Below are positions 1 through 48,291 of a stretch of DNA of 48,291 nucleotides, piece after piece. Origin of the DNA: a virus; IMG/VR virus record IMGVR_UViG_3300044638_003294, positions 1-48,291 of that record. One strand, given 5' to 3'. A model generated the notes under the pieces. The model saw nothing but the letters and a program-made list of their open reading frames with translations. It did no database searches and had not been told where the DNA came from. The translations under genes and the position numbers were made by a program. Numbering within the stretch: the stretch's first letter is position 1; each line of letters opens with the position of its first letter.

Positions 1-364
1 CGTTACCCTCATAGTCCGCAGACGCAAAGATCATGGAGCCATCGGACAGGGTGAGTGCGACCGCGAAGTCGTACAGCCCGATGTCCCACCCCTCATTGAG
101 GCACTCGTTGCCTGTAAGATACCTCACCCCGGTGATCGTCAGCCCATTGGGATAGGGCTGTGCCTGCGGGGCGACGAACTCACACGCTGTCAGCATGGAG
201 TAGGGCACGTTCCAGATGGTGCCAGCCGCATTGCTGTTGCGTTGCTCCAGCGTTTCCACCTTGGCCTTCTTGTCGTTGACCTTCAGCACCCTGCCCTTGG
301 TGTGGGCACCACGCCCACGCCCGAACGACACCGTCATACCAACCTTGCAATCTTCACGGTTCAT
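1..364 (-). CDS. Hypothetical SH3/KOW-like protein, 3' end outside window
   Basis: An open frame starts with ATG at 364 (begins MNREDCKVGMTVSFGRGRG) and stays open for 121 codons to the window edge, so the C-terminus is missing. The first 55 residues read like a small beta-barrel (KOW/SH3-like) module: a G-rich turn, then a strand pattern around KGRVLKVNDKKAKVETL. That is a common fold in small phage proteins; no function follows from it. The start overlaps the stop of the upstream gene as ATGA (361-364), which indicates translational coupling and supports the start. Only the frame, coupling and composition are seen; the domain idea is an inference. Confidence 0.75.
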   Translation of the reverse strand, partial: MNREDCKVGMTVSFGRGRGAHTKGRVLKVNDKKAKVETLEQRNSNAAGTIWNVPYSMLTACEFVAPQAQPYPNGLTITGVRYLTGNECLNEGWDIGLYDFAVALTLSDGSMIFASADYEGN

Positions 365-849
365 AGCTCGCCTCGTTGTTGTGTAGTCCTGATCTCCCAT
401 CGCACCCTAGCCACGCCGCCGTTACCGACTGGGTCTTTGGCATCCCGCAACTTCACGCTGCTCTCAGCCCAAGACTTACGCGGTGGCAAATCCTTCTCCC
501 GTACCCATCCAGCTGCACGCAGTGACGCACCCGTCTCGTCAGCCTGCGTGTATGTCACGCATCGTTCGTAACCCATAGCCTTTGCGGCTCGCCACACCGC
601 ACCGTACAGCATGGAGTTGGCGTTAGGTGTGCCATCCGTGCATGTGCGGTTGACCTCTAGCGTCTTGCCGTCATCTAGCGCACGCGCCACTGGCCGACCG
701 GCCATTGCCACGCCGCACAGTTTCCCGTCCCGCTCAACGCCAACGCTGAACTTGTGTCCGACCGGCGGCTTGTTATGCCGGTGATGGTCGCTCACAAATC
801 GCTTGGCATCCGCGAACGTGACGGGCCGTATGCGTAGGCTTCCTGCCAT
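361..849 (-). CDS. GNAT-fold protein of the XF1762/Mom-like type
   Basis: The 162-residue product begins MAGSLRIRPVTFADAKRFVS and contains the signature DHHRHNKPPVGHKFSVGV, then CGVAMAGRPVAR and LEVNRTCTDGTPNANSMLYG, ending in an RAAGWVRE block. This order is typical of the GNAT-related phage proteins known as XF1762 or Mom-like. Mom of phage Mu modifies adenine in phage DNA and blocks restriction; whether this member modifies DNA is inference. A strong AGGAGG lies 5 bases before the ATG. It is followed by an ATGA-coupled gene and preceded, with an 8-base gap, by the 858-1106 gene, so it is part of the minus-strand accessory operon. No iron- or zinc-binding site typical of other modification enzymes was noticed. 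Confidence 0.85.
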   Translation of the reverse strand: MAGSLRIRPVTFADAKRFVSDHHRHNKPPVGHKFSVGVERDGKLCGVAMAGRPVARALDDGKTLEVNRTCTDGTPNANSMLYGAVWRAAKAMGYERCVTYTQADETGASLRAAGWVREKDLPPRKSWAESSVKLRDAKDPVGNGGVARVRWEIRTTQQRGEL

Positions 850-857
850 GCAACCTC

Positions 858-1106
858 CTAGAAGGGTAGGTCTAAACCAATCAGAGTCAGATGTTCTTCC
901 GGCAGCGGTACGCCATGCTCGGCCACCGCTTTCAACAGTTCCCCAGCAGTCCCGTACCCGTTGCCGGTGTAGCTGCCCACCAAATCTTCAACCTCCGGGT
1001 AGTCACCCTCCCCCGGCGTGTGCTTCTGCAAGAAGTATTCCTGCAACGGACGGTCATACCCGTAGGCGAACGTCGCATCACCCACCTTCACATGGTATCT
1101 GCTCAT
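858..1106 (-). CDS. Hypothetical acidic protein, 82 aa
   Basis: The product begins MSRYHVKVGDATFAYGYD and has no motif I recognise. A longer in-frame reading from 1184 exists, but it would lie entirely within the upstream gene, and the ATG at 1106 has a GGAGGACGAG ribosome-binding site, so 1106 is the better start. The ATG shares one base with the stop of the upstream gene (TGATG), a coupling repeated through this operon. The conserved-looking core is a short beta pattern (DATFAYGYDRPLQEYFLQ) followed by a segment EDLVGSYTGNGYGTAGELL. This resembles small phage proteins of unknown role. It may be a host-interaction accessory protein, but nothing in the sequence proves it. Confidence 0.75.
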   Translation of the reverse strand: MSRYHVKVGDATFAYGYDRPLQEYFLQKHTPGEGDYPEVEDLVGSYTGNGYGTAGELLKAVAEHGVPLPEEHLTLIGLDLPF

Positions 1107-1354
1107 CACTCGTCCTCCTCTGGGTAGATGATCAAAGCCCAGCAAGCCGGGGCATCGACCTCCCCGTTGTCGATGTCGAACCAATCAACGCTCTCCACCT
1201 CGTTGCCGATGCATGTCTGCACGCAGTAGACAACCTTGGCGTTCACGCATGGGTGATCGGGGTAGAACCCAAGCACAAAGTCTGTGCCATCGGGATCCTC
1301 CATCTCTGTCTCATGCCACGGACCGATCCGTGGCGGCATCTTCACCTCGCTCAT
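1106..1354 (-). CDS. Hypothetical acidic protein, 82 aa
   Basis: The product begins MSEVKMPPRIGPWHETEME and ends EEDE, with a strongly acidic C-terminal half. A GTG codon directly precedes the ATG; I chose the ATG at 1354 because it forms the same TGATG junction with its upstream neighbour as the other genes here. Four cysteines (HPCVNAKVVYCVQTCIG and PACWAL) are irregularly spaced and do not form a clear zinc knuckle. Function unknown. It sits in the middle of the co-transcribed minus-strand accessory set, so it is probably expressed early with the Mom-like gene. Confidence 0.7.
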   Translation of the reverse strand: MSEVKMPPRIGPWHETEMEDPDGTDFVLGFYPDHPCVNAKVVYCVQTCIGNEVESVDWFDIDNGEVDAPACWALIIYPEEDE

Positions 1355-1626
1355 CACGCCCTCGCTTTCCAGTTGTAGTATTCCATCACATCAATCGCTT
1401 CCTGTTCGTACTGCTTGGCCATTGCCTCCAACAAACCAACCCGTCTCAGGAACTCAATCCTGTCAGCCTGGTAGTCACCACCAATCTGGTAGTCCCTGCC
1501 ATGCGGTTGCCACTGGCACATGGCACCGACCGCTGCCTCCAAGGCATGGCACACCTCCATCATCTGCTCGGCCAGCGCATCGGCTGGTGACCCATTGTGG
1601 TTGGGCACTGGTGCTATCTTGTGCAT
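1354..1626 (-). CDS. Hypothetical helical protein, 90 aa
   Basis: The product begins MHKIAPVPNHNGSPADALAE and is mostly helical, with the heptad-like stretch AEQMMEVCHALEAAVGAMCQW and a C-terminal helix containing EAMAKQYEQEAIDVMEYY. No catalytic motif is visible. The ATG at 1626 shares a base with the stop of the DUF7249-like gene upstream (TGATG); a GTG one codon earlier is the alternative start. The gene is the third of a chain of overlapping small genes. Unknown function; could be a small dimeric binding protein. Confidence 0.7.
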   Translation of the reverse strand: MHKIAPVPNHNGSPADALAEQMMEVCHALEAAVGAMCQWQPHGRDYQIGGDYQADRIEFLRRVGLLEAMAKQYEQEAIDVMEYYNWKARA

Positions 1627-1982
1627 CACTTCACCCCTTTTGCGTAAGAGACTTGTTCAGCCCACTTCGTTATCCAACTGTTGGCAATCTCATCCCAGTT
1701 GACGGCACCCAAGGCACCGTTCAGCAGGTCAGCCAGCGGGCCGGTTTCGTAGTGGGCCTGCTTCAGCATCTCCGTAGCTGCTTCCTCATGGGCGTCCTTG
1801 ATCCGGTCGGCCAAGTCCCTAGCCGCATTTTCGCTCCGCGTCAGGAACCCATCGGCCGCAGCCTCGTCAAAGCACTGCCGCGCCTCCTCTAACCAGTAAT
1901 CCTGCTGCCCCTTCTCTTGATCCATCCACAGGTTGGCAATCCACGTTTCGTAGTTGTGCCACCCGTTGCACTCATCACTCAT
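1626..1982 (-). CDS. DUF7249-like phage protein
   Basis: The 118-residue product begins MSDECNGWHNYETWIANLWM and continues with a run of alternating acidic and basic helices (QDYWLEEARQCFDEAAADG). The opening NGWHNYETWxxNLW block is widespread in small phage and plasmid proteins currently known only as a DUF (DUF7249 from memory); no biochemical role is established. An AGGAGGTGAG site lies just before the ATG at 1982. The start lies inside the last codons of the 42-residue cysteine protein encoded upstream, so the two overlap by 8 bases. Family recognition is by eye and the exact DUF number should be checked. Confidence 0.8.
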   Translation of the reverse strand: MSDECNGWHNYETWIANLWMDQEKGQQDYWLEEARQCFDEAAADGFLTRSENAARDLADRIKDAHEEAATEMLKQAHYETGPLADLLNGALGAVNWDEIANSWITKWAEQVSYAKGVK

Positions 1983-2103
1983 CACTCACCTCCTCTAGTG
2001 GACAAGAGTATACCCAACCACATGCACGGCAGCAGGCATGGAGCAGGTCGCCTAAGACACCGCTCCACGCCTGCTCACCGCACCCACACTGATCACATTC
2101 CAT
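1975..2103 (-). CDS. Small zinc-ribbon-like protein, 42 aa
   Basis: A short frame from the ATG at 2103 reads MECDQCGCGEQAWSG, then HACCRACGWVYSC, and stops at 1975. The two CxxC knuckles (C3/C6 and C25/C28) about 18 residues apart look like a zinc ribbon or rubredoxin-type site; the metal is inferred. A good Shine-Dalgarno sequence (GGGAGGCGTGACC) precedes the ATG, and the gene fills the gap between two otherwise separated operon members. It overlaps the downstream gene by 8 bases. Such tiny cysteine proteins are common in phage accessory operons and may bind nucleic acid or host proteins. Confidence 0.7.
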   Translation of the reverse strand: MECDQCGCGEQAWSGVLGDLLHACCRACGWVYSCPLEEVSDE

Positions 2104-2105
2104 GG

Positions 2106-2429
2106 TCACGCCTCCCTCTTGGGCGGCTTATAAGCAGGGTGCTGATACAGCAGCTGCTTGCCGCGTGTTGTTTCGATCCGCACTATGTGGGCCGTCAGGA
2201 TTGCAGGCCCGCCCACGCACCGCCTGTTGTGGATCACCAGGGGGATTTTGAACTGGCCGCAGGAGCGACCTATGTAACCCTCCACATGGCACGTATCACC
2301 CCAGTCTTGGCCGTCATCGCCGCCATACCGGAAGCGAATGCGCGTCTTCAGCACGCGGCAACGCTCCAGAATGTCTACGATTTCAGCCTTTGTGTTGGTG
2401 TCGTACGTTGTGCCGTTAGCTTCCGGCAT
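2106..2429 (-). CDS. Conserved phage hypothetical protein, 107 aa
   Basis: The product begins MPEANGTTYDTNTKAEIVDI and contains ERCRVLKTRIRFRYGGDDG, GQDWGDTCHVEGYIGRS, and VIHNRRCVGGPAILTAHIVRI. The central DWG...GYIGRS...IHNRR..GGPAIL pattern recurs in phage proteins of unknown function that I recognise as a family but cannot name securely. It looks like a small beta-rich domain. I chose the ATG at 2429 with GAGGTGTGAC before it; an in-frame GTG at 2441 would add four residues. It follows the 2438-3265 gene by 8 bases. Confidence 0.75.
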   Translation of the reverse strand: MPEANGTTYDTNTKAEIVDILERCRVLKTRIRFRYGGDDGQDWGDTCHVEGYIGRSCGQFKIPLVIHNRRCVGGPAILTAHIVRIETTRGKQLLYQHPAYKPPKREA

Positions 2430-2437
2430 GTCACACC

Positions 2438-3265
2438 TCACGCTTGGAGAATGGGCAGGTTGGCGACAGCGGTCATAATCGCTTTGCCACCATGCCCGGG
2501 GATGTACACATCACGCATAGCCAAGCCGATCTTGCGGACACCGGCACCGTCGCACAGCCTGCAAGTCAGGCAGCTAAGACGATGACCAGCCTCCAAAGAT
2601 GCTGGGCACAAGACTTCATCCGTAGAAGGCTCACCTCCCCGCATAGTGCGGAAGGTACGCCAGCCGAGAGACTTCGCATGTTCCCGTGACCACGGCCCCG
2701 TAAGACCATGGACACTGGCCATGAAGAACTGCTTGTATGGAGCGTAGGTTAGGTTGCTCCACGCATGGGTGTAGCCCGTCCAGCCGTCTGAAAGACCGGC
2801 CAGATGCTGCACCAGGGCGAGCGGTATCAGCACCGGCTCCCCGTATGTACCGAACCGGACCTTGCGGTCACGGATGTACTGATCATGCATGATCGGATCG
2901 TATTCAACGTACCGACCACGCATGTAGGCACCGTAGACCATTGCTGGCCCCTGCCCGACGTTGACATAACACGCACGCCAACGCTTTGGATTACGCTTTG
3001 CGTTGGCCGGTGTCCGATTAGGGAAGCCGACCAGACCACGCATGGGGCAGTTGAAACAGATGGCCCCATCTTTCTCTTCGCGTACCGCCACCACTGGGTG
3101 CGTGTCAGCCCTAAGAATATAGGTCTGAAGCATTGAGCCGGTCTTCTTATTCTTGGAATTCCGAAGTGGCATGATCACCACATACGGAGAACCGTCATAA
3201 GGAGACACGCCCCGGTGCAGAATGACACCCAGAGGCTTGGCGGCACGTATACGGCGAATTGCCAT
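2438..3265 (-). CDS. Conserved phage hypothetical protein (DUF7227-like), 275 aa
   Basis: The product begins MAIRRIRAAKPLGVILHRG and shows GSPYVVIMPLRNSKNKKTG, ICFNCPMRG with a CxxC, CYVNVGQGP and a long central segment WRACYVN...VYGAYMRGRYVEYDP. Near the C-terminus, a second cysteine set (LSCLTCRLCDG) follows CPASLEAGHR; together these may bind zinc or an iron-sulfur cluster. The order matches a phage family of about 250-300 residues that I remember as DUF7227, with no known activity. Start: the ATG at 3265 is 5 bases after a perfect AGGAGG; a GTG at 3271 is less well placed. It is the largest gene of the left operon. Confidence 0.8.
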   Translation of the reverse strand: MAIRRIRAAKPLGVILHRGVSPYDGSPYVVIMPLRNSKNKKTGSMLQTYILRADTHPVVAVREEKDGAICFNCPMRGLVGFPNRTPANAKRNPKRWRACYVNVGQGPAMVYGAYMRGRYVEYDPIMHDQYIRDRKVRFGTYGEPVLIPLALVQHLAGLSDGWTGYTHAWSNLTYAPYKQFFMASVHGLTGPWSREHAKSLGWRTFRTMRGGEPSTDEVLCPASLEAGHRLSCLTCRLCDGAGVRKIGLAMRDVYIPGHGGKAIMTAVANLPILQA

Positions 3266-3271
3266 ACGCAC

Positions 3272-3382
3272 CTCCTAGTAGAAACCGGAACCACAACGGC
3301 ACCGGAACGCGGGCAGATGGCATTCGGATTTAGTTGGGCGTTCGCCCGTTTACCGCAGCCACCTGCCCGTGATCGGATGTCG
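3272..3382. other. Short gap in left operon, no gene seen
   Basis: Three frames were checked on the minus strand. One frame ends with a cysteine-containing stretch (ECHLPAFRCRCGSGFY) but has no start codon after the preceding stop; another would overlap both neighbours by about 100 bases. Nothing convincing is encoded. Confidence 0.4.
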
Positions 3383-3733
3383 TCAACCGTGCATCGCACG
3401 TTGCCATGCGTTTGCCGCGTTGGACTGCCCACCCAGCAGGACTACCGCGAGGGTATCCAGCGGATCGATCAGATCCTTGGGTGCAAACCACGGCCACCCG
3501 TACAAGGAACCACCCGAACGGTGAAACTTCACCAACGCCCAAAGCGTTTCGGATTCCTCATTCGACGGGCGAGTCTTACGCCAACTGCCATCACGGGAAT
3601 TGAGACACCCAAGGATGGCCCGTTCGCACAAGTCATCAGCAGGTACGGCAACATTGCCCGCCTGCCTTAACTTGTCCAAAGGAATCCTCAGAGCCTCCAT
3701 GATGGCCGTGGCACCAGCCTGGGCCTTTGACAT
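3383..3733 (-). CDS. First gene of left operon, hypothetical 116 aa
   Basis: The product begins MSKAQAGATAIMEALRIPLD and has no family I recognise. It is mixed alpha/beta, with the segment CERAILGCLNSRDGSW and a tryptophan-rich middle (SLYGWPWFAPKDLID). It is the promoter-proximal gene of the minus-strand set, separated from the next gene by 117 bases in which I find no credible ORF. Its leader carries a stable hairpin (3759-3795) directly upstream of the ribosome-binding site. Being first in an accessory operon next to the control region makes early expression likely. Confidence 0.7.
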   Translation of the reverse strand: MSKAQAGATAIMEALRIPLDKLRQAGNVAVPADDLCERAILGCLNSRDGSWRKTRPSNEESETLWALVKFHRSGGSLYGWPWFAPKDLIDPLDTLAVVLLGGQSNAANAWQRAMHG

Positions 3734-3758
3734 GGATTAACTCCATTGAAGGAATGAA

Positions 3759-3795
3759 AACCGTAGCCCCTACCCGCAGGTAAGGGTTGGCGGTT
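3759..3795 (-). promoter_or_regulatory. Leader hairpin of left operon
   Basis: Read on the minus strand, AACCG pairs with CGGTT around an inner stem CCCTTACC / GGTAGGGG (8 pairs, one G-U) with loop TGCG, followed by TTTTCATT. It sits 26 bases upstream of the first ATG of the left operon (3733). It could be an attenuator or an mRNA-stabilising 5' structure; the short T run makes partial termination possible. Confidence 0.45.
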
Positions 3796-3996
3796 ACCAC
3801 GCCCTAGTCAGATGCGCTGCGACTTCCAACGACCACGCAATCGCATTCCAATGGTCCCAACTGTGCGACTGGCAGTGGTTGTACGTATTCGCAAACCTAC
3901 GCGAGAGAATTCCCTCACGGAAAACAGGATAGTTCACAAAGAACTCCTTTTGCTGCCCGCATGCGCAGAAGCTACACGCTTCCCCATCACGCGGGC

Positions 3997-4019
3997 GACG
4001 TCACACACACTATTAGACT
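3997..4019. repeat. Copy 1 of GACG-N-ACTATTAGACT motif
   Basis: GACG followed by a CA-rich stretch and ACTATTAGACT. It is repeated almost exactly at 4192-4215. Related cores ACTATGTAGAC and ACTGTAGACTT occur in the gaps at 7606 and 12605, before other transcription-unit starts. Candidate regulator or sigma-factor site. Confidence 0.55.
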
Positions 4020-4028
4020 TGTCGCACA

Positions 4029-4059
4029 GAAAATTCCGCGAACATTTCACGGAATTTTC
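4029..4059. repeat. Perfect AT-rich dyad GAAAATTCCG / CGGAATTTTC
   Basis: Ten perfect base pairs around an 11-base spacer (4029-4038 and 4050-4059). There is no T tract on either side, so an operator is more likely than a terminator. Confidence 0.6.
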
Positions 4060-4156
4060 AGTGTAACAATTGCCCGCAGAATTCGGGGCAGTGTGTGAGG
4101 CCTGGCAGACGCTGATCGCATTCGTTACCAGAGTAACAAACGCGGCGTGCGTTTCA

Positions 4157-4200
4157 CGCTCACGCGACACTTTCGCATCGCGTGAGCGTTTGACGCTCAC
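4157..4200. repeat. Cluster of three GTGAGCG half-sites
   Basis: CGCTCACGCG (4157-4166) is a perfect inverse of CGCGTGAGCG (4179-4188), and the latter's GTGAGCG again pairs with CGCTCAC (4194-4200) across TTTGA. Three alternating copies of one heptamer within 44 bases look like a protein-binding array, e.g. a repressor operator or origin iterons. Confidence 0.6.
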
Positions 4201-4215
4201 AACTACTATTAGACT
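4192..4215. repeat. Copy 2 of GACG-N-ACTATTAGACT motif
   Basis: GACGCTCACAAC then TACTATTAGACT; differs from the 3997-4019 copy by one inserted base and two changes in the spacer. It overlaps the end of the GTGAGCG cluster, which suggests two factors competing at one place. Confidence 0.55.
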
Positions 4216-4266
4216 CCAGACCCAAAAAAATATTTCGGCCGATACGATTTTATTTTGGAACGTCTG

Positions 4267-4294
4267 TTGACCGGCCGATAGTAAATGATACAAA
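4267..4294 (+). promoter_or_regulatory. Promoter candidate for the rightward arm
   Basis: TTGACC at 4267-4272, a 16-base spacer, then TACAAA at 4289-4294: a moderate sigma-70-like match about 50 bases upstream of the AAAGGAGG-led gene at 4347. GGCCGATA occurs both just upstream (4238-4245) and inside the spacer (4273-4280), which could be an operator half-site. Confidence 0.45.
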
Positions 4295-4346
4295 TAGACC
4301 AGTGGCGAGCAGATACCCGCCACCACTACTAAAGGAGGATGATTCA

Positions 4347-4955
4347 ATGCGTTCTAACAATCTGACGATTGCCGATGGCGCCTCTTGTGCGTTCCCCCGC
4401 GAAGCCTACAGACCCGCCGATCTCACGGCCGATCAACATATGGCCCTGCGAGAGGGGCTATATAGGACCGCTCGCTACGACGGCTTGGATGAAGAGGCGG
4501 CGGAGGAGGCCGCGAGCCAGTTCTACACCCACTGGCTGGCACGGGATTACACTTCCCTCCCCTACGCCCGGGGCGATCATATGCGGGCTTACTACGCCAT
4601 ACGGGCATATGCTCGCCGGTCTCAATGGCGTGGCTTTACGGGCCAACGTAGGGCCAAAAATCGGCAGGCATCGGCCGAAATGCTCGCGATGCGGGAGCGT
4701 AGGTTGCAAGCCGCCATTCCCCGGCCGGATGCTTTGACGATGGCACGGGAGACTGTGGAGACCATGCCAAACGGGCCTATCGGGCGTAGGCTGGCCAGCC
4801 TATCCCGCAAGCAGTCGGCCGCCGATCTTCTCGCCACCGCCTATGGTGCGGACAGTGTACGGCCGACATTCCATCCGGCCCCGGTTCCCAGCCCATCCCC
4901 GTGGACTGTGGAAGAACTAGCAAACCGGATAACGTGGCGCCCCAAGGCCGAATAG
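4347..4955 (+). CDS. Possible sigma-factor-like regulator, 202 aa
   Basis: Start is the ATG at 4347, eight bases after AAAGGAGG; an upstream in-frame ATG at 4302 has no such site. The product begins MRSNNLTIADGASCAF. Helices around EGLYRTARYDGLDEEAAEEA and then AYYAIRAYARRSQWRGFTGQ resemble region 2 of small phage sigma-like proteins, where an aromatic/Arg helix follows an acidic one. A later stretch with ETVETMPNGPIGRRLASLSR could correspond to region 4, but no clear helix-turn-helix is visible and the Pro-rich tail (PAPVPSPSPWTVEEL) is unusual. It is a single gene between the control region and a strong terminator, a typical place for a regulator. The sigma idea is inference; an unrelated helical protein is equally possible. 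Confidence 0.7.
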   Translation: MRSNNLTIADGASCAFPREAYRPADLTADQHMALREGLYRTARYDGLDEEAAEEAASQFYTHWLARDYTSLPYARGDHMRAYYAIRAYARRSQWRGFTGQRRAKNRQASAEMLAMRERRLQAAIPRPDALTMARETVETMPNGPIGRRLASLSRKQSAADLLATAYGADSVRPTFHPAPVPSPSPWTVEELANRITWRPKAE

Positions 4956-4960
4956 GCCAT

Positions 4961-5054
4961 CCGTACAGTAGTGTGCAAGCGTATAGCCCCCGGGGAGTAG
5001 TTTCCCCGGGGGCTATTTTGTTGAACCGCCGGGATACTGTACGGGCGTATAGCC
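4961..5054. repeat. Nested inverted and direct repeats around a terminator
   Basis: CCGTACAGTA (4961-4970) is perfectly inverted as TACTGTACGG (5035-5044), and GCGTATAGCC occurs directly repeated at 4979-4988 and 5045-5054. The terminator hairpin lies between them. The arrangement is more elaborate than a terminator needs and may mark a protein-binding or recombination site. Confidence 0.55.
4983..5020 (+). terminator. Strong, probably bidirectional terminator
   Basis: A 14-bp perfect GC-rich stem (ATAGCCCCCGGGGA with its complement ending CTAT, arms 4983-4996 and 5003-5016) with a 6-base loop is followed by TTTG on the plus strand and preceded by ATAG on the other. It ends the 4347 gene's transcript 28 bases after the stop codon. 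Confidence 0.85.
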
Positions 5055-5481
5055 AGGATGACATGCAACGGGATTGCAAGAGGGAGATAGTGTACGTTTG
5101 GATAGGGGGGCGATGCATCCAAGGGGACCGCCGGGGAAAAACAAAGTTTATCGGAATAGTGATGATTCCCACGTTTCCAGTCTGCAATCGGAGCGAATGC
5201 CCTAAGTGCTGGCGGGGCAACGGTTTAGAACGAGGGGGAAAGGGTAGGCGACAAGCCGAAGACCCCCCGTTCCCCCCCAGGCCGAGAGCGGATTATTGTC
5301 ATATCCACCCCTGGATTTTTTCCCTCCCCTAGCCCCCACATGTCGCTTTTTCCCCTCTCCGACGACACATCCCAGTTTCGCGAAACCCGAAAACGCCGCG
5401 TGTCGCCAGCCAGCCTGCCCTGTTTTCCAGCCCTCTGCGTGTCCGCTGTCGCCGCGGGGCACTTGCCTTGTAGGAGACGCA
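5021..5481. other. 460-base stretch with no convincing gene
   Basis: The stretch is unusually rich in C and G runs. A frame covering 4901-5332 crosses the terminator and has no ribosome-binding site. A sub-frame from 5160 has a CxxxxCPKC motif (CNRSECPKCWRG) but weak initiation signals and an Arg/Pro-rich tail; it is not supported. The region may contain the promoter of the structural arm, but I see no consensus pair. Confidence 0.4.
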
Positions 5482-6078
5482 ATGATGAATCGACCGAAGA
5501 TGATGCAGATGAACGCGCCGGTCAACAGAGAGCCGGTTGCCCGCGTGGTCAGCCTTTACGAACAACAGCGCGCGCGCAATTTCTTGGCTAAGCAGGGCGA
5601 CACCCAGATGCGCCAGTATCTAGGCACCCTGACACCAGCTGAGCGCGAGAAGTATCTGCAATCTCGCCAGCAGGTGCTGAATGGTGGCAATCAGCAGGAA
5701 GACGAGCCGGACGCGCAGGAAGCGCACCAGCAAGCGATTAGACGCCCGTTCAATATGCAGGGGTACTCAGGAGCAGTTCCAATGAATCCAGCCCTTATGG
5801 CTCAACAGGTGTCCTCCGCGCAGGCAAGGCACCTGGGCGGCATGATCGATGACGTTCAAGATGCCTACCAAGACGAGAACGACTCCCGCGTGGCGCAGAT
5901 GCGTGAACAGCGCCGGATGGCCCATGAGAAAGAAATGGAAACCATGCGCCAAGAGGCTCTCCTTCAGCGGCTGGCCATTGAACAACGGGAGCGGGAGAAG
6001 GATCGCATTCTCCAGAGGCAGTTACAGACGGGTGTTACTAGGAAGCGGCTGGTGAACGGCCAGTGGGAGTATATCTGA
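5482..6078 (+). CDS. Gln/Arg-rich coiled-coil protein, 198 aa
   Basis: Begins MMNRPKMMQMNAPVNREPVA; TAGGAGACGC is placed 1 base before the ATG at 5482 (a second ATG follows directly). The C-terminal half is a long charged helix (REQRRMAHEKEMETMRQEA and RLAIEQREREKDRILQRQLQ) that should form a coiled coil, ending LVNGQWEYI. No catalytic motif. It opens the morphogenesis arm, upstream of scaffold and capsid genes, and is coupled by TGATG to the next gene. Possible head-assembly or internal protein; unknown. In-frame sequence extends upstream to 5296, but that part is a Pro/Cys-rich translation of the non-coding stretch and was rejected. Confidence 0.8.
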   Translation: MMNRPKMMQMNAPVNREPVARVVSLYEQQRARNFLAKQGDTQMRQYLGTLTPAEREKYLQSRQQVLNGGNQQEDEPDAQEAHQQAIRRPFNMQGYSGAVPMNPALMAQQVSSAQARHLGGMIDDVQDAYQDENDSRVAQMREQRRMAHEKEMETMRQEALLQRLAIEQREREKDRILQRQLQTGVTRKRLVNGQWEYI

Positions 6079-6362
6079 TGCCGACTCCAGAAGATCAAAT
6101 CCGTGTGCTACGCCAGCAGGCTGCTCTGTTTCCCGGGATGGCCAAGGCGTTGCGTGATAACGGAGGCAACGAAATGGACGCTATCGACCTCTTCACGCGG
6201 GCCGTGCGTGCGCGCACCGGAGTGATGCCCAGTAACTGGGAGGTCATTGACGCACTGAGCGAGCCGGGGACAGGTTTTGACAAGGCGAACAAACAGCGGT
6301 CTAGCGCCAGCGACAAAGCCGCCATATTGAACAAGTACCACAACGGCATGCAGGGCAGGTGA
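6078..6362 (+). CDS. Hypothetical protein, 94 aa
   Basis: Begins MPTPEDQIRVLRQQAALFPG. Start at 6078 is fixed by the TGATG overlap with the preceding stop. The product has a helical first half, DNGGNEMDAIDLFTRAVRAR, and a polar tail with DKANKQRSSASDKAAILNKY. No motif recognised. It belongs to a run of small genes that precede the scaffold and capsid genes. Confidence 0.75.
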   Translation: MPTPEDQIRVLRQQAALFPGMAKALRDNGGNEMDAIDLFTRAVRARTGVMPSNWEVIDALSEPGTGFDKANKQRSSASDKAAILNKYHNGMQGR

Positions 6363-6364
6363 CT

Positions 6365-6403
6365 ATGTTTGACTTCCTCTTTGACGACGACTGGGATGAG
6401 TAA
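6365..6403 (+). CDS. Possible 12-residue micropeptide
   Basis: The frame MFDFLFDDDWDE lies exactly between two coupled genes: two bases after one stop, and its TAA shares an A with the next ATG (TAATG). It is acidic and aromatic. It may be a true micropeptide or only a leader that couples translation across the gap. Confidence 0.3.
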   Translation: MFDFLFDDDWDE

Positions 6404-6678
6404 TGGACAAAGAAGGTGACAAGATCCGCCAGCTGAAGGCAGGTGCATGGAGCCGCAAGGAAGGGCAAGATCCTGACGGTGGGCTGAATGCGAAGGGGCG
6501 AGCAAGTTACAACCGCGCCACTGGTGCCAATCTCCAAGCACCCCAGCCAGAGGGCGGGCCGCGGAGAGACTCATTCTGTGCCAGGATGGAAGGCATGAAG
6601 CGCAAGCTCACCAGCGAGAAAACGGCCAACGACCCTGACAGCAGGATTAACAAGTCCTTGCGCGCGTGGAATTGCTAA
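6403..6678 (+). CDS. DUF6321-like small basic protein, 91 aa
   Basis: Begins MDKEGDKIRQLKAGAWSRKE and carries the block GGLNAKGRASYNRATGANLQ, then PRRDSFCARMEGMKRKL and SRINKSLRAWNC. This order is typical of a small phage family, DUF6321 from memory, found near virion genes; role unknown. Highly basic, so nucleic-acid contact is plausible. Start shares an A with the micropeptide stop. The single conserved-looking Cys pair (SFC near the middle, C-terminal WNC) is typical of the family. Confidence 0.8.
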   Translation: MDKEGDKIRQLKAGAWSRKEGQDPDGGLNAKGRASYNRATGANLQAPQPEGGPRRDSFCARMEGMKRKLTSEKTANDPDSRINKSLRAWNC

Positions 6679-6693
6679 CTCTGAAGGATACGA

Positions 6694-7569
6694 ATGGCTG
6701 AGCCTCTAGACTCCCTATACAACCTTCCCGGCCGTCTGGCGCGTAGCGTAGCTGGCTACGAAATGGACTCGCAGAAGGAGTGGGCCGACAAGCAGCGACA
6801 GGAGAAGTTGCTTCAGCGTCTCGCTACTATCCACCCCACTGCCGCCGACAGAGCCAAGATCGATCCGCGGATAGCGTCAGAGATAGGTAGCTATGAGCGC
6901 GGTGAGTTGGATTCGCTCAAGTCTCCCTACCATTGGCGAGGGGTATTGGCTCCCGGCGCACCCTTGTACAACGCGGCGGCAGCGTTCAGCGCCGTGCCCC
7001 AGATGGCCGTGGCGAGCAGTCAACGTCTCGCTAACTGGGTAGATCCACAAGGCAATCCCTACCCCAACGCCAAGAAGCAGTTCGACAGCGCCCTCAACAC
7101 CGCCACACTCTATGGTGCCGAGGCGGCGGGCATGGTTCCAAAGGGAACTCCGACAGTTGTGGATGTAGCGGAACAAGCGAGGGAGATGCGTGGGCGGCGA
7201 CCTGCGAACATCGCCCCCGCAGCCTGGGATGACATCGTCTCAGGAGTCTCCCAGCAACAGGCCGCGGATCTCCAGCTGTCAGCTTCTGATTCTCTCCATG
7301 CTGCCGGTGTTCCAAAGACCGCTGCGATGATTCTGGGCACTGGGATGGATTCTGTGCTGGACCCGTTGAACGGACTCGGCCATGCAGTCCGCGCGGCCCG
7401 TGCAGGCAAGAGCGCTCTCGGGGCATTGGCCACTGAGTTTGGTATTGGCCAAGCATTGATCTCGCCGTCCTACGGCATCCCCCTGCTATCGAATCTGATC
7501 CCAGAACTCGCTCCGTCGCCGCAAGCCGACTACAACACCCGTCCCGGCGACTACATAAGGCAATACTGA
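6694..7569 (+). CDS. Hypothetical structural protein, 291 aa
   Basis: Begins MAEPLDSLYNLPGRLARSVA; GAAGGATACGA precedes the ATG. Alanine- and glycine-rich in the middle (LYNAAAAFSAVPQMAVASSQ) with amphipathic helices and a C-terminal stretch GIGQALISPSYGIPLLSNLI that is hydrophobic but not a clear membrane span. Its opening and 'DPLNGLGHAV' phrase recall the beginning of the 1197-residue protein at 36967 (DPLTYLNPLA), so it may be a related internal virion protein. Function not established. Confidence 0.75.
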   Translation: MAEPLDSLYNLPGRLARSVAGYEMDSQKEWADKQRQEKLLQRLATIHPTAADRAKIDPRIASEIGSYERGELDSLKSPYHWRGVLAPGAPLYNAAAAFSAVPQMAVASSQRLANWVDPQGNPYPNAKKQFDSALNTATLYGAEAAGMVPKGTPTVVDVAEQAREMRGRRPANIAPAAWDDIVSGVSQQQAADLQLSASDSLHAAGVPKTAAMILGTGMDSVLDPLNGLGHAVRAARAGKSALGALATEFGIGQALISPSYGIPLLSNLIPELAPSPQADYNTRPGDYIRQY

Positions 7570-7637
7570 CAACACCCGTAACAAAATATGAGTAACAGGA
7601 CACTGACTATGTAGACCCTTCCCCCGAAAGGAAATAC
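7570..7637 (+). promoter_or_regulatory. Possible promoter gap before scaffold/capsid genes
   Basis: The 68-base gap contains a GTAAC repeat (7578 and 7592) and ACTATGTAGAC at 7606-7616, close to the ACTATTAGACT motif of the control region. No sigma-70 -35 box is visible at the right distance. Promoter by a phage-specific factor is a guess from the shared motif. Confidence 0.3.
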
Positions 7638-8654
7638 ATGTCAGACGAAACACCAGAACTCCAGACGCAGGAAGCTCCCGTAGCTGAGACAAGCTACGAT
7701 GCGCCCTCGCAGGATACGGCCGGTTCAGAGACTTCTACTCCCGGCTTTGATACCCCCTACTCTGCCTTTCGGCACCTCCCCGACTTCCAGGGTCAGGACG
7801 ATCTCTCAATCGCCCAGAACCTCTATCGGGCCTACAACGGCTACGGCGAGACTCAGCGGCAGCTGCAGCAGTACCAGTCGGTCGTTCCCTACGCTCAGGA
7901 ATACCTGCGGAACCAGCGGGAGTTTGAGACTTGGAAGAAGTCTCAGGCCGAAGCTGCCAAGCCGAAGGAACCCGAAGCTCCGAAGTGGTGGTCGCCGCCG
8001 CAGGTCAAGGATACGTGGAAGAGCTACATCGTCCGCGACCCGGCCACGGGCAAGGAAGTGATCTCGCAGGACGCTCCCTATGAGGCCCAGCAGGCTCTCA
8101 GGGAATACCAGAGCTACACGGCGGACTTCGCCCGCAAGCTGGTGACCGATCCCGAGAACACGCTCAAGCCCTTCGTTGAGCAGGTCGCGATCCAGAAGGC
8201 TCAGGAGATGGTGCAGAACCATCTCAGCCAGTACCAGACGCAGAACTACGTGCAGGATCTGGAGCGTCAGAACGCCGACTGGCTCTACGACCAGCAGGGC
8301 AATCCCACCCGGGAAGGTCAGGCGATCTCGCAGTACATCGCCCAAGCACAGCAGCTTGGCATCCAGTCGGCCAATGACCGCTGGAAGTACGCGACCGGCA
8401 TGCTGCAGCGCGACCTGTTGAACATGCGCTATCAGCAGATGCAGCAGATGCAGGCTCAGCCTCAGATGGCCCCCCCTGCCCCTCCTGTCCCCCAGGCCGA
8501 CCCCGTTGCAGAACAGAACATGCAGTTCCTTCGCGAGCGCGCAACACGCACTCCGAATCGAAGTGCAGGAACTACGGAACCGCGGGCACCGCGCGCGCGG
8601 ATGAGTTTTGAGGACCGGCTGAAAAGCCAACTCGCTAACGATGGAGTTATCTGA
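7638..8654 (+). CDS. Probable scaffolding protein, 338 aa
   Basis: Begins MSDETPELQTQEAPVAETSY. The product is acidic at the N-terminus, helical and Gln-rich through the middle (QAISQYIAQAQQLGIQSAN; MRYQQMQQMQAQPQMAPPAP) and basic at the C-terminus (RARMSFEDRLKSQLANDG). That charge layout and the position directly before the capsid gene, coupled by TGATG, are what scaffolding proteins show; they form the internal core of the procapsid and leave before packaging. No protease domain is visible, so it is unlikely to be self-cleaving. Assigned from context, not from a match. Confidence 0.75.
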   Translation: MSDETPELQTQEAPVAETSYDAPSQDTAGSETSTPGFDTPYSAFRHLPDFQGQDDLSIAQNLYRAYNGYGETQRQLQQYQSVVPYAQEYLRNQREFETWKKSQAEAAKPKEPEAPKWWSPPQVKDTWKSYIVRDPATGKEVISQDAPYEAQQALREYQSYTADFARKLVTDPENTLKPFVEQVAIQKAQEMVQNHLSQYQTQNYVQDLERQNADWLYDQQGNPTREGQAISQYIAQAQQLGIQSANDRWKYATGMLQRDLLNMRYQQMQQMQAQPQMAPPAPPVPQADPVAEQNMQFLRERATRTPNRSAGTTEPRAPRARMSFEDRLKSQLANDGVI

Positions 8655-9775
8655 TGAGCAGTTCGACTGACTGGGCAAGGTCTATTGCTACGACCATTGT
8701 AAACCACCTTCGGGAAGAAGAAGTAGCATCGCTTCGTAAGTACAAGTTGTTTGCCGCTCTGGAAGGCTCGGGCCAGATCCGCACCAACATGTCAGGCAGG
8801 GGTTTCGATTGGGAAATCCAGTACAGAAATCACACGCCATCGGGGAATAACGGAGAAACGCCACGGACCTTCGCACGCCAGAACCTCTGGAAGCGAGCGG
8901 AGCTTGAATTCCGCGGCGCACAGGCAAGCGATGCCATCTATAAGAAGGAGATGCTTGAGAACCGTTCGGCTCAGGCGCTTGTAAACGTCGCTGGTAAGAT
9001 GGCGAGCCGCCTGCTTACTAGCATGGAGCAGTACCTTGCAAAGGAATGGACAATCGACGGCTATGCTGCGGGTAACGAACTCCGCTTCCACGGCATCGAA
9101 AGTTTCATGGGCTTGGCCGCTACGCCGCAGACGATCAATAAGACCACCGGCGCGCTTCGCAACCGGAACGATGAGGATCCGTTCTACGCACCGTCCGATA
9201 CCTACGCCGGTCTTTCGACCGTCCTGGGTGCGTACGGCGGTTCGCAGACGACGGGCGTCTGGCCCAACGGCTCGGCCGATCCTGAGTTTGATTTTTTCAC
9301 GCCTGTGATTGTCCAGGGTCTTAGCACCTACTTCAATGCGACCGGGAACACTTGGTCCGCCAACTGCGTGAAGGCTGTTCGCGAGGCGATTCATCAGACC
9401 CGCCGGAACGATAGTAAGGAAGATCAAGTTGACATGCTGCTGTTTGATCGACGCAGCTACATCGACTTCCTCAACACGCTGGACTCCAAGGAGCGTGTGA
9501 TTGTCAGCCGTACTAACGGCCTGCGATCCTATGGTTTCACCGATGTGTTTGAACTGGACGGGGTGGAAATCGCGAGCGAAGGTTCTGTTCCTGCGGGCAC
9601 CGGCTATGGCCTGTCTGTGGGCAACATTGAACTGCTCTGCATGGAAGGCCAGCTGATGAATTCAGAAGGTCCGTTCTATGACGAAATCACCCAGCAGTAT
9701 CGCTACGTTGTTTCGACGCTCGGCAACTTGAAGTTCAAGTCGCCGCGTAACTTCTTCAAAATCATCACCGCCTGA
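8654..9775 (+). CDS. Major capsid protein (HK97 fold)
   Basis: The 373-residue product begins MSSSTDWARSIATTIVNHLR and has the features of short capsid proteins of this type: an N-terminal helix, an E-loop-like SGRGFDWEIQYRNHTPSGNN, a central helix with QALVNVAGKMASRLLTSMEQ, and a beta-rich C-terminal half with YIDFLNTLDSKERVIV and FELDGVEIASEGSVPAG. It ends GNLKFKSPRNFFKIITA. The size, the scaffold candidate just upstream and a decoration candidate just downstream agree. Forms the icosahedral shell; no fused protease is present. Confidence 0.9.
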   Translation: MSSSTDWARSIATTIVNHLREEEVASLRKYKLFAALEGSGQIRTNMSGRGFDWEIQYRNHTPSGNNGETPRTFARQNLWKRAELEFRGAQASDAIYKKEMLENRSAQALVNVAGKMASRLLTSMEQYLAKEWTIDGYAAGNELRFHGIESFMGLAATPQTINKTTGALRNRNDEDPFYAPSDTYAGLSTVLGAYGGSQTTGVWPNGSADPEFDFFTPVIVQGLSTYFNATGNTWSANCVKAVREAIHQTRRNDSKEDQVDMLLFDRRSYIDFLNTLDSKERVIVSRTNGLRSYGFTDVFELDGVEIASEGSVPAGTGYGLSVGNIELLCMEGQLMNSEGPFYDEITQQYRYVVSTLGNLKFKSPRNFFKIITA

Positions 9776-9793
9776 GAAAGGACTATAGTCAAA

Positions 9794-10411
9794 ATGGGAC
9801 TGCAAGCTGATCCTCCGTTCGGTCTGGGCCAGACGCTTGGCCTGGATGGTGTCAATGATAGTTTGTACGGCCTCTCGTCTGGGTCGTACGGCGACAACTG
9901 GGTGGGCTGTGTGAAGGAGTTCACGGATGTGAACCCCGTCAACGGCCAGGTCCGCAGCAATCGTCGCAAGGTCTGCATCGCTGTTCGTAACACCTCGGGT
10001 GCGGCCTTGCTGCCCAAGCGAGTTGTTCGTCTGGCGGGCACGGGCAAGGCGCTTTACAGCGCGGCTGATGGCTACGCTTCGGTGACCAACGACGCGCTCG
10101 TTGGTGTGGTGGACGAGTTCCTCCCGGCCGGTGGCGTTGCCAACAACGATGTGTTCTGGGTGACGGTTGATGGCCCGACCGAAGTGTCGGTTGCCCTCTC
10201 CGGTTCGGACGTTGCCGTCCGCTCGGCTCTGTCGGTGATCACCGCTGCAGCCAGCACATCAACCACGGCTGGCCGCGTCACGGTGTCCCCGCTGTCGTCC
10301 AGCACCGCTGGTGCCAACGACAACGGCATCGGTGTCATCGGTTATGCGGCGAGTGCCGGTGCGACGACCGGCTCGGCCGTTCTCGCGCTGATCAAGACTC
10401 GGGCTTCGTAA
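9794..10411 (+). CDS. Probable head decoration protein, 205 aa
   Basis: Begins MGLQADPPFGLGQTLGLDGV. After a Gly-rich lead the chain is beta-rich and Ser/Thr/Ala/Val-rich (RKVCIAVRNTSGAALLPKRV; GVGVVDEF-like LVGVVDEFLPAGGVANNDVF; WVTVDGPTEVSV), which is how small capsid-decoration proteins of this type look; they stabilise the shell from outside. GAAAGGACTATAGTC precedes the ATG, and GACTATAGTC is a perfect 10-base palindrome (9781-9790). A strong terminator follows, so capsid and decoration genes probably give a distinct abundant transcript. Assignment rests on position and composition. Confidence 0.75.
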   Translation: MGLQADPPFGLGQTLGLDGVNDSLYGLSSGSYGDNWVGCVKEFTDVNPVNGQVRSNRRKVCIAVRNTSGAALLPKRVVRLAGTGKALYSAADGYASVTNDALVGVVDEFLPAGGVANNDVFWVTVDGPTEVSVALSGSDVAVRSALSVITAAASTSTTAGRVTVSPLSSSTAGANDNGIGVIGYAASAGATTGSAVLALIKTRAS

Positions 10412-10437
10412 TACTGCCCTTCACGGGCTTTCGGGGG

Positions 10438-10472
10438 CGGGGCCAGGGTGGAAACATCCTGGCCCCGTTTTC
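10438..10472 (+). terminator. Rho-independent terminator after head genes
   Basis: Perfect 10-bp stem CGGGGCCAGG / CCTGGCCCCG with loop GTGGAAACAT, followed by TTTTC. It lies 27 bases past the stop of the decoration gene and likely limits or tunes read-through from the highly expressed capsid genes. Confidence 0.85.
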
Positions 10473-10475
10473 TAG

Positions 10476-10631
10476 ATGGATCAACCACCAGCAATCCAGA
10501 ACCTGGACTTCCTGCGCCAGCTAATCGCTGAGATCCGCAATCTCCCGCAGGACGATGCTGAACGCCTTCGCATGTACTACGGCACGGGCGTGGGCACGGA
10601 CGGCATGACCACTCAGCAGGAGGATCGGTAA
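10476..10631 (+). CDS. Small hypothetical protein, 51 aa
   Basis: Frame from the ATG at 10476 begins MDQPPAIQNLDFLRQLIAEI and ends TTQQEDR; the stop shares an A with the next ATG (TAATG at 10629-10633), which supports it being translated and coupled to the 649-residue gene. Helical N-terminal half, no motif. It starts immediately after the terminator's T run, so any transcript must read through or start elsewhere; no ribosome-binding site is obvious upstream of its ATG. Confidence 0.6.
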   Translation: MDQPPAIQNLDFLRQLIAEIRNLPQDDAERLRMYYGTGVGTDGMTTQQEDR

Positions 10632-12580
10632 TGGCGTTCAACTACCGCGCGCAGTCCAACCCGACCTCCCAGCAAGCGAAGCCGCAAGCGAGCATGCAGG
10701 CTAGCACTCAGCCAACACAGCAGCCATCCCCGTCCAAGGCTCCTGACATGTCCGTGTACGCACAGCCCGCGTACAACTCGTCCAACGTGCCTCGCACTCC
10801 TCCCAAGGGTGCGCAGCAGAATGACCTTTCGGGGCAGGTGCCTTCCAACCAGATTTGGGCGCAGGCGTACAACCAAGCCTCCAAGCAGTACGGCGGCAAC
10901 ACGCAGGCCCAGTCGTTTACGATGCCCGGGACGTTCACATCTCAGGGCTATAACCCGACGACCGGCCAGTACGGCCAGATGACTGGCGGGCAGAGCAACG
11001 CTGGCAACATGGCATACAACGCCATCGATCAGCGCCCAGGTCCGATCCAAGCTAGCGCAACCGGCGTTGATGGAAGCCAGATGCCGTGGCAGGACACGCT
11101 GCGGCAGGGCGAGGCGTTTGTCGGCAACCTCTCGCAGAGGCTCGGGCAGTACAGCAGTGGCCAGCTAACCGGCCCAGTGACATTCGATCAAGGCCAGCTG
11201 ATGCAGCAGGCTAACGACCAGCTTGCCAACGGCTCGTTCTACAACCCGTTCTCGCAGCAGAACGCCATGCAGAACCCCGATGTCCAGCGGGCGATGGGCA
11301 ACGCCACCCAGTACATGCAGGGCAACTTCCAGAATCCCTTTGGCAACAGCCCCGCCGCCAACACTCCCAGGCCATCATTGAGCCAGGAGTCATATGACCC
11401 ATTCGGCCCGCAGGGATTTGGTGCCGATCAGTTCTATGTCCGCCCACCAGCGCAGGCGCCCGGCGAGTTTGACTGGATGAATGATCGGTCACTCAATCAA
11501 CCGCGCATCTCTGGCCAGCCTGGACGTAGATCCGCCTTCATCGGCGGCGACATGGGTATTAGCGAAGCCCAGATGGGGACGGAAGCGTTTGACAAGCTGT
11601 TGGCGGAGCAGTCTGCGAAGTACGGCCCGCCAACCCCTCTTCGTCCCTTCCGATCAGGCAATGAGCCGCCTGGTTCAGCGCGGCCCACCCAGCCGCCTTC
11701 GCAGGGAACACCATACAACCCGCGCGCGGCGCAGCAGGAAGAACCAATCCGGCTGGCTCCGACAGTCAACGTCCCGGCTCGCCCAGACTACAACGCTCCT
11801 TCCGCCCCCGGCGAACCCATCCGGCTCGCCCCCGTAGTCAACGTCCCGCCCCGACCAGCATCTCCGCAGCGCCAGTCTCCTGCTCCAGCCCCAAGTGCCG
11901 CCCGCCCCATTGAGCCGCCATCACAAGGCACTCCCTACAACCCCCAAGCAGCAGTCCAAGGACTACCGGATGTTCCCGATGCCGCGGCTCAGCCTTCCTA
12001 CGGCGAGGATCCGATTGCGGCTCGCAAGAGGGCTTCTAAAGACAAGGCTAAAGAGGACGCCGACCTTCAGACGCTGCGCGACCGTTGGCTCAGTGGTGCG
12101 ACCACCGGCCAGTCTTACCGGGAAAAGCTGGGCGGAAAGAACTTCAAAGACCGCACGCCAGACGAGATGGCCGACCAGTACACGGGTGAACTCTGGAAGC
12201 GGCTTAACGATGGCCGATTGAGCCAAGCCGATTACGACAAGGCCGTTGCTGGAATGGACACGGACCTCAACCAGTCGAAGGCCAGACAGGCAAAGATACA
12301 GCAGATCGAAAGCGAGATGCGCAAGTGGGAAGCGGCCACCTACGGCACATTCAAAGGCAACGGCCCGCCAGCAGAATGGCGTTCTCACATCCAAGCCCTG
12401 CAGAGACTGCGGACTAGGGCAGAAGCTGGTGATCCCGCCGCGTTGGCGTGGAACCCCAAGATGAAGGCTCCACCTCCCAACATGCCCGCCACCTCTAGGC
12501 CGGATCGCGGCGGCTTCAACAATCGCAAGTTCTCGGGCCTCGCAGGCAACGCGCGGCCGACAGGGTACTCCTGGAACTGA
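10631..12580 (+). CDS. Gln/Pro-rich repetitive structural protein, 649 aa
   Basis: Begins MAFNYRAQSNPTSQQAKPQA. The first two thirds are low-complexity, dominated by Gln, Asn, Pro, Ser and Tyr. Two motifs are duplicated: PPSQGTPYNP followed by RAA or QAA, and EPIRLAP followed by TVNVP or VVNVP. The C-terminal third changes to a charged helical domain (DPIAARKRASKDKAKEDADL; TPDEMADQYTGELWKRLNDG) and ends with a Gly/Asn/Arg tail. Proteins of this make-up sit between capsid and terminase genes in many environmental podovirus-like genomes and are usually virion components. No enzyme motif. Function unknown. Confidence 0.8.
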   Translation: MAFNYRAQSNPTSQQAKPQASMQASTQPTQQPSPSKAPDMSVYAQPAYNSSNVPRTPPKGAQQNDLSGQVPSNQIWAQAYNQASKQYGGNTQAQSFTMPGTFTSQGYNPTTGQYGQMTGGQSNAGNMAYNAIDQRPGPIQASATGVDGSQMPWQDTLRQGEAFVGNLSQRLGQYSSGQLTGPVTFDQGQLMQQANDQLANGSFYNPFSQQNAMQNPDVQRAMGNATQYMQGNFQNPFGNSPAANTPRPSLSQESYDPFGPQGFGADQFYVRPPAQAPGEFDWMNDRSLNQPRISGQPGRRSAFIGGDMGISEAQMGTEAFDKLLAEQSAKYGPPTPLRPFRSGNEPPGSARPTQPPSQGTPYNPRAAQQEEPIRLAPTVNVPARPDYNAPSAPGEPIRLAPVVNVPPRPASPQRQSPAPAPSAARPIEPPSQGTPYNPQAAVQGLPDVPDAAAQPSYGEDPIAARKRASKDKAKEDADLQTLRDRWLSGATTGQSYREKLGGKNFKDRTPDEMADQYTGELWKRLNDGRLSQADYDKAVAGMDTDLNQSKARQAKIQQIESEMRKWEAATYGTFKGNGPPAEWRSHIQALQRLRTRAEAGDPAALAWNPKMKAPPPNMPATSRPDRGGFNNRKFSGLAGNARPTGYSWN

Positions 12581-12585
12581 ATCGG

Positions 12586-12614
12586 TTGACGCGCGCTTAG
12601 TAATACTGTAGACT
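12586..12614 (+). promoter_or_regulatory. Promoter candidate before glycosyltransferase gene
   Basis: TTGACG (12586-12591), a 17-base spacer and TAGACT (12609-12614), 26 bases upstream of the ATG at 12640. The -10 part also contains the ACTGTAGACTT core (12605-12615) shared with the control region. Confidence 0.5.
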
Positions 12615-12639
12615 TGTACACCTATCCCCGGGGTGTGAA

Positions 12640-13506
12640 ATGCAACAAAAGTTCTCCATCGGCTTCTGCACGTTCTCTTATGGTGGCAATGGCGGCATCT
12701 CCTCTGAGGTGCCTGACATTCGGGAGTGGATGCTTCCGGCCACCTCTAGTCTTTCCCAAGACCCTCGCGTCTCGCGGATCCAAGTTTGGAATCTGTCTGA
12801 TACGCCCATCACAATGACCCGCAATCGGGCCGTCCTCATGGCTCGCCAGTACGGTGTCGATGTGCTTGTGATGGTGGACTCGGACATGAAGCCCGATCTG
12901 TACACTGGGCAAGCCGATGCCAAGCCGTTCCTGTCGTCGTCGTTTGACTTCTTGGTAGACCACTACCACAAGGGTCCGGTGGTCATCGGCGCGCCCTACT
13001 GCGGCCCGCCGCCGCATGAGAACGTCTACGTGTTCCGATGGCAGGCCCACCAGTCAGAGAACGCCAACCCAGACTTTAAGCTGGAGATGTACGACCGTGA
13101 CACCGGGGCGAAGATGGCGGGCATCCAAGAGTGCGCCGCCCTGCCCACGGGATTGATCATGTACGACATGCGGGCGTTTGAGGTGACTGAGCCACAGACC
13201 TCATCTGACAACCCATGGTTCTACTACGAATACCCAGACAAGTATCAGTCCGAGAAGTCATCGACTGAGGATGTGACGATGACCCGCGACCTGTCGCTCG
13301 CAGGCACGCAGAAGCTGGGCTACAACCCTGTCTTCTGCAACTGGGATGCGTGGGCTGGGCACTGGAAACCGAAGTGCGTGGGCAAGCCCCAGGTCGTCCA
13401 GGCTGTGGACATCAGCGCGAAGCTCAAGCAGTGCTGGGAAGCCAACTACGATGCGAGCGTGAAGCTGATGGATCTTCGCCCTAAGTGGAGCGTGAAACCT
13501 GTCTGA
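12640..13506 (+). CDS. GT-A-fold glycosyltransferase
   Basis: The 288-residue product begins MQQKFSIGFCTFSYGG. It shows a nucleotide-sugar-type layout: an N-terminal beta-alpha part with ITMTRNRAVLMARQYGVDVL, a DSD motif at residues 80-82 in VMVDSDMKPD (the DxD that binds the metal and sugar nucleotide in GT-A enzymes), and an acceptor/catalytic C-terminal part with STEDVTMTRDLSLAG and WDAWAGHWKPK. The enzyme should transfer a sugar to a phage or host acceptor; which one is unknown. Location amid virion genes favours a virion protein or phage DNA over cell-wall work, but that is inference. It has its own promoter candidate upstream. Confidence 0.75.
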   Translation: MQQKFSIGFCTFSYGGNGGISSEVPDIREWMLPATSSLSQDPRVSRIQVWNLSDTPITMTRNRAVLMARQYGVDVLVMVDSDMKPDLYTGQADAKPFLSSSFDFLVDHYHKGPVVIGAPYCGPPPHENVYVFRWQAHQSENANPDFKLEMYDRDTGAKMAGIQECAALPTGLIMYDMRAFEVTEPQTSSDNPWFYYEYPDKYQSEKSSTEDVTMTRDLSLAGTQKLGYNPVFCNWDAWAGHWKPKCVGKPQVVQAVDISAKLKQCWEANYDASVKLMDLRPKWSVKPV

Positions 13507-14041
13507 GTACAAGGCGTGCATCCAGTGCGGGACTAGCTATGAGCTAACCCCAACGTACTGGCATAAGAGCAAGGACGGGTTTCACGCGCGGTGCCGCAAG
13601 TGCCGCAACGCCCATGAGAAGAAGGCCCGCAAGAAGAAGGGCAACAAGAAGCTCGCGGAGATTGAGAAGGGCGCGGTCGATCTGTTCGTAGCATCGGCCA
13701 GGATCGGCGGCGCGAACATCCCCCACTCGTCTGAACTGCTAGAAGTTCTGATGGAGTATTTCGGTGGGGTGCGAGGCTTCGCCAACGTGTACCTCAAGCA
13801 GTTTTTCGACGCTCCTTCTGGAGGAGCATTTCGGACGAAGATGTTGGAGACAATCGTTCGGTTGACTTCCGCAAACACTGCACTTGGCGGTGCGAAGAAG
13901 CCATTGGAACTGATGACCGACGAAGAGTTGGAGTCGGAGTTGCGGCGCAAGGTGCTGGAGGCTGCTATGAGTCTGAGGACAGTCGATGCTGTGGAGTCTG
14001 CGCCTTTGCTGACATCCCAGCGCAATGGAGATTCCACATGA
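13499..14041 (+). CDS. Zinc-finger small terminase candidate with CTG start
   Basis: The frame is open from a TGA at 13493 to the stop at 14041, yet has no ATG, GTG or TTG before the internal ATG at 13751. The CTG at 13499 sits 8 bases after GGAG and gives SEYKACIQCGTSYELTP as the opening, so I take it as the start (180 residues). Residues 7-35 form a CxxC-x21-CxxC zinc ribbon, then a very basic stretch HEKKARKKKGNKK. The C-terminal half (LLEVLMEYFGGVRGFANVYL, then LTSANTALGGAKKPLELMTD) looks like a helical small-terminase region. Lying before the large terminase, it probably recognises the packaging site. Start codon and role are inferred; starting at 13751 would lose the finger. Confidence 0.65.
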   Translation: MSEYKACIQCGTSYELTPTYWHKSKDGFHARCRKCRNAHEKKARKKKGNKKLAEIEKGAVDLFVASARIGGANIPHSSELLEVLMEYFGGVRGFANVYLKQFFDAPSGGAFRTKMLETIVRLTSANTALGGAKKPLELMTDEELESELRRKVLEAAMSLRTVDAVESAPLLTSQRNGDST

Positions 14042-14173
14042 GCAAAAGCGTCCAGGAACGGATAATGGGTCGCATATCTCGGATCCTGCACGTTTTTGGC
14101 TCGCTGGTTTGGGGTGACCCCGGAGTCTGTTTCGATGATACATGTTGGCAAGAACTGGGCTTGGCTAGCGTAA
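14038..14173 (+). pseudogene. Frameshifted small helix-turn-helix protein
   Basis: ATG at 14038 (ATGA overlap with the previous stop) reads MSKSVQERIMGRISRIL. After about 20 codons the plus-one frame gives a convincing helix-turn-helix, LARWFGVTPESVSMIHVGKN followed by WAWLA, whose TAA at 14171-14173 lies in the AAAGGAG of the next gene. The two parts join near the run TTTTT (14094-14098). In the original frame, the text turns unlike-protein (FGSLVWGDPGVCFDD). Either one base was lost or gained in the sequence or the gene, or the ribosome shifts frame here. If intact it would be a 44-residue DNA-binding protein. Confidence 0.5.
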
Positions 14174-14185
14174 AGGAGATTTCAC

Positions 14186-14365
14186 ATGGAGTGCAAAACG
14201 TGCCGGTGGTGGGAACCGACGATCACAACTCACGGGCTGTGCAGGAGATACCCTCCGACCGTGATGGAACACCATGAGCGGGACTGCCAGCCCGTGACTA
14301 CCAAGGACGACTACTGCGGAGAATATGCGGAAGCACCCGCCAATCCCCCCACCGCCGACGCCTGA
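14186..14365 (+). CDS. Small cysteine (zinc or Fe-S) protein, 59 aa
   Basis: ATG at 14186 follows AAAGGAGATTTCAC. The product begins MECKTCRWWEPTITTHGLCR and continues RYPPTVMEHHERDC and DDYCGEYAEAP. The order CxxCRWW...C-RRYPP...T-xDDYCGEY is a familiar small protein in phages and prophages, probably binding one metal through four cysteines (C3, C6, C19 and the YCGEY cysteine). It overlaps the terminase start by 41 bases. Role unknown; likely accessory. Confidence 0.75.
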   Translation: MECKTCRWWEPTITTHGLCRRYPPTVMEHHERDCQPVTTKDDYCGEYAEAPANPPTADA

Positions 14366-16010
14366 CGAACCGGCGGTCCAAGGCATCACGCAGCATGCTC
14401 TCAACCAGCTGCGCGATGTGCAGATCGAACTGGCTGAACGCCGGATCGAAGCCCTGCGGCTGTATGACCCAATGCCAAAGCAGACGGAGTTCCACCAGTG
14501 CATGGCAAGCGAGCGCCTGCTGATCGGAGGAAATCGCAGCGGCAAGAGTTGCGCAAGTTTCGTAGAGGACGCACGCGCGGCCACCGGACAAGACCCGTAC
14601 GGGAAGTATCCCAAAGAGGGCGGGAACCTAGTGATCATCGGGAGGAACTGGCCCCACATAGGTCTTGTGGTTGTACCGATGCTGTTCCGTGCCGGTGCGT
14701 TCAAGATGATCAAGGATGAGAAGACGAATCAGTGGCGGGCATTTAAGCCCGGGGTGGACGACCCCTCCAAGGCAAAACCAGCACCGCCCCTCATCCCGCC
14801 CCGCATGATCAAAGAGATGAGTTGGGTGCTGAAGAACGCCAGCTACCTCAACAAGGCAGAGCTTACTAACGGTTGGACTATTAATTGCTTCTCCTCAGAA
14901 GGCGAACCGCCGCAGGGCTTTCAAGCTGACTTAGTTCACATTGATGAGGATATTAATAATGAACGATGGGTTGGGGAGATGCAGGCGCGGCTTGCCGACC
15001 GCAAAGGCCGGTTTGTATGGTCGGCTATGCCCCATAGTAAAAACGATGCGCTGCTGGGGTTGTGTGAACGTGCGGACAAGGCTGAAGAGGAGGGCAAAGA
15101 GAACCCGATTATTAAGAAGTTCACCCTGCGCTTCTTGGATAACGACCATATCGACAAAGAAGAGAAAGCCAAAAATATTGAGCGGTGGTCTGCCCTTGGA
15201 ATGGATGAGCTTCGCATGCGTGCGGAGGGCGAGTTCACCACAGAATCGACGCTTATGTACCCGTCCTTCAACCCGGGCGTGCATGTTATGCGGCGGGAGG
15301 ATCTGCCTGCCGGTCAGGTGCCGCCAGACTGGACGCGGTATGTTGCGATTGACCCTGGCCACACGGTCTTGGCGTGCGTCTTTGGAGCCGTTCCGCCCGA
15401 CGAGAAGTTCCTGCTGATCTATGACGAACTGTACATCCGGCAGGCAAACGCATTGATCTTCGGTGACCAGTTCGCACAGAAGGCCGATGGCCAGAACTAC
15501 CGGACGTTCATCATCGACATGCACGGCGGCATGCTCAGAGACTTAGGCTCGGGCCGTCTTCCCCATGAACTGTACTCAGAGGAACTGAAGAAGCGCGGCA
15601 TCAAGTCGCAGATGAGCGGGTACGGCTTCATCCCCGGCTCCGACGACATCCCGGCCCGCACGGCGCTCGTCCGGCAGATGCTCCACATCCGGGGAGACGG
15701 TTCGACCAAGCTGAAGTTCTTGGATGGTGCGTGTCCGAATCTGATGCGCGAGATCCGCCGCTACCGGAAAAAGACGACGAGCGTCAACGGACAGGTCTAC
15801 GTGACCGACGAGCCGCAGAGCCGCGGGGAAGTCCACGCCATCCAGAGCGTGGAGTACCTCTGCGCGTACGAACCAAAATACCACGCACCGCCAAAGACCT
15901 ATGGCCCCGATCCATGGTGGGTGCGTTACCTCGCGGATAAACGCCGCAGGCAGCAGTCGTCCGAAGACAACTGCATTGTTCTCGGGCCAATGGGGAGTAG
16001 ACAAAGATGA
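14325..16010 (+). CDS. terL: Large terminase subunit
   Basis: The 561-residue product carries both parts of a packaging motor. The ATPase has Walker A GGNRSGKS (residues 68-75), an arginine-rich surrounding, and Walker B LVHIDED (203-209). The RNase-H-like nuclease has RYVAIDPGHT with D343 and a later acid in FIIDMHGGM (D398). It packages DNA into the procapsid and cuts the concatemer. Length (about 560) and proline-rich opening (RKHPPIPPPPTPDEP) are normal. CGGAGAAT precedes the ATG at 14325. It is followed by the portal after one small gene, as usual. Confidence 0.93.
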   Translation: MRKHPPIPPPPTPDEPAVQGITQHALNQLRDVQIELAERRIEALRLYDPMPKQTEFHQCMASERLLIGGNRSGKSCASFVEDARAATGQDPYGKYPKEGGNLVIIGRNWPHIGLVVVPMLFRAGAFKMIKDEKTNQWRAFKPGVDDPSKAKPAPPLIPPRMIKEMSWVLKNASYLNKAELTNGWTINCFSSEGEPPQGFQADLVHIDEDINNERWVGEMQARLADRKGRFVWSAMPHSKNDALLGLCERADKAEEEGKENPIIKKFTLRFLDNDHIDKEEKAKNIERWSALGMDELRMRAEGEFTTESTLMYPSFNPGVHVMRREDLPAGQVPPDWTRYVAIDPGHTVLACVFGAVPPDEKFLLIYDELYIRQANALIFGDQFAQKADGQNYRTFIIDMHGGMLRDLGSGRLPHELYSEELKKRGIKSQMSGYGFIPGSDDIPARTALVRQMLHIRGDGSTKLKFLDGACPNLMREIRRYRKKTTSVNGQVYVTDEPQSRGEVHAIQSVEYLCAYEPKYHAPPKTYGPDPWWVRYLADKRRRQQSSEDNCIVLGPMGSRQR

Positions 16011-16324
16011 GCGATTACGTGATGCCGACAGCTGAGCTTGGTGACTGGGTGCTGTTCCGTGCCCATGAGGGTGCGGAGACTGTTCCGGCGTTGGTGACGA
16101 AGGTGAGCCAGCGGACCCTCACCCTGTGGGCCTTGGCCCCCGGGTACGGCGGGAATGAGAAGCAGTCGGTCCACCATGTCACCGACCCGGGCGTGAGCGA
16201 GTTCCCGGCTTGGAAGGACTACGGCAACTGGGAACACAAGCCCCAGAAGAATGCGATTCTGGCCGAGAAAGTGGCGCTTTTGGAGCGGAAGGTGGCCGAC
16301 TTGGAAGCCCGCAGAGGCAAGTAA
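16007..16324 (+). CDS. Small SH3-like protein with coiled-coil tail, 105 aa
   Basis: Begins MSDYVMPTAELGDWVLFRAH; the ATGA overlap with the terminase stop fixes the start. The N-terminal 60 residues, GDWVLFRAHEGAETVPALVT and VSQRTLTLWALAPGYGG, look like a small beta-barrel (a phage SH3-like fold), and the last 30 (AEKVALLERKVADLEARRGK) are a short coiled coil. Sits between terminase and portal genes; function unknown. A helper for packaging or portal assembly is possible but unproven. Confidence 0.75.
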   Translation: MSDYVMPTAELGDWVLFRAHEGAETVPALVTKVSQRTLTLWALAPGYGGNEKQSVHHVTDPGVSEFPAWKDYGNWEHKPQKNAILAEKVALLERKVADLEARRGK

Positions 16325-16348
16325 GGACACTAGCTAATAGGAGTCTCC

Positions 16349-18328
16349 ATGGATAAACCGCTTCGTCCAATCGTCGCCCGCTGGCTTGAGTGCATTAAGC
16401 AGGCAACTGCTCATAAGCGTCCGTTCACAGAGGACGGTGACGAGGCGATGAACTTCTTCGCTGGCGACCCAGATTTCATGTGGAAAGATGGGTATGCCCG
16501 CGGGGAGCGGGGCTACAACAAGGGGATGACTCCTCCTGCATTCCGCATGCAGGTCAACCGTGTGTGGGAGGCCGTGCGCCTCTTCACCGCGGTAATCCAC
16601 CACCGGAACCCCAACCGCGCGGTGACCCCCAAGGAGTATCCCATCATCGGGCCAGCACTCCTTGGCATCCAGCCCCAGCCCCCAGTGCCAGCCATGGGGC
16701 CGGACGGTCAGCCAATCATTGGACCCGATGGCCAGCCAGTGATGATGCCAGACCCCGGCATGCAGATGTACCAGCAGGGCTTGCAGGATCAGCAGATGAT
16801 GCTGGAGCGGCGCAAGCTCGTCTCCAGGCTGTTGGAAGACTACCTCAACTACACCCCGAATGAATTAGATCTTAAGAAGCACTCGCGGAAGGTGGTGGAG
16901 GAAGCGTTCATTAAGGGTGCAGGCGTCTGGTGGCATGAGCTTTACTCGCCCCCCGGCTCGCAGCTGAAGATGGCCGGGAGCTTCTACGACTCCATCGACA
17001 ACCTCGTCTGGGATCCCGATGCCGATGAGTTTGAGGACATCCGATGGGCAGCGCGCAAGCGGGTCCAGCCTGTGGACGAGGTAGCGGCGAAGTTCGGTCT
17101 CTCCCGTGAAGACCTAAAGGGTCACATGGAGAGCTACTCGTCACGCGGCGACAACAACGAGCGTGGCTTTGAATACAAGAAGAAGCTGGGCAAGACCAAC
17201 GACCTCATCGTCTACTGGGAGGTTTACTCCAAGACAGGGTTTGGCGACCGGCTCAAGAACGCCGACAAAGACCTCCGCGGCAAGTTCGATGCGTTCGGTC
17301 CCAACTGCTATATCGCGGTGGCAGAGGGAATTGATTTCCCACTGAACATGCCTGAAGCGATGCTGCAGGAAGAAGTAGACGAGACTGGCGTTGCACCGTC
17401 GATGTTCATGGCGGCGCAGTGGCCCATTCCCTTTTGGGCAGAACCAGGCGGCTGGCCGTTCACCCCGCTCGCTTGGCACGGCAAGCCAGGGTACAGCTGG
17501 CCCATCTCTATCATTCGTCCCGGTATCGGTGAGCTTCGATTCATCAACTGGGCGATGAGCTTCCTCGCCACGCGCATTGCCACCAGCGCGCAGGTGCTGA
17601 TCGGTGTAGCCAAGTCAGCAGACCCGGACCTCAAGGCCAAGATCCTGGAGAAGGACGAGGGCGGGTTCAAGATCGTAGAGATCTCGGAAGCTATCGGCCG
17701 GTCGGTCAATGATGTGATCTCGGTCTTCCAGATGCCGGGGGTCACCTCGGACATGTACCAGATCATCTCTGAGGTCACCGCGCTGTTCGACCGGCGAGTG
17801 GGTTTGACAGAACTCATTTACGGTATGACCAGAAATTCCTTCAGATCAGCTGCAGAAGCGACCGTGAAGGCTGAGCAGATTTCGGTGAGGCCGGACGATT
17901 ATGCAAACATTCTGGAAGACGCTCTGTCGCTGGTCGCGCGCAAGGAAGCCCTTCTCGCCCGCTGGTTGATTGGACCGCAGGACGTTGCTCCGCTGCTTGG
18001 CCCTATGGCGGCGCAGGCATGGCAGATGCACGTTCAAGGCGAAGACCCGGATTCAGTTGTGCGTGAGTATTCGTACCGCGTTGAGGCTGGGTCTGTGAAG
18101 AAGCCTAACGTCGCCACTCGCATTGAGAACATCACCAACGCGATGCAGATTCTCGCGCCGATCAGTCAGGGTCTGTTGCAGGCCGGGAAGCCGGAACTGT
18201 TCAACGCGCTCCTGGAGGACTGGGGCAAGGCGATGAACACCGATGTGTCGCGCTACTTGGTCCCGCCTCCTCCTCCCCCACCTCCAGGCCCGCCCCCCGA
18301 AGGACCGCCAAATGGAAATCCCGGTTGA
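16349..18328 (+). CDS. Portal protein
   Basis: The 659-residue product begins MDKPLRPIVARWLECIKQAT and matches podovirus-type portals in length and text: an N-terminal GYNKGMTPPAFRMQVNRVWE block, NLVWDPDADEFEDIRWAARK, a central VYSKTGFGDRLK, and a C-terminal helical stem with LIYGMTRNSFRSAAEATVKA. A Gln/Met/Pro-rich loop (MGPDGQPIIGPDGQPVMMPD) is inserted in the first third. It ends in a Pro-rich tail (PPPPPPPPGPPPEGPP). Forms the dodecameric ring through which DNA enters. TAGGAGTCTCC precedes the ATG. Confidence 0.92.
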   Translation: MDKPLRPIVARWLECIKQATAHKRPFTEDGDEAMNFFAGDPDFMWKDGYARGERGYNKGMTPPAFRMQVNRVWEAVRLFTAVIHHRNPNRAVTPKEYPIIGPALLGIQPQPPVPAMGPDGQPIIGPDGQPVMMPDPGMQMYQQGLQDQQMMLERRKLVSRLLEDYLNYTPNELDLKKHSRKVVEEAFIKGAGVWWHELYSPPGSQLKMAGSFYDSIDNLVWDPDADEFEDIRWAARKRVQPVDEVAAKFGLSREDLKGHMESYSSRGDNNERGFEYKKKLGKTNDLIVYWEVYSKTGFGDRLKNADKDLRGKFDAFGPNCYIAVAEGIDFPLNMPEAMLQEEVDETGVAPSMFMAAQWPIPFWAEPGGWPFTPLAWHGKPGYSWPISIIRPGIGELRFINWAMSFLATRIATSAQVLIGVAKSADPDLKAKILEKDEGGFKIVEISEAIGRSVNDVISVFQMPGVTSDMYQIISEVTALFDRRVGLTELIYGMTRNSFRSAAEATVKAEQISVRPDDYANILEDALSLVARKEALLARWLIGPQDVAPLLGPMAAQAWQMHVQGEDPDSVVREYSYRVEAGSVKKPNVATRIENITNAMQILAPISQGLLQAGKPELFNALLEDWGKAMNTDVSRYLVPPPPPPPPGPPPEGPPNGNPG

Positions 18329-18845
18329 AGTTAAGCGCGCTGGCGAAGAAGCCATCGCTACCTATAAGCGCGCCCTGCCCTACGGCGAGAAGTGGGCCGC
18401 TATGGTCGCCATGCAGACACCCCCCGGAACCAAGGGGACAGACCGTGCGTTCATGGAGGGCCGCATGAACAACCAGCAGCTGGACGACATGCCTGTTCGT
18501 CAGGCCCAGTACGTGGCCGCGGAAGCCAAGAGCGCAGGCATCAATATCTCGGGCAAGCACTACGTGGGAGGGCTGGCCGACAAGCGAGGCTGGCGCGATC
18601 CCGAAGCGTGGGTTTCCAACAACGACGATGTACTCAAAGTCGCCCACAAGCGGCGATTGGCCGTGAGCGGAACGGTGAACTACGACCCGGGCGCGGCCGA
18701 TCCCAAGCGCAAGCTCATCAGCGAGAAGATTGTGCGAGAGGAAGTAGCGAAGGCCAAGAAGCTGAACCCGTCCGCGAAGAACGCAGACCTCCGCGAGCAG
18801 GTGATCGCTAAGCATGCCTATCGGGCCAAGGGGCGCGGCGTATGA
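18312..18845 (+). CDS. Hypothetical portal-linked protein, 177 aa
   Basis: The ATG at 18312 lies within the last codons of the portal gene (overlap 17 bases) behind AAGGACCGCC. The product begins MEIPVEVKRAGEEAIATYKR and contains GLADKRGWRDPEAWVSNNDD and a strongly basic tail (KKLNPSAKNADLREQVIAKH, then AYRAKGRGV). No enzyme motif. In some phage genomes a small internal or neck protein follows the portal; this could be one, but no family is recognised. Confidence 0.75.
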   Translation: MEIPVEVKRAGEEAIATYKRALPYGEKWAAMVAMQTPPGTKGTDRAFMEGRMNNQQLDDMPVRQAQYVAAEAKSAGINISGKHYVGGLADKRGWRDPEAWVSNNDDVLKVAHKRRLAVSGTVNYDPGAADPKRKLISEKIVREEVAKAKKLNPSAKNADLREQVIAKHAYRAKGRGV

Positions 18846-19201
18846 GCTACATCAAATACTCGCAGCTTCGGCGCGGTACGGCTGCGGAATGGTCGGCCGC
18901 GAATCCGGTCCTGCTGGCAGGCGAGGTGGGCTATGAGCGAGATGTCCCACTTACCACGGAACCATCGGCAGACACGTACGACTACTCGGACCCAGCGTTC
19001 GGCTCGGGGGCGATCAAGATCGGTGACGGTGTGACGCGGTGGAACAATCTGCCGTACCTGCTGACTGCGCTGCGCTTCTCATTGCCGTCTTCTAGCGATG
19101 TGGAGATGACAGACATCAGAACAGGCGATGTGCTGCGGTGGTCGGCGGGCAAGTGGCGTAATTATCCAGAGAGTTCGGTTGTAGACGGGGGGAGCTTCTG
19201 A
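18842..19201 (+). CDS. Fibre-type protein with Mtd-like N-terminal module, 119 aa
   Basis: Begins MSYIKYSQLRRGTAAEWSAA and has LLAGEVGYERDVP and AIKIGDGVTRWNNLPYLL. The phrase RRGTAAEW-NPVLLAGEVGYE-KIGDGVTRWN is typical of the small beta-prism found at the N-terminus of many phage receptor-binding proteins (Mtd-like domain). It continues with only a short tail. A short fibre that attaches to, or supports, the larger ones encoded next is likely. Coupled to neighbours by ATGA and TGATG. Confidence 0.8.
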   Translation: MSYIKYSQLRRGTAAEWSAANPVLLAGEVGYERDVPLTTEPSADTYDYSDPAFGSGAIKIGDGVTRWNNLPYLLTALRFSLPSSSDVEMTDIRTGDVLRWSAGKWRNYPESSVVDGGSF

Positions 19202-19968
19202 TGGCGACATTAAGAATCAAAAGGCGTGCAAGCGGCGGTGGTGCGGGGTCACCCAGCAGCATGGCCAACGCAGAACTTGCATTCAATGAGCAGACGAACA
19301 TTCTGTACTACGGGACTGGCACGGGCGGTGCGGGCGGCACGGCCACCCAAGTCATTGCCATTGGTGGGTCCGGTGCTTTTGCCACGCTGGCCTATGTCGA
19401 TTCGGCTGTCGCTGCTGGCGGCGGCAACGTAGATCTGTCCGGCTACGCCCAGCTGGCCGGTGCGTCCTTCTCTGGCAACGTGACGGTCGGTGGAAACCTG
19501 ACGGTCAACGGTACGACGACTACCATTAATAGCACCACGGTCAGCGTCGATGACATCAACGTCATTCTGGGCGATACCGCTTCGCCGTCAGACGCCACCT
19601 CAGACGGCGGCGGCATCACGCTTAAAGGCAACGGCGACAAGACGCTCACCTGGGTCAGCGCAACAGCCGCTTGGACGAGCAATCAGGATTTCAATCTCCT
19701 AGCCACCAAGGTGTATGAGATCAACGGGACGACCGTCCTGTCAGCGACCGCTCTTGGCACGGGAGTCACGGGTTCCAGCCTGACGAGCGTAGGCACCATT
19801 GGCACGGGAACTTGGCAGGGCACCGCGGTAGCAGCGGCCTACGGCGGGACGGGGCTGACATCGGCTGTCAACGGACTCCTCAAAGGAAATGGTTCCACGT
19901 ATTCGTTGGCATCCGCTGGAACCGATTACTTGGCCCCAGACTCCGACATCAACGGGGGCACGTTCTAG
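19201..19968 (+). CDS. Tail fibre protein, 255 aa
   Basis: Begins MATLRIKRRASGGGAGSPSS with the fibre N-terminal pattern ANAELAFNEQTNILYYG. The rest is a Gly/Thr/Ser/Val-rich beta structure including NVTVGGNLTVNGTTTTINST, a common fibre-shaft repeat, and GTGTWQGTAVAAAYGGTGLT, a motif frequent in fibre shafts. The last part, GLLKGNGSTYSLASAGTDYL, ends at TAG, immediately followed by a TTG start. Host-range related; no enzyme site seen. Confidence 0.8.
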   Translation: MATLRIKRRASGGGAGSPSSMANAELAFNEQTNILYYGTGTGGAGGTATQVIAIGGSGAFATLAYVDSAVAAGGGNVDLSGYAQLAGASFSGNVTVGGNLTVNGTTTTINSTTVSVDDINVILGDTASPSDATSDGGGITLKGNGDKTLTWVSATAAWTSNQDFNLLATKVYEINGTTVLSATALGTGVTGSSLTSVGTIGTGTWQGTAVAAAYGGTGLTSAVNGLLKGNGSTYSLASAGTDYLAPDSDINGGTF

Positions 19969-20892
19969 TTGGCGACAGTCAGGATTCTCCGATCAACGAC
20001 GGCTGGCAACGTACCGCCATCGCTCGTCTCTGGGCAGATCGCCATCAACGAAGGCGACGGCAAGCTGTTCTACCGCAACGGCTCGGGGGTCGTCACCGCA
20101 CTGCCGACCGGCGCGTCTCTTGTTCGACACGCAACGACGGCTGGTTTTCCTGCGACAGGTCAGGAAGGGGTGTTATACCTCAGTGTTGATACCTCCAAAA
20201 TATACCGATGGGAATCAACTGTATATGTCGAAGTGGCAGCTATAGCGACGACCGTATCGGCTAGTGACATCACAAGTGGTATCCTGCCAGATGCGAGGTT
20301 AAGCGGCGACGTTACGCGGAACGAAAATCTTCGATGGGCGATGCAGACCACCGCTGCATCGATTGACTGGTTGCCGAGAAACCACGGAACGATAGGCAAT
20401 GCAAGTGCCACAAGCGGCAATCTGAAGCTGGCGTTTTTCACGGCTCCGTACAACTTGACAGCTACGACGATTACGTTCGTAAACGCTGGAACGAGTACCG
20501 CATCGCTGTCGCTGTGCAGGTTTGCGCTGTTCACTGTGAGCGAGACGATCACTGATTCTGTTACGGCCACAACCCCGTCGATCACTATGGTTGCACGCAC
20601 GGCGAGCGACACCACAATCGGCAACGTCGCGAATACGATCTACTCTCGCGCGTTTAGTACCACTGGCGGGTACCCTGCGTCCTACAACCTTGTCGCCGGG
20701 ACTCGCTACGCGGTCGGCCTACTGATTGTCGGCAGCACGCCCGGAACATGGCAGGCGGCTACCGTCACTTCCGGCAGCTTTATGAGGCTGCCGCCGATGG
20801 CTGCTGGTGCTGTTACTGGCCTAACGGATATCCCGACAGCCGCAACAAGTGTGCCTTTTGGCAACTTCATCCTATACGGGCGGATCTCATGA
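19969..20892 (+). CDS. Tail fibre protein with TTG start, 307 aa
   Basis: The frame starts directly after TAG with TTG (19969), giving MATVRILRSTTAGNVPPSLV; no ATG exists nearby, and the opening matches those of the neighbouring fibres, so TTG is accepted. The N-terminal module GQIAINEGDGKLFYR and the following module TTAGFPATGQEGVLYLSVDT recur in genes at 23242 and 21266. The distal part is beta-rich with NAGTSTASLSLCRFALFTVS. Receptor-binding role inferred. Confidence 0.8.
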   Translation: MATVRILRSTTAGNVPPSLVSGQIAINEGDGKLFYRNGSGVVTALPTGASLVRHATTAGFPATGQEGVLYLSVDTSKIYRWESTVYVEVAAIATTVSASDITSGILPDARLSGDVTRNENLRWAMQTTAASIDWLPRNHGTIGNASATSGNLKLAFFTAPYNLTATTITFVNAGTSTASLSLCRFALFTVSETITDSVTATTPSITMVARTASDTTIGNVANTIYSRAFSTTGGYPASYNLVAGTRYAVGLLIVGSTPGTWQAATVTSGSFMRLPPMAAGAVTGLTDIPTAATSVPFGNFILYGRIS

Positions 20893-21248
20893 CCACCACC
20901 TATCTCGGCATTATCGATGGCATGCGCGTCTGGGAAGTGCGTGACGAGGATGGCAACGTCATCGGCAGGAACCAGCAGGCCGTTGAGCCTGAGACGCCCC
21001 TCGTTCCCGCAAGCGTCTCTGCTCGCCAGATACGCCTTTGGTTGATTAGGAACAGCGTCTCACTGGCACAGGTAGATGCAGCTATAGACGCGATCCCCGA
21101 TCAGATACAGAGAGACTCTGTGCGAGTGGAGTGGGACTACGCACCGTACGTTGAGCGGTCGCACAAGATGCTTATCCCCTTGGCGACAGCCTTGGGCCTT
21201 ACGGCTGAGCAGGTTGATCAGGCGTTTGTTGAAGCGTCAATCATTTGA
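20889..21248 (+). CDS. Small tail accessory protein (fibre-assembly type), 119 aa
   Basis: Begins MTTTYLGIIDGMRVWEVRDE, coupled by ATGA. The C-terminal half, SARQIRLWLIRNSVSLAQVD, RDSVRVEWDYAPYVERSHKM and ALGLTAEQVDQAF, is typical of small helical proteins that stand after fibre genes in tailed phages and may help fibre folding or attachment. The second codon onwards is a small beta part. Family name not certain. Confidence 0.75.
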   Translation: MTTTYLGIIDGMRVWEVRDEDGNVIGRNQQAVEPETPLVPASVSARQIRLWLIRNSVSLAQVDAAIDAIPDQIQRDSVRVEWDYAPYVERSHKMLIPLATALGLTAEQVDQAFVEASII

Positions 21249-21265
21249 TTCGGGCTAGGTAACAC

Positions 21266-22240
21266 ATGCCACTCTCTTTCCCAGGTTCCCCATCCGCTGG
21301 ACAGACCAGCCAGCAGAACGGCAGAACGTATGTCTGGAATTCCCCCGCGTGGGAACTCGTCGCTGCGAGTGGCGGTGTGTTCACTGCGGCGACAGTCGCA
21401 GGCTTTCCCGCAACCGGGGTTGGCGGCGTGATTTACCTTGCGACCGATACGGCTAGGACATACCAATGGCAGGGCGCTTACATTGAGTTAGGTGTGAGTG
21501 GTGGTGGCACGGACGTTGAACTGCGTGCGCTGTTCACTCCCGCTGCCCCAACGAGCGTGACCGCGACTGGCGGCAACGCGCAGGCCACAGTCTCATGGAC
21601 AGCACCGACTGTCATTTCGGTCACTCCAATAACCGACTACACCCTTCAGTACAGCACCAACAGCGGCTCCACTTGGACGACGTTCGCGCGGGCCGCGTCA
21701 ACCGCTACATCGGCCACCGTGACGGGACTCACCAACGGTACGGCTGTTGTCTTCAGAGTATCCGCGACGAATGGAGTGGGCACTAGCAGCTACTCAGCGG
21801 CATCCACTGCGGTAACGCCTGCGGCTGCGGCCCCAATCGCATACGCCAACAAGTTTGGGAACGGCTCTTACACCCTGACAGGCACGGGCACCATCACGGC
21901 AACCGTGACCAGCGTTGACAATAACGACACTCGCCTCTGGCTGCTCATCGGGACTAGTGGCACGCTCTCCTACACGGTCACGGCAAGCAGCGAGAACGGG
22001 TTTGACGGTGGTGCTCTTTATCGCACTTCGTCGTCTCCCGCCAGCCACTCGTTGGCCGATAGTGGTTACAGCAATCACCCGGTCGGCCTGACTGTAACCT
22101 CTGGAATAGTTACCGGCACCTCATCGTCCACTGGCACTGTAGCCGTCACGGCGGGGCAATATCTTGTCCTTCGGTACACCAAGGACAGCGAAGTGTCAGA
22201 GGGCAACGACCGCATCACGGCCGTACTCAACATCGCATAG
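21266..22240 (+). CDS. Tail fibre protein with fibronectin type III domain, 324 aa
   Basis: Begins MPLSFPGSPSAGQTSQQNGR then TYVWNSPAWELV, a short N-terminal anchor shared with the next gene. Residues about 40-75 repeat the GFPATGVGGVIYLATDT module of the 19969 fibre. Residues about 92-186 form a fibronectin type III domain (PTSVTATGGNAQATVSWTAP; DYTLQYSTNSGSTWTTF; TGLTNGTAVVFRVSATNGVG). The last part is Ser/Thr/Gly-rich. Such Ig-like domains help bind carbohydrate or support the fibre. AGGTAACAC precedes the ATG. Confidence 0.85.
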   Translation: MPLSFPGSPSAGQTSQQNGRTYVWNSPAWELVAASGGVFTAATVAGFPATGVGGVIYLATDTARTYQWQGAYIELGVSGGGTDVELRALFTPAAPTSVTATGGNAQATVSWTAPTVISVTPITDYTLQYSTNSGSTWTTFARAASTATSATVTGLTNGTAVVFRVSATNGVGTSSYSAASTAVTPAAAAPIAYANKFGNGSYTLTGTGTITATVTSVDNNDTRLWLLIGTSGTLSYTVTASSENGFDGGALYRTSSSPASHSLADSGYSNHPVGLTVTSGIVTGTSSSTGTVAVTAGQYLVLRYTKDSEVSEGNDRITAVLNIA

Positions 22241-22249
22241 GACTAGCAC

Positions 22250-23173
22250 ATGCCCCTCACCCCTCCAGCATCGCCCACAACGGGACAGCTATACACATCC
22301 AACGGTCGCACTTGGGCGTGGACGGGCGTGGCTTGGGAACTCGTCGCGAGTGGTGGTCTAAGCTGGTCAGCCGCGCCAGCGTCCGCAACGGCAGAAGGAG
22401 CAGCGGGGAGCATCGCGTACGACAACGCCAGTGGATTTTTCTATGTCGCAACGGCTACGAACACCTGGAAGCGTGCGGCAGTGTCAACGTGGGAAACAGA
22501 CGCTTTTGCCAGCAGTGTTGTTTTGCTTATGCACGCTGATGGCACGCTGGCGGACTCGTCCACTTACGCGAGAACGGTAACGCCCTACGGTTCACCTACT
22601 GCCACGGGCACGCCCCGTTTCGGCAGCGGGGCGCTCGCGTTTAACGGCTATACCGATTACCTGACTGTGCCGTCCTCATCCAGTCTTGATCTGGGCAGCA
22701 ATTACACGCTGGAGTGCTGGATATACCCGAATAGCTCAACGCTTTCTGGAGGCATTCTTCACCGAGGCAGATATTCTACGGCAGGCACTTCTTGGGACGG
22801 GATGACTGCATCCATTCGCGCGCTCGGCACTTACATGCGATTTTACTTTGTGTCGCAAGGCAGCACCGAGCAGACCGTTGACGTTTCGCAAACGTATTTC
22901 CCAGCCAATACGTGGACGCATTTAGCAATGGTGCGGTCTGGCACGTCTGGCTATGTATTTGCGGGCGGCCAGTTGGTTGGCACAATCTCCAGTCTTGGTG
23001 CCCCGGTGGCTTCGACACATCCTTTATATATCGGCACATGGGAGTACAACGTAAACGGCAGTTCTACATTTGCAGGCTACTGGGACGGCAGGATGGACGA
23101 GATACGTATTACCACTGCTGCCCGCTATACATCTGCGTTCACTCCTCCTGCGGCAGCGTTCCCGAATCCATGA
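22250..23173 (+). CDS. Tail fibre protein with LamG/concanavalin-like domain, 307 aa
   Basis: Begins MPLTPPASPTTGQLYTSNGR then TWAWTGVAWELV, the same anchor as the previous gene. From about residue 85 it is a LamG-like lectin domain: VVLLMHADGTLADSSTYART, FGSGALAFNGYTDYLTVPSS, NYTLECWIYPNSS, TWTHLAMVRSG and DEIRITTAARYTSAF. Such jelly-rolls bind glycans, so this is a good candidate for host-surface recognition. RBS AGGACTAGCAC. Confidence 0.85.
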   Translation: MPLTPPASPTTGQLYTSNGRTWAWTGVAWELVASGGLSWSAAPASATAEGAAGSIAYDNASGFFYVATATNTWKRAAVSTWETDAFASSVVLLMHADGTLADSSTYARTVTPYGSPTATGTPRFGSGALAFNGYTDYLTVPSSSSLDLGSNYTLECWIYPNSSTLSGGILHRGRYSTAGTSWDGMTASIRALGTYMRFYFVSQGSTEQTVDVSQTYFPANTWTHLAMVRSGTSGYVFAGGQLVGTISSLGAPVASTHPLYIGTWEYNVNGSSTFAGYWDGRMDEIRITTAARYTSAFTPPAAAFPNP

Positions 23174-23213
23174 CCATCCCCCTCGCCGCTCTCCGCGCCT
23201 TTCTCGGGCAATA

Positions 23214-23223
23214 GCCTATAGGC
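23214..23223. repeat. GCCTATAGGC palindrome
   Basis: A perfect 10-base palindrome in the 68-base gap between two fibre genes. A frame coding only 14 residues (23170-23214) overlaps it and is not considered a gene. Confidence 0.35.
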
Positions 23224-23241
23224 CCATTTCGTAGGACTGCC

Positions 23242-25272
23242 ATGCCCCCTCCCCGCCTAAAACGCAGCAACACGGCCGGACAAGTCCCAGCCTCGCTGGC
23301 TGACGGCGAAATCGCCATTAACCAAGCGGATGGCAAGCTGTACTACCAGACTGCCGCCGGGGGCGTATCGACGTTCCTGTCCCTGCCTACGGCCCATAAG
23401 TCCTCGCACGCTACTGGCGGCTCCGATGCCCTGTCCGCTGCGGACATTGGCGCGATTACACAGACTGCCGCGGACGGGCGTTACGTGAACGTGACCGGCG
23501 ACACCATGACAGGCGGGCTGGCGATCAATGCGGCCACGCCACTGACCGTCACGGGCGGGAGAACATTTCTAGCGCCCGCCAGTGAGCCGTATGGCCTGGG
23601 CGTGCGGTATGTGTCAACCGGCGGTCCAGTGTACTTTGGTGCCACAGACGGTACGCCAACCCCCGGAGCGCAAATCAGCAAGGCTGGCGGCGGGGCGCTC
23701 ATGTCGTTTACGAACGACGGGGCCGCGTCCATCCCGGGCACCCTGACGGTTGGCGGCGTTGCGGTGGTGGTGACAACGGACTCCAGGCTTTCTGACGCGC
23801 GCACGCCCGCCTCGCATGTCCACGGCAACATCACTAACGCCGGTGCCATCGGTTCCACATCGGGACTGCCGATCATCACCACCACCAGCGGTGTTCTAAC
23901 AGTCGGAGCGTTCGGGACTGCGGCTGGATCTTTCTGCCAGGGCAACGACTCGCGATTGTCGGACGCACGCACGCCCGCCGCCCACACGCACGGCAGCATA
24001 ACGAACGCCGGTGCTATTGGGTCTACCTCTGGGTTGCCAATCATCACCACCACCTCTGGCGTGTTGAGCGCGGGCGCATTTGGGACGGCAGCGGGTTCTT
24101 TCTGCCAAGGCAACGACTCCAGGCTTTCTGACGCGCGCACGCCTCTGGCTCACACGCAGGCTGCGTCAACGATCACAGACTTCGCAACGGAAGCGGCAAA
24201 GTATGGACCCGTGACAAGCGTGAACGGCTTAACTGGGGCTGTGACCGTTTCGTCTGGCAGTTCGATCAGCGACGGCAACAAGGGTGACATCACCGTCAGC
24301 GGCTCTGGTGAAACGTGGACAATCAATGCCAGCGCTGTGATCACAGCCGACATTGCTGGCAGTGCAGTCACCTACGCCAAGATTCAGAACGTCTCTGCCA
24401 CTGACAGGCTTCTTGGCCGGTCCACTGCGGGGGCTGGTGTCATTGAAGAAATCACCTGCACTGCGTTCGGTCGAAGCATTCTGGCCGGAGCGGATGCGGC
24501 TGCGGTTCGCACAACACTCAACGCGGTGTCCAAGGCAGGCGACACCATCTCGGGCGCGCTGACCTGCACCGGAGCCATCACGGGGCAGACGGGCCTTAAC
24601 ATCTCAGGTGGCCGCTCGCTGTGTCGGTCCAATGACTCGCAGTACGGGGTTGGGTCGGCTTACGGAATCGGCGGCGGTTACGTGTACTTCGGTGCGGTGA
24701 GCGCACACGCCACTCCCGATGCGGCTATCAGTGCCGCGGGCGGCGTTACGCTCATGACGCTTCAGAACGGCGGCAACGTGGGCATCGGCACTTCCAGCCC
24801 TGCCGTCAAGCTGGATGTGGCAGGAGCTATCCGCGCCTCAACGGGAGTTCTGTTTGGAACGAATACAGCCGCTGCCAACACGTTGGACGATTACGAGGAA
24901 GGAACATGGACTCCTACCTTTGTCTCGGGCTTTTCGTCTGTGACCGTCATCAACGCAGTGGGACGATACATCAAAATTGGGCAGCATGTTACAGCCCACA
25001 TTCGGCTTGGCGTGAGCGCGTTCACTGGCAGCGGGTCGCCTGTTGGGATCTCGCTGCCATTCACCGCTTCTTCGGCATCTGTCGGAGGTGGTGTTGTTCA
25101 CTACAGCAACGCCTTCGCTGCTGGCGTAGTGGCCCCGCCTATGCTTTATGGTCCCGATGGCGGATCGTCTACAGCGACTCTGGTAAAGGCCAACGCCGAA
25201 GGCTTTACAGCTAGCGATTTTAAAACCCCAGGATGGACCGTTGGGTTCACGGTCCTCTACACGGCAGACTAA
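23242..25272 (+). CDS. Large tail fibre protein with internal repeats, 676 aa
   Basis: Begins MPPPRLKRSNTAGQVPASLA with the shared module GEIAINQADGKLYYQ. Residues 180-291 are two copies of a 56-residue repeat opening DSRLSDARTPAxHxHG and ending GTAAGSFCQGN, and a third partial copy follows. The middle contains VNGLTGAVTVSSGSSISDGN, a fibre-shaft phrase. The C-terminal 120 residues (ANTLDDYEEGTWTPTFVSGF onwards) are a distinct beta domain of a type often seen as the receptor-binding tip. Each repeat holds a conserved SFCQGN cysteine. This is the longest fibre and probably the main adhesin. Confidence 0.85.
   Translation: MPPPRLKRSNTAGQVPASLADGEIAINQADGKLYYQTAAGGVSTFLSLPTAHKSSHATGGSDALSAADIGAITQTAADGRYVNVTGDTMTGGLAINAATPLTVTGGRTFLAPASEPYGLGVRYVSTGGPVYFGATDGTPTPGAQISKAGGGALMSFTNDGAASIPGTLTVGGVAVVVTTDSRLSDARTPASHVHGNITNAGAIGSTSGLPIITTTSGVLTVGAFGTAAGSFCQGNDSRLSDARTPAAHTHGSITNAGAIGSTSGLPIITTTSGVLSAGAFGTAAGSFCQGNDSRLSDARTPLAHTQAASTITDFATEAAKYGPVTSVNGLTGAVTVSSGSSISDGNKGDITVSGSGETWTINASAVITADIAGSAVTYAKIQNVSATDRLLGRSTAGAGVIEEITCTAFGRSILAGADAAAVRTTLNAVSKAGDTISGALTCTGAITGQTGLNISGGRSLCRSNDSQYGVGSAYGIGGGYVYFGAVSAHATPDAAISAAGGVTLMTLQNGGNVGIGTSSPAVKLDVAGAIRASTGVLFGTNTAAANTLDDYEEGTWTPTFVSGFSSVTVINAVGRYIKIGQHVTAHIRLGVSAFTGSGSPVGISLPFTASSASVGGGVVHYSNAFAAGVVAPPMLYGPDGGSSTATLVKANAEGFTASDFKTPGWTVGFTVLYTAD
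23779..24114 (+). repeat. Two tandem 168-bp coding repeats
   Basis: Units start at GAC in 23779 and 23947, and a partial third at 24115. They encode 56 residues each (DSRLSDARTP...GTAAGSF). The copies differ in many third positions (for example GACTCCAGGCTT versus GACTCGCGATTG), so the duplication is not very recent, although the partial third copy again has GACTCCAGGCTTTCTGACGC, the start of copy 1, suggesting gene conversion. Confidence 0.85.
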
Positions 25273-25274
25273 AT

Positions 25275-25523
25275 ATGGCACTTACGCAAACGTCAGAAGT
25301 AGATCGGGTGGAAGTTGTGGGCGCGCATCGCTCCGTCCAAGTACGTGAGGCAATCATTGTTCGCGACGGGGATGCGGAGATCGCGCGCAACTTCCATCGT
25401 CACATCATTCACCCGGGCGACGACTACTCGTCCGAGATTCCGCTTGTTCAAGCCGTATGCGAGGCGGCTCACACTGCTGAAGTTATTGCCGCATACCAAG
25501 CTAGTCTGAACGGAGAAGCGTGA
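25275..25523 (+). CDS. Small tail-associated protein, 82 aa
   Basis: Begins MALTQTSEVDRVEVVGAHRS and has VREAIIVRDGDAEIARNFHR and EIPLVQAVCEAAHTAEVIAA. This composition is seen in small conserved proteins following fibre genes in tailed phages, function unknown. The start at 25275 is two codons after the fibre stop; an in-frame start at 25233 would lie inside the fibre gene. Overlaps the next gene as GTGA. Confidence 0.75.
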   Translation: MALTQTSEVDRVEVVGAHRSVQVREAIIVRDGDAEIARNFHRHIIHPGDDYSSEIPLVQAVCEAAHTAEVIAAYQASLNGEA

Positions 25524-26662
25524 CCGTGCTTACCTACTACGACGCAGTCGAACATCTCATCACCAGCAGTTCTGGTGGACCGCAGGATGCAGAGCAGACC
25601 GACATCCGCACATCCATCCAGCGCGCGTACAGCGAACTCTCAACGATCCGCGACTGGAACTACTACCAGACTCATGGCCGCATCCGGTTCTCCATCAACT
25701 GGTACGGCTCGGTCACCTACAGCCAAGACACAAGGTTCTTCGACCTGTCGTCTGGGGACGCATTCCCGACTAACTCGGCGCTGTCTCGCATGCGCCTCAA
25801 CAACACGGTCGCGAAGATCGCCACTCGCGTCAGCAGCACCCGACTGCTCTGCGACCCGATCCTGACTCCTTCCAGCGATTTCCTCAATCCCACCGCTGCC
25901 ACGCTGTACCAAGACACCTTCCCTCTGCCGTCCGACTTCCGGTCGCTGGACTCCCCAATCGACCATGTCGCTTGGACGCGGTTCATCTACGTGTCCGCAG
26001 ACCAAGCGATGAAGCTGGAGAACGCCAACAACCTTGCGGGACCGCCGCATGCGTGGACGGTCATCAAGGATCCGCATGGCACTGGGTGGGCGATTAAGGT
26101 TGTTGGGTATCCGGTAGCCAACTCCAACTTGGACTTCACGTACCGACGCCTCCCCCGCCGCCTGCGGATCTCAGGCCATGAGGCTGGCTCGCGTCAGGGC
26201 ACGGTGACCATTGCGGGCACAGCCGTCACGGGAACGGGCACTGCATTCACAGCCGCCATGGTGGGTTCAGTCCTGCGAGTGGGAACCTCCACGGATTTCC
26301 CTGGTAGCGACGGTTCGCTCCTACCCTACCAAGGCGAGGCAGTCATCGCTTCGGTCGCCAGCGCGACCTCTTGCACGTTGGCTACCTCCCTCACGGCCAC
26401 TGGCGCGAAGTATCTCGTCACCGACATTGTGGACATGTCGCCCGGGATGAATAACGGGTTCTTGTCCTGTGCTGCGTACTGGCTGGCCCGCACGCGCAAC
26501 ACCAAGCCCGACAACGCCTTTGCCATGTACCAGCGGGACTTGCGGCTGGCCATGGAGTCGGATGCCCTTACTCCATTCCAGCAACCGCAGCGAGTGATCT
26601 TCGACGCTATGGCGTGGAGGACTCCGCTGCAGGCCGACAACTTTGATGGAGGCAACCCATGA
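25520..26662 (+). CDS. Head-tail adaptor-like protein, 380 aa, GTG start
   Basis: GTG at 25520 overlaps the previous stop; a second GTG two codons later is an alternative, slightly better spaced from GGAG. Begins MTVLTYYDAVEHLITSSSGG. The helical text IRTSIQRAYSELSTIRDWNY and the aromatic YQTHGRIRFSINWYGSVTY resemble adaptor (gatekeeper) proteins that connect portal and tail in short-tailed phages. Residues about 225-305 are an inserted beta module (GTVTIAGTAVTGTGTAFTAA; LLPYQGEAVIASVASATSCT), then helical FLSCAAYWLARTRNTKPDNA. Position between fibres and the nozzle agrees. Assignment is moderate. Confidence 0.65.
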   Translation: MTVLTYYDAVEHLITSSSGGPQDAEQTDIRTSIQRAYSELSTIRDWNYYQTHGRIRFSINWYGSVTYSQDTRFFDLSSGDAFPTNSALSRMRLNNTVAKIATRVSSTRLLCDPILTPSSDFLNPTAATLYQDTFPLPSDFRSLDSPIDHVAWTRFIYVSADQAMKLENANNLAGPPHAWTVIKDPHGTGWAIKVVGYPVANSNLDFTYRRLPRRLRISGHEAGSRQGTVTIAGTAVTGTGTAFTAAMVGSVLRVGTSTDFPGSDGSLLPYQGEAVIASVASATSCTLATSLTATGAKYLVTDIVDMSPGMNNGFLSCAAYWLARTRNTKPDNAFAMYQRDLRLAMESDALTPFQQPQRVIFDAMAWRTPLQADNFDGGNP

Positions 26663-26934
26663 TCGTTATCGACAAGTGGGCGGGGCTGGTCACCAACGCA
26701 TCGTCGTATGCCACACCTCCCGGGTCCACGGTACAGCAAATCAACCTGCAGTGCTTGGTGCCCGGGAAGCTCACCGTTCGTTCGGGCCTGTCGCCCATCA
26801 CGTTCACTTCTGCCGACTCCACGGCATCTCCGATTGTATCTGCCTTCCGATACCAGAGCGGCACAGGCGAGCATCTCGTCTACCAAGATTCAGCCGGACG
26901 CATCTACTCCTCCGTAAAGACAGGTAGCGCCTAA
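26659..26934 (+). CDS. N-terminal fragment-like nozzle protein, 91 aa
   Basis: Begins MIVIDKWAGLVTNASSYATP and continues PPGSTVQQINLQCLVPGKLT. The order 'xxGLxTxxSxYxxPPGxxxQQxNLQCLxPGxLxVRxG' is what one sees at the start of podovirus nozzle (tail tubular B-like) proteins. Here this start is a separate 91-residue gene ending TGSA and coupled by TAATG to the 861-residue gene that carries the rest. GGAGGCAACCC precedes the ATG. The role in the tail tip is inferred. Confidence 0.7.
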   Translation: MIVIDKWAGLVTNASSYATPPGSTVQQINLQCLVPGKLTVRSGLSPITFTSADSTASPIVSAFRYQSGTGEHLVYQDSAGRIYSSVKTGSA

Positions 26935-29519
26935 TGACCTATCTGGCCCAACGTCGATCCGGCCAAGTCGTCTCAATCTCAATGACTACTGGCGGTTCCG
27001 GCTACACCGCCCCACCTTCAGTGAGCTTTTCTGGCGGCGGTGGTGCGGGTGCTGCCGGACTTGCCCACATGGCCGGTACGCAGGTTGAGTCTGTTGTTAT
27101 CACCAACGGTGGAACAGGCTACACATCCGCGCCAACGGTCACCATCTCGGGCAACGCACAAGCATCCGCGAGCGTGTACACCGGCGCGGTTATTCCTGCG
27201 TCCTTTGTCCGTTCGCGATTCAATGATCTGTACGTGTTCGACGGCATGGGGCGCGGCCTACGCTGGGACGGCTCTGCGGGCACCATGCAACCCATCGGAT
27301 TGCAAAAGCCATACAAGGGACCGGCTGTCGCCATCGCCAGTTCCTCCATGGCTGGCTATGTGGATGCCGTCAATGTCGTCAGCCCCGGCAACGGTTACTC
27401 CGCGGCTCCGACAGTCACCTTCTCTGGCGGGTCACCAACAAAGACGGCAGTGGCGCGAGCGGATGTCGCAGGAGGACGGGTTGTCGGCATCACCGTCTCG
27501 GAGCCGGGGGCAGGCTACACATCCGCTCCCTCTGTGTCGATCAGCAACAGCAATGCTTCCGGTGCTTCGTTCTCTCTTGGAGTGTCAGGGTCCGTGCAGG
27601 CAGTCACGGTGGTCAATGGTGGCTCTGGCTATACCACCGCACCCACGGTTGTGTTCTCCAGCGCGCAGGGTCTGACTAGCGCGAATGCTGTCGTCACCAT
27701 CTCTGAGTCGGGAGCGGTTGCGTCCGTAGACCTGCGCTCTGGCGGGAAGGGAGCTACTGGTGCTGTGACTGCCTCGCTGGTAGGAGGCGGCGGCGCTGGT
27801 GCCGTCCTGTCTGTCGGCATGCTGTACGGTGTAGCGGCTGTGACTGTGACCAGCGGAGGGACCGGCTTTCTTGCGCCACCCGCCATCTCCTTTCAGCCCG
27901 ACGCCACCGACGATACAGCCTCCGCTGCCGCGGCGACTGCGGCGGTGTCAGGGGGCAGCATAACGAAGGTCACTGTCTTTGGCGCTGGCGGCTACGCCTT
28001 GCCGCCGACTGTCTCTCTTGGCGACTACAACGCGACTGCCACCGCAACTATCTCCAACGTCATGCGGGGCAAGTACAAGTGCGCGATCCGCTATATCGAC
28101 TCCACGCCAGAGAAGTTCCGCGGGCCGATCAGTTCTTCGATTTCTGAATTGATTGAGGTGGACGTTCAAAACGGAGCTTCCTCTTTAACTTGGACTCTTG
28201 CGCACGCGGGGCTGGACGACCGTGTCTCGGCCGTAGAGTTGTGGCGCACCACCTCCGACCAGAGCGTTCTTCTGTTCCGCGTGGCAAAAATCCTGCGGTC
28301 TGCTGGGAATTTCACTGGCACGTTCACGGATACGTTCACAGACGAGCAGCTGTCAGACGCTGAGCGCGATGGCTACGGCCTGCTGCCCGTGACCCTGCCT
28401 AGCGGCCAGCTAAACGCCCGCCGCTTTGGTGTGCCGCCAGGGAATTTCTCCGTGGCGTGCATGTTCCAAGACCGCTGCTGGCTGGCCGTGGATACGACTG
28501 GAGAGAAGCCCAACAGCCTCTACTTCTCAGAGGTGGACGAGCCGGAATCCATCCCCTTGGAAAATGAGATTGTTGTCCAAGAAAACGCGGGCGACTCTGA
28601 TGCGGTGGTAGCTCTCATCCCTCTGGGATCCTCTCTAATCGCCGCCCAGTCCAGGCATCTATACAAGCTGACCTACGTGGCCCAGCCCGTGCTAGATGCA
28701 AGCATCATGCTGGTGGCCTACCGCGGGGTTCTGAACAGCCGCTGCTGGGATGTGATGGGTGGCGTGGCTTTCATTGCGGATAGCTACGGGATGTATGTCT
28801 TTGAAGGCCAGAGTGACCAGCCGATCTCTTTGCCGGTGGACAACTACTGGCGCGACGGCATCATCGACTTCTCAAAGTCCTCCCAGTTTTTTGTGCGGGC
28901 CGACCTGGCCACCAAGGTTGTCCGATTCTTCTACTGCAACTCCACTGACGCCTCTCCTTCCCGTGCGCTCTGCTATTCGTTAACCACAAAGTCTTGGTGG
29001 GAAGAACAGTACGCAGTGCCACTGACGGCCGCGGCACCATACGCTATTGGCGGGCAGCAAGGGGTTGCGTACGCAGCGTCTGGGTTCGTACGGATGGCAG
29101 GCTACTCAGACAATGGCACTGCCATCCCGTACAGCTTCCGCTCTGGCAATCTGCAGCTAGTGACTGAGGACAGTAGGCAGGCCGTGAGCTTGCTGTACAC
29201 GCCGACTACGGGCGATGCCCCGCTCTCGCTATCCCGCTACTTCAACGGCTCCGACACCCCAAGGCCGAATGCCGTTGCCAGTGATCGGGGTGATGGATTT
29301 GTCCCGGTCGTCCCCGGCGCGGAGTCTGTTCTGAACATGAAGCGCACTCGCTCTGCCCTTGGTGAGGCAAGCGGTGTGGCACGCGCCATGTTCAGCGGCG
29401 GCAATGAAGAGCGATCCGCTGGGGCCGACAGGCATGTCGCCATAGCGTTTGCTGGCACACAGTCTTCGTCCGCAAATGCACCTGCTATACACGCGGTCGT
29501 TGTGGAGGGTGCAAAGTAG
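26934..29519 (+). CDS. Nozzle-like tail protein with GSGYT repeats, 861 aa
   Basis: Residues 12-365 contain seven degenerate repeats of the form VxIxxGGxGYTxxPTVxFSGG (GSGYTAPPSVSF at about 21, TGYTSAPTVTI at 61, GNGYSAAPTVTF at 152, GAGYTSAPSVSI at 192, GSGYTTAPTVVF at 230, GTGFLAPPAISF at 309, GGYALPPTVSLG at 352). Between the second and third the text IPASFVRSRFNDLYVFDGMG resumes a nozzle-type fold. The C-terminal half (KCAIRYIDSTPEKFRGPISS; RFGVPPGNFSVACMFQDRCW; SLTTKSWWEEQYAV) resembles the propeller-like platform of podovirus nozzles. The repeats may act as surface decoration. Likely closes the tail tube before infection; by analogy only. Confidence 0.75.
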   Translation: MTYLAQRRSGQVVSISMTTGGSGYTAPPSVSFSGGGGAGAAGLAHMAGTQVESVVITNGGTGYTSAPTVTISGNAQASASVYTGAVIPASFVRSRFNDLYVFDGMGRGLRWDGSAGTMQPIGLQKPYKGPAVAIASSSMAGYVDAVNVVSPGNGYSAAPTVTFSGGSPTKTAVARADVAGGRVVGITVSEPGAGYTSAPSVSISNSNASGASFSLGVSGSVQAVTVVNGGSGYTTAPTVVFSSAQGLTSANAVVTISESGAVASVDLRSGGKGATGAVTASLVGGGGAGAVLSVGMLYGVAAVTVTSGGTGFLAPPAISFQPDATDDTASAAAATAAVSGGSITKVTVFGAGGYALPPTVSLGDYNATATATISNVMRGKYKCAIRYIDSTPEKFRGPISSSISELIEVDVQNGASSLTWTLAHAGLDDRVSAVELWRTTSDQSVLLFRVAKILRSAGNFTGTFTDTFTDEQLSDAERDGYGLLPVTLPSGQLNARRFGVPPGNFSVACMFQDRCWLAVDTTGEKPNSLYFSEVDEPESIPLENEIVVQENAGDSDAVVALIPLGSSLIAAQSRHLYKLTYVAQPVLDASIMLVAYRGVLNSRCWDVMGGVAFIADSYGMYVFEGQSDQPISLPVDNYWRDGIIDFSKSSQFFVRADLATKVVRFFYCNSTDASPSRALCYSLTTKSWWEEQYAVPLTAAAPYAIGGQQGVAYAASGFVRMAGYSDNGTAIPYSFRSGNLQLVTEDSRQAVSLLYTPTTGDAPLSLSRYFNGSDTPRPNAVASDRGDGFVPVVPGAESVLNMKRTRSALGEASGVARAMFSGGNEERSAGADRHVAIAFAGTQSSSANAPAIHAVVVEGAK

Positions 29520-30982
29520 TGTTTACACAAAGCATGCCACAGCTGGCGCAGGCTCTTTCCGGCGCTCTGCCAGAAGCCGCGTTGCGGCAGCTGATGCAGG
29601 CTCTTGGCAACTGCCAGCAACCGCTCTCGCACCGCGGCGCTGTGAATCTTCAGCCGCCTACCTCAACCGGCCCTGGCGGGCTGGCAAGAAAAGGAGTGTG
29701 GAAGACATCCGACTACCCCGGACTGATTCCTACCGCTGGCCAAGATACGTTCGTTGATGTCGCTGGCGACACCTACACCAACACCACCAACACCAACAAC
29801 TACGACGGTCACCAGTTCAATTTCCCGATCAACCAAGACTTCAACTACAACAACTACTTCGGCGGCGATACGTTCAATGTCGCTGGCAACAGCACGTTCG
29901 ACAACACCTACATCAACAACACTACCACCCAGAACCTCAACACTACCAATCTGAATGTTGAATACATCAACAACACCTACGTTGGCAGCCAAGGTCGCGA
30001 TGGCCGCGATGGCTTCAACGGGCGCGACGGCATCACCACCGTCATTTTTCGCGGTGGCCCAGGCGGTGAGCAACAGAATTTCCCTACCGGCAACGCCCGC
30101 ATTCTGAAAAGCGTGACTGTTAACGGCAAGGTGGATGTGCCACACGCCACCAACGCCCGCGTGTACGACAAGGCGGTAACGGTCGGCACCACTGAGGTAG
30201 ACAGGGAGTTTACGGTTACGGGGCAGGTAGAAGTCCCGACCGTCGAAAGCGCGACCCTAAGTGCCATCGAAGCCAGTGGTACGATAACGATACCGACCAT
30301 CACTGGGGGAACTCTATCGGGCGCCACGGCGACCGGCACAATCTTCTACGACACGTACCCTAACGCAACGTGCGGCCCGCTGACGGCTTCCGTTGACATA
30401 CCTACCAGCGGTACGTTTTCAGCAACCCCAACCGGCATCGCGGCCACTGGTGCGCTTGGAACGCTGGCAGGAACGGTCACGCTAGACATTCCCACCGGCG
30501 GCTATTTGGATGCTTCTTGCAAACTTGTCCTGACAACGACAAGCGTGACCAAGAGCGTTGTCTTCACAGGCGCGCCGAGCGTGTCCATTACCAGCCAAGG
30601 GAAGGTGGACGGGAACGTGACTCTCGTCTCGCCGGGGTCGTCCAAGTCCGTGACCGTCAACACGCCGACGATCACGCTGACAAAGTCTTCTGCGTCTTCG
30701 TCCGTGTCGCTCAAGGTGAACGGCGGCACGTTCAGTCCAACGACCGGCAGCACCACATCTGCCGTCACGGTCAGTGCTGCGGGAGCGACCGTCACATTGA
30801 CGGCAGGCACTACCGATGTGCAGGTGTCCTTGGATGGTTACGTGGCTGTCACGGAGCCTACGGGGGAAGGGACTTTGAAGGACGACGAGGTGTTGCTGGA
30901 TGAAGAGTATGAGTCAAAGAGAGTGGACATCACAGTAGTGCAAAAGGCAGACCAGCTGGTTTACTTGAGGCCGCGCATCTGA
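29519..30982 (+). CDS. Asn/Thr-rich fibre or appendage protein, 487 aa, GTG start
   Basis: GTG at 29519 overlaps the TAG of the preceding gene. Begins MFTQSMPQLAQALSGALPEA (a helical anchor), then an Asn/Thr-rich region (TYTNTTNTNNYDGHQFNFPI; NNTTTQNLNTTNLNVEYINN), a short collagen-like stretch GRDGRDGFNGRDG, and a Thr/Val/Ser-rich shaft (VTVSAAGATVTLTAGTTDVQ) ending KADQLVYLRPRI. A fibrous virion appendage is likely; collagen-like tripeptides occur in phage fibres and help trimerise. No enzyme motif. Confidence 0.75.
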   Translation: MFTQSMPQLAQALSGALPEAALRQLMQALGNCQQPLSHRGAVNLQPPTSTGPGGLARKGVWKTSDYPGLIPTAGQDTFVDVAGDTYTNTTNTNNYDGHQFNFPINQDFNYNNYFGGDTFNVAGNSTFDNTYINNTTTQNLNTTNLNVEYINNTYVGSQGRDGRDGFNGRDGITTVIFRGGPGGEQQNFPTGNARILKSVTVNGKVDVPHATNARVYDKAVTVGTTEVDREFTVTGQVEVPTVESATLSAIEASGTITIPTITGGTLSGATATGTIFYDTYPNATCGPLTASVDIPTSGTFSATPTGIAATGALGTLAGTVTLDIPTGGYLDASCKLVLTTTSVTKSVVFTGAPSVSITSQGKVDGNVTLVSPGSSKSVTVNTPTITLTKSSASSSVSLKVNGGTFSPTTGSTTSAVTVSAAGATVTLTAGTTDVQVSLDGYVAVTEPTGEGTLKDDEVLLDEEYESKRVDITVVQKADQLVYLRPRI

Positions 30983-32172
30983 TGACCTGTACCTGTTGCG
31001 AGACGGGCCGGTGCTGCAATGGGTCCGTGTGTAGGGACACTTCACAATCTGAATGTGTGTATCGGTTCGGAACATTCACCACTGGTGGCGATTGCACTCA
31101 ATACGCATGCACATCCGCACCGCCGTACAACACACCATGCACTCTCTCAAATGCCTGCGTCTGCTCCTCTGTCGGCAAAGTGCTGAACGCGCCACAGACT
31201 ACCTGTAACTGCACCACTCTGACCGCAGCAGGAGTGCCGCACGGAGGGTGCCAAGCGTACTACTGCAACGCTTGCGTCTCAGGCTCCTGCGTTCTCACAT
31301 GCGTTGCGCCTCGTTCCTGTTGTGCCGGTACGTGCTGCCCGCTGTCGCAGCGATGCGATAACGCTAGCGGGAACTGCGTGGACAAGTGTACGACCGGCAC
31401 CTTTTGCGCCGGTACTGGGGCGGCGTACGACTGCTGTGCGGTAGGAGAGAAGTGCTGTGGGCCGTCTGGTTGTTTAGCCACCACAACCACCACGTACAGC
31501 CGCTCTGTCGTTATCGGAGACCCGGCAGGCTGGAATCAAGTAGTCATTACCATTCCTGACGGGGTGACAGTGACAATTACCGCTACTCAAAACACAGCGG
31601 CGCAAAGCCCGGATGGGGTTCCCGGCACCTCTGCAGATGCTTGCAATGTGATAGCGGTCAACAGGGCACGCCTCATCGGCAGGGTTGGAGACGTTGTTTT
31701 CGACATTGGCTCCAACTACACAGGCACACCAGGGGCCGGAGATCTTGCACTGCGACCCAACCTGACTAGCGGGAGTTGCACCAACAACCAAGTTGGCAGC
31801 TATGCCGTGCAGATTTCTTTTACGACTGACCCTTGCCCAGGCTTCACGCCAGCTGCCATCGGTGAGCCAATCGTCTATGCGTCCGGTGAGGAACCGCCAG
31901 CCAGCACCGGCCCCGGCACGGAGCTAAAAGCTCTGCTGCGCCTAGCTGGGATTGTTGCCTCCCCTACGTGCAGTTGTAACGCGCGGGCTGCACAGATGGA
32001 CGACTGGGGCGGGCGGGTGTGTTTGACACGCCTCCCAGAAATCTGTGGCTGGCTCAAAGAAGAGGCTGAAAAGCGGGGTTTGTGGTTTTTCCCACCCGCT
32101 GGATACGCCTTGATTCTGGCTGCGATTTCCCTGTCGGCACTGAAACAGACTCTCAGGGGCAATAACAAGTAG
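30982..32172 (+). CDS. Cys-rich protein with LecA-like and unusual C-terminal domain, 396 aa
   Basis: Residues 3-164 contain about 32 cysteines (openings TCTCCETGRCC and NGSVCRDTSQSEC; later CCAGTCCP and CCAVGEKCC), so this part should be disulfide- or metal-rich. Residues about 174-285 fit a LecA (PA-IL)-like sugar-binding beta sandwich (WNQVVITIPDGVTVTITATQ; SPDGVPGTSADACN; ARLIGRVGDVVFDIGSNYTG). Residues about 312-380 hold a third module with TELKALLRLAGI, CSCNARAAQMDDWG and ICGWLKEEAEKRGLWF, followed by a hydrophobic stretch (YALILAAISLSAL). From memory similar third modules occur in planctomycete and environmental-phage proteins. May be a surface adhesin; function unproven. Confidence 0.7.
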   Translation: MTCTCCETGRCCNGSVCRDTSQSECVYRFGTFTTGGDCTQYACTSAPPYNTPCTLSNACVCSSVGKVLNAPQTTCNCTTLTAAGVPHGGCQAYYCNACVSGSCVLTCVAPRSCCAGTCCPLSQRCDNASGNCVDKCTTGTFCAGTGAAYDCCAVGEKCCGPSGCLATTTTTYSRSVVIGDPAGWNQVVITIPDGVTVTITATQNTAAQSPDGVPGTSADACNVIAVNRARLIGRVGDVVFDIGSNYTGTPGAGDLALRPNLTSGSCTNNQVGSYAVQISFTTDPCPGFTPAAIGEPIVYASGEEPPASTGPGTELKALLRLAGIVASPTCSCNARAAQMDDWGGRVCLTRLPEICGWLKEEAEKRGLWFFPPAGYALILAAISLSALKQTLRGNNK

Positions 32173-32181
32173 GAGAATCTT

Positions 32182-33270
32182 ATGTCCATGAACGGCTTCA
32201 CCGGCACATTCCTAGCCCCCTTCGGCCGACAAACCGCGAAGGAATACGCTACCGCTGTCGGCGGGGCGCTGGCCCAAGCTCCTGGCCAGTTTGGTCAGAC
32301 CCTTGGCGGGATGTACGACTCCTACAACAAGGGGTACGGCACCTACAACCAAGGGCTTGCCAGCCTTGGGAACAGCTACGCCCAGAACTACGCCGCCATG
32401 GCCGGTGGTATTGGCGGCATCGCAAACGCTCTGGGCAATACGTGGAACAACGCTCAGGCCACCAACCAAGCTGCATCCGCGGCCGAGGCTGCGCGTCAGG
32501 CTGCGGTGTCGAATCTTGGCACAGCTGCCATGGCGAGCTACGGCAACGTGGCTGGGCAGGGATTGCAGGCGTGGGCGCAGAACCAGAACGGCTATCAGAA
32601 GGCGCTAGCCGATATGAATGTCGGCAACCAGAGCGCGGTCAGCCAGCTTGGCGTTGGCCGTTACAACGCTTTGGCGGGACTTGGCAAGTCTGGCGCAGCG
32701 ATGCAGGTCGGCCGCGATGTCTCTGCTGCCCTGCCTGGGCTGGCGGGAGGCCAGACCGGCGGCTCGCCCACCCCAGCAATTAGCCAATACGGCGGCGAGG
32801 GTTTCAGCATGCTGGAAAACCTGCGTGGTGACATCAACAACGGCCGGGAGTTGTCTTCACTCAACAACAACTACTACTCCGGTATGGGTTCGCTCAATGC
32901 CGACCAAGCCATTGCCCGCAACATGCCACGTACGATGGTGGGAGATGCCTACGGCGCTCTGATGGACTTCAACAAGCTGAATCTTGGCGCGTCATCCCGC
33001 GGCATGGATCAGTTCTACAACTTCGCGCGTGAGTTCCCAGAGTCCCGACCCCGAGAAGGACAAGCGATCCCGACCGGCTCGCTCTTGGACGCCTTGTCTG
33101 GCGGGTATTCCGATTCGGCCAATCGGATCGGGACGGTTCAGACTGACATGAACTCCGGGTTTAAGGATAGCCAGAAAACCTACACCGCATCCGTCGCTGG
33201 TGTGAACGATCTGTTTAACCGCACCATTGGCAACATGGGCGTGTTCCGCAACCAACGCCAGATCTTCTGA
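32182..33270 (+). CDS. Ala/Gly/Asn-rich internal virion protein candidate, 362 aa
   Basis: Begins MSMNGFTGTFLAPFGRQTAK; TAGGAGAATCTT precedes the ATG. Long alanine/glycine/glutamine-rich helices (AEAARQAAVSNLGTAAMASY; VGNQSAVSQLGVGRYNALAG) and GGIGGIANALGNTWNNAQAT look amphipathic. Proteins like this, encoded between the nozzle and a very long protein, are usually internal or ejection proteins that help move DNA across the envelope. No enzymatic motif. Confidence 0.7.
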   Translation: MSMNGFTGTFLAPFGRQTAKEYATAVGGALAQAPGQFGQTLGGMYDSYNKGYGTYNQGLASLGNSYAQNYAAMAGGIGGIANALGNTWNNAQATNQAASAAEAARQAAVSNLGTAAMASYGNVAGQGLQAWAQNQNGYQKALADMNVGNQSAVSQLGVGRYNALAGLGKSGAAMQVGRDVSAALPGLAGGQTGGSPTPAISQYGGEGFSMLENLRGDINNGRELSSLNNNYYSGMGSLNADQAIARNMPRTMVGDAYGALMDFNKLNLGASSRGMDQFYNFAREFPESRPREGQAIPTGSLLDALSGGYSDSANRIGTVQTDMNSGFKDSQKTYTASVAGVNDLFNRTIGNMGVFRNQRQIF

Positions 33271-33287
33271 CCCTCAAGAGCATCCAC

Positions 33288-33554
33288 TTGATCTCTCCCT
33301 ATAGCCAGTACCCATCCAGCCACCAAGACGTTTTCGCCTCGCTCCTGCAGGGGTCGCAGGCCAACAACGACTTGGAGACCGCCCGCCGCCAGTCGGAGCT
33401 TGGCAAGCAGGCCAAGGAGTTCTCCCAACGGTACGCGCTGCAAGGGTTGCAGAACCAAATTTCTGAGCAGAGCCAGCGCAACAATCTCATGCAGTCGCGA
33501 ATGGATGGCGTCTATGGGCCTGCGGGCAACCTCTTGCGAGGGCTATCGAATTGA
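33288..33554 (+). CDS. Hypothetical helical protein with TTG start, 88 aa
   Basis: The frame lacks ATG and GTG near its beginning; TTG at 33288 gives MISPYSQYPSSHQDVFASLL. Upstream signals are weak (AAGAG), and a CTG at 33267 would be a longer alternative. The product is helical and Gln-rich (QANNDLETARRQSELGKQAK). Its stop overlaps the next TTG start (TTGA). Likely a small virion protein of the same assembly as its neighbours. Confidence 0.6.
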   Translation: MISPYSQYPSSHQDVFASLLQGSQANNDLETARRQSELGKQAKEFSQRYALQGLQNQISEQSQRNNLMQSRMDGVYGPAGNLLRGLSN

Positions 33555-33928
33555 TACCACAACAGCGGGTTAACGCCGCCTTCAACAACGACTACGCCAA
33601 CGCGATTTCGCTTGGTGATCCACGCCTGACGATGAAGCAGCTGGATCGCGGCGGCATGTCGCGCGGCGCTGGGCAGGTGAGCAACGCTGGCATGCAGGGC
33701 GCGCAGAAGATGGCCCAAGGCATTGCCGAGGCGTACGGCGCTAAGCAAAAGGCGCAGGACTACAACAACGCCTACGCCATGCAGAACCAGCAGGCCGACG
33801 CCGAGCAGCAGCAGTCGATTCAGTCTCTGTTGCTTCAGCAGCAATACAACAACCAGATGGCCGCACAGCAGCGGCAGAACTCTGCGATGAACTTTGCGAC
33901 TTCGATACTTGGGGGCTTGCTTAACTAA
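33551..33928 (+). CDS. Gln-rich protein with TTG start, 125 aa
   Basis: TTG at 33551 overlaps the previous stop; the product begins MIPQQRVNAAFNNDYANAIS and is strongly Gln/Ala/Asn-rich (QNQQADAEQQQSIQSLLLQQ; YNNQMAAQQRQNSAMNF). A hydrophobic end (ATSILGGLLN) follows. Probably a small internal virion protein; function unknown. The stop shares an A with the next ATG (TAATG). Confidence 0.65.
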   Translation: MIPQQRVNAAFNNDYANAISLGDPRLTMKQLDRGGMSRGAGQVSNAGMQGAQKMAQGIAEAYGAKQKAQDYNNAYAMQNQQADAEQQQSIQSLLLQQQYNNQMAAQQRQNSAMNFATSILGGLLN

Positions 33929-34200
33929 TGGCACGCATTGACTTTGACTTGGACGACCTGACGCAGGCCGGACTGAAGCGGCTGGTAAAGCAGTTGCTGT
34001 CCGCTAGCGACGAAGAGGAAAAGAAGATCATCGCCAAGCTGGGCAAGGACGAGAAGTCCGACAAACGCCCGAAGAACGACCTTGCCGATCTGGACGAAGA
34101 GATGCACGGCAAGCCCAACACGCCGATGGTCGAAGACGACGACGGCCCAGAAGACGGCGAAGAGATGCCTGACATTCCGAAGAAGGGGAAGAAATCGTAA
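33928..34200 (+). CDS. Small charged protein, 90 aa
   Basis: Begins MARIDFDLDDLTQAGLKRLV with an amphipathic helix, a KLGKDEKSDKRPK basic stretch, then a very acidic region (VEDDDGPEDGEEMPD) and a lysine-rich end. No motif. Coupled on both sides by TAATG. Small acidic proteins of this kind often accompany internal virion proteins. Confidence 0.65.
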   Translation: MARIDFDLDDLTQAGLKRLVKQLLSASDEEEKKIIAKLGKDEKSDKRPKNDLADLDEEMHGKPNTPMVEDDDGPEDGEEMPDIPKKGKKS

Positions 34201-35666
34201 TGGCCACTCCCGCTCAGTGGATTGATAGCCTCACAGCGGCCACGGGGATTAACTCCGTATGGCTCAACAAGGCTCTCCGCGCTGGCGCAATCACGCCCGA
34301 CATGTCGCCCGACGCTGTGTATAAGGCCGTCTCTGAAATGGCGACCGGCACTGGCAGGCCCATGCGGCAGCTGCAGCTTCCTATGGGGAGTGACACTGCC
34401 GGTGATAGCGTCCGTTCGTTGATCCCCTATGGGGTCCGCGGGCCTGGTGTTCCCGTTGGTCAGCCGCGCGGCACCGGCATGTCTGGCGACCGCGTTGCCG
34501 CGCACAATGAACTGCGGGACTCTTGGCCTGTTGCGTACGACGCCGATGAGGCGGATGTGATGGACGCCATGTCGGAGTTCTCGCCCGAGCAAAGGCAGTA
34601 TCTGCAGGCGTTGCGGTCAAACGACTGGCTGGGCTTCGACTATCCTTCGCAGGCCGCTTCTTCAGGCTTGGCCTCTCCGAATGCGGCGAGCCGCTTGGAA
34701 ATGTCTCCCGACCTAGTGGCCGCACGGCAGTCGCTGATTAACAGTCGCCTGCGCGGCCCCGGAGTGGCAATTCCCGCCCAAGGCGGCGCTATGATTCCCG
34801 CACCCATGCGCGGACTCCCGGCCCCGCAGCAGGCCCGCATCGGCACCACTGCTGGCGTTCCCGTGGACCGTAATCCCGGCGACGATGTGAACATGTTCGG
34901 CATGTCCGAGAGCAGCTTGGACGAGGCGGCAGACGATCTTGCTCGTCAGTATGGCCGTGGCCAGCCCGCCGGACGGCTCACTATGGCGCCCCGCCGGGGT
35001 TTACCGGCCCCAGCGCAGCGTGCGCTACCAGCCCCTACTGCGATGCGTGACCAGCAGGCAGTCGATGACATTGCCAGCCAGTTCGACAACGTGATGGGTG
35101 GGCGTGCCCCAACCGCCGCGTCTCCACTTGCTCCTGCTCCTGGCAAGGGTGGCATTCCTGCTTGGGCCAAGGCCGCTGCAGGTGCTGGCCTGATCGGTGC
35201 CGGGGCTACCGCTTACAACATGATGCCATCGGGCATGCGTTCCAAGCAGTCAGAAGCCATTGGCGATCTAGACAGCACCGATGGCACCGCAGACTTGGCG
35301 GCTGAGAGTCGTCCTGCCCCATCGGTTGAAACCTCCACCAGCCCGCGCGACCAAGCGCAGGCGTTGATTGCCAAGCTCAACCAGATGCGGCGTGACGCGG
35401 GCGGCGAAGTGCCCGAGGCGCAGCAGATGATGCAGGAGATCAATCGGCTCATGGCGTTGAGCAATCAGAGCCGTAACGCCATGACTCCGCAGCAGGCGCA
35501 GGGGTCCAAGGATCCGCACATCCAGGCCCAGGCTCTTATCGCCCAACTGAACCAGATGCGGCAGAAGGCTGGCGGCGAAGTTCCGCAGGCCCAGCAGATG
35601 ATGGCAGAAGTTCGCAGGCTCCAAGCCATGGGTGATCAGCAGCGCAACTACGCACAGACACGGTAG
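34200..35666 (+). CDS. Internal virion protein candidate with C-terminal repeat, 488 aa
   Basis: Begins MATPAQWIDSLTAATGINSV. Two internal duplications are visible: GLPAPQQ / GLPAPAQ in the middle, and a 60-residue helical repeat at the C-terminus (QALIAKLNQMRRDAGGEVPE and QALIAQLNQMRQKAGGEVPQ, each followed by AQQMM). A hydrophobic segment AAAGAGLIGAGATAYNMMP lies before the repeats and could span or insert into a membrane. Consistent with ejection proteins; no enzyme motif. Confidence 0.65.
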   Translation: MATPAQWIDSLTAATGINSVWLNKALRAGAITPDMSPDAVYKAVSEMATGTGRPMRQLQLPMGSDTAGDSVRSLIPYGVRGPGVPVGQPRGTGMSGDRVAAHNELRDSWPVAYDADEADVMDAMSEFSPEQRQYLQALRSNDWLGFDYPSQAASSGLASPNAASRLEMSPDLVAARQSLINSRLRGPGVAIPAQGGAMIPAPMRGLPAPQQARIGTTAGVPVDRNPGDDVNMFGMSESSLDEAADDLARQYGRGQPAGRLTMAPRRGLPAPAQRALPAPTAMRDQQAVDDIASQFDNVMGGRAPTAASPLAPAPGKGGIPAWAKAAAGAGLIGAGATAYNMMPSGMRSKQSEAIGDLDSTDGTADLAAESRPAPSVETSTSPRDQAQALIAKLNQMRRDAGGEVPEAQQMMQEINRLMALSNQSRNAMTPQQAQGSKDPHIQAQALIAQLNQMRQKAGGEVPQAQQMMAEVRRLQAMGDQQRNYAQTR

Positions 35667-35674
35667 GAGATAAG

Positions 35675-36967
35675 ATGCCAATCGACCCCATTTCTGGGCT
35701 TACTCGCCTAGAAGCTTTTCGGCGTTCCGGCATTCCCATTACGCCAGAGTTGCTGTCTGATGGCTTGGAGGGTGCCGCTACTCCGATTGAGGAGGATCCG
35801 GTTCTATCGGAGGCGGATAAAGAGGCGATGTTTCAGCGGCAAGCCGCTCGGATTAAGACCGACGACTACCGGCGGGAACGGATGCTGTACCGTGCGGCCA
35901 AGGCTACTGGCACGCCTGTCGAAGAACTCATGCAGCAGCCAGAGTGGGCTGGTGTGGGGGAAGCCCGATCCGAAGACAACGTGATGCCGATGCAGGCACG
36001 CGCCGCCATGGCCCAGAAGCGCATGGATGACGAGAACGCGCGGATGGAGCAGTGGAAGTCGCAGATGATGTTGGCTAGCTCCAACTCACGCGCCAACATG
36101 TCCAACGCATTCGGCATGCTTAGCCCAGAGCAACAGCAGCGTGTCATCGAATCACGGATGACCGGCAATCGCAACTACAACGGCGATCCACGCATGGCCA
36201 TCGCTCAGCTGGAAGCGGAGACTCGCCGCGCCGAAGGGCAAGACGCTAGAGCCGCCGCTGCGGAAAACAATTCCGCCGCCCGACAAGAGGGAAGAGAAGA
36301 GCGTGAGGCTGTCCGCGCTGCTGAAGAACTGAAGTACAACGCCCGCAACGCCGAGGAGAAGATGCGGCATGAGGGTTTGATGGCGCAAGCCAATCAGAGG
36401 CATGAGGCGATGATGGCACAGATGCAGGCCGGAAACACCGCTGCTGCCCAGGCCCATGCGACCGAGCTTGCAAAGATCACAGCGATGATGCAAGAGAATA
36501 AGGCGCGCAATGAAGCCACTGTTGCTGGCCAGAAGCTAGCCGCAGATGCACAAGTTGAATCCGCGCGAATTAACGCTGGCGTGTTGACAGAAAAGATAGG
36601 AGCCACTGAACAGCAATTAGAAGAAAAGGCTAAGCAGCTTGCCACCGAGCAGCAGTTGGCGATTAGCGAGCGTGCCTTTGGCCCCGGCGTCCGCGACATT
36701 GCTGGCAAGCAGTACGAAAATCCCGCTGCCGTCGAAACGCTTTCTGCTATTGCCAAGCAGGCCAACAAATCTTGGACGGGATTTTGGGAAGCCGACGCTC
36801 AGCGAATGGATGCGATCCTCTATCGCCTTGGCGTGACCGATCCTGCTGTCAGGCACAAGCTGGTTGAGGATCACGGATTGAACGCCAGAGGCACGGCGAG
36901 CGTTCCATCGTACTACTTGCACGGCACTCCTCGTTACGCCACCTACGCACCTCCCGCCGCACCGTAA
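35675..36967 (+). CDS. Long coiled-coil structural protein, 430 aa
   Basis: Begins MPIDPISGLTRLEAFRRSGI; TAGGAGATAAG precedes the ATG. Residues about 100-330 are a charged, Ala/Glu/Gln-rich helix set (AAENNSAARQEGREEREAVR; KAQLATEQQ-like EEKAKQLATEQQLAISERAF) predicted to form a coiled coil. The C-terminal 100 residues are a separate fold (PAAVETLSAIAKQANKSWTG) ending in a proline-rich tail. The adjacent gene is the very large protein at 36967 (TAATG overlap). A rod-like virion or ejection protein is likely. Confidence 0.7.
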   Translation: MPIDPISGLTRLEAFRRSGIPITPELLSDGLEGAATPIEEDPVLSEADKEAMFQRQAARIKTDDYRRERMLYRAAKATGTPVEELMQQPEWAGVGEARSEDNVMPMQARAAMAQKRMDDENARMEQWKSQMMLASSNSRANMSNAFGMLSPEQQQRVIESRMTGNRNYNGDPRMAIAQLEAETRRAEGQDARAAAAENNSAARQEGREEREAVRAAEELKYNARNAEEKMRHEGLMAQANQRHEAMMAQMQAGNTAAAQAHATELAKITAMMQENKARNEATVAGQKLAADAQVESARINAGVLTEKIGATEQQLEEKAKQLATEQQLAISERAFGPGVRDIAGKQYENPAAVETLSAIAKQANKSWTGFWEADAQRMDAILYRLGVTDPAVRHKLVEDHGLNARGTASVPSYYLHGTPRYATYAPPAAP

Positions 36968-39900
36968 TGGCTCGCTCCCCGCTCTTTGATCTATACGATC
37001 CCTATGGCCTGCTGAATGGGCAGGAAGGGATCCCCAGCGATGATCCGACTCTTGCGGACCTCATGCCGCAGGAGGAGAGGAGCAGCATGCTCCGCTCTCT
37101 CGCAGAGGCTGGAACATCTGGCCTAGCCATGGTTGGTGGCGTTCTTGACACGCCTGGAGCGTGGGTGCGTGGCCTGCTGGCTGGTGATCCCTTTAGCGAA
37201 GAGCGCATCAGCGGCCGTGACCTTAACCGCAAGTACGGCCTAGCCGGTAGGCAAGATAACTGGCTCAACTTCTTTGGCGGCTTGGCGACCGAGATCGTCA
37301 CCGACCCGCTCACGTACCTCAATCCATTGGCCATCCTTGGCAAGGGCGCTCTTGGACCCGCGGGTAGGGCGGTGCGAGACACTGGCCTTCTTCGACATGC
37401 GGCCACCGACGCCTACCGTGGATTCGCTCCAACGGCTGCGCAGACTGCCGCAGCGCAAGAGGTGCTGGGCGGGCTTGGCGGGCAGGCGCGTGAGGCTGGC
37501 CAAGGCATCCGCTCCTATTACCGCACCCAGACGCCACGCCGGTTGATCGCGGAGGCCGCTGATCCCGCGGATGCGTTGCAGAGATTCCAGCAGCAGGCAA
37601 GGAGGTACGGCGCTGACCCCGCCGATCTGGATGCGCCGATAGCCGGACTGATGGACTTCCGCGTCCCCGGCACCAATCTCGGATTCAACATCCGCGGTGG
37701 TCAGCTGGGCGATTCTCTTGCGGAAGGCTTGGACGCTCTTGGCGAGGCTTCCAAGCGCAACCCGATCACCGGACCTGTCGTCAGCGGGGCCGCGGCGTTG
37801 TTCCACAAGCCGTCCGGCGAGGTGTTGGATCCCGACCTCCAGTGGGCTAGCCGTATCGCCCGCGCTGACAACCAGCGGCTGGACGAAGCTCTGCTGCTGG
37901 ATCGCACGCGCATGCAGAGGCGTGCGTTGCAGGCCAATGTGCCGGACATGTCACCGATGGGGGCGATCCCGGCGGACTTGCGAAACTTTCAAAGCACCCG
38001 CCTCCAGAACGCGCTGGCTGACTTTGTGGAATCTCCAGGTGATCTGCTTGGGCAGGGGCAGTTCGGCCCGATGCAGAAGACCAGTGGCGATCCGATAGCA
38101 GACTGGGTGCTGGAGAACGTACCTGAGTTCCGTGACATCCGAGACAACTTCACCAACATGGGCGACCGCGCCCGCCAACGTGCTGAAGCTCTTGGACTAG
38201 CTGGCCCAAGCTGGCACAGCCGTGATCACGGCACCAACTGGTTCCCACGCCAGCTGAAGTGGTGGGAGCAGGACGCTGCGCCGATTCGCCCCAACGCCTC
38301 GCCGTATGTGGAGAAGCCTTGGTCGCAGGGCGAGCTTGTCTTGGGCACAGAGGACAACTTCGGCCGTAGCCGAAAGCCTTACACCGACATCGAAGGTGGC
38401 CGCAGGACTTTCCGCGCGCTCACGGGCAATGGACCGCTCCCCGGGGGCGGGACGTTTGACTCCGCAGGCTTGCAGCAGAACCTACTGAATGCAAACGCAC
38501 GCGACTCCCGCTATCTGATAGATGATGCGTTTACTCAGCTTGGCTTGGACACACCGTATCGCGGGCAGGCCGACAGGATCATGGCCACTGCGGAGTACCA
38601 AGCCGCCTCGCCCGCCGAGCGCATGACAATGCTTCGCCCTGCCGTGCGAACGATGAGGGAGAACAAAGGCGACCTTGCTGAGTTCCTGCGTAGCATGGAC
38701 ACGCAGTTCGCCGCCAACAACACCGGGGCATTCGACACACCCGCGTGGCAGAATGCGATGACCTATGAGCTTGGCCAGAACCGCGTTCGGGCCAACACGG
38801 AACAGGTCATCAATCAGTTGTTGAACGGTGTCCAAAACGTCTCCGCGCGGAACGTAGTCGGTGGTGCAGTGGTGCCATTGGAGGAAGCCGCCCGCAGGTT
38901 GAACTTTGACCCCGACAACTTCCGGCGGATGTGGCAGGCCCGCACTGGCCGGGACGTTGCCAACTTCTCCGTGCCCGAGCGACTGATGGATTCGCTTCAG
39001 ACGCTCGCATCCCCGTCCCGCGCCAGCCTCCCTGAGAAGGGACTGCTTGGCGCACTGGATCAGTTCACGGCTGCGTTTAAGGGTGGTGCCCTTGCATCCC
39101 CCGCATTCCATGTGCGCAATAGCTACAGCGGACTGATCAACGCGGCGACCCACGGGGCGGGCAACCCGATGGACTTCCTCGCTGGTCTGCGAGCAAGCAA
39201 CGGCGACTACTCTGCAATCGCCGCCCGCTTGGAAAACGCTCCCGGTTTTGTCGGCATGAGTCCGCAAGAGCGCATTGACACCTTCTTGGACATGACAGGG
39301 CAGAACCGCATCGGCAGCGGCAACCTTGTAGACGATGTATCCAACCTCCCCGAGCAGTCCATTAAGGGGATGTACACGGGAGCGAACACGGGCGATGGGT
39401 TGCTGGACCGAATGCTCCCGGCAAACCGCCGGGGTTTTCTGAATCGGGCAAGCGACTTCTTCTCCATGCGTGGGGTGGGCCTGACTCGCAACCCGCTGAA
39501 CCGGCAGACCAACCCGCTGCTTGTTCTCAATGACGCTGTGGGCAACTCAGTCGAAGATGCCCTCCGCACCGGCACGTTCCTCAACCAAGTCCGCAAGGGT
39601 GTCGATCCTGGGCAGGCAGCTGACCTGACCCGCATGAGTCAGGTGGACTATAGCCCGTCCGCTTTCACATCCTTTGAGCGGAACGTGATGAAGCGCGCGG
39701 TGCCCTTCTATAGTTTCCAGAAAGGCATCCTTCCCTCCATTGCTGAAAACTTTCTGTACCAACCCGGTGGTTTGCAGGGCAAACTTATCCGAGCGGTGAC
39801 AAGAGGGTCCGAGCCGAGCGAAGAGAACTTTGTCCCAGAACACCTTCGTCAGTCTGCTGCCATCCCCCTGCCAGCCGACTTCCCGCTGCAGCCGAAGGAC

Positions 39901-40560
39901 GGCCTGACTCGGTACGTGACAAATATCGATCTGCCGTTTGAGTCAACGCTTAACATGTTCACCCCGGGCGTTGGGGCTACAACCACCGCTCGCGTGATGG
40001 ACTCCATTCAGAAGACCGGGATGAACTTCGCTGGCCAGCTGAACCCGCTGGCGAAGTACCTCATTGAGTCCACAACCAACCGGCAGCTGTATAGCGGTCG
40101 TCAGTTGTCGGACCTCTACTCCACGCTTGAGCAGGACATCGGGCCGATTGGGCGACCGCTGGAGAATGCGATCACCAACCTTGTGCCGTTCGGATCCCGC
40201 GCGCTAGGCACCATGCGCCAGCTGCGGGACGAGCGACTGGACCCAACGGATCGCTACGCCAAGGCAGCAATCAACTTGCTCGCTGGCTTCAAGCTCACGG
40301 ACGTTGACAGCGAGCGGACCAAGCAGCTTGCCGCCCGGGACATGCTGAACAAACTCCTGTCCACCACCCCCGGCGTCCGCACCTACGAAAACCTAACTGT
40401 CCCAGAGGATGTGGTGCGATCCATGCCCAGGGAGCAGCGGGACATGTACCTGCTCTACAAGATTATCCAGAACGAAGCCGCCAAGCGTGCCCGGGACAAG
40501 AAGAAGGCGCAGGCAGGCATGGACCCGATGCAGATGCTAGGGTTGCCCAGCCAGTTCTAG
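36967..40560 (+). CDS. Very large internal virion (ejection) protein candidate, 1197 aa
   Basis: Begins MARSPLFDLYDPYGLLNGQE and has no lytic transglycosylase or peptidase signature that I can find (no GLMQ, ExxxGL or HExxH-type site). A segment NWLNFFGGLATEIVTDPLTY and hydrophobic GALASPAFHVRNSYSGLINA fit a membrane-associated helical protein. The C-terminal part has FYSFQKGILPSIAENFLYQP and a long helical tail. In podovirus-like genomes the longest gene at the end of the structural arm is usually an internal protein ejected with DNA. The gene runs 24 bases into the convergent integrase gene. Confidence 0.75.
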   Translation: MARSPLFDLYDPYGLLNGQEGIPSDDPTLADLMPQEERSSMLRSLAEAGTSGLAMVGGVLDTPGAWVRGLLAGDPFSEERISGRDLNRKYGLAGRQDNWLNFFGGLATEIVTDPLTYLNPLAILGKGALGPAGRAVRDTGLLRHAATDAYRGFAPTAAQTAAAQEVLGGLGGQAREAGQGIRSYYRTQTPRRLIAEAADPADALQRFQQQARRYGADPADLDAPIAGLMDFRVPGTNLGFNIRGGQLGDSLAEGLDALGEASKRNPITGPVVSGAAALFHKPSGEVLDPDLQWASRIARADNQRLDEALLLDRTRMQRRALQANVPDMSPMGAIPADLRNFQSTRLQNALADFVESPGDLLGQGQFGPMQKTSGDPIADWVLENVPEFRDIRDNFTNMGDRARQRAEALGLAGPSWHSRDHGTNWFPRQLKWWEQDAAPIRPNASPYVEKPWSQGELVLGTEDNFGRSRKPYTDIEGGRRTFRALTGNGPLPGGGTFDSAGLQQNLLNANARDSRYLIDDAFTQLGLDTPYRGQADRIMATAEYQAASPAERMTMLRPAVRTMRENKGDLAEFLRSMDTQFAANNTGAFDTPAWQNAMTYELGQNRVRANTEQVINQLLNGVQNVSARNVVGGAVVPLEEAARRLNFDPDNFRRMWQARTGRDVANFSVPERLMDSLQTLASPSRASLPEKGLLGALDQFTAAFKGGALASPAFHVRNSYSGLINAATHGAGNPMDFLAGLRASNGDYSAIAARLENAPGFVGMSPQERIDTFLDMTGQNRIGSGNLVDDVSNLPEQSIKGMYTGANTGDGLLDRMLPANRRGFLNRASDFFSMRGVGLTRNPLNRQTNPLLVLNDAVGNSVEDALRTGTFLNQVRKGVDPGQAADLTRMSQVDYSPSAFTSFERNVMKRAVPFYSFQKGILPSIAENFLYQPGGLQGKLIRAVTRGSEPSEENFVPEHLRQSAAIPLPADFPLQPKDGLTRYVTNIDLPFESTLNMFTPGVGATTTARVMDSIQKTGMNFAGQLNPLAKYLIESTTNRQLYSGRQLSDLYSTLEQDIGPIGRPLENAITNLVPFGSRALGTMRQLRDERLDPTDRYAKAAINLLAGFKLTDVDSERTKQLAARDMLNKLLSTTPGVRTYENLTVPEDVVRSMPREQRDMYLLYKIIQNEAAKRARDKKKAQAGMDPMQMLGLPSQF

Positions 40561-41358
40561 GCTGGGGACCGCCCGCTTAAGATCCGACAGAATCACGGGA
40601 TCTAGGTAGTGGCGTTTCATGCCCGGGGTCAAATGACCTAAGTGTCCAGTGGCGTCCATTCCCGCTAATTGAGCGTAAGTGGCACTGCTTCTACGCAGGT
40701 ATTTGCCTGAGCCTGTCAGGCCCGCGCGCTTGACCAGTGAGCGCATGGCCACTATGATCCGGCTCCTTCCGACCAGTCCCCCGAAAATCTTCGGGCCGCG
40801 ACGGGGCAGGGAGCGAATGGATTCCAAGGCATTCCCGTCAAGGACGACGACATGTTGCTGGCGAGTTTTCTGCAGAACCGTAGCCAGACGATCCCCGCGA
40901 AGGGAGTCGTAGGTAATGGCCAGCAGATCCCCGAGCCGCAGCCCGCTGCTGTAGCCCACCAAAATCCATGCGGGCAGCAGGATTCGGTGCGGGCAGTACA
41001 GCGTACCCCCCGGCATCTCAGAGGCCACCGCAAGCAGGTGACGCATTTCGTCATGGGTCCAAGCGCGGACCATCGGCAAGGTGTGCTTGACACGGCGGAT
41101 CGGGCGTGTACAATCGTCCACCAACAGGCCGTCGCGCAGGGCGGCTCGTCGCAGGGTGGACAGCATCCGGCGATGGTTGTGAACCGTGGAGGCGGCGAGA
41201 TGACCGAGAGCATTCGTCAGGTACGCATCGATGTTGGCGACGGTCAAGTCGGCCACCCCCCAAGGGAGCCGCTTTGCCATCACAATGAGTTGCTCACGGT
41301 ATCCGGGGCTAGCCCCCGATTGGAGGGCGTAAGCCTCCGCGAACTGTCGCACAGTCAT
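40537..41358 (-). CDS. int: Tyrosine recombinase / integrase
   Basis: From the ATG at 41358 the 273-residue product has an N-terminal DNA-binding helical part (MTVRQFAEAYALQSGAS; AASTVHNHRRMLSTLRRAAL) and the catalytic domain: R141 in SSGLRLGDLL, box II as KYLRRSSAT (K219/R222, with Lys where most have His), GHLGH (H242) and Y251 in MKRHYLDP. This is a phage-type integrase. A longer frame begins with GTG at 41451 but would cover a good plus-strand promoter; its extra 31 residues look non-domain, so I prefer the ATG although it lacks a clear SD. It lies beside the likely attP (41455). Confidence 0.88.
   Translation of the reverse strand: MTVRQFAEAYALQSGASPGYREQLIVMAKRLPWGVADLTVANIDAYLTNALGHLAASTVHNHRRMLSTLRRAALRDGLLVDDCTRPIRRVKHTLPMVRAWTHDEMRHLLAVASEMPGGTLYCPHRILLPAWILVGYSSGLRLGDLLAITYDSLRGDRLATVLQKTRQQHVVVLDGNALESIRSLPRRGPKIFGGLVGRSRIIVAMRSLVKRAGLTGSGKYLRRSSATYAQLAGMDATGHLGHLTPGMKRHYLDPVILSDLKRAVPSLELAGQP
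40546..40566. terminator. Convergent hairpin between structural arm and integrase
   Basis: CCCAGCC-AGTTCTA-GGCTGGG, a perfect 7-bp stem across the stop codon of the 36967 gene and inside the end of int. No T tract follows in either direction, so termination would be partial or factor-aided. Confidence 0.35.
41087..41114 (+). promoter_or_regulatory. Near-consensus promoter inside int, antisense
   Basis: TTGACA, 16-base spacer, TACAAT on the plus strand within the integrase coding region (which reads the other way). It would produce antisense RNA over the 5' half of int and continue into the recombination genes. Chance occurrence is possible. Confidence 0.45.
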
Positions 41359-41413
41359 GTTGTTATCGGAAATTTTGTGGATCTGGGTGAGGGGGGTGAG
41401 ACTACCCCCTCCA

Positions 41414-41441
41414 TTGGAATCCACAAGCCCTCTGCTATACT
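41414..41441 (+). promoter_or_regulatory. Promoter upstream of tRNA-like attachment site
   Basis: TTGGAA (41414-41419), 16-base spacer, TATACT (41436-41441). The start point, about 7 bases further, falls just upstream of the tRNA-like 5' end at 41455. It can drive the recombination genes or, after integration, a tRNA. Confidence 0.5.
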
Positions 41442-41451
41442 GACGGACCAC

Positions 41452-41685
41452 ATGGCACCCCTAGCTCAATTGGATAGAGTCGGTCGAAGCGTCCCCCCTT
41501 CGGGGTGGATCTCCCGAATCATACGGGGTGCGGTCCTAGCCCTGCTGGTGATCGTCATTTTTCTTCACGGCGTGGGCACTCTGCTCACGTTCCTCGCACT
41601 TGGACAGTTGGGCCGAGCGGCGGTTTTGTTCCGCCGCGGTCTTCGGAGGGAGTCGCTTCGCCCCACGGATGGGGCTTTTCACTAG
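41452..41685 (+). CDS. Possible single-span membrane protein overlapping the tRNA-like site, 77 aa
   Basis: From the ATG at 41452 the frame reads MAPLAQLDRVGRSVPPSGW, then a strong hydrophobic segment (AVLALLVIVIFLHGVGTLL, residues about 26-50), then a basic tail LFRRGLRRESLRPTDG. The opening MAPLAQLD is the well-known false translation of a tRNA gene, so the first 10 residues come from the tRNA-like sequence. There is no SD, but the stop TAG sits inside the AGGAGG of the next gene, as in real operons. Positive N- and C-termini around one span would suit a small membrane protein, even a holin-type one. It may equally be an accident. Confidence 0.35.
   Translation: MAPLAQLDRVGRSVPPSGWISRIIRGAVLALLVIVIFLHGVGTLLTFLALGQLGRAAVLFRRGLRRESLRPTDGAFH
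41455..41531 (+). other. tRNA 5'-half-like segment, probable attP core
   Basis: GCACCCC, TA, GCTC, a 9-base D loop AATTGGATA and GAGT make the acceptor strand and complete D arm of an ordinary tRNA (about 26 bases). After GAGT, the anticodon and T stems do not form. Yet GGGGTGC, complementary to GCACCCC, appears 77 bases from the start, exactly tRNA length, with GAATC before it. So it is either an attP core matching a host tRNA gene's 5' end or a decayed tRNA. It lies just upstream of the integrase gene, as attP sites do. Confidence 0.55.
41660..41679 (+). terminator. Weak terminator-like hairpin before recombination genes
   Basis: GCCCC-ACGGAT-GGGGC followed by TTTTC. Short 5-bp stem, overlapping the end of the membrane-protein frame and 17 bases upstream of the exonuclease ATG. 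Confidence 0.4.
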
Positions 41686-41696
41686 GAGGTGTACGG

Positions 41697-42551
41697 ATGA
41701 CTACTTTGCCACGGAAGGTTGTGGGCATGAGCAATGCCGACTACCACTCTCAGAACGATTTTCTTGGCCGGTCCTACCTGCACTCGGTCGCCAAGTACGG
41801 CGGCGAGGCGCAGCGGTGGATGGATCACGGCTACTCCCTCTTTGGGGGGAACGCCGGAACCCGCACGGGCAGCAAGTTTGACACCATCGTCACGGCTGTC
41901 TGTGAGGGAAAGAAGTTGAGTGACGTTCTCGCCATCCCTCCCGCCGAGGTGCTGGCCAGCAACGGCCACCGCCGGGGGAAAGCCTACGACGAGTGGAAGT
42001 CGCAGGCCGAGGCCAAGGGGTTGATCGACTGCAACGCGGAAGAGGGATGGCAGCTGGAGGTGATGCTGACGCATCTCCTTGAGAACCCTGCCGCCAAGGC
42101 TCTGGTGGAGCAGACCACTGAGACTCAGGTGTCGGTGTTCTTTGAACTGAACGGCCACCGCTGCAAGGTGCGACCGGACGGCTGCACTCCAACGCTGTGG
42201 TGGGATCTGAAGACGACCTCGTCCACTTGGGACAAGGTCTACCGCAGTGCGATGGACTTCGGGTACGCGGAGCAGGAATGGCTGTACTGCCAGGGTGCCA
42301 AGGCTGTGGGCTTGCCGCACTTCCGCATGCCGTTCGTCTTCGTCCAGACGATGGCCCCGTACGGTGTCCACGTTTTCTATCTGCCAACGGAGATCGTTGA
42401 GGAGGCGGGCCTGCGTATGACCCGCGTGATGGAGGAGGTTCGCCTTCGCCGGGAGACTGGCGTGTATGAGTCCGCTGATGCGGGCGAGATCACGGAGCTT
42501 CAGTTCCCCGCCTGGGCGAAGCGTCAAGAGGAGGAGGTAATCACAGTATGA
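41697..42551 (+). CDS. RecE-like PD-(D/E)XK exonuclease, 284 aa
   Basis: Begins MTTLPRKVVGMSNADYHSQN; AGGAGGTGTACGG precedes the ATG. The text follows RecE/exonuclease VIII-type nucleases: an N-terminal SRSxLHxxA-like DFLGRSYLHSVAKYGG, GSKFDTIV (the G-H-region), then RPDG with D161, WWDLKTTSS with D170-L-K172, and GYAEQEWLY with Q193. It would digest one strand of dsDNA ends and hand a 3' overhang to the ERF annealing protein encoded next, giving a two-component recombination system. The earlier in-frame start at 41505 lies within the tRNA-like region and is rejected. Sure of family, moderately of RecE subtype. Confidence 0.82.
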   Translation: MTTLPRKVVGMSNADYHSQNDFLGRSYLHSVAKYGGEAQRWMDHGYSLFGGNAGTRTGSKFDTIVTAVCEGKKLSDVLAIPPAEVLASNGHRRGKAYDEWKSQAEAKGLIDCNAEEGWQLEVMLTHLLENPAAKALVEQTTETQVSVFFELNGHRCKVRPDGCTPTLWWDLKTTSSTWDKVYRSAMDFGYAEQEWLYCQGAKAVGLPHFRMPFVFVQTMAPYGVHVFYLPTEIVEEAGLRMTRVMEEVRLRRETGVYESADAGEITELQFPAWAKRQEEEVITV

Positions 42552-43207
42552 CCGATAGCCATGACATCCTGGGACCAAGCTCGTCGCCCGATACCAGCGC
42601 ACTCACAGAGGCACTGGCCAAGGCACAGGCTGAGTACAAGCACGTTGAGTTGGACGCTGCGAACCCGCACTTCAAAAGCAGGTTCTCGTCCTACGCCACT
42701 TGCTGCGATTCGTTGCGTGGCCCGTTGACCAAGCACGGCTTGGCCTTGCCGGACTTCCGGCCGGGGCTGGTTGCTGGCCAGTGGGTGCTGGTCGGAACCT
42801 TGCGTCACAAGACTGGGCAATACATCACCGGCATCTCGCCGCTGGTGAACCCCAAAGGTGACATGCAGGGGTTCGGTGCGGCGATGACCTACGCCAAGCG
42901 GACCCTGTTGATGGCACTCACCGGAGGATTCTCTGGCGAGGCCGATGACGACGGTGACAGTGTGAAGGTGGAGTCCGCTCCGCAGCGCACATCGCCTAAG
43001 CCGAATGCTTCCGCTCGCAACCTGCAGTGGGAGCAGGAGTGGAAGAAGACCATCGCAGACGCGGAAGACCGTGGCACTGCGGTCAACGTGATGAAGACAG
43101 TGGAGTTGCGTCTTCGGGAGAAGGCGATTGCACGGGATGTGTACGACCGCTGCAAGGCTGAGTTTGTTCGATGCTGGGAAACCAAGGAGGTAGTGACCAA
43201 TGGCTAG
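42548..43207 (+). CDS. ERF-family single-strand annealing protein, 219 aa
   Basis: Begins MTDSHDILGPSSSPDTSALT; ATGA overlap with the exonuclease. The ERF core is seen in LAKAQAEYKHVELDAANPHF, FSSYATCCDSLRGPLTKHGL and QGFGAAMTYAKRTLLMALTG (motif 107-118). After a linker rich in Glu, Ser and Pro, a helical C-terminal part (WEQEWKKTIADAEDRGTAVN) follows. ERF proteins anneal complementary ssDNA during phage recombination and circularisation. Size and neighbours agree. Confidence 0.85.
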   Translation: MTDSHDILGPSSSPDTSALTEALAKAQAEYKHVELDAANPHFKSRFSSYATCCDSLRGPLTKHGLALPDFRPGLVAGQWVLVGTLRHKTGQYITGISPLVNPKGDMQGFGAAMTYAKRTLLMALTGGFSGEADDDGDSVKVESAPQRTSPKPNASARNLQWEQEWKKTIADAEDRGTAVNVMKTVELRLREKAIARDVYDRCKAEFVRCWETKEVVTNG

Positions 43208-43550
43208 TTCTTTTTACAACAGGACGATTCTCATGGGCAACATCACTGCTGACCCCGACATTCGTCGCGTTGGCGAGAAGGATGTTGTGAAGTTCAGCGT
43301 GGCCGTGAACAACCCTTACCGCGAGGGCAAGGTCTTGTTCATGGATTGCGAATACTGGAAGGGTGGCGCTGTCGTCAACTACCTCAACAAGGGCACCTCT
43401 GTCCTTGTCGAAGGCGAGCTTGATCAGCAGGTCTGGGAGCGTGACGGCCAGAAGAGGAGCAAGGTTGTCCTCAACGTCAAAGGCATCCAGCTTGTTGGCG
43501 GGAAGAAGGACAGTGCCCGCGAAGAAGAGTTCGTTTCAGAGTTCCGCTAG
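43200..43550 (+). CDS. ssb: Single-stranded DNA-binding protein
   Basis: The 116-residue product has a complete OB fold: MGNITADPDIRRVGEKDVVK, FSVAVNNPYREGKVLFMDCE (the F/W-rich strands), YLNKGTSVLVEGELDQQVWE and KVVLNVKGIQLVG. Ends with EEEFVSEFR, lacking the long acidic tail of host SSB. Binds ssDNA in replication and recombination; coupled to the ERF gene by an 8-base overlap. Confidence 0.88.
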   Translation: MASSFYNRTILMGNITADPDIRRVGEKDVVKFSVAVNNPYREGKVLFMDCEYWKGGAVVNYLNKGTSVLVEGELDQQVWERDGQKRSKVVLNVKGIQLVGGKKDSAREEEFVSEFR

Positions 43551-43580
43551 AAGGCGCGCTGCTCCGCGCCGCCTGGGGTT

Positions 43581-43607
43581 GAGGGCGGGAACCTCCGACC
43601 CGCCCTC
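43581..43607. other. GC-rich hairpin between SSB and helicase genes
   Basis: GAGGGCGGG-N9-CCCGCCCTC, a perfect 9-bp stem, extendable by GGGG/CCCC after a TT bulge. The next bases are C/G-rich (CCCCGGGCTTC), so this is not a standard terminator. It may protect or attenuate the transcript between SSB and the helicase. Confidence 0.4.
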
Positions 43608-43638
43608 CCCCGGGCTTCTTCATACACAAGGACGTTTC

Positions 43639-44229
43639 ATGCTCAGACTGCGCGCCTACCAAACTGAAGTGATCGAATCGCTGCTGGACGCAATGCGCCG
43701 CGGTGTGAAGTCCACGCTCGTTGGCCTGTTCACCGGCGCGGGCAAGACGGTGATCTTCACGGCCCTCGCGGATCGCATCCAAGGTCGCACGCTGATCATC
43801 GCCCCGATGCGTGAGTTGGTATGGCAGGCCGCTGACAAGGTGCGTCAGGTCACCGACTCCGACCCCGACATTGAGATGGCCGACTTCGTTGCCGAGCGGG
43901 ACTACTGGCCCGCCAAGGTGGTGGTCGCATCGAAGCAGACGCTGCTGTCCAGCCGTCAGGGCGAGAAGAGATACAAGCGATTCCAAGGCTTCTCGCTCGT
44001 CATAGTTGACGAGGCACACATGCAGTGCAGCGAAGCCGTCATAGAGATGTTGAAGTTCTTCCAGGGCCAAGGAGCAATGGTCGCTGGGTTCACGGCCACA
44101 CCGTTTCGGATGGACGGTAAGCCAATGCTAAGGAGTAACGCATGCAGTTCTACGAAGAGTCCGTCTGCAACTACGACCTCCAGTGGGCCATCGCCAACGG
44201 ATGGTCAGTTCCCCCTGTTTGCAAGCTGA
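43639..44229 (+). CDS. SF2 helicase, N-terminal (RecA1) part, 196 aa
   Basis: The ATG at 43639 follows ACAAGGACGTTTC. Residues 33-37 GAGKT are Walker A, 54-60 contain APMRELVW (motif Ia), 124-127 are DEAH, and 152-157 are TATPFR (motif III). The helicase text stops abruptly after FRMDGKPM: the remaining 30 residues are Ser/Thr/Pro-rich and look like an out-of-frame tail. The natural continuation is in the next gene, whose own start lies 88 bases before this stop. So this is one half of a split DEAH-type helicase that probably unwinds recombination or replication DNA. An intact fusion would have about 510 residues. Confidence 0.85.
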   Translation: MLRLRAYQTEVIESLLDAMRRGVKSTLVGLFTGAGKTVIFTALADRIQGRTLIIAPMRELVWQAADKVRQVTDSDPDIEMADFVAERDYWPAKVVVASKQTLLSSRQGEKRYKRFQGFSLVIVDEAHMQCSEAVIEMLKFFQGQGAMVAGFTATPFRMDGKPMLRSNACSSTKSPSATTTSSGPSPTDGQFPLFAS

Positions 44230-45200
44230 GCAAGGTTGAGTCACTGGATCTGAGCAAGGTCAACATTGTCGGCGGCGACTTCAACCAGACGAAGCTCGCG
44301 GCTGAACTGAACAAGGAAGCCAACTTGCACCGCGCCTGCATGATCACCGCCGAAGAGATGGAGGGACAGACGGTCCTCTTCACCGGCAGTGTGTTCGCAG
44401 CCAAGGGTGGCTGTCATTTCTTAAACCACAACTACGGCATCCCCGCCGTCTGTGTCTGGGGCACCATGCCTGACGAGGAGCGAGCCGATGCACTTGCAGC
44501 CTTCAAGTCCCGACAAGCCAGAGTCCTCGTCAACTGCCAAGTCGTCGCCGTGGGATTCGATTACCCACCGACCGCAACCCTCATCCTTGCCCGACCAACC
44601 CGCTCCAGAAGTTTCTGGCTTCAGTGCGTTGGTAGAGCCACTCGTCCTCTCCCCGGAGTTGTTGACGACCCGGGCCTTCTCACAGCTGACGACAGAATTG
44701 CTGCTATCCAGCGTTCGGATAAGCCCTATTTCAAAATTGTTGACTGCACAGCAGGAACTCTGGATCACACGGTCATCACAAGTGTGGACATGTTCTGCAC
44801 CAGCGAAGACGCGGAAGTCAAAGAAGCGGTGCGTAAAGCAGCGGCGCAGTCTCCACTCACGCAGAAAGAAATAGACGACCTCGCCGCGGCAGAGGCTGCG
44901 AAGAAGGCCGAGAAGATCGCCAACGCCAAGCTGATCGAAGAGATGCGCCGCAACACCCACGGCCGGGGCGAGGGCCGCATCCACGGTAAGGACGTTGATA
45001 TTACATGGAAGGGTGTTCGCTCAGTGGGCACTTACAACAACCCGCTTAAGGGGAAGTACGCCGGATTCAAACTGTGCGAGCTGCCCGATCACTACGTTCA
45101 ATGGGCGGCTGGCAACGACAAGCTCAACGGCTGGATCAAGTCAATGTTCCGCAAAGAATTGGGGAGACGCCATGGACGATCAGAAAGATTTGTTAGTTGA
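44142..45200 (+). CDS. SF2 helicase, C-terminal (RecA2) part, 352 aa
   Basis: Begins MQFYEESVCNYDLQWAIANG; the ATG is preceded by AAGGAG at ideal spacing and by an in-frame TAA, so it is independently translated. The chain carries helicase motifs of the second domain: QTVLFTGSVF, GTMPDEERADALAAFKSRQA, VLVNCQVVAVGFDYP and QCVGRATRP (161-169, motif VI). The C-terminal 150 residues (EAVRKAAAQSPLTQKEIDDL) are helical with a basic end. It completes the 43639 gene product; the two must act together, or the gene is a frameshift of one ORF. Confidence 0.85.
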   Translation: MQFYEESVCNYDLQWAIANGWSVPPVCKLSKVESLDLSKVNIVGGDFNQTKLAAELNKEANLHRACMITAEEMEGQTVLFTGSVFAAKGGCHFLNHNYGIPAVCVWGTMPDEERADALAAFKSRQARVLVNCQVVAVGFDYPPTATLILARPTRSRSFWLQCVGRATRPLPGVVDDPGLLTADDRIAAIQRSDKPYFKIVDCTAGTLDHTVITSVDMFCTSEDAEVKEAVRKAAAQSPLTQKEIDDLAAAEAAKKAEKIANAKLIEEMRRNTHGRGEGRIHGKDVDITWKGVRSVGTYNNPLKGKYAGFKLCELPDHYVQWAAGNDKLNGWIKSMFRKELGRRHGRSERFVS

Positions 45201-45423
45201 TGAGACGGTATCGGAGATTCTCTGGAGGTTCGATGTCCCGCATGCGTTCCCACCGGAGCATGCGTTTACACAAGGAGGTTCGGATGAACATCGTAAAGTT
45301 AATTTCTGGCGGCGACTGTGGTCTTGGCTCAACGCACCCATTGGCTTTCGCCGGTCAGCTGTGGCACCGCGTGGTCGTCAACCAAGAGCCGGTGGTTCGG
45401 GTCGCCAAGCAACTGGGTCTTGA
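45172..45423 (+). CDS. Overlapping hypothetical ORF, 83 aa
   Basis: ATG at 45172 behind GGGGAGACGCC, inside the end of the helicase gene. Begins MDDQKDLLVDETVSEILWRF, acidic and helical, and the first 37 residues lie outside the next gene. The rest (FWRRLWSWLNAPIGFRRSAV and a Gly/Arg-rich tail) overlaps the 45284 gene by 140 bases and may be a shadow. Real product possible, uncertain. Confidence 0.4.
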   Translation: MDDQKDLLVDETVSEILWRFDVPHAFPPEHAFTQGGSDEHRKVNFWRRLWSWLNAPIGFRRSAVAPRGRQPRAGGSGRQATGS

Positions 45424-45802
45424 ACCCGAGGTCTGCCGGGGTGTGGTGAGGATGATGAAGGCTTTCGGCAAGGTGCCCAGCCGTGAGCGGCTCGCCGTCA
45501 TCTGCCAGCTGGACCCCGGCTTCGATGACCGCGACGTTGGTGAAGTCTTCGGGGAGAGCGCGGCGTGGTCGGCCGATGTGCGCCGCCGTACCGCTTTGAT
45601 CCGCGAGGCCGAGCCGATTGCGCCCAAACTGGAGTGGTACGACGAGGGTCTGAAGCCCTTCGACCCCGCGCCAGCGGAGATCCTGCAGCGAGCCTTGGAG
45701 GTTCGCAGCACAAGGGGGATGGAAAGGAAACCTTCCCCTGGCATCAAAGCTTTTGCATGGAGGCCACGTGCCGCATCGTTCATTCAAATCCGCGTTGAGT
45801 AA
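45284..45802 (+). CDS. Hypothetical protein with HTH-like part, 172 aa
   Basis: Start ATG at 45284 has AAGGAGGTTCGG; a longer frame from 45197 lacks it. Begins MNIVKLISGGDCGLGSTHPL. A helical stretch VVRVAKQLGLEPEVCRGVVR resembles a helix-turn-helix, followed by KAFGKVPSRERLAVICQLDP. No known family. Lies between helicase and nuclease candidates, so a DNA-related role is likely. Confidence 0.65.
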   Translation: MNIVKLISGGDCGLGSTHPLAFAGQLWHRVVVNQEPVVRVAKQLGLEPEVCRGVVRMMKAFGKVPSRERLAVICQLDPGFDDRDVGEVFGESAAWSADVRRRTALIREAEPIAPKLEWYDEGLKPFDPAPAEILQRALEVRSTRGMERKPSPGIKAFAWRPRAASFIQIRVE

Positions 45803-46379
45803 TGGCCACCGCGCCGAGCGTGCGTGGGTCGATGACCTGCGCTCCGCTGGCCGGTCGGCGGCTCATGGTCGCAAGCTGGTGATCACGGGTCACAACAAGA
45901 ACAAGGATCACTGCGAGACACCCGACGCAGTGGTGATGCTGAGTCTGGAGATCAAGGAGCGGTCCATCTCGTTCACCTGTCCAGAGGACTACCCCTACGA
46001 CACGGTGTTCGTTGATGACCTGCACGGGATGGCACGTGAGAACCTACGGCACTTTGCCTACATCTATAAGTCGAAGCCCACCGGCAAGTGGGTGTGGCTG
46101 TCGGCGTTAGATAGGGATGAGACATGGACTGAGCAGGTTGTGTTCGACCGGGGCCGCGGGCATGAGGTGCCCACCCTCGTCGCACCAAAAAGTCATTTGC
46201 GCGCCGCGGAGGAACTTGTCACACTTTTGTACCCACATCAATTACTGGAGATGGTTGACGGTGACACAGGAATCTTTGTCCAAGGAGGAGGAGACAGTGA
46301 AACAATTGATAAGTCGGATCCGTCTGCTAGAGGCCGAGGTCGCAAGGCTCCAGGCAAAGCTGATCGGAATGTGGGGTGA
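45768..46379 (+). CDS. PD-(D/E)XK-like nuclease candidate, 203 aa, GTG start
   Basis: No ATG is available in the right place; GTG at 45768 follows GGAGGCCAC and gives MPHRSFKSALSNGHRAERAW. The catalytic pattern of PD-(D/E)XK nucleases is visible: E17 in HRAERAW, PD with D53, and E61-x-K63 in SLEIKER. After it, EDYPYDTVFVDDLHGMAREN and HFAYIYKSKPTGKWVWLSAL complete a typical core. A recombination endonuclease or junction resolvase is plausible beside the RecE/ERF set. The last 40 residues overlap the next gene and may be non-structural. Confidence 0.6.
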   Translation: MPHRSFKSALSNGHRAERAWVDDLRSAGRSAAHGRKLVITGHNKNKDHCETPDAVVMLSLEIKERSISFTCPEDYPYDTVFVDDLHGMARENLRHFAYIYKSKPTGKWVWLSALDRDETWTEQVVFDRGRGHEVPTLVAPKSHLRAAEELVTLLYPHQLLEMVDGDTGIFVQGGGDSETIDKSDPSARGRGRKAPGKADRNVG

Positions 46380-46386
46380 GGCATGA
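46261..46386 (+). CDS. Small coiled-coil protein, 41 aa
   Basis: GTG at 46261 reads MTQESLSKEEETVKQLISRI and ends EVARLQAKLIGMWGEA; a GTG 12 codons later at 46297 has a better ribosome-binding site (GGAGGAGGAGACA). Leucine/Ile heptads (LISRIRLLEAEVARLQAKLI) predict a short coiled coil. It overlaps the nuclease gene's end in another frame and is coupled by ATGA to the next gene. Confidence 0.5.
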   Translation: MTQESLSKEEETVKQLISRIRLLEAEVARLQAKLIGMWGEA

Positions 46387-46679
46387 GCTTTCTCCCAATG
46401 TTCTCCAAGCCGCAGCGGTTGTACGAAAACATCCTGGCGTTCCGCACGCTCAGCACCAACATCCGCACATGGGTGGAGCGTGATAAGAGCGGGCCGATTG
46501 ACCAAGAAGACTACGTTGAGATCAACGCCTACGTGCAAGCCAACCGGCAGGTGATTGATACCCAAGCGATGATCGACACGGCAGAGATGATGACCAAGGC
46601 TTTCCCCCGCATCGTCGCGGTGGAAGTGATGAACGGCAGTCGTACTAATGGTGTTATTATTTACCCGAGGTGGACATGA
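46383..46679 (+). CDS. Hypothetical protein, 98 aa
   Basis: Begins MSFLPMFSKPQRLYENILAF; ATGA overlap fixes the start. A helical protein (NIRTWVERDKSGPIDQEDYV; AEMMTKAFPRIVAVEVM) with no recognised motif. The stop overlaps the next ATG. Accessory gene of the plus-strand right arm. Confidence 0.65.
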   Translation: MSFLPMFSKPQRLYENILAFRTLSTNIRTWVERDKSGPIDQEDYVEINAYVQANRQVIDTQAMIDTAEMMTKAFPRIVAVEVMNGSRTNGVIIYPRWT

Positions 46680-46912
46680 TTATTAACATTGAACTTGATG
46701 GCGAAGAACTGGAAAAGCTGGTGGCTCTGCTAGAGCAGTCTGCGGACTGCTGCGAAGACCTTGCCGCTGAGTACGAAGATGACGACGACTATGAAGAGGA
46801 GATGAATAGCCACCTCACTGAAGCGGCAGACTGCCGTCGCCTCATCGGGTACATCGACACCTGCATTCGACACGCCTGCGAGCGGGCGCTCCCTGGTTTC
46901 AGCAACAACTAA
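46676..46912 (+). CDS. Acidic hypothetical protein, 78 aa
   Basis: Begins MIINIELDGEELEKLVALLE; GAGGTGGAC precedes the ATG at 46676 (a GTG at 46670 is possible). Very acidic (AAEYEDDDDYEEEMNSHL) with four cysteines (SADCCEDL, AADC, DTCIRHAC). No family recognised. Strong negative charge could mimic nucleic acid, but that is only a suggestion. Confidence 0.65.
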   Translation: MIINIELDGEELEKLVALLEQSADCCEDLAAEYEDDDDYEEEMNSHLTEAADCRRLIGYIDTCIRHACERALPGFSNN

Positions 46913-47139
46913 TGACCCTACCCAACGAACGCACTCGCAGCGTCCTGTCTGCCCAGCGGTTCCTGCTACGGCTTGCCACCCCATACGGTGGCGGGCTGAA
47001 GCGGATACCCAAGGATGTCAGGGCCGAGGCGAGGCGGCTTTTGCGTCATTACCCAAGCTGGTTGGACTTCACATTCCCTGGGCAGTTCGATCCAGACGCT
47101 GCCCGGGACTTTGCCAAACGGGAGGCGTCTCCCGAATAG
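46912..47139 (+). CDS. BPSL0761-like small protein, 75 aa
   Basis: Begins MTLPNERTRSVLSAQRFLLR and has RIPKDVRAEARRLLRHYPSW. The PNERTRSVxxAxxFLxxL...P..VR..A..LLRHYP text is typical of a small helical family found in phages and prophages (BPSL0761 from memory); function unknown. TAATG overlap with the previous stop. Ends SPE. Confidence 0.8.
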   Translation: MTLPNERTRSVLSAQRFLLRLATPYGGGLKRIPKDVRAEARRLLRHYPSWLDFTFPGQFDPDAARDFAKREASPE

Positions 47140-47142
47140 TAC

Positions 47143-47161
47143 GACCAACACGGTGTTGGTC
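47143..47161. promoter_or_regulatory. Perfect palindrome GACCAACAC-G-GTGTTGGTC
   Basis: 19 bases, 9-bp arms, in the 52-base gap between two genes. As RNA it can form a 7-bp stem with loop ACGGT, but no T run follows. Likely an operator or a weak hairpin terminator. Confidence 0.45.
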
Positions 47162-47191
47162 ATGGATGGTTCGTAACGAAAGGATTCGACT

Positions 47192-47482
47192 ATGCGTTTT
47201 CTTACAGTTTGCTTCATCTTGTGTGTGGCCAGCGTAGCCCAAGCCGACACCCGCACGCGGACGGTGACCGTCACCCGCTCCGCTCAGGACGATGCCAACG
47301 AGATGGCCCGCACCGGCATCCTCCGACACCGGGGTGGCCAGGGATACGAAGGGATCGGCTTCTCCACCGTCAGCGGGGACGCCGCCTGCCGCGCCTCATG
47401 CTACTGGGGCCAGCGGAAGGTGAAGGAAGTCGCCGTGTCCCGCGGTGCGCGCGGCTGGTTCGCCTGCGTCCGCTACTGGTGA
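47192..47482 (+). CDS. Secreted small protein with planctomycete-like motif, 96 aa
   Basis: The N-terminus MRFLTVCFILCVASVAQADT is a classic signal peptide with a probable cleavage after residue 18 (AQA). The mature part has DDANEMARTGILRHRGG, YEGIGFSTVSGDAACRASCY, WGQRKVKEVAVSRGARGWFA and CVRYW. I recall proteins with this order (EGIGFST...CYWG...VARG.RGWYACVRY) mainly from planctomycetes and their phages; the role is unknown. Three cysteines suggest disulfides. GAAAGGATTCGACT precedes the ATG. Possible lysogenic-conversion or envelope factor (inference). Confidence 0.75.
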   Translation: MRFLTVCFILCVASVAQADTRTRTVTVTRSAQDDANEMARTGILRHRGGQGYEGIGFSTVSGDAACRASCYWGQRKVKEVAVSRGARGWFACVRYW

Positions 47483-47551
47483 TCGCATCCCGGTTTTGCT
47501 GGGTTCCGGTCTACCAAAAACCCTGCTTTCCGTATTCCAGAAAGTGACACC

Positions 47552-47635
47552 ATGACCGAGCGTCAGATGCACACGCTGTTCTACTTGGGCTGCGCCGCCA
47601 TGCTGGCCTACGTTTTGTGGGAGCGACTGGCATGA
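47552..47635 (+). CDS. Tiny membrane peptide, 27 aa
   Basis: Frame MTERQMHTLFYLGCAAMLAY followed by VLWERLA, with one hydrophobic span (residues about 8-22). Its stop overlaps the next ATG (ATGA). RBS weak (AGAAAGTG). Short single-span peptides can be holin-like or accessory; not proven. Confidence 0.5.
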   Translation: MTERQMHTLFYLGCAAMLAYVLWERLA

Positions 47636-48123
47636 GCGACATCGTTGACCGTTTGCTTGCAGCCTCACACTTCGCATTGATGGACGCTGCCCGACCGCTG
47701 GTGATGGAAGCCGCAGTTGAGATCCAACGCCTGCGAAAAGGCCGGAAGCTGGACGGCGAATCCATCGGCGTCTTGGTGGGTGAGTGCCAAGACCTGCATG
47801 ACCGCTGCGTCAACGGCGAGCCGCAGGAGGAGTGGATCCCGGTGGCAGAGCAGCTGCCGCCAAGGGCGGGGCGCTACGTAGCACGGCCGGACGGAGCCAT
47901 GTGGTACTACTGCGACTTCGACGGTGAATTCTTGGTGGAGAAGGGCGCGGCCCCAATTACCCACTGGATGCCCGACACTCCGCTCAGCATCGACATGCGG
48001 TTGCAGGCACTGCCAGATCGGCTGGCCCAAGAGGTGAGAAAAGAATTGGCATCAACTCGGTGGCGAGCTAAGGTTCAATCGAATATCATCGCCCGACTGA
48101 AGGCCGCACTGGAGAGGCGATGA
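47632..48123 (+). CDS. DUF551-type protein, 163 aa
   Basis: Begins MSDIVDRLLAASHFALMDAA; ATGA overlap with the preceding gene. Residues 68-114 match the DUF551 pattern, EEWIPVAEQLPPRAGRYVAR to THWMPDTPL, a small beta domain widespread in phages and of unknown function. The C-terminal part is a basic helix set (DRLAQEVRKELASTRWRAKV). Accessory gene. Confidence 0.82.
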   Translation: MSDIVDRLLAASHFALMDAARPLVMEAAVEIQRLRKGRKLDGESIGVLVGECQDLHDRCVNGEPQEEWIPVAEQLPPRAGRYVARPDGAMWYYCDFDGEFLVEKGAAPITHWMPDTPLSIDMRLQALPDRLAQEVRKELASTRWRAKVQSNIIARLKAALERR

Positions 48124-48266
48124 GCGGGACACTAATCATAATGACGGGTGTGATCTACTTGTATGTGTCCTTTGAACAGGGGCTTCACGGAAACGTAGGC
48201 ATGGCAATCACTTACGCTGCCTACGCCGCTGCCAATGTTGGACTCTGGATGATGGCTAGTAAATAA
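48120..48266 (+). CDS. Small membrane protein, 48 aa, two hydrophobic spans
   Basis: ATG at 48120 overlaps the previous stop. Begins MSGTLIIMTGVIYLYVSFEQ and ends AAYAAANVGLWMMASK. Two hydrophobic segments (residues about 3-17 and 27-44) around a short polar loop (EQGLHGNVG) suggest a two-span membrane protein, possibly a holin-type one, though its charge pattern is not decisive. It is the last plus-strand gene of the window. Confidence 0.6.
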   Translation: MSGTLIIMTGVIYLYVSFEQGLHGNVGMAITYAAYAAANVGLWMMASK

Positions 48267-48291
48267 CTCCGCACACACATAGCCCCTGGAT

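Follow-up and report, generated by a model that had tools for sequence, protein, structure and literature searches.

Integrases usually insert at the 3' side of tRNA genes, so that the host promoter stays in place. What, then, is the 5' end of a tRNA, with a promoter ahead of it, doing beside the integrase gene of a virus? The window, i.e. the whole stretch of DNA analyzed here, is a virus record of 48,291 bases. A sequence-only reading had noticed the promoter and the tRNA 5' end next to int, and both are confirmed. The bases at 41455-41479 on the plus strand (GCACCCCTAGCTCAATTGGATAGAG, with T next at 41480) are identical to nucleotides (nt) 1-25 of tRNA-Arg(ACG), as matched to host copies. 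The retained end had been taken to comprise 26 bases; the first 25 hold, whereas base 26 is T in the phage and C in nearly all listed host copies, so the match is 25 bases long. Ahead of it, a motif scan finds a sigma-70-like promoter (41414-41441, plus strand) consisting of TTGGAA (41414-41419), a 16-nt spacer and TATACT (41436-41441), with a TG before the -10 hexamer. This is the sole promoter-like site in 41200-41800, where 0.3 are expected in shuffles, and its end lies 13 nt from tRNA nt 1. The window contains the 11-mer TAGCTCARTTG once, at the tRNA piece.

The tRNA piece adjoins int, which is divergently oriented (40537-41358, minus strand). By sequence match the product is a tyrosine recombinase: it matches the phrog_1 integrase (E 1.3e-17) and PF00589 (E 6e-5; 23.3 bits, below the cut-off of 27.1), a cut-off that the integrase of a relative (L148) passes with 31.4 bits. 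The open frame extends to 41451. Since M32 of this longer frame is invariant in 12/12 aligned integrases, int probably starts at the ATG at 41358-41356, which in the window's group places the core 96 nt upstream of the likely start. On the other side lie a small membrane-protein open reading frame (ORF), which runs through the tRNA piece, and the recombination genes: first an exonuclease VIII-like gene (41697-42551, plus strand), then genes for ERF (42548-43207) and SSB (43200-43550). Searches of a phage collection by DNA and by integrase found no relatives, and terminase relatives reach only 24-26% identity, in four records. A cysteine-rich ORF of 396 amino acids without a Pfam match lies among the structural genes (30982-32172).

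Related viral loci were selected by integrase sequence, not by site. A scan with the window integrase gives 17 loci, one of which (L145) was dropped as it holds an int fragment only; in all 16 of the 16 with an upstream region, int is flanked by the same 23 bases, and the neighbors of this piece differ among them. An alignment of eight integrases retrieves 60 loci (29-100% identical to the query), and the L195 integrase 18, many of them on contigs common to the 60-locus list. A tRNA-like 5' end lies beside int in 78 of the 79 related loci, one exact pattern alternative (for L251) having been added post hoc, once its site was known. The exception (L288) is a 29% match with 120 nt upstream and no tRNA-like 5' end. 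The site pattern fixes nt 8-18 and leaves nt 1-7 and everything outside free, so within nt 8-18 the free evidence is that 78/79 loci meet the pattern. The 11-mer is found 77 times in the 79 loci vs 0.4 times expected by chance. The 51 distinct sites, including the window, fall into four acceptor-strand types: 23 GCACCCC, 14 GGGCAGC, 13 GGGCAAC, and one GCGCCCG. A host tRNA for the GGGCARC type would begin GGGCARCTAGCTCAGTTG. Mapped on the integrase tree, the four types require seven changes or more (minimum possible 3; shuffled mean 23.5), some of which are the single-base difference between GGGCAGC and GGGCAAC; GCACCCC alone accounts for three. One relative (L257, IMGVR_UViG_3300049595_001870) is a contig of 117,778 bases, about twice the 57-63 kb of many relatives, and is perhaps a tandem assembly.

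The extent of the shared block was measured over 50 distinct sites, leaving out one with a complete tRNA (L287). Information content rises from 0.39 bits at position -1 to 2.0 at nt 1 and stays at 1.0-2.0 through nt 18, except at nt 6 (0.47), where the tRNA types differ. It then falls to 1.14 and 0.45 at nt 19-20, recovers at nt 21-23 (1.86, 1.76, and 1.35), and collapses at nt 24 (0.09). The conserved block thus has its left edge precisely at tRNA nt 1, and likeness to the tRNA fades beyond nt 18; no part of tRNA-Arg from the anticodon loop on is shared. The window alone suggested that the anticodon stem, too, was retained with a 2-nt deletion (GAG--TCGGTC), but this is absent from more distant relatives and was rejected. 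Within the block, CTA at nt 7-9 (49/50 sites) and TAG at nt 21-23 (42/50) form a CTA-N11-TAG dyad centered on nt 15, with the seven bases TCARTTG in the middle. Its 11-base arms match at a mean of 6.86 positions vs 3.10 (SD 1.51) in control segments, and at least seven matches occur in 27/50 sites vs 1.8% of controls. In the window's own group the arm match is mostly 6 of the 11 positions, the same value as in intact tRNA-Arg, so there the dyad adds nothing. Tyrosine integrases exchange strands at an overlap of 6-8 bp between inverted half-sites. The dyad around seven bases, taken with this usual geometry, suggests strand exchange within nt 12-18, in the D stem and loop. For the window, conservation and the dyad in relatives predict an attP core at 41455-41483 (no strand assigned), with half-sites at 41455-41465 and 41473-41483 around a putative 7-bp overlap at 41466-41472 (TCAATTG).

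A host tRNA beginning with the same bases, the check that the sequence-only reading had proposed, exists as far as base 25. The 25-mer is present in at least 119 genome contigs; ARAGORN calls tRNA-Arg at the site in 113 of the 119 listed (111 ACG, 2 TCG) and finds no intact tRNA there in six. By phylum, the matches listed, which are a sample, comprise 111 Planctomycetota, three Verrucomicrobiota, one Acidobacteriota, one Pseudomonadota, and three unassigned. For the window's group, tRNA-Arg(ACG) is the most likely target and Planctomycetota are the most likely hosts, judging from these matches. GCGCCCG likewise begins gene-like sequence in four Planctomycetota genomes, and so both it and GCACCCC match gene 5' ends in that phylum.

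The same host loci hold other elements. Unrelated tyrosine integrases lie divergently and directly 5' of tRNA-Arg(ACG) in 4/119 listed loci (L089, L090, L094, and L105), and 20 others have a tyrosine integrase on the 3' side of tRNA-Arg. Pfam supports the integrases of L090, L094, and L105, for which a partner 5' tRNA fragment was sought and none found; at L089 there is only a tRNA-Arg 5' fragment beside the integrase. In five Planctomycetota contigs (L033, L080, L085, L089, and L101), tRNA-Arg gives way to other DNA at about nt 40-50, leaving its 5' part alone; these are possible footprints of other 5'-side elements.

With a probability of about three in four, the phage is temperate and this segment its attP core, with an integrase that targets the 5' end of a host tRNA gene. 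The core would span the acceptor strand and the D arm, with a crossover at about nt 12-18. Integration would cut the host tRNA from its own promoter, rebuild the exact tRNA and place the phage promoter ahead of it. As phage and host agree from nt 1, recombination inside the core would restore the host tRNA letter for letter; upon integration in silico, 113/113 listed host loci with an intact gene keep their tRNA call, as the shared 25-mer requires. One prophage end would then run from int through the phage promoter and the phage copy of nt 1 up to the crossover, into the host remainder. The other would read host tRNA promoter, 5' fragment, small membrane ORF, terminator, and recombination genes, and the terminator would keep transcription from the host tRNA promoter out of the exonuclease, ERF, and SSB genes. 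Promoter activity, expression of the rebuilt tRNA, and host identity belong to what we infer, as do attB, the crossover point, and promoter replacement, given that no lysogen was found. Integration into a tRNA front with a replacement promoter, as proposed earlier, has the best support of the readings, from the 25-base host match and the recurrence of the piece beside related integrases; the supposed 3' remnant falls away.

A -10-like hexamer occupies the same position in relatives, and the promoter score reaches p<=0.05 in 17/23 GCACCCC sites, in only 8/27 GGGCARC sites, and in 0/1 GCGCCCG site. The same test passes only 15/110 host tRNA-Arg upstream regions (nine of the 119 loci having been dropped, six without an intact tRNA and three with <50 nt upstream), so a weak score is compatible with a promoter. 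For the GGGCARC group, the idea of promoter replacement gains little support from these scores. In a more distant group (L275-L286) no clear rightward promoter is seen upstream of int, and several members have a TTGACA-like hexamer directed towards int.

The ORF through the core (41452-41685, plus strand) would start at ATG 41452 or at an alternative start, TTG 41470, inside the core. In 9975 codon comparisons outside the core, differences at codon positions 1/2/3 number 3297/2874/4257, a modest third-position excess, and the region after the core is coding-like. The 20 loci compared were picked by the exact 23-mer, which makes them identical in the core by design. A hydrophobic segment (19-residue mean >=1.6) is encoded in 45/51 distinct sites. 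In 8/51 sites the ORF passes through the tRNA piece in a different frame; the TAG at nt 8-10 closes the remaining one. Pfam and PHROG searches with the ORF found no family. Ahead of the exonuclease, ERF, and SSB genes, a motif scan finds a terminator-like hairpin followed by TTTT (41660-41675, plus strand); the literal GCCCCACGG occurs downstream in 17/51 distinct sites.

These features allow a bolder and still tentative proposal, a two-way promoter swap at the tRNA D arm by which integration itself would switch a phage gene, in a lineage re-targeted to several tRNAs. In the free phage, the promoter would drive the small membrane-protein gene through the core. Once integrated, the promoter, in many relatives together with an upstream start codon, would move to the host tRNA, and the membrane gene would come under the host tRNA promoter or be silenced, with the terminator shielding the recombination genes. 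Another view, somewhat less probable still, keeps the piece as the attP core and lets the promoter serve the small membrane ORF only, through a nearly leaderless message, promoter replacement not being its purpose. That view fits the ATG that most sites in the close group of the window have at -3, and the weak upstream scores in most GGGCARC sites. However, three relatives (L231, L232, and L237) have lost this ATG and kept TATACT, and after integration the promoter would face the rebuilt tRNA anyway.

It is also conceivable, at rather long odds, that the core merely resembles a tRNA 5' end, being an integrase-binding site fixed in these phages, with attB elsewhere or with no integration at tRNA genes. 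Two results favor this, the first being that no lysogen was found in the genomes searched, so that the sequence-only reading's call for attL and attR in lysogens went unanswered across 392 Planctomycetota, 337 Verrucomicrobiota, and 241 genomes of the family of G001, a MAG named Pirellulaceae bacterium. Integrase searches, which scored few candidates per genome, matched 0/392 Planctomycetota genomes at E 1e-20 and 5/392 at 1e-12, none of them at tRNA-Arg. They matched 0/337 Verrucomicrobiota at 1e-12 and 22/241 genomes of the G001 family at 1e-15, where the 29 loci read contain no tRNA-Arg 15-mer. Verrucomicrobiota contigs that were probed proved too fragmented to be informative. Two weak int relatives lie near other tRNAs (L175 near tRNA-His, L222 near tRNA-Met). 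The best match of these searches, L195, comes from a MAG of the G001 family (G859), and its 55,139-base contig reads as a phage genome with an unrecombined attP. The second result is that no host tRNA was found for the GGGCARC sites (27/51) in the Planctomycetota, MAG G859, or the viral contigs searched: the GGGCARCTAGCTCAGTTGG pattern occurs in none of the 392 Planctomycetota, tRNA-like forms of it occur in no viral contig, and no further exact copy of the L195 site (GGGCAGC) turns up in G859 beyond the phage contig. Against mere resemblance, exact matches to host 5' ends exist for two of the four types, conservation sets in precisely at nt 1, which the need to rebuild a tRNA simply explains, and the promoter-like site lies at a tRNA-typical distance.

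Least probable is a complete phage tRNA gene that has decayed. In its favor, a 7-base complement lies at a tRNA-like distance of 77 bases as its would-be 3' remnant, and G404, a distant relative, carries an entire tRNA-Arg next to int. However, relatives do not conserve the complement, the sequence beyond the core is coding-like and shifts frame relative to the piece among sites, and decay would not spare just the first 18-23 bases across integrases 41-100% identical. That complement (GGGGTGC, 41525-41531, plus strand), which the sequence-only reading had offered as an acceptor remnant, reads GGGGGGC or other letters in relatives and lies inside the ORF, and is therefore not a tRNA remnant. 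A structured, tRNA-like RNA of 77 nt was likewise rejected (fold z -1.35, with 21/200 shuffles folding equally well; three Rfam matches, all under gathering scores). In G404 itself (L156, a contig of 18,181 bases), the tRNA-Arg(ACG) at 10450-10524 lies beside an integrase 32% identical, with an XRE-type repressor gene downstream. A prophage end and a carried tRNA are both conceivable; the downstream genes did not decide between them.

Integration at the front of a tRNA gene has precedents. In the Islander study, 3760/3919 islands lie on the 3' side of tRNA genes and 159/3919 have a 5' tDNA fragment, with crossovers classed to the anticodon loop, the T loop, and the T/acceptor junction (PMC4383910). 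The 5'-fragment islands likewise sit on the 5' side, and the putative attP region here carries the 5' end of the probable target, 25 tRNA-Arg bases beside int. However, the core ends before the anticodon and falls at none of those three sublocations, as tRNA-Arg identity drops after nt 18-25. A second parallel is offered by the pTN3-like integrases of Thermococcales, whose attB is the 5' half of a tRNA gene (PMC8371274; PMC5495485). According to a review, the full tRNA rebuilt there has lost its original promoter and is transcribed from that of the integrase, and cleavage might lie next to either the anticodon loop or the D loop (PMC8371274). Our reading resembles this in that attB is a tRNA 5' half and the tRNA is rebuilt but separated from its own promoter. 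However, attP and attB of the pTN3-like elements share 41 bp including the anticodon, and their attP lies inside the integrase gene (PMC8371274; PMC5495485), which is split on integration. Here, the core lies upstream of int, which would not be split, the shared bases reach no further than the D arm, and a separate promoter is directed at the tRNA piece. In tRNA-dependent lysogeny of actinobacteriophages, a core of ~10 bp breaks the tRNA, which a phage-encoded one replaces (PMC10865867). There too, a tRNA gene is the target of a tyrosine integrase and its function has to be safeguarded by the phage, but here the core would itself rebuild the tRNA, and prediction over the whole 48,291-base window, a record that may be incomplete, finds no tRNA gene.

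In bacteria, the use of tRNA 5' halves is seldom met, according to the review, which cites Williams (2002) (PMC8371274). A literature search, with most subscription papers outside its reach, returned neither a D-arm site with its own promoter in bacteria nor any paper on the phage family of the window. Measured against these sources, 5'-side tRNA integration is known but rare, and the D-arm position, the separate promoter, and the repeated switching of targets would be new here. If the attP reading is true, a bacterial phage lineage would consistently take the front of tRNA genes and carry a promoter that would pay for doing so. The tRNA type would have changed several times with the same geometry, making the rules of tRNA site choice directly testable. 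The model predicts where lysogens of these phages should lie, and it puts forward a D-arm position for the crossover in bacteria.
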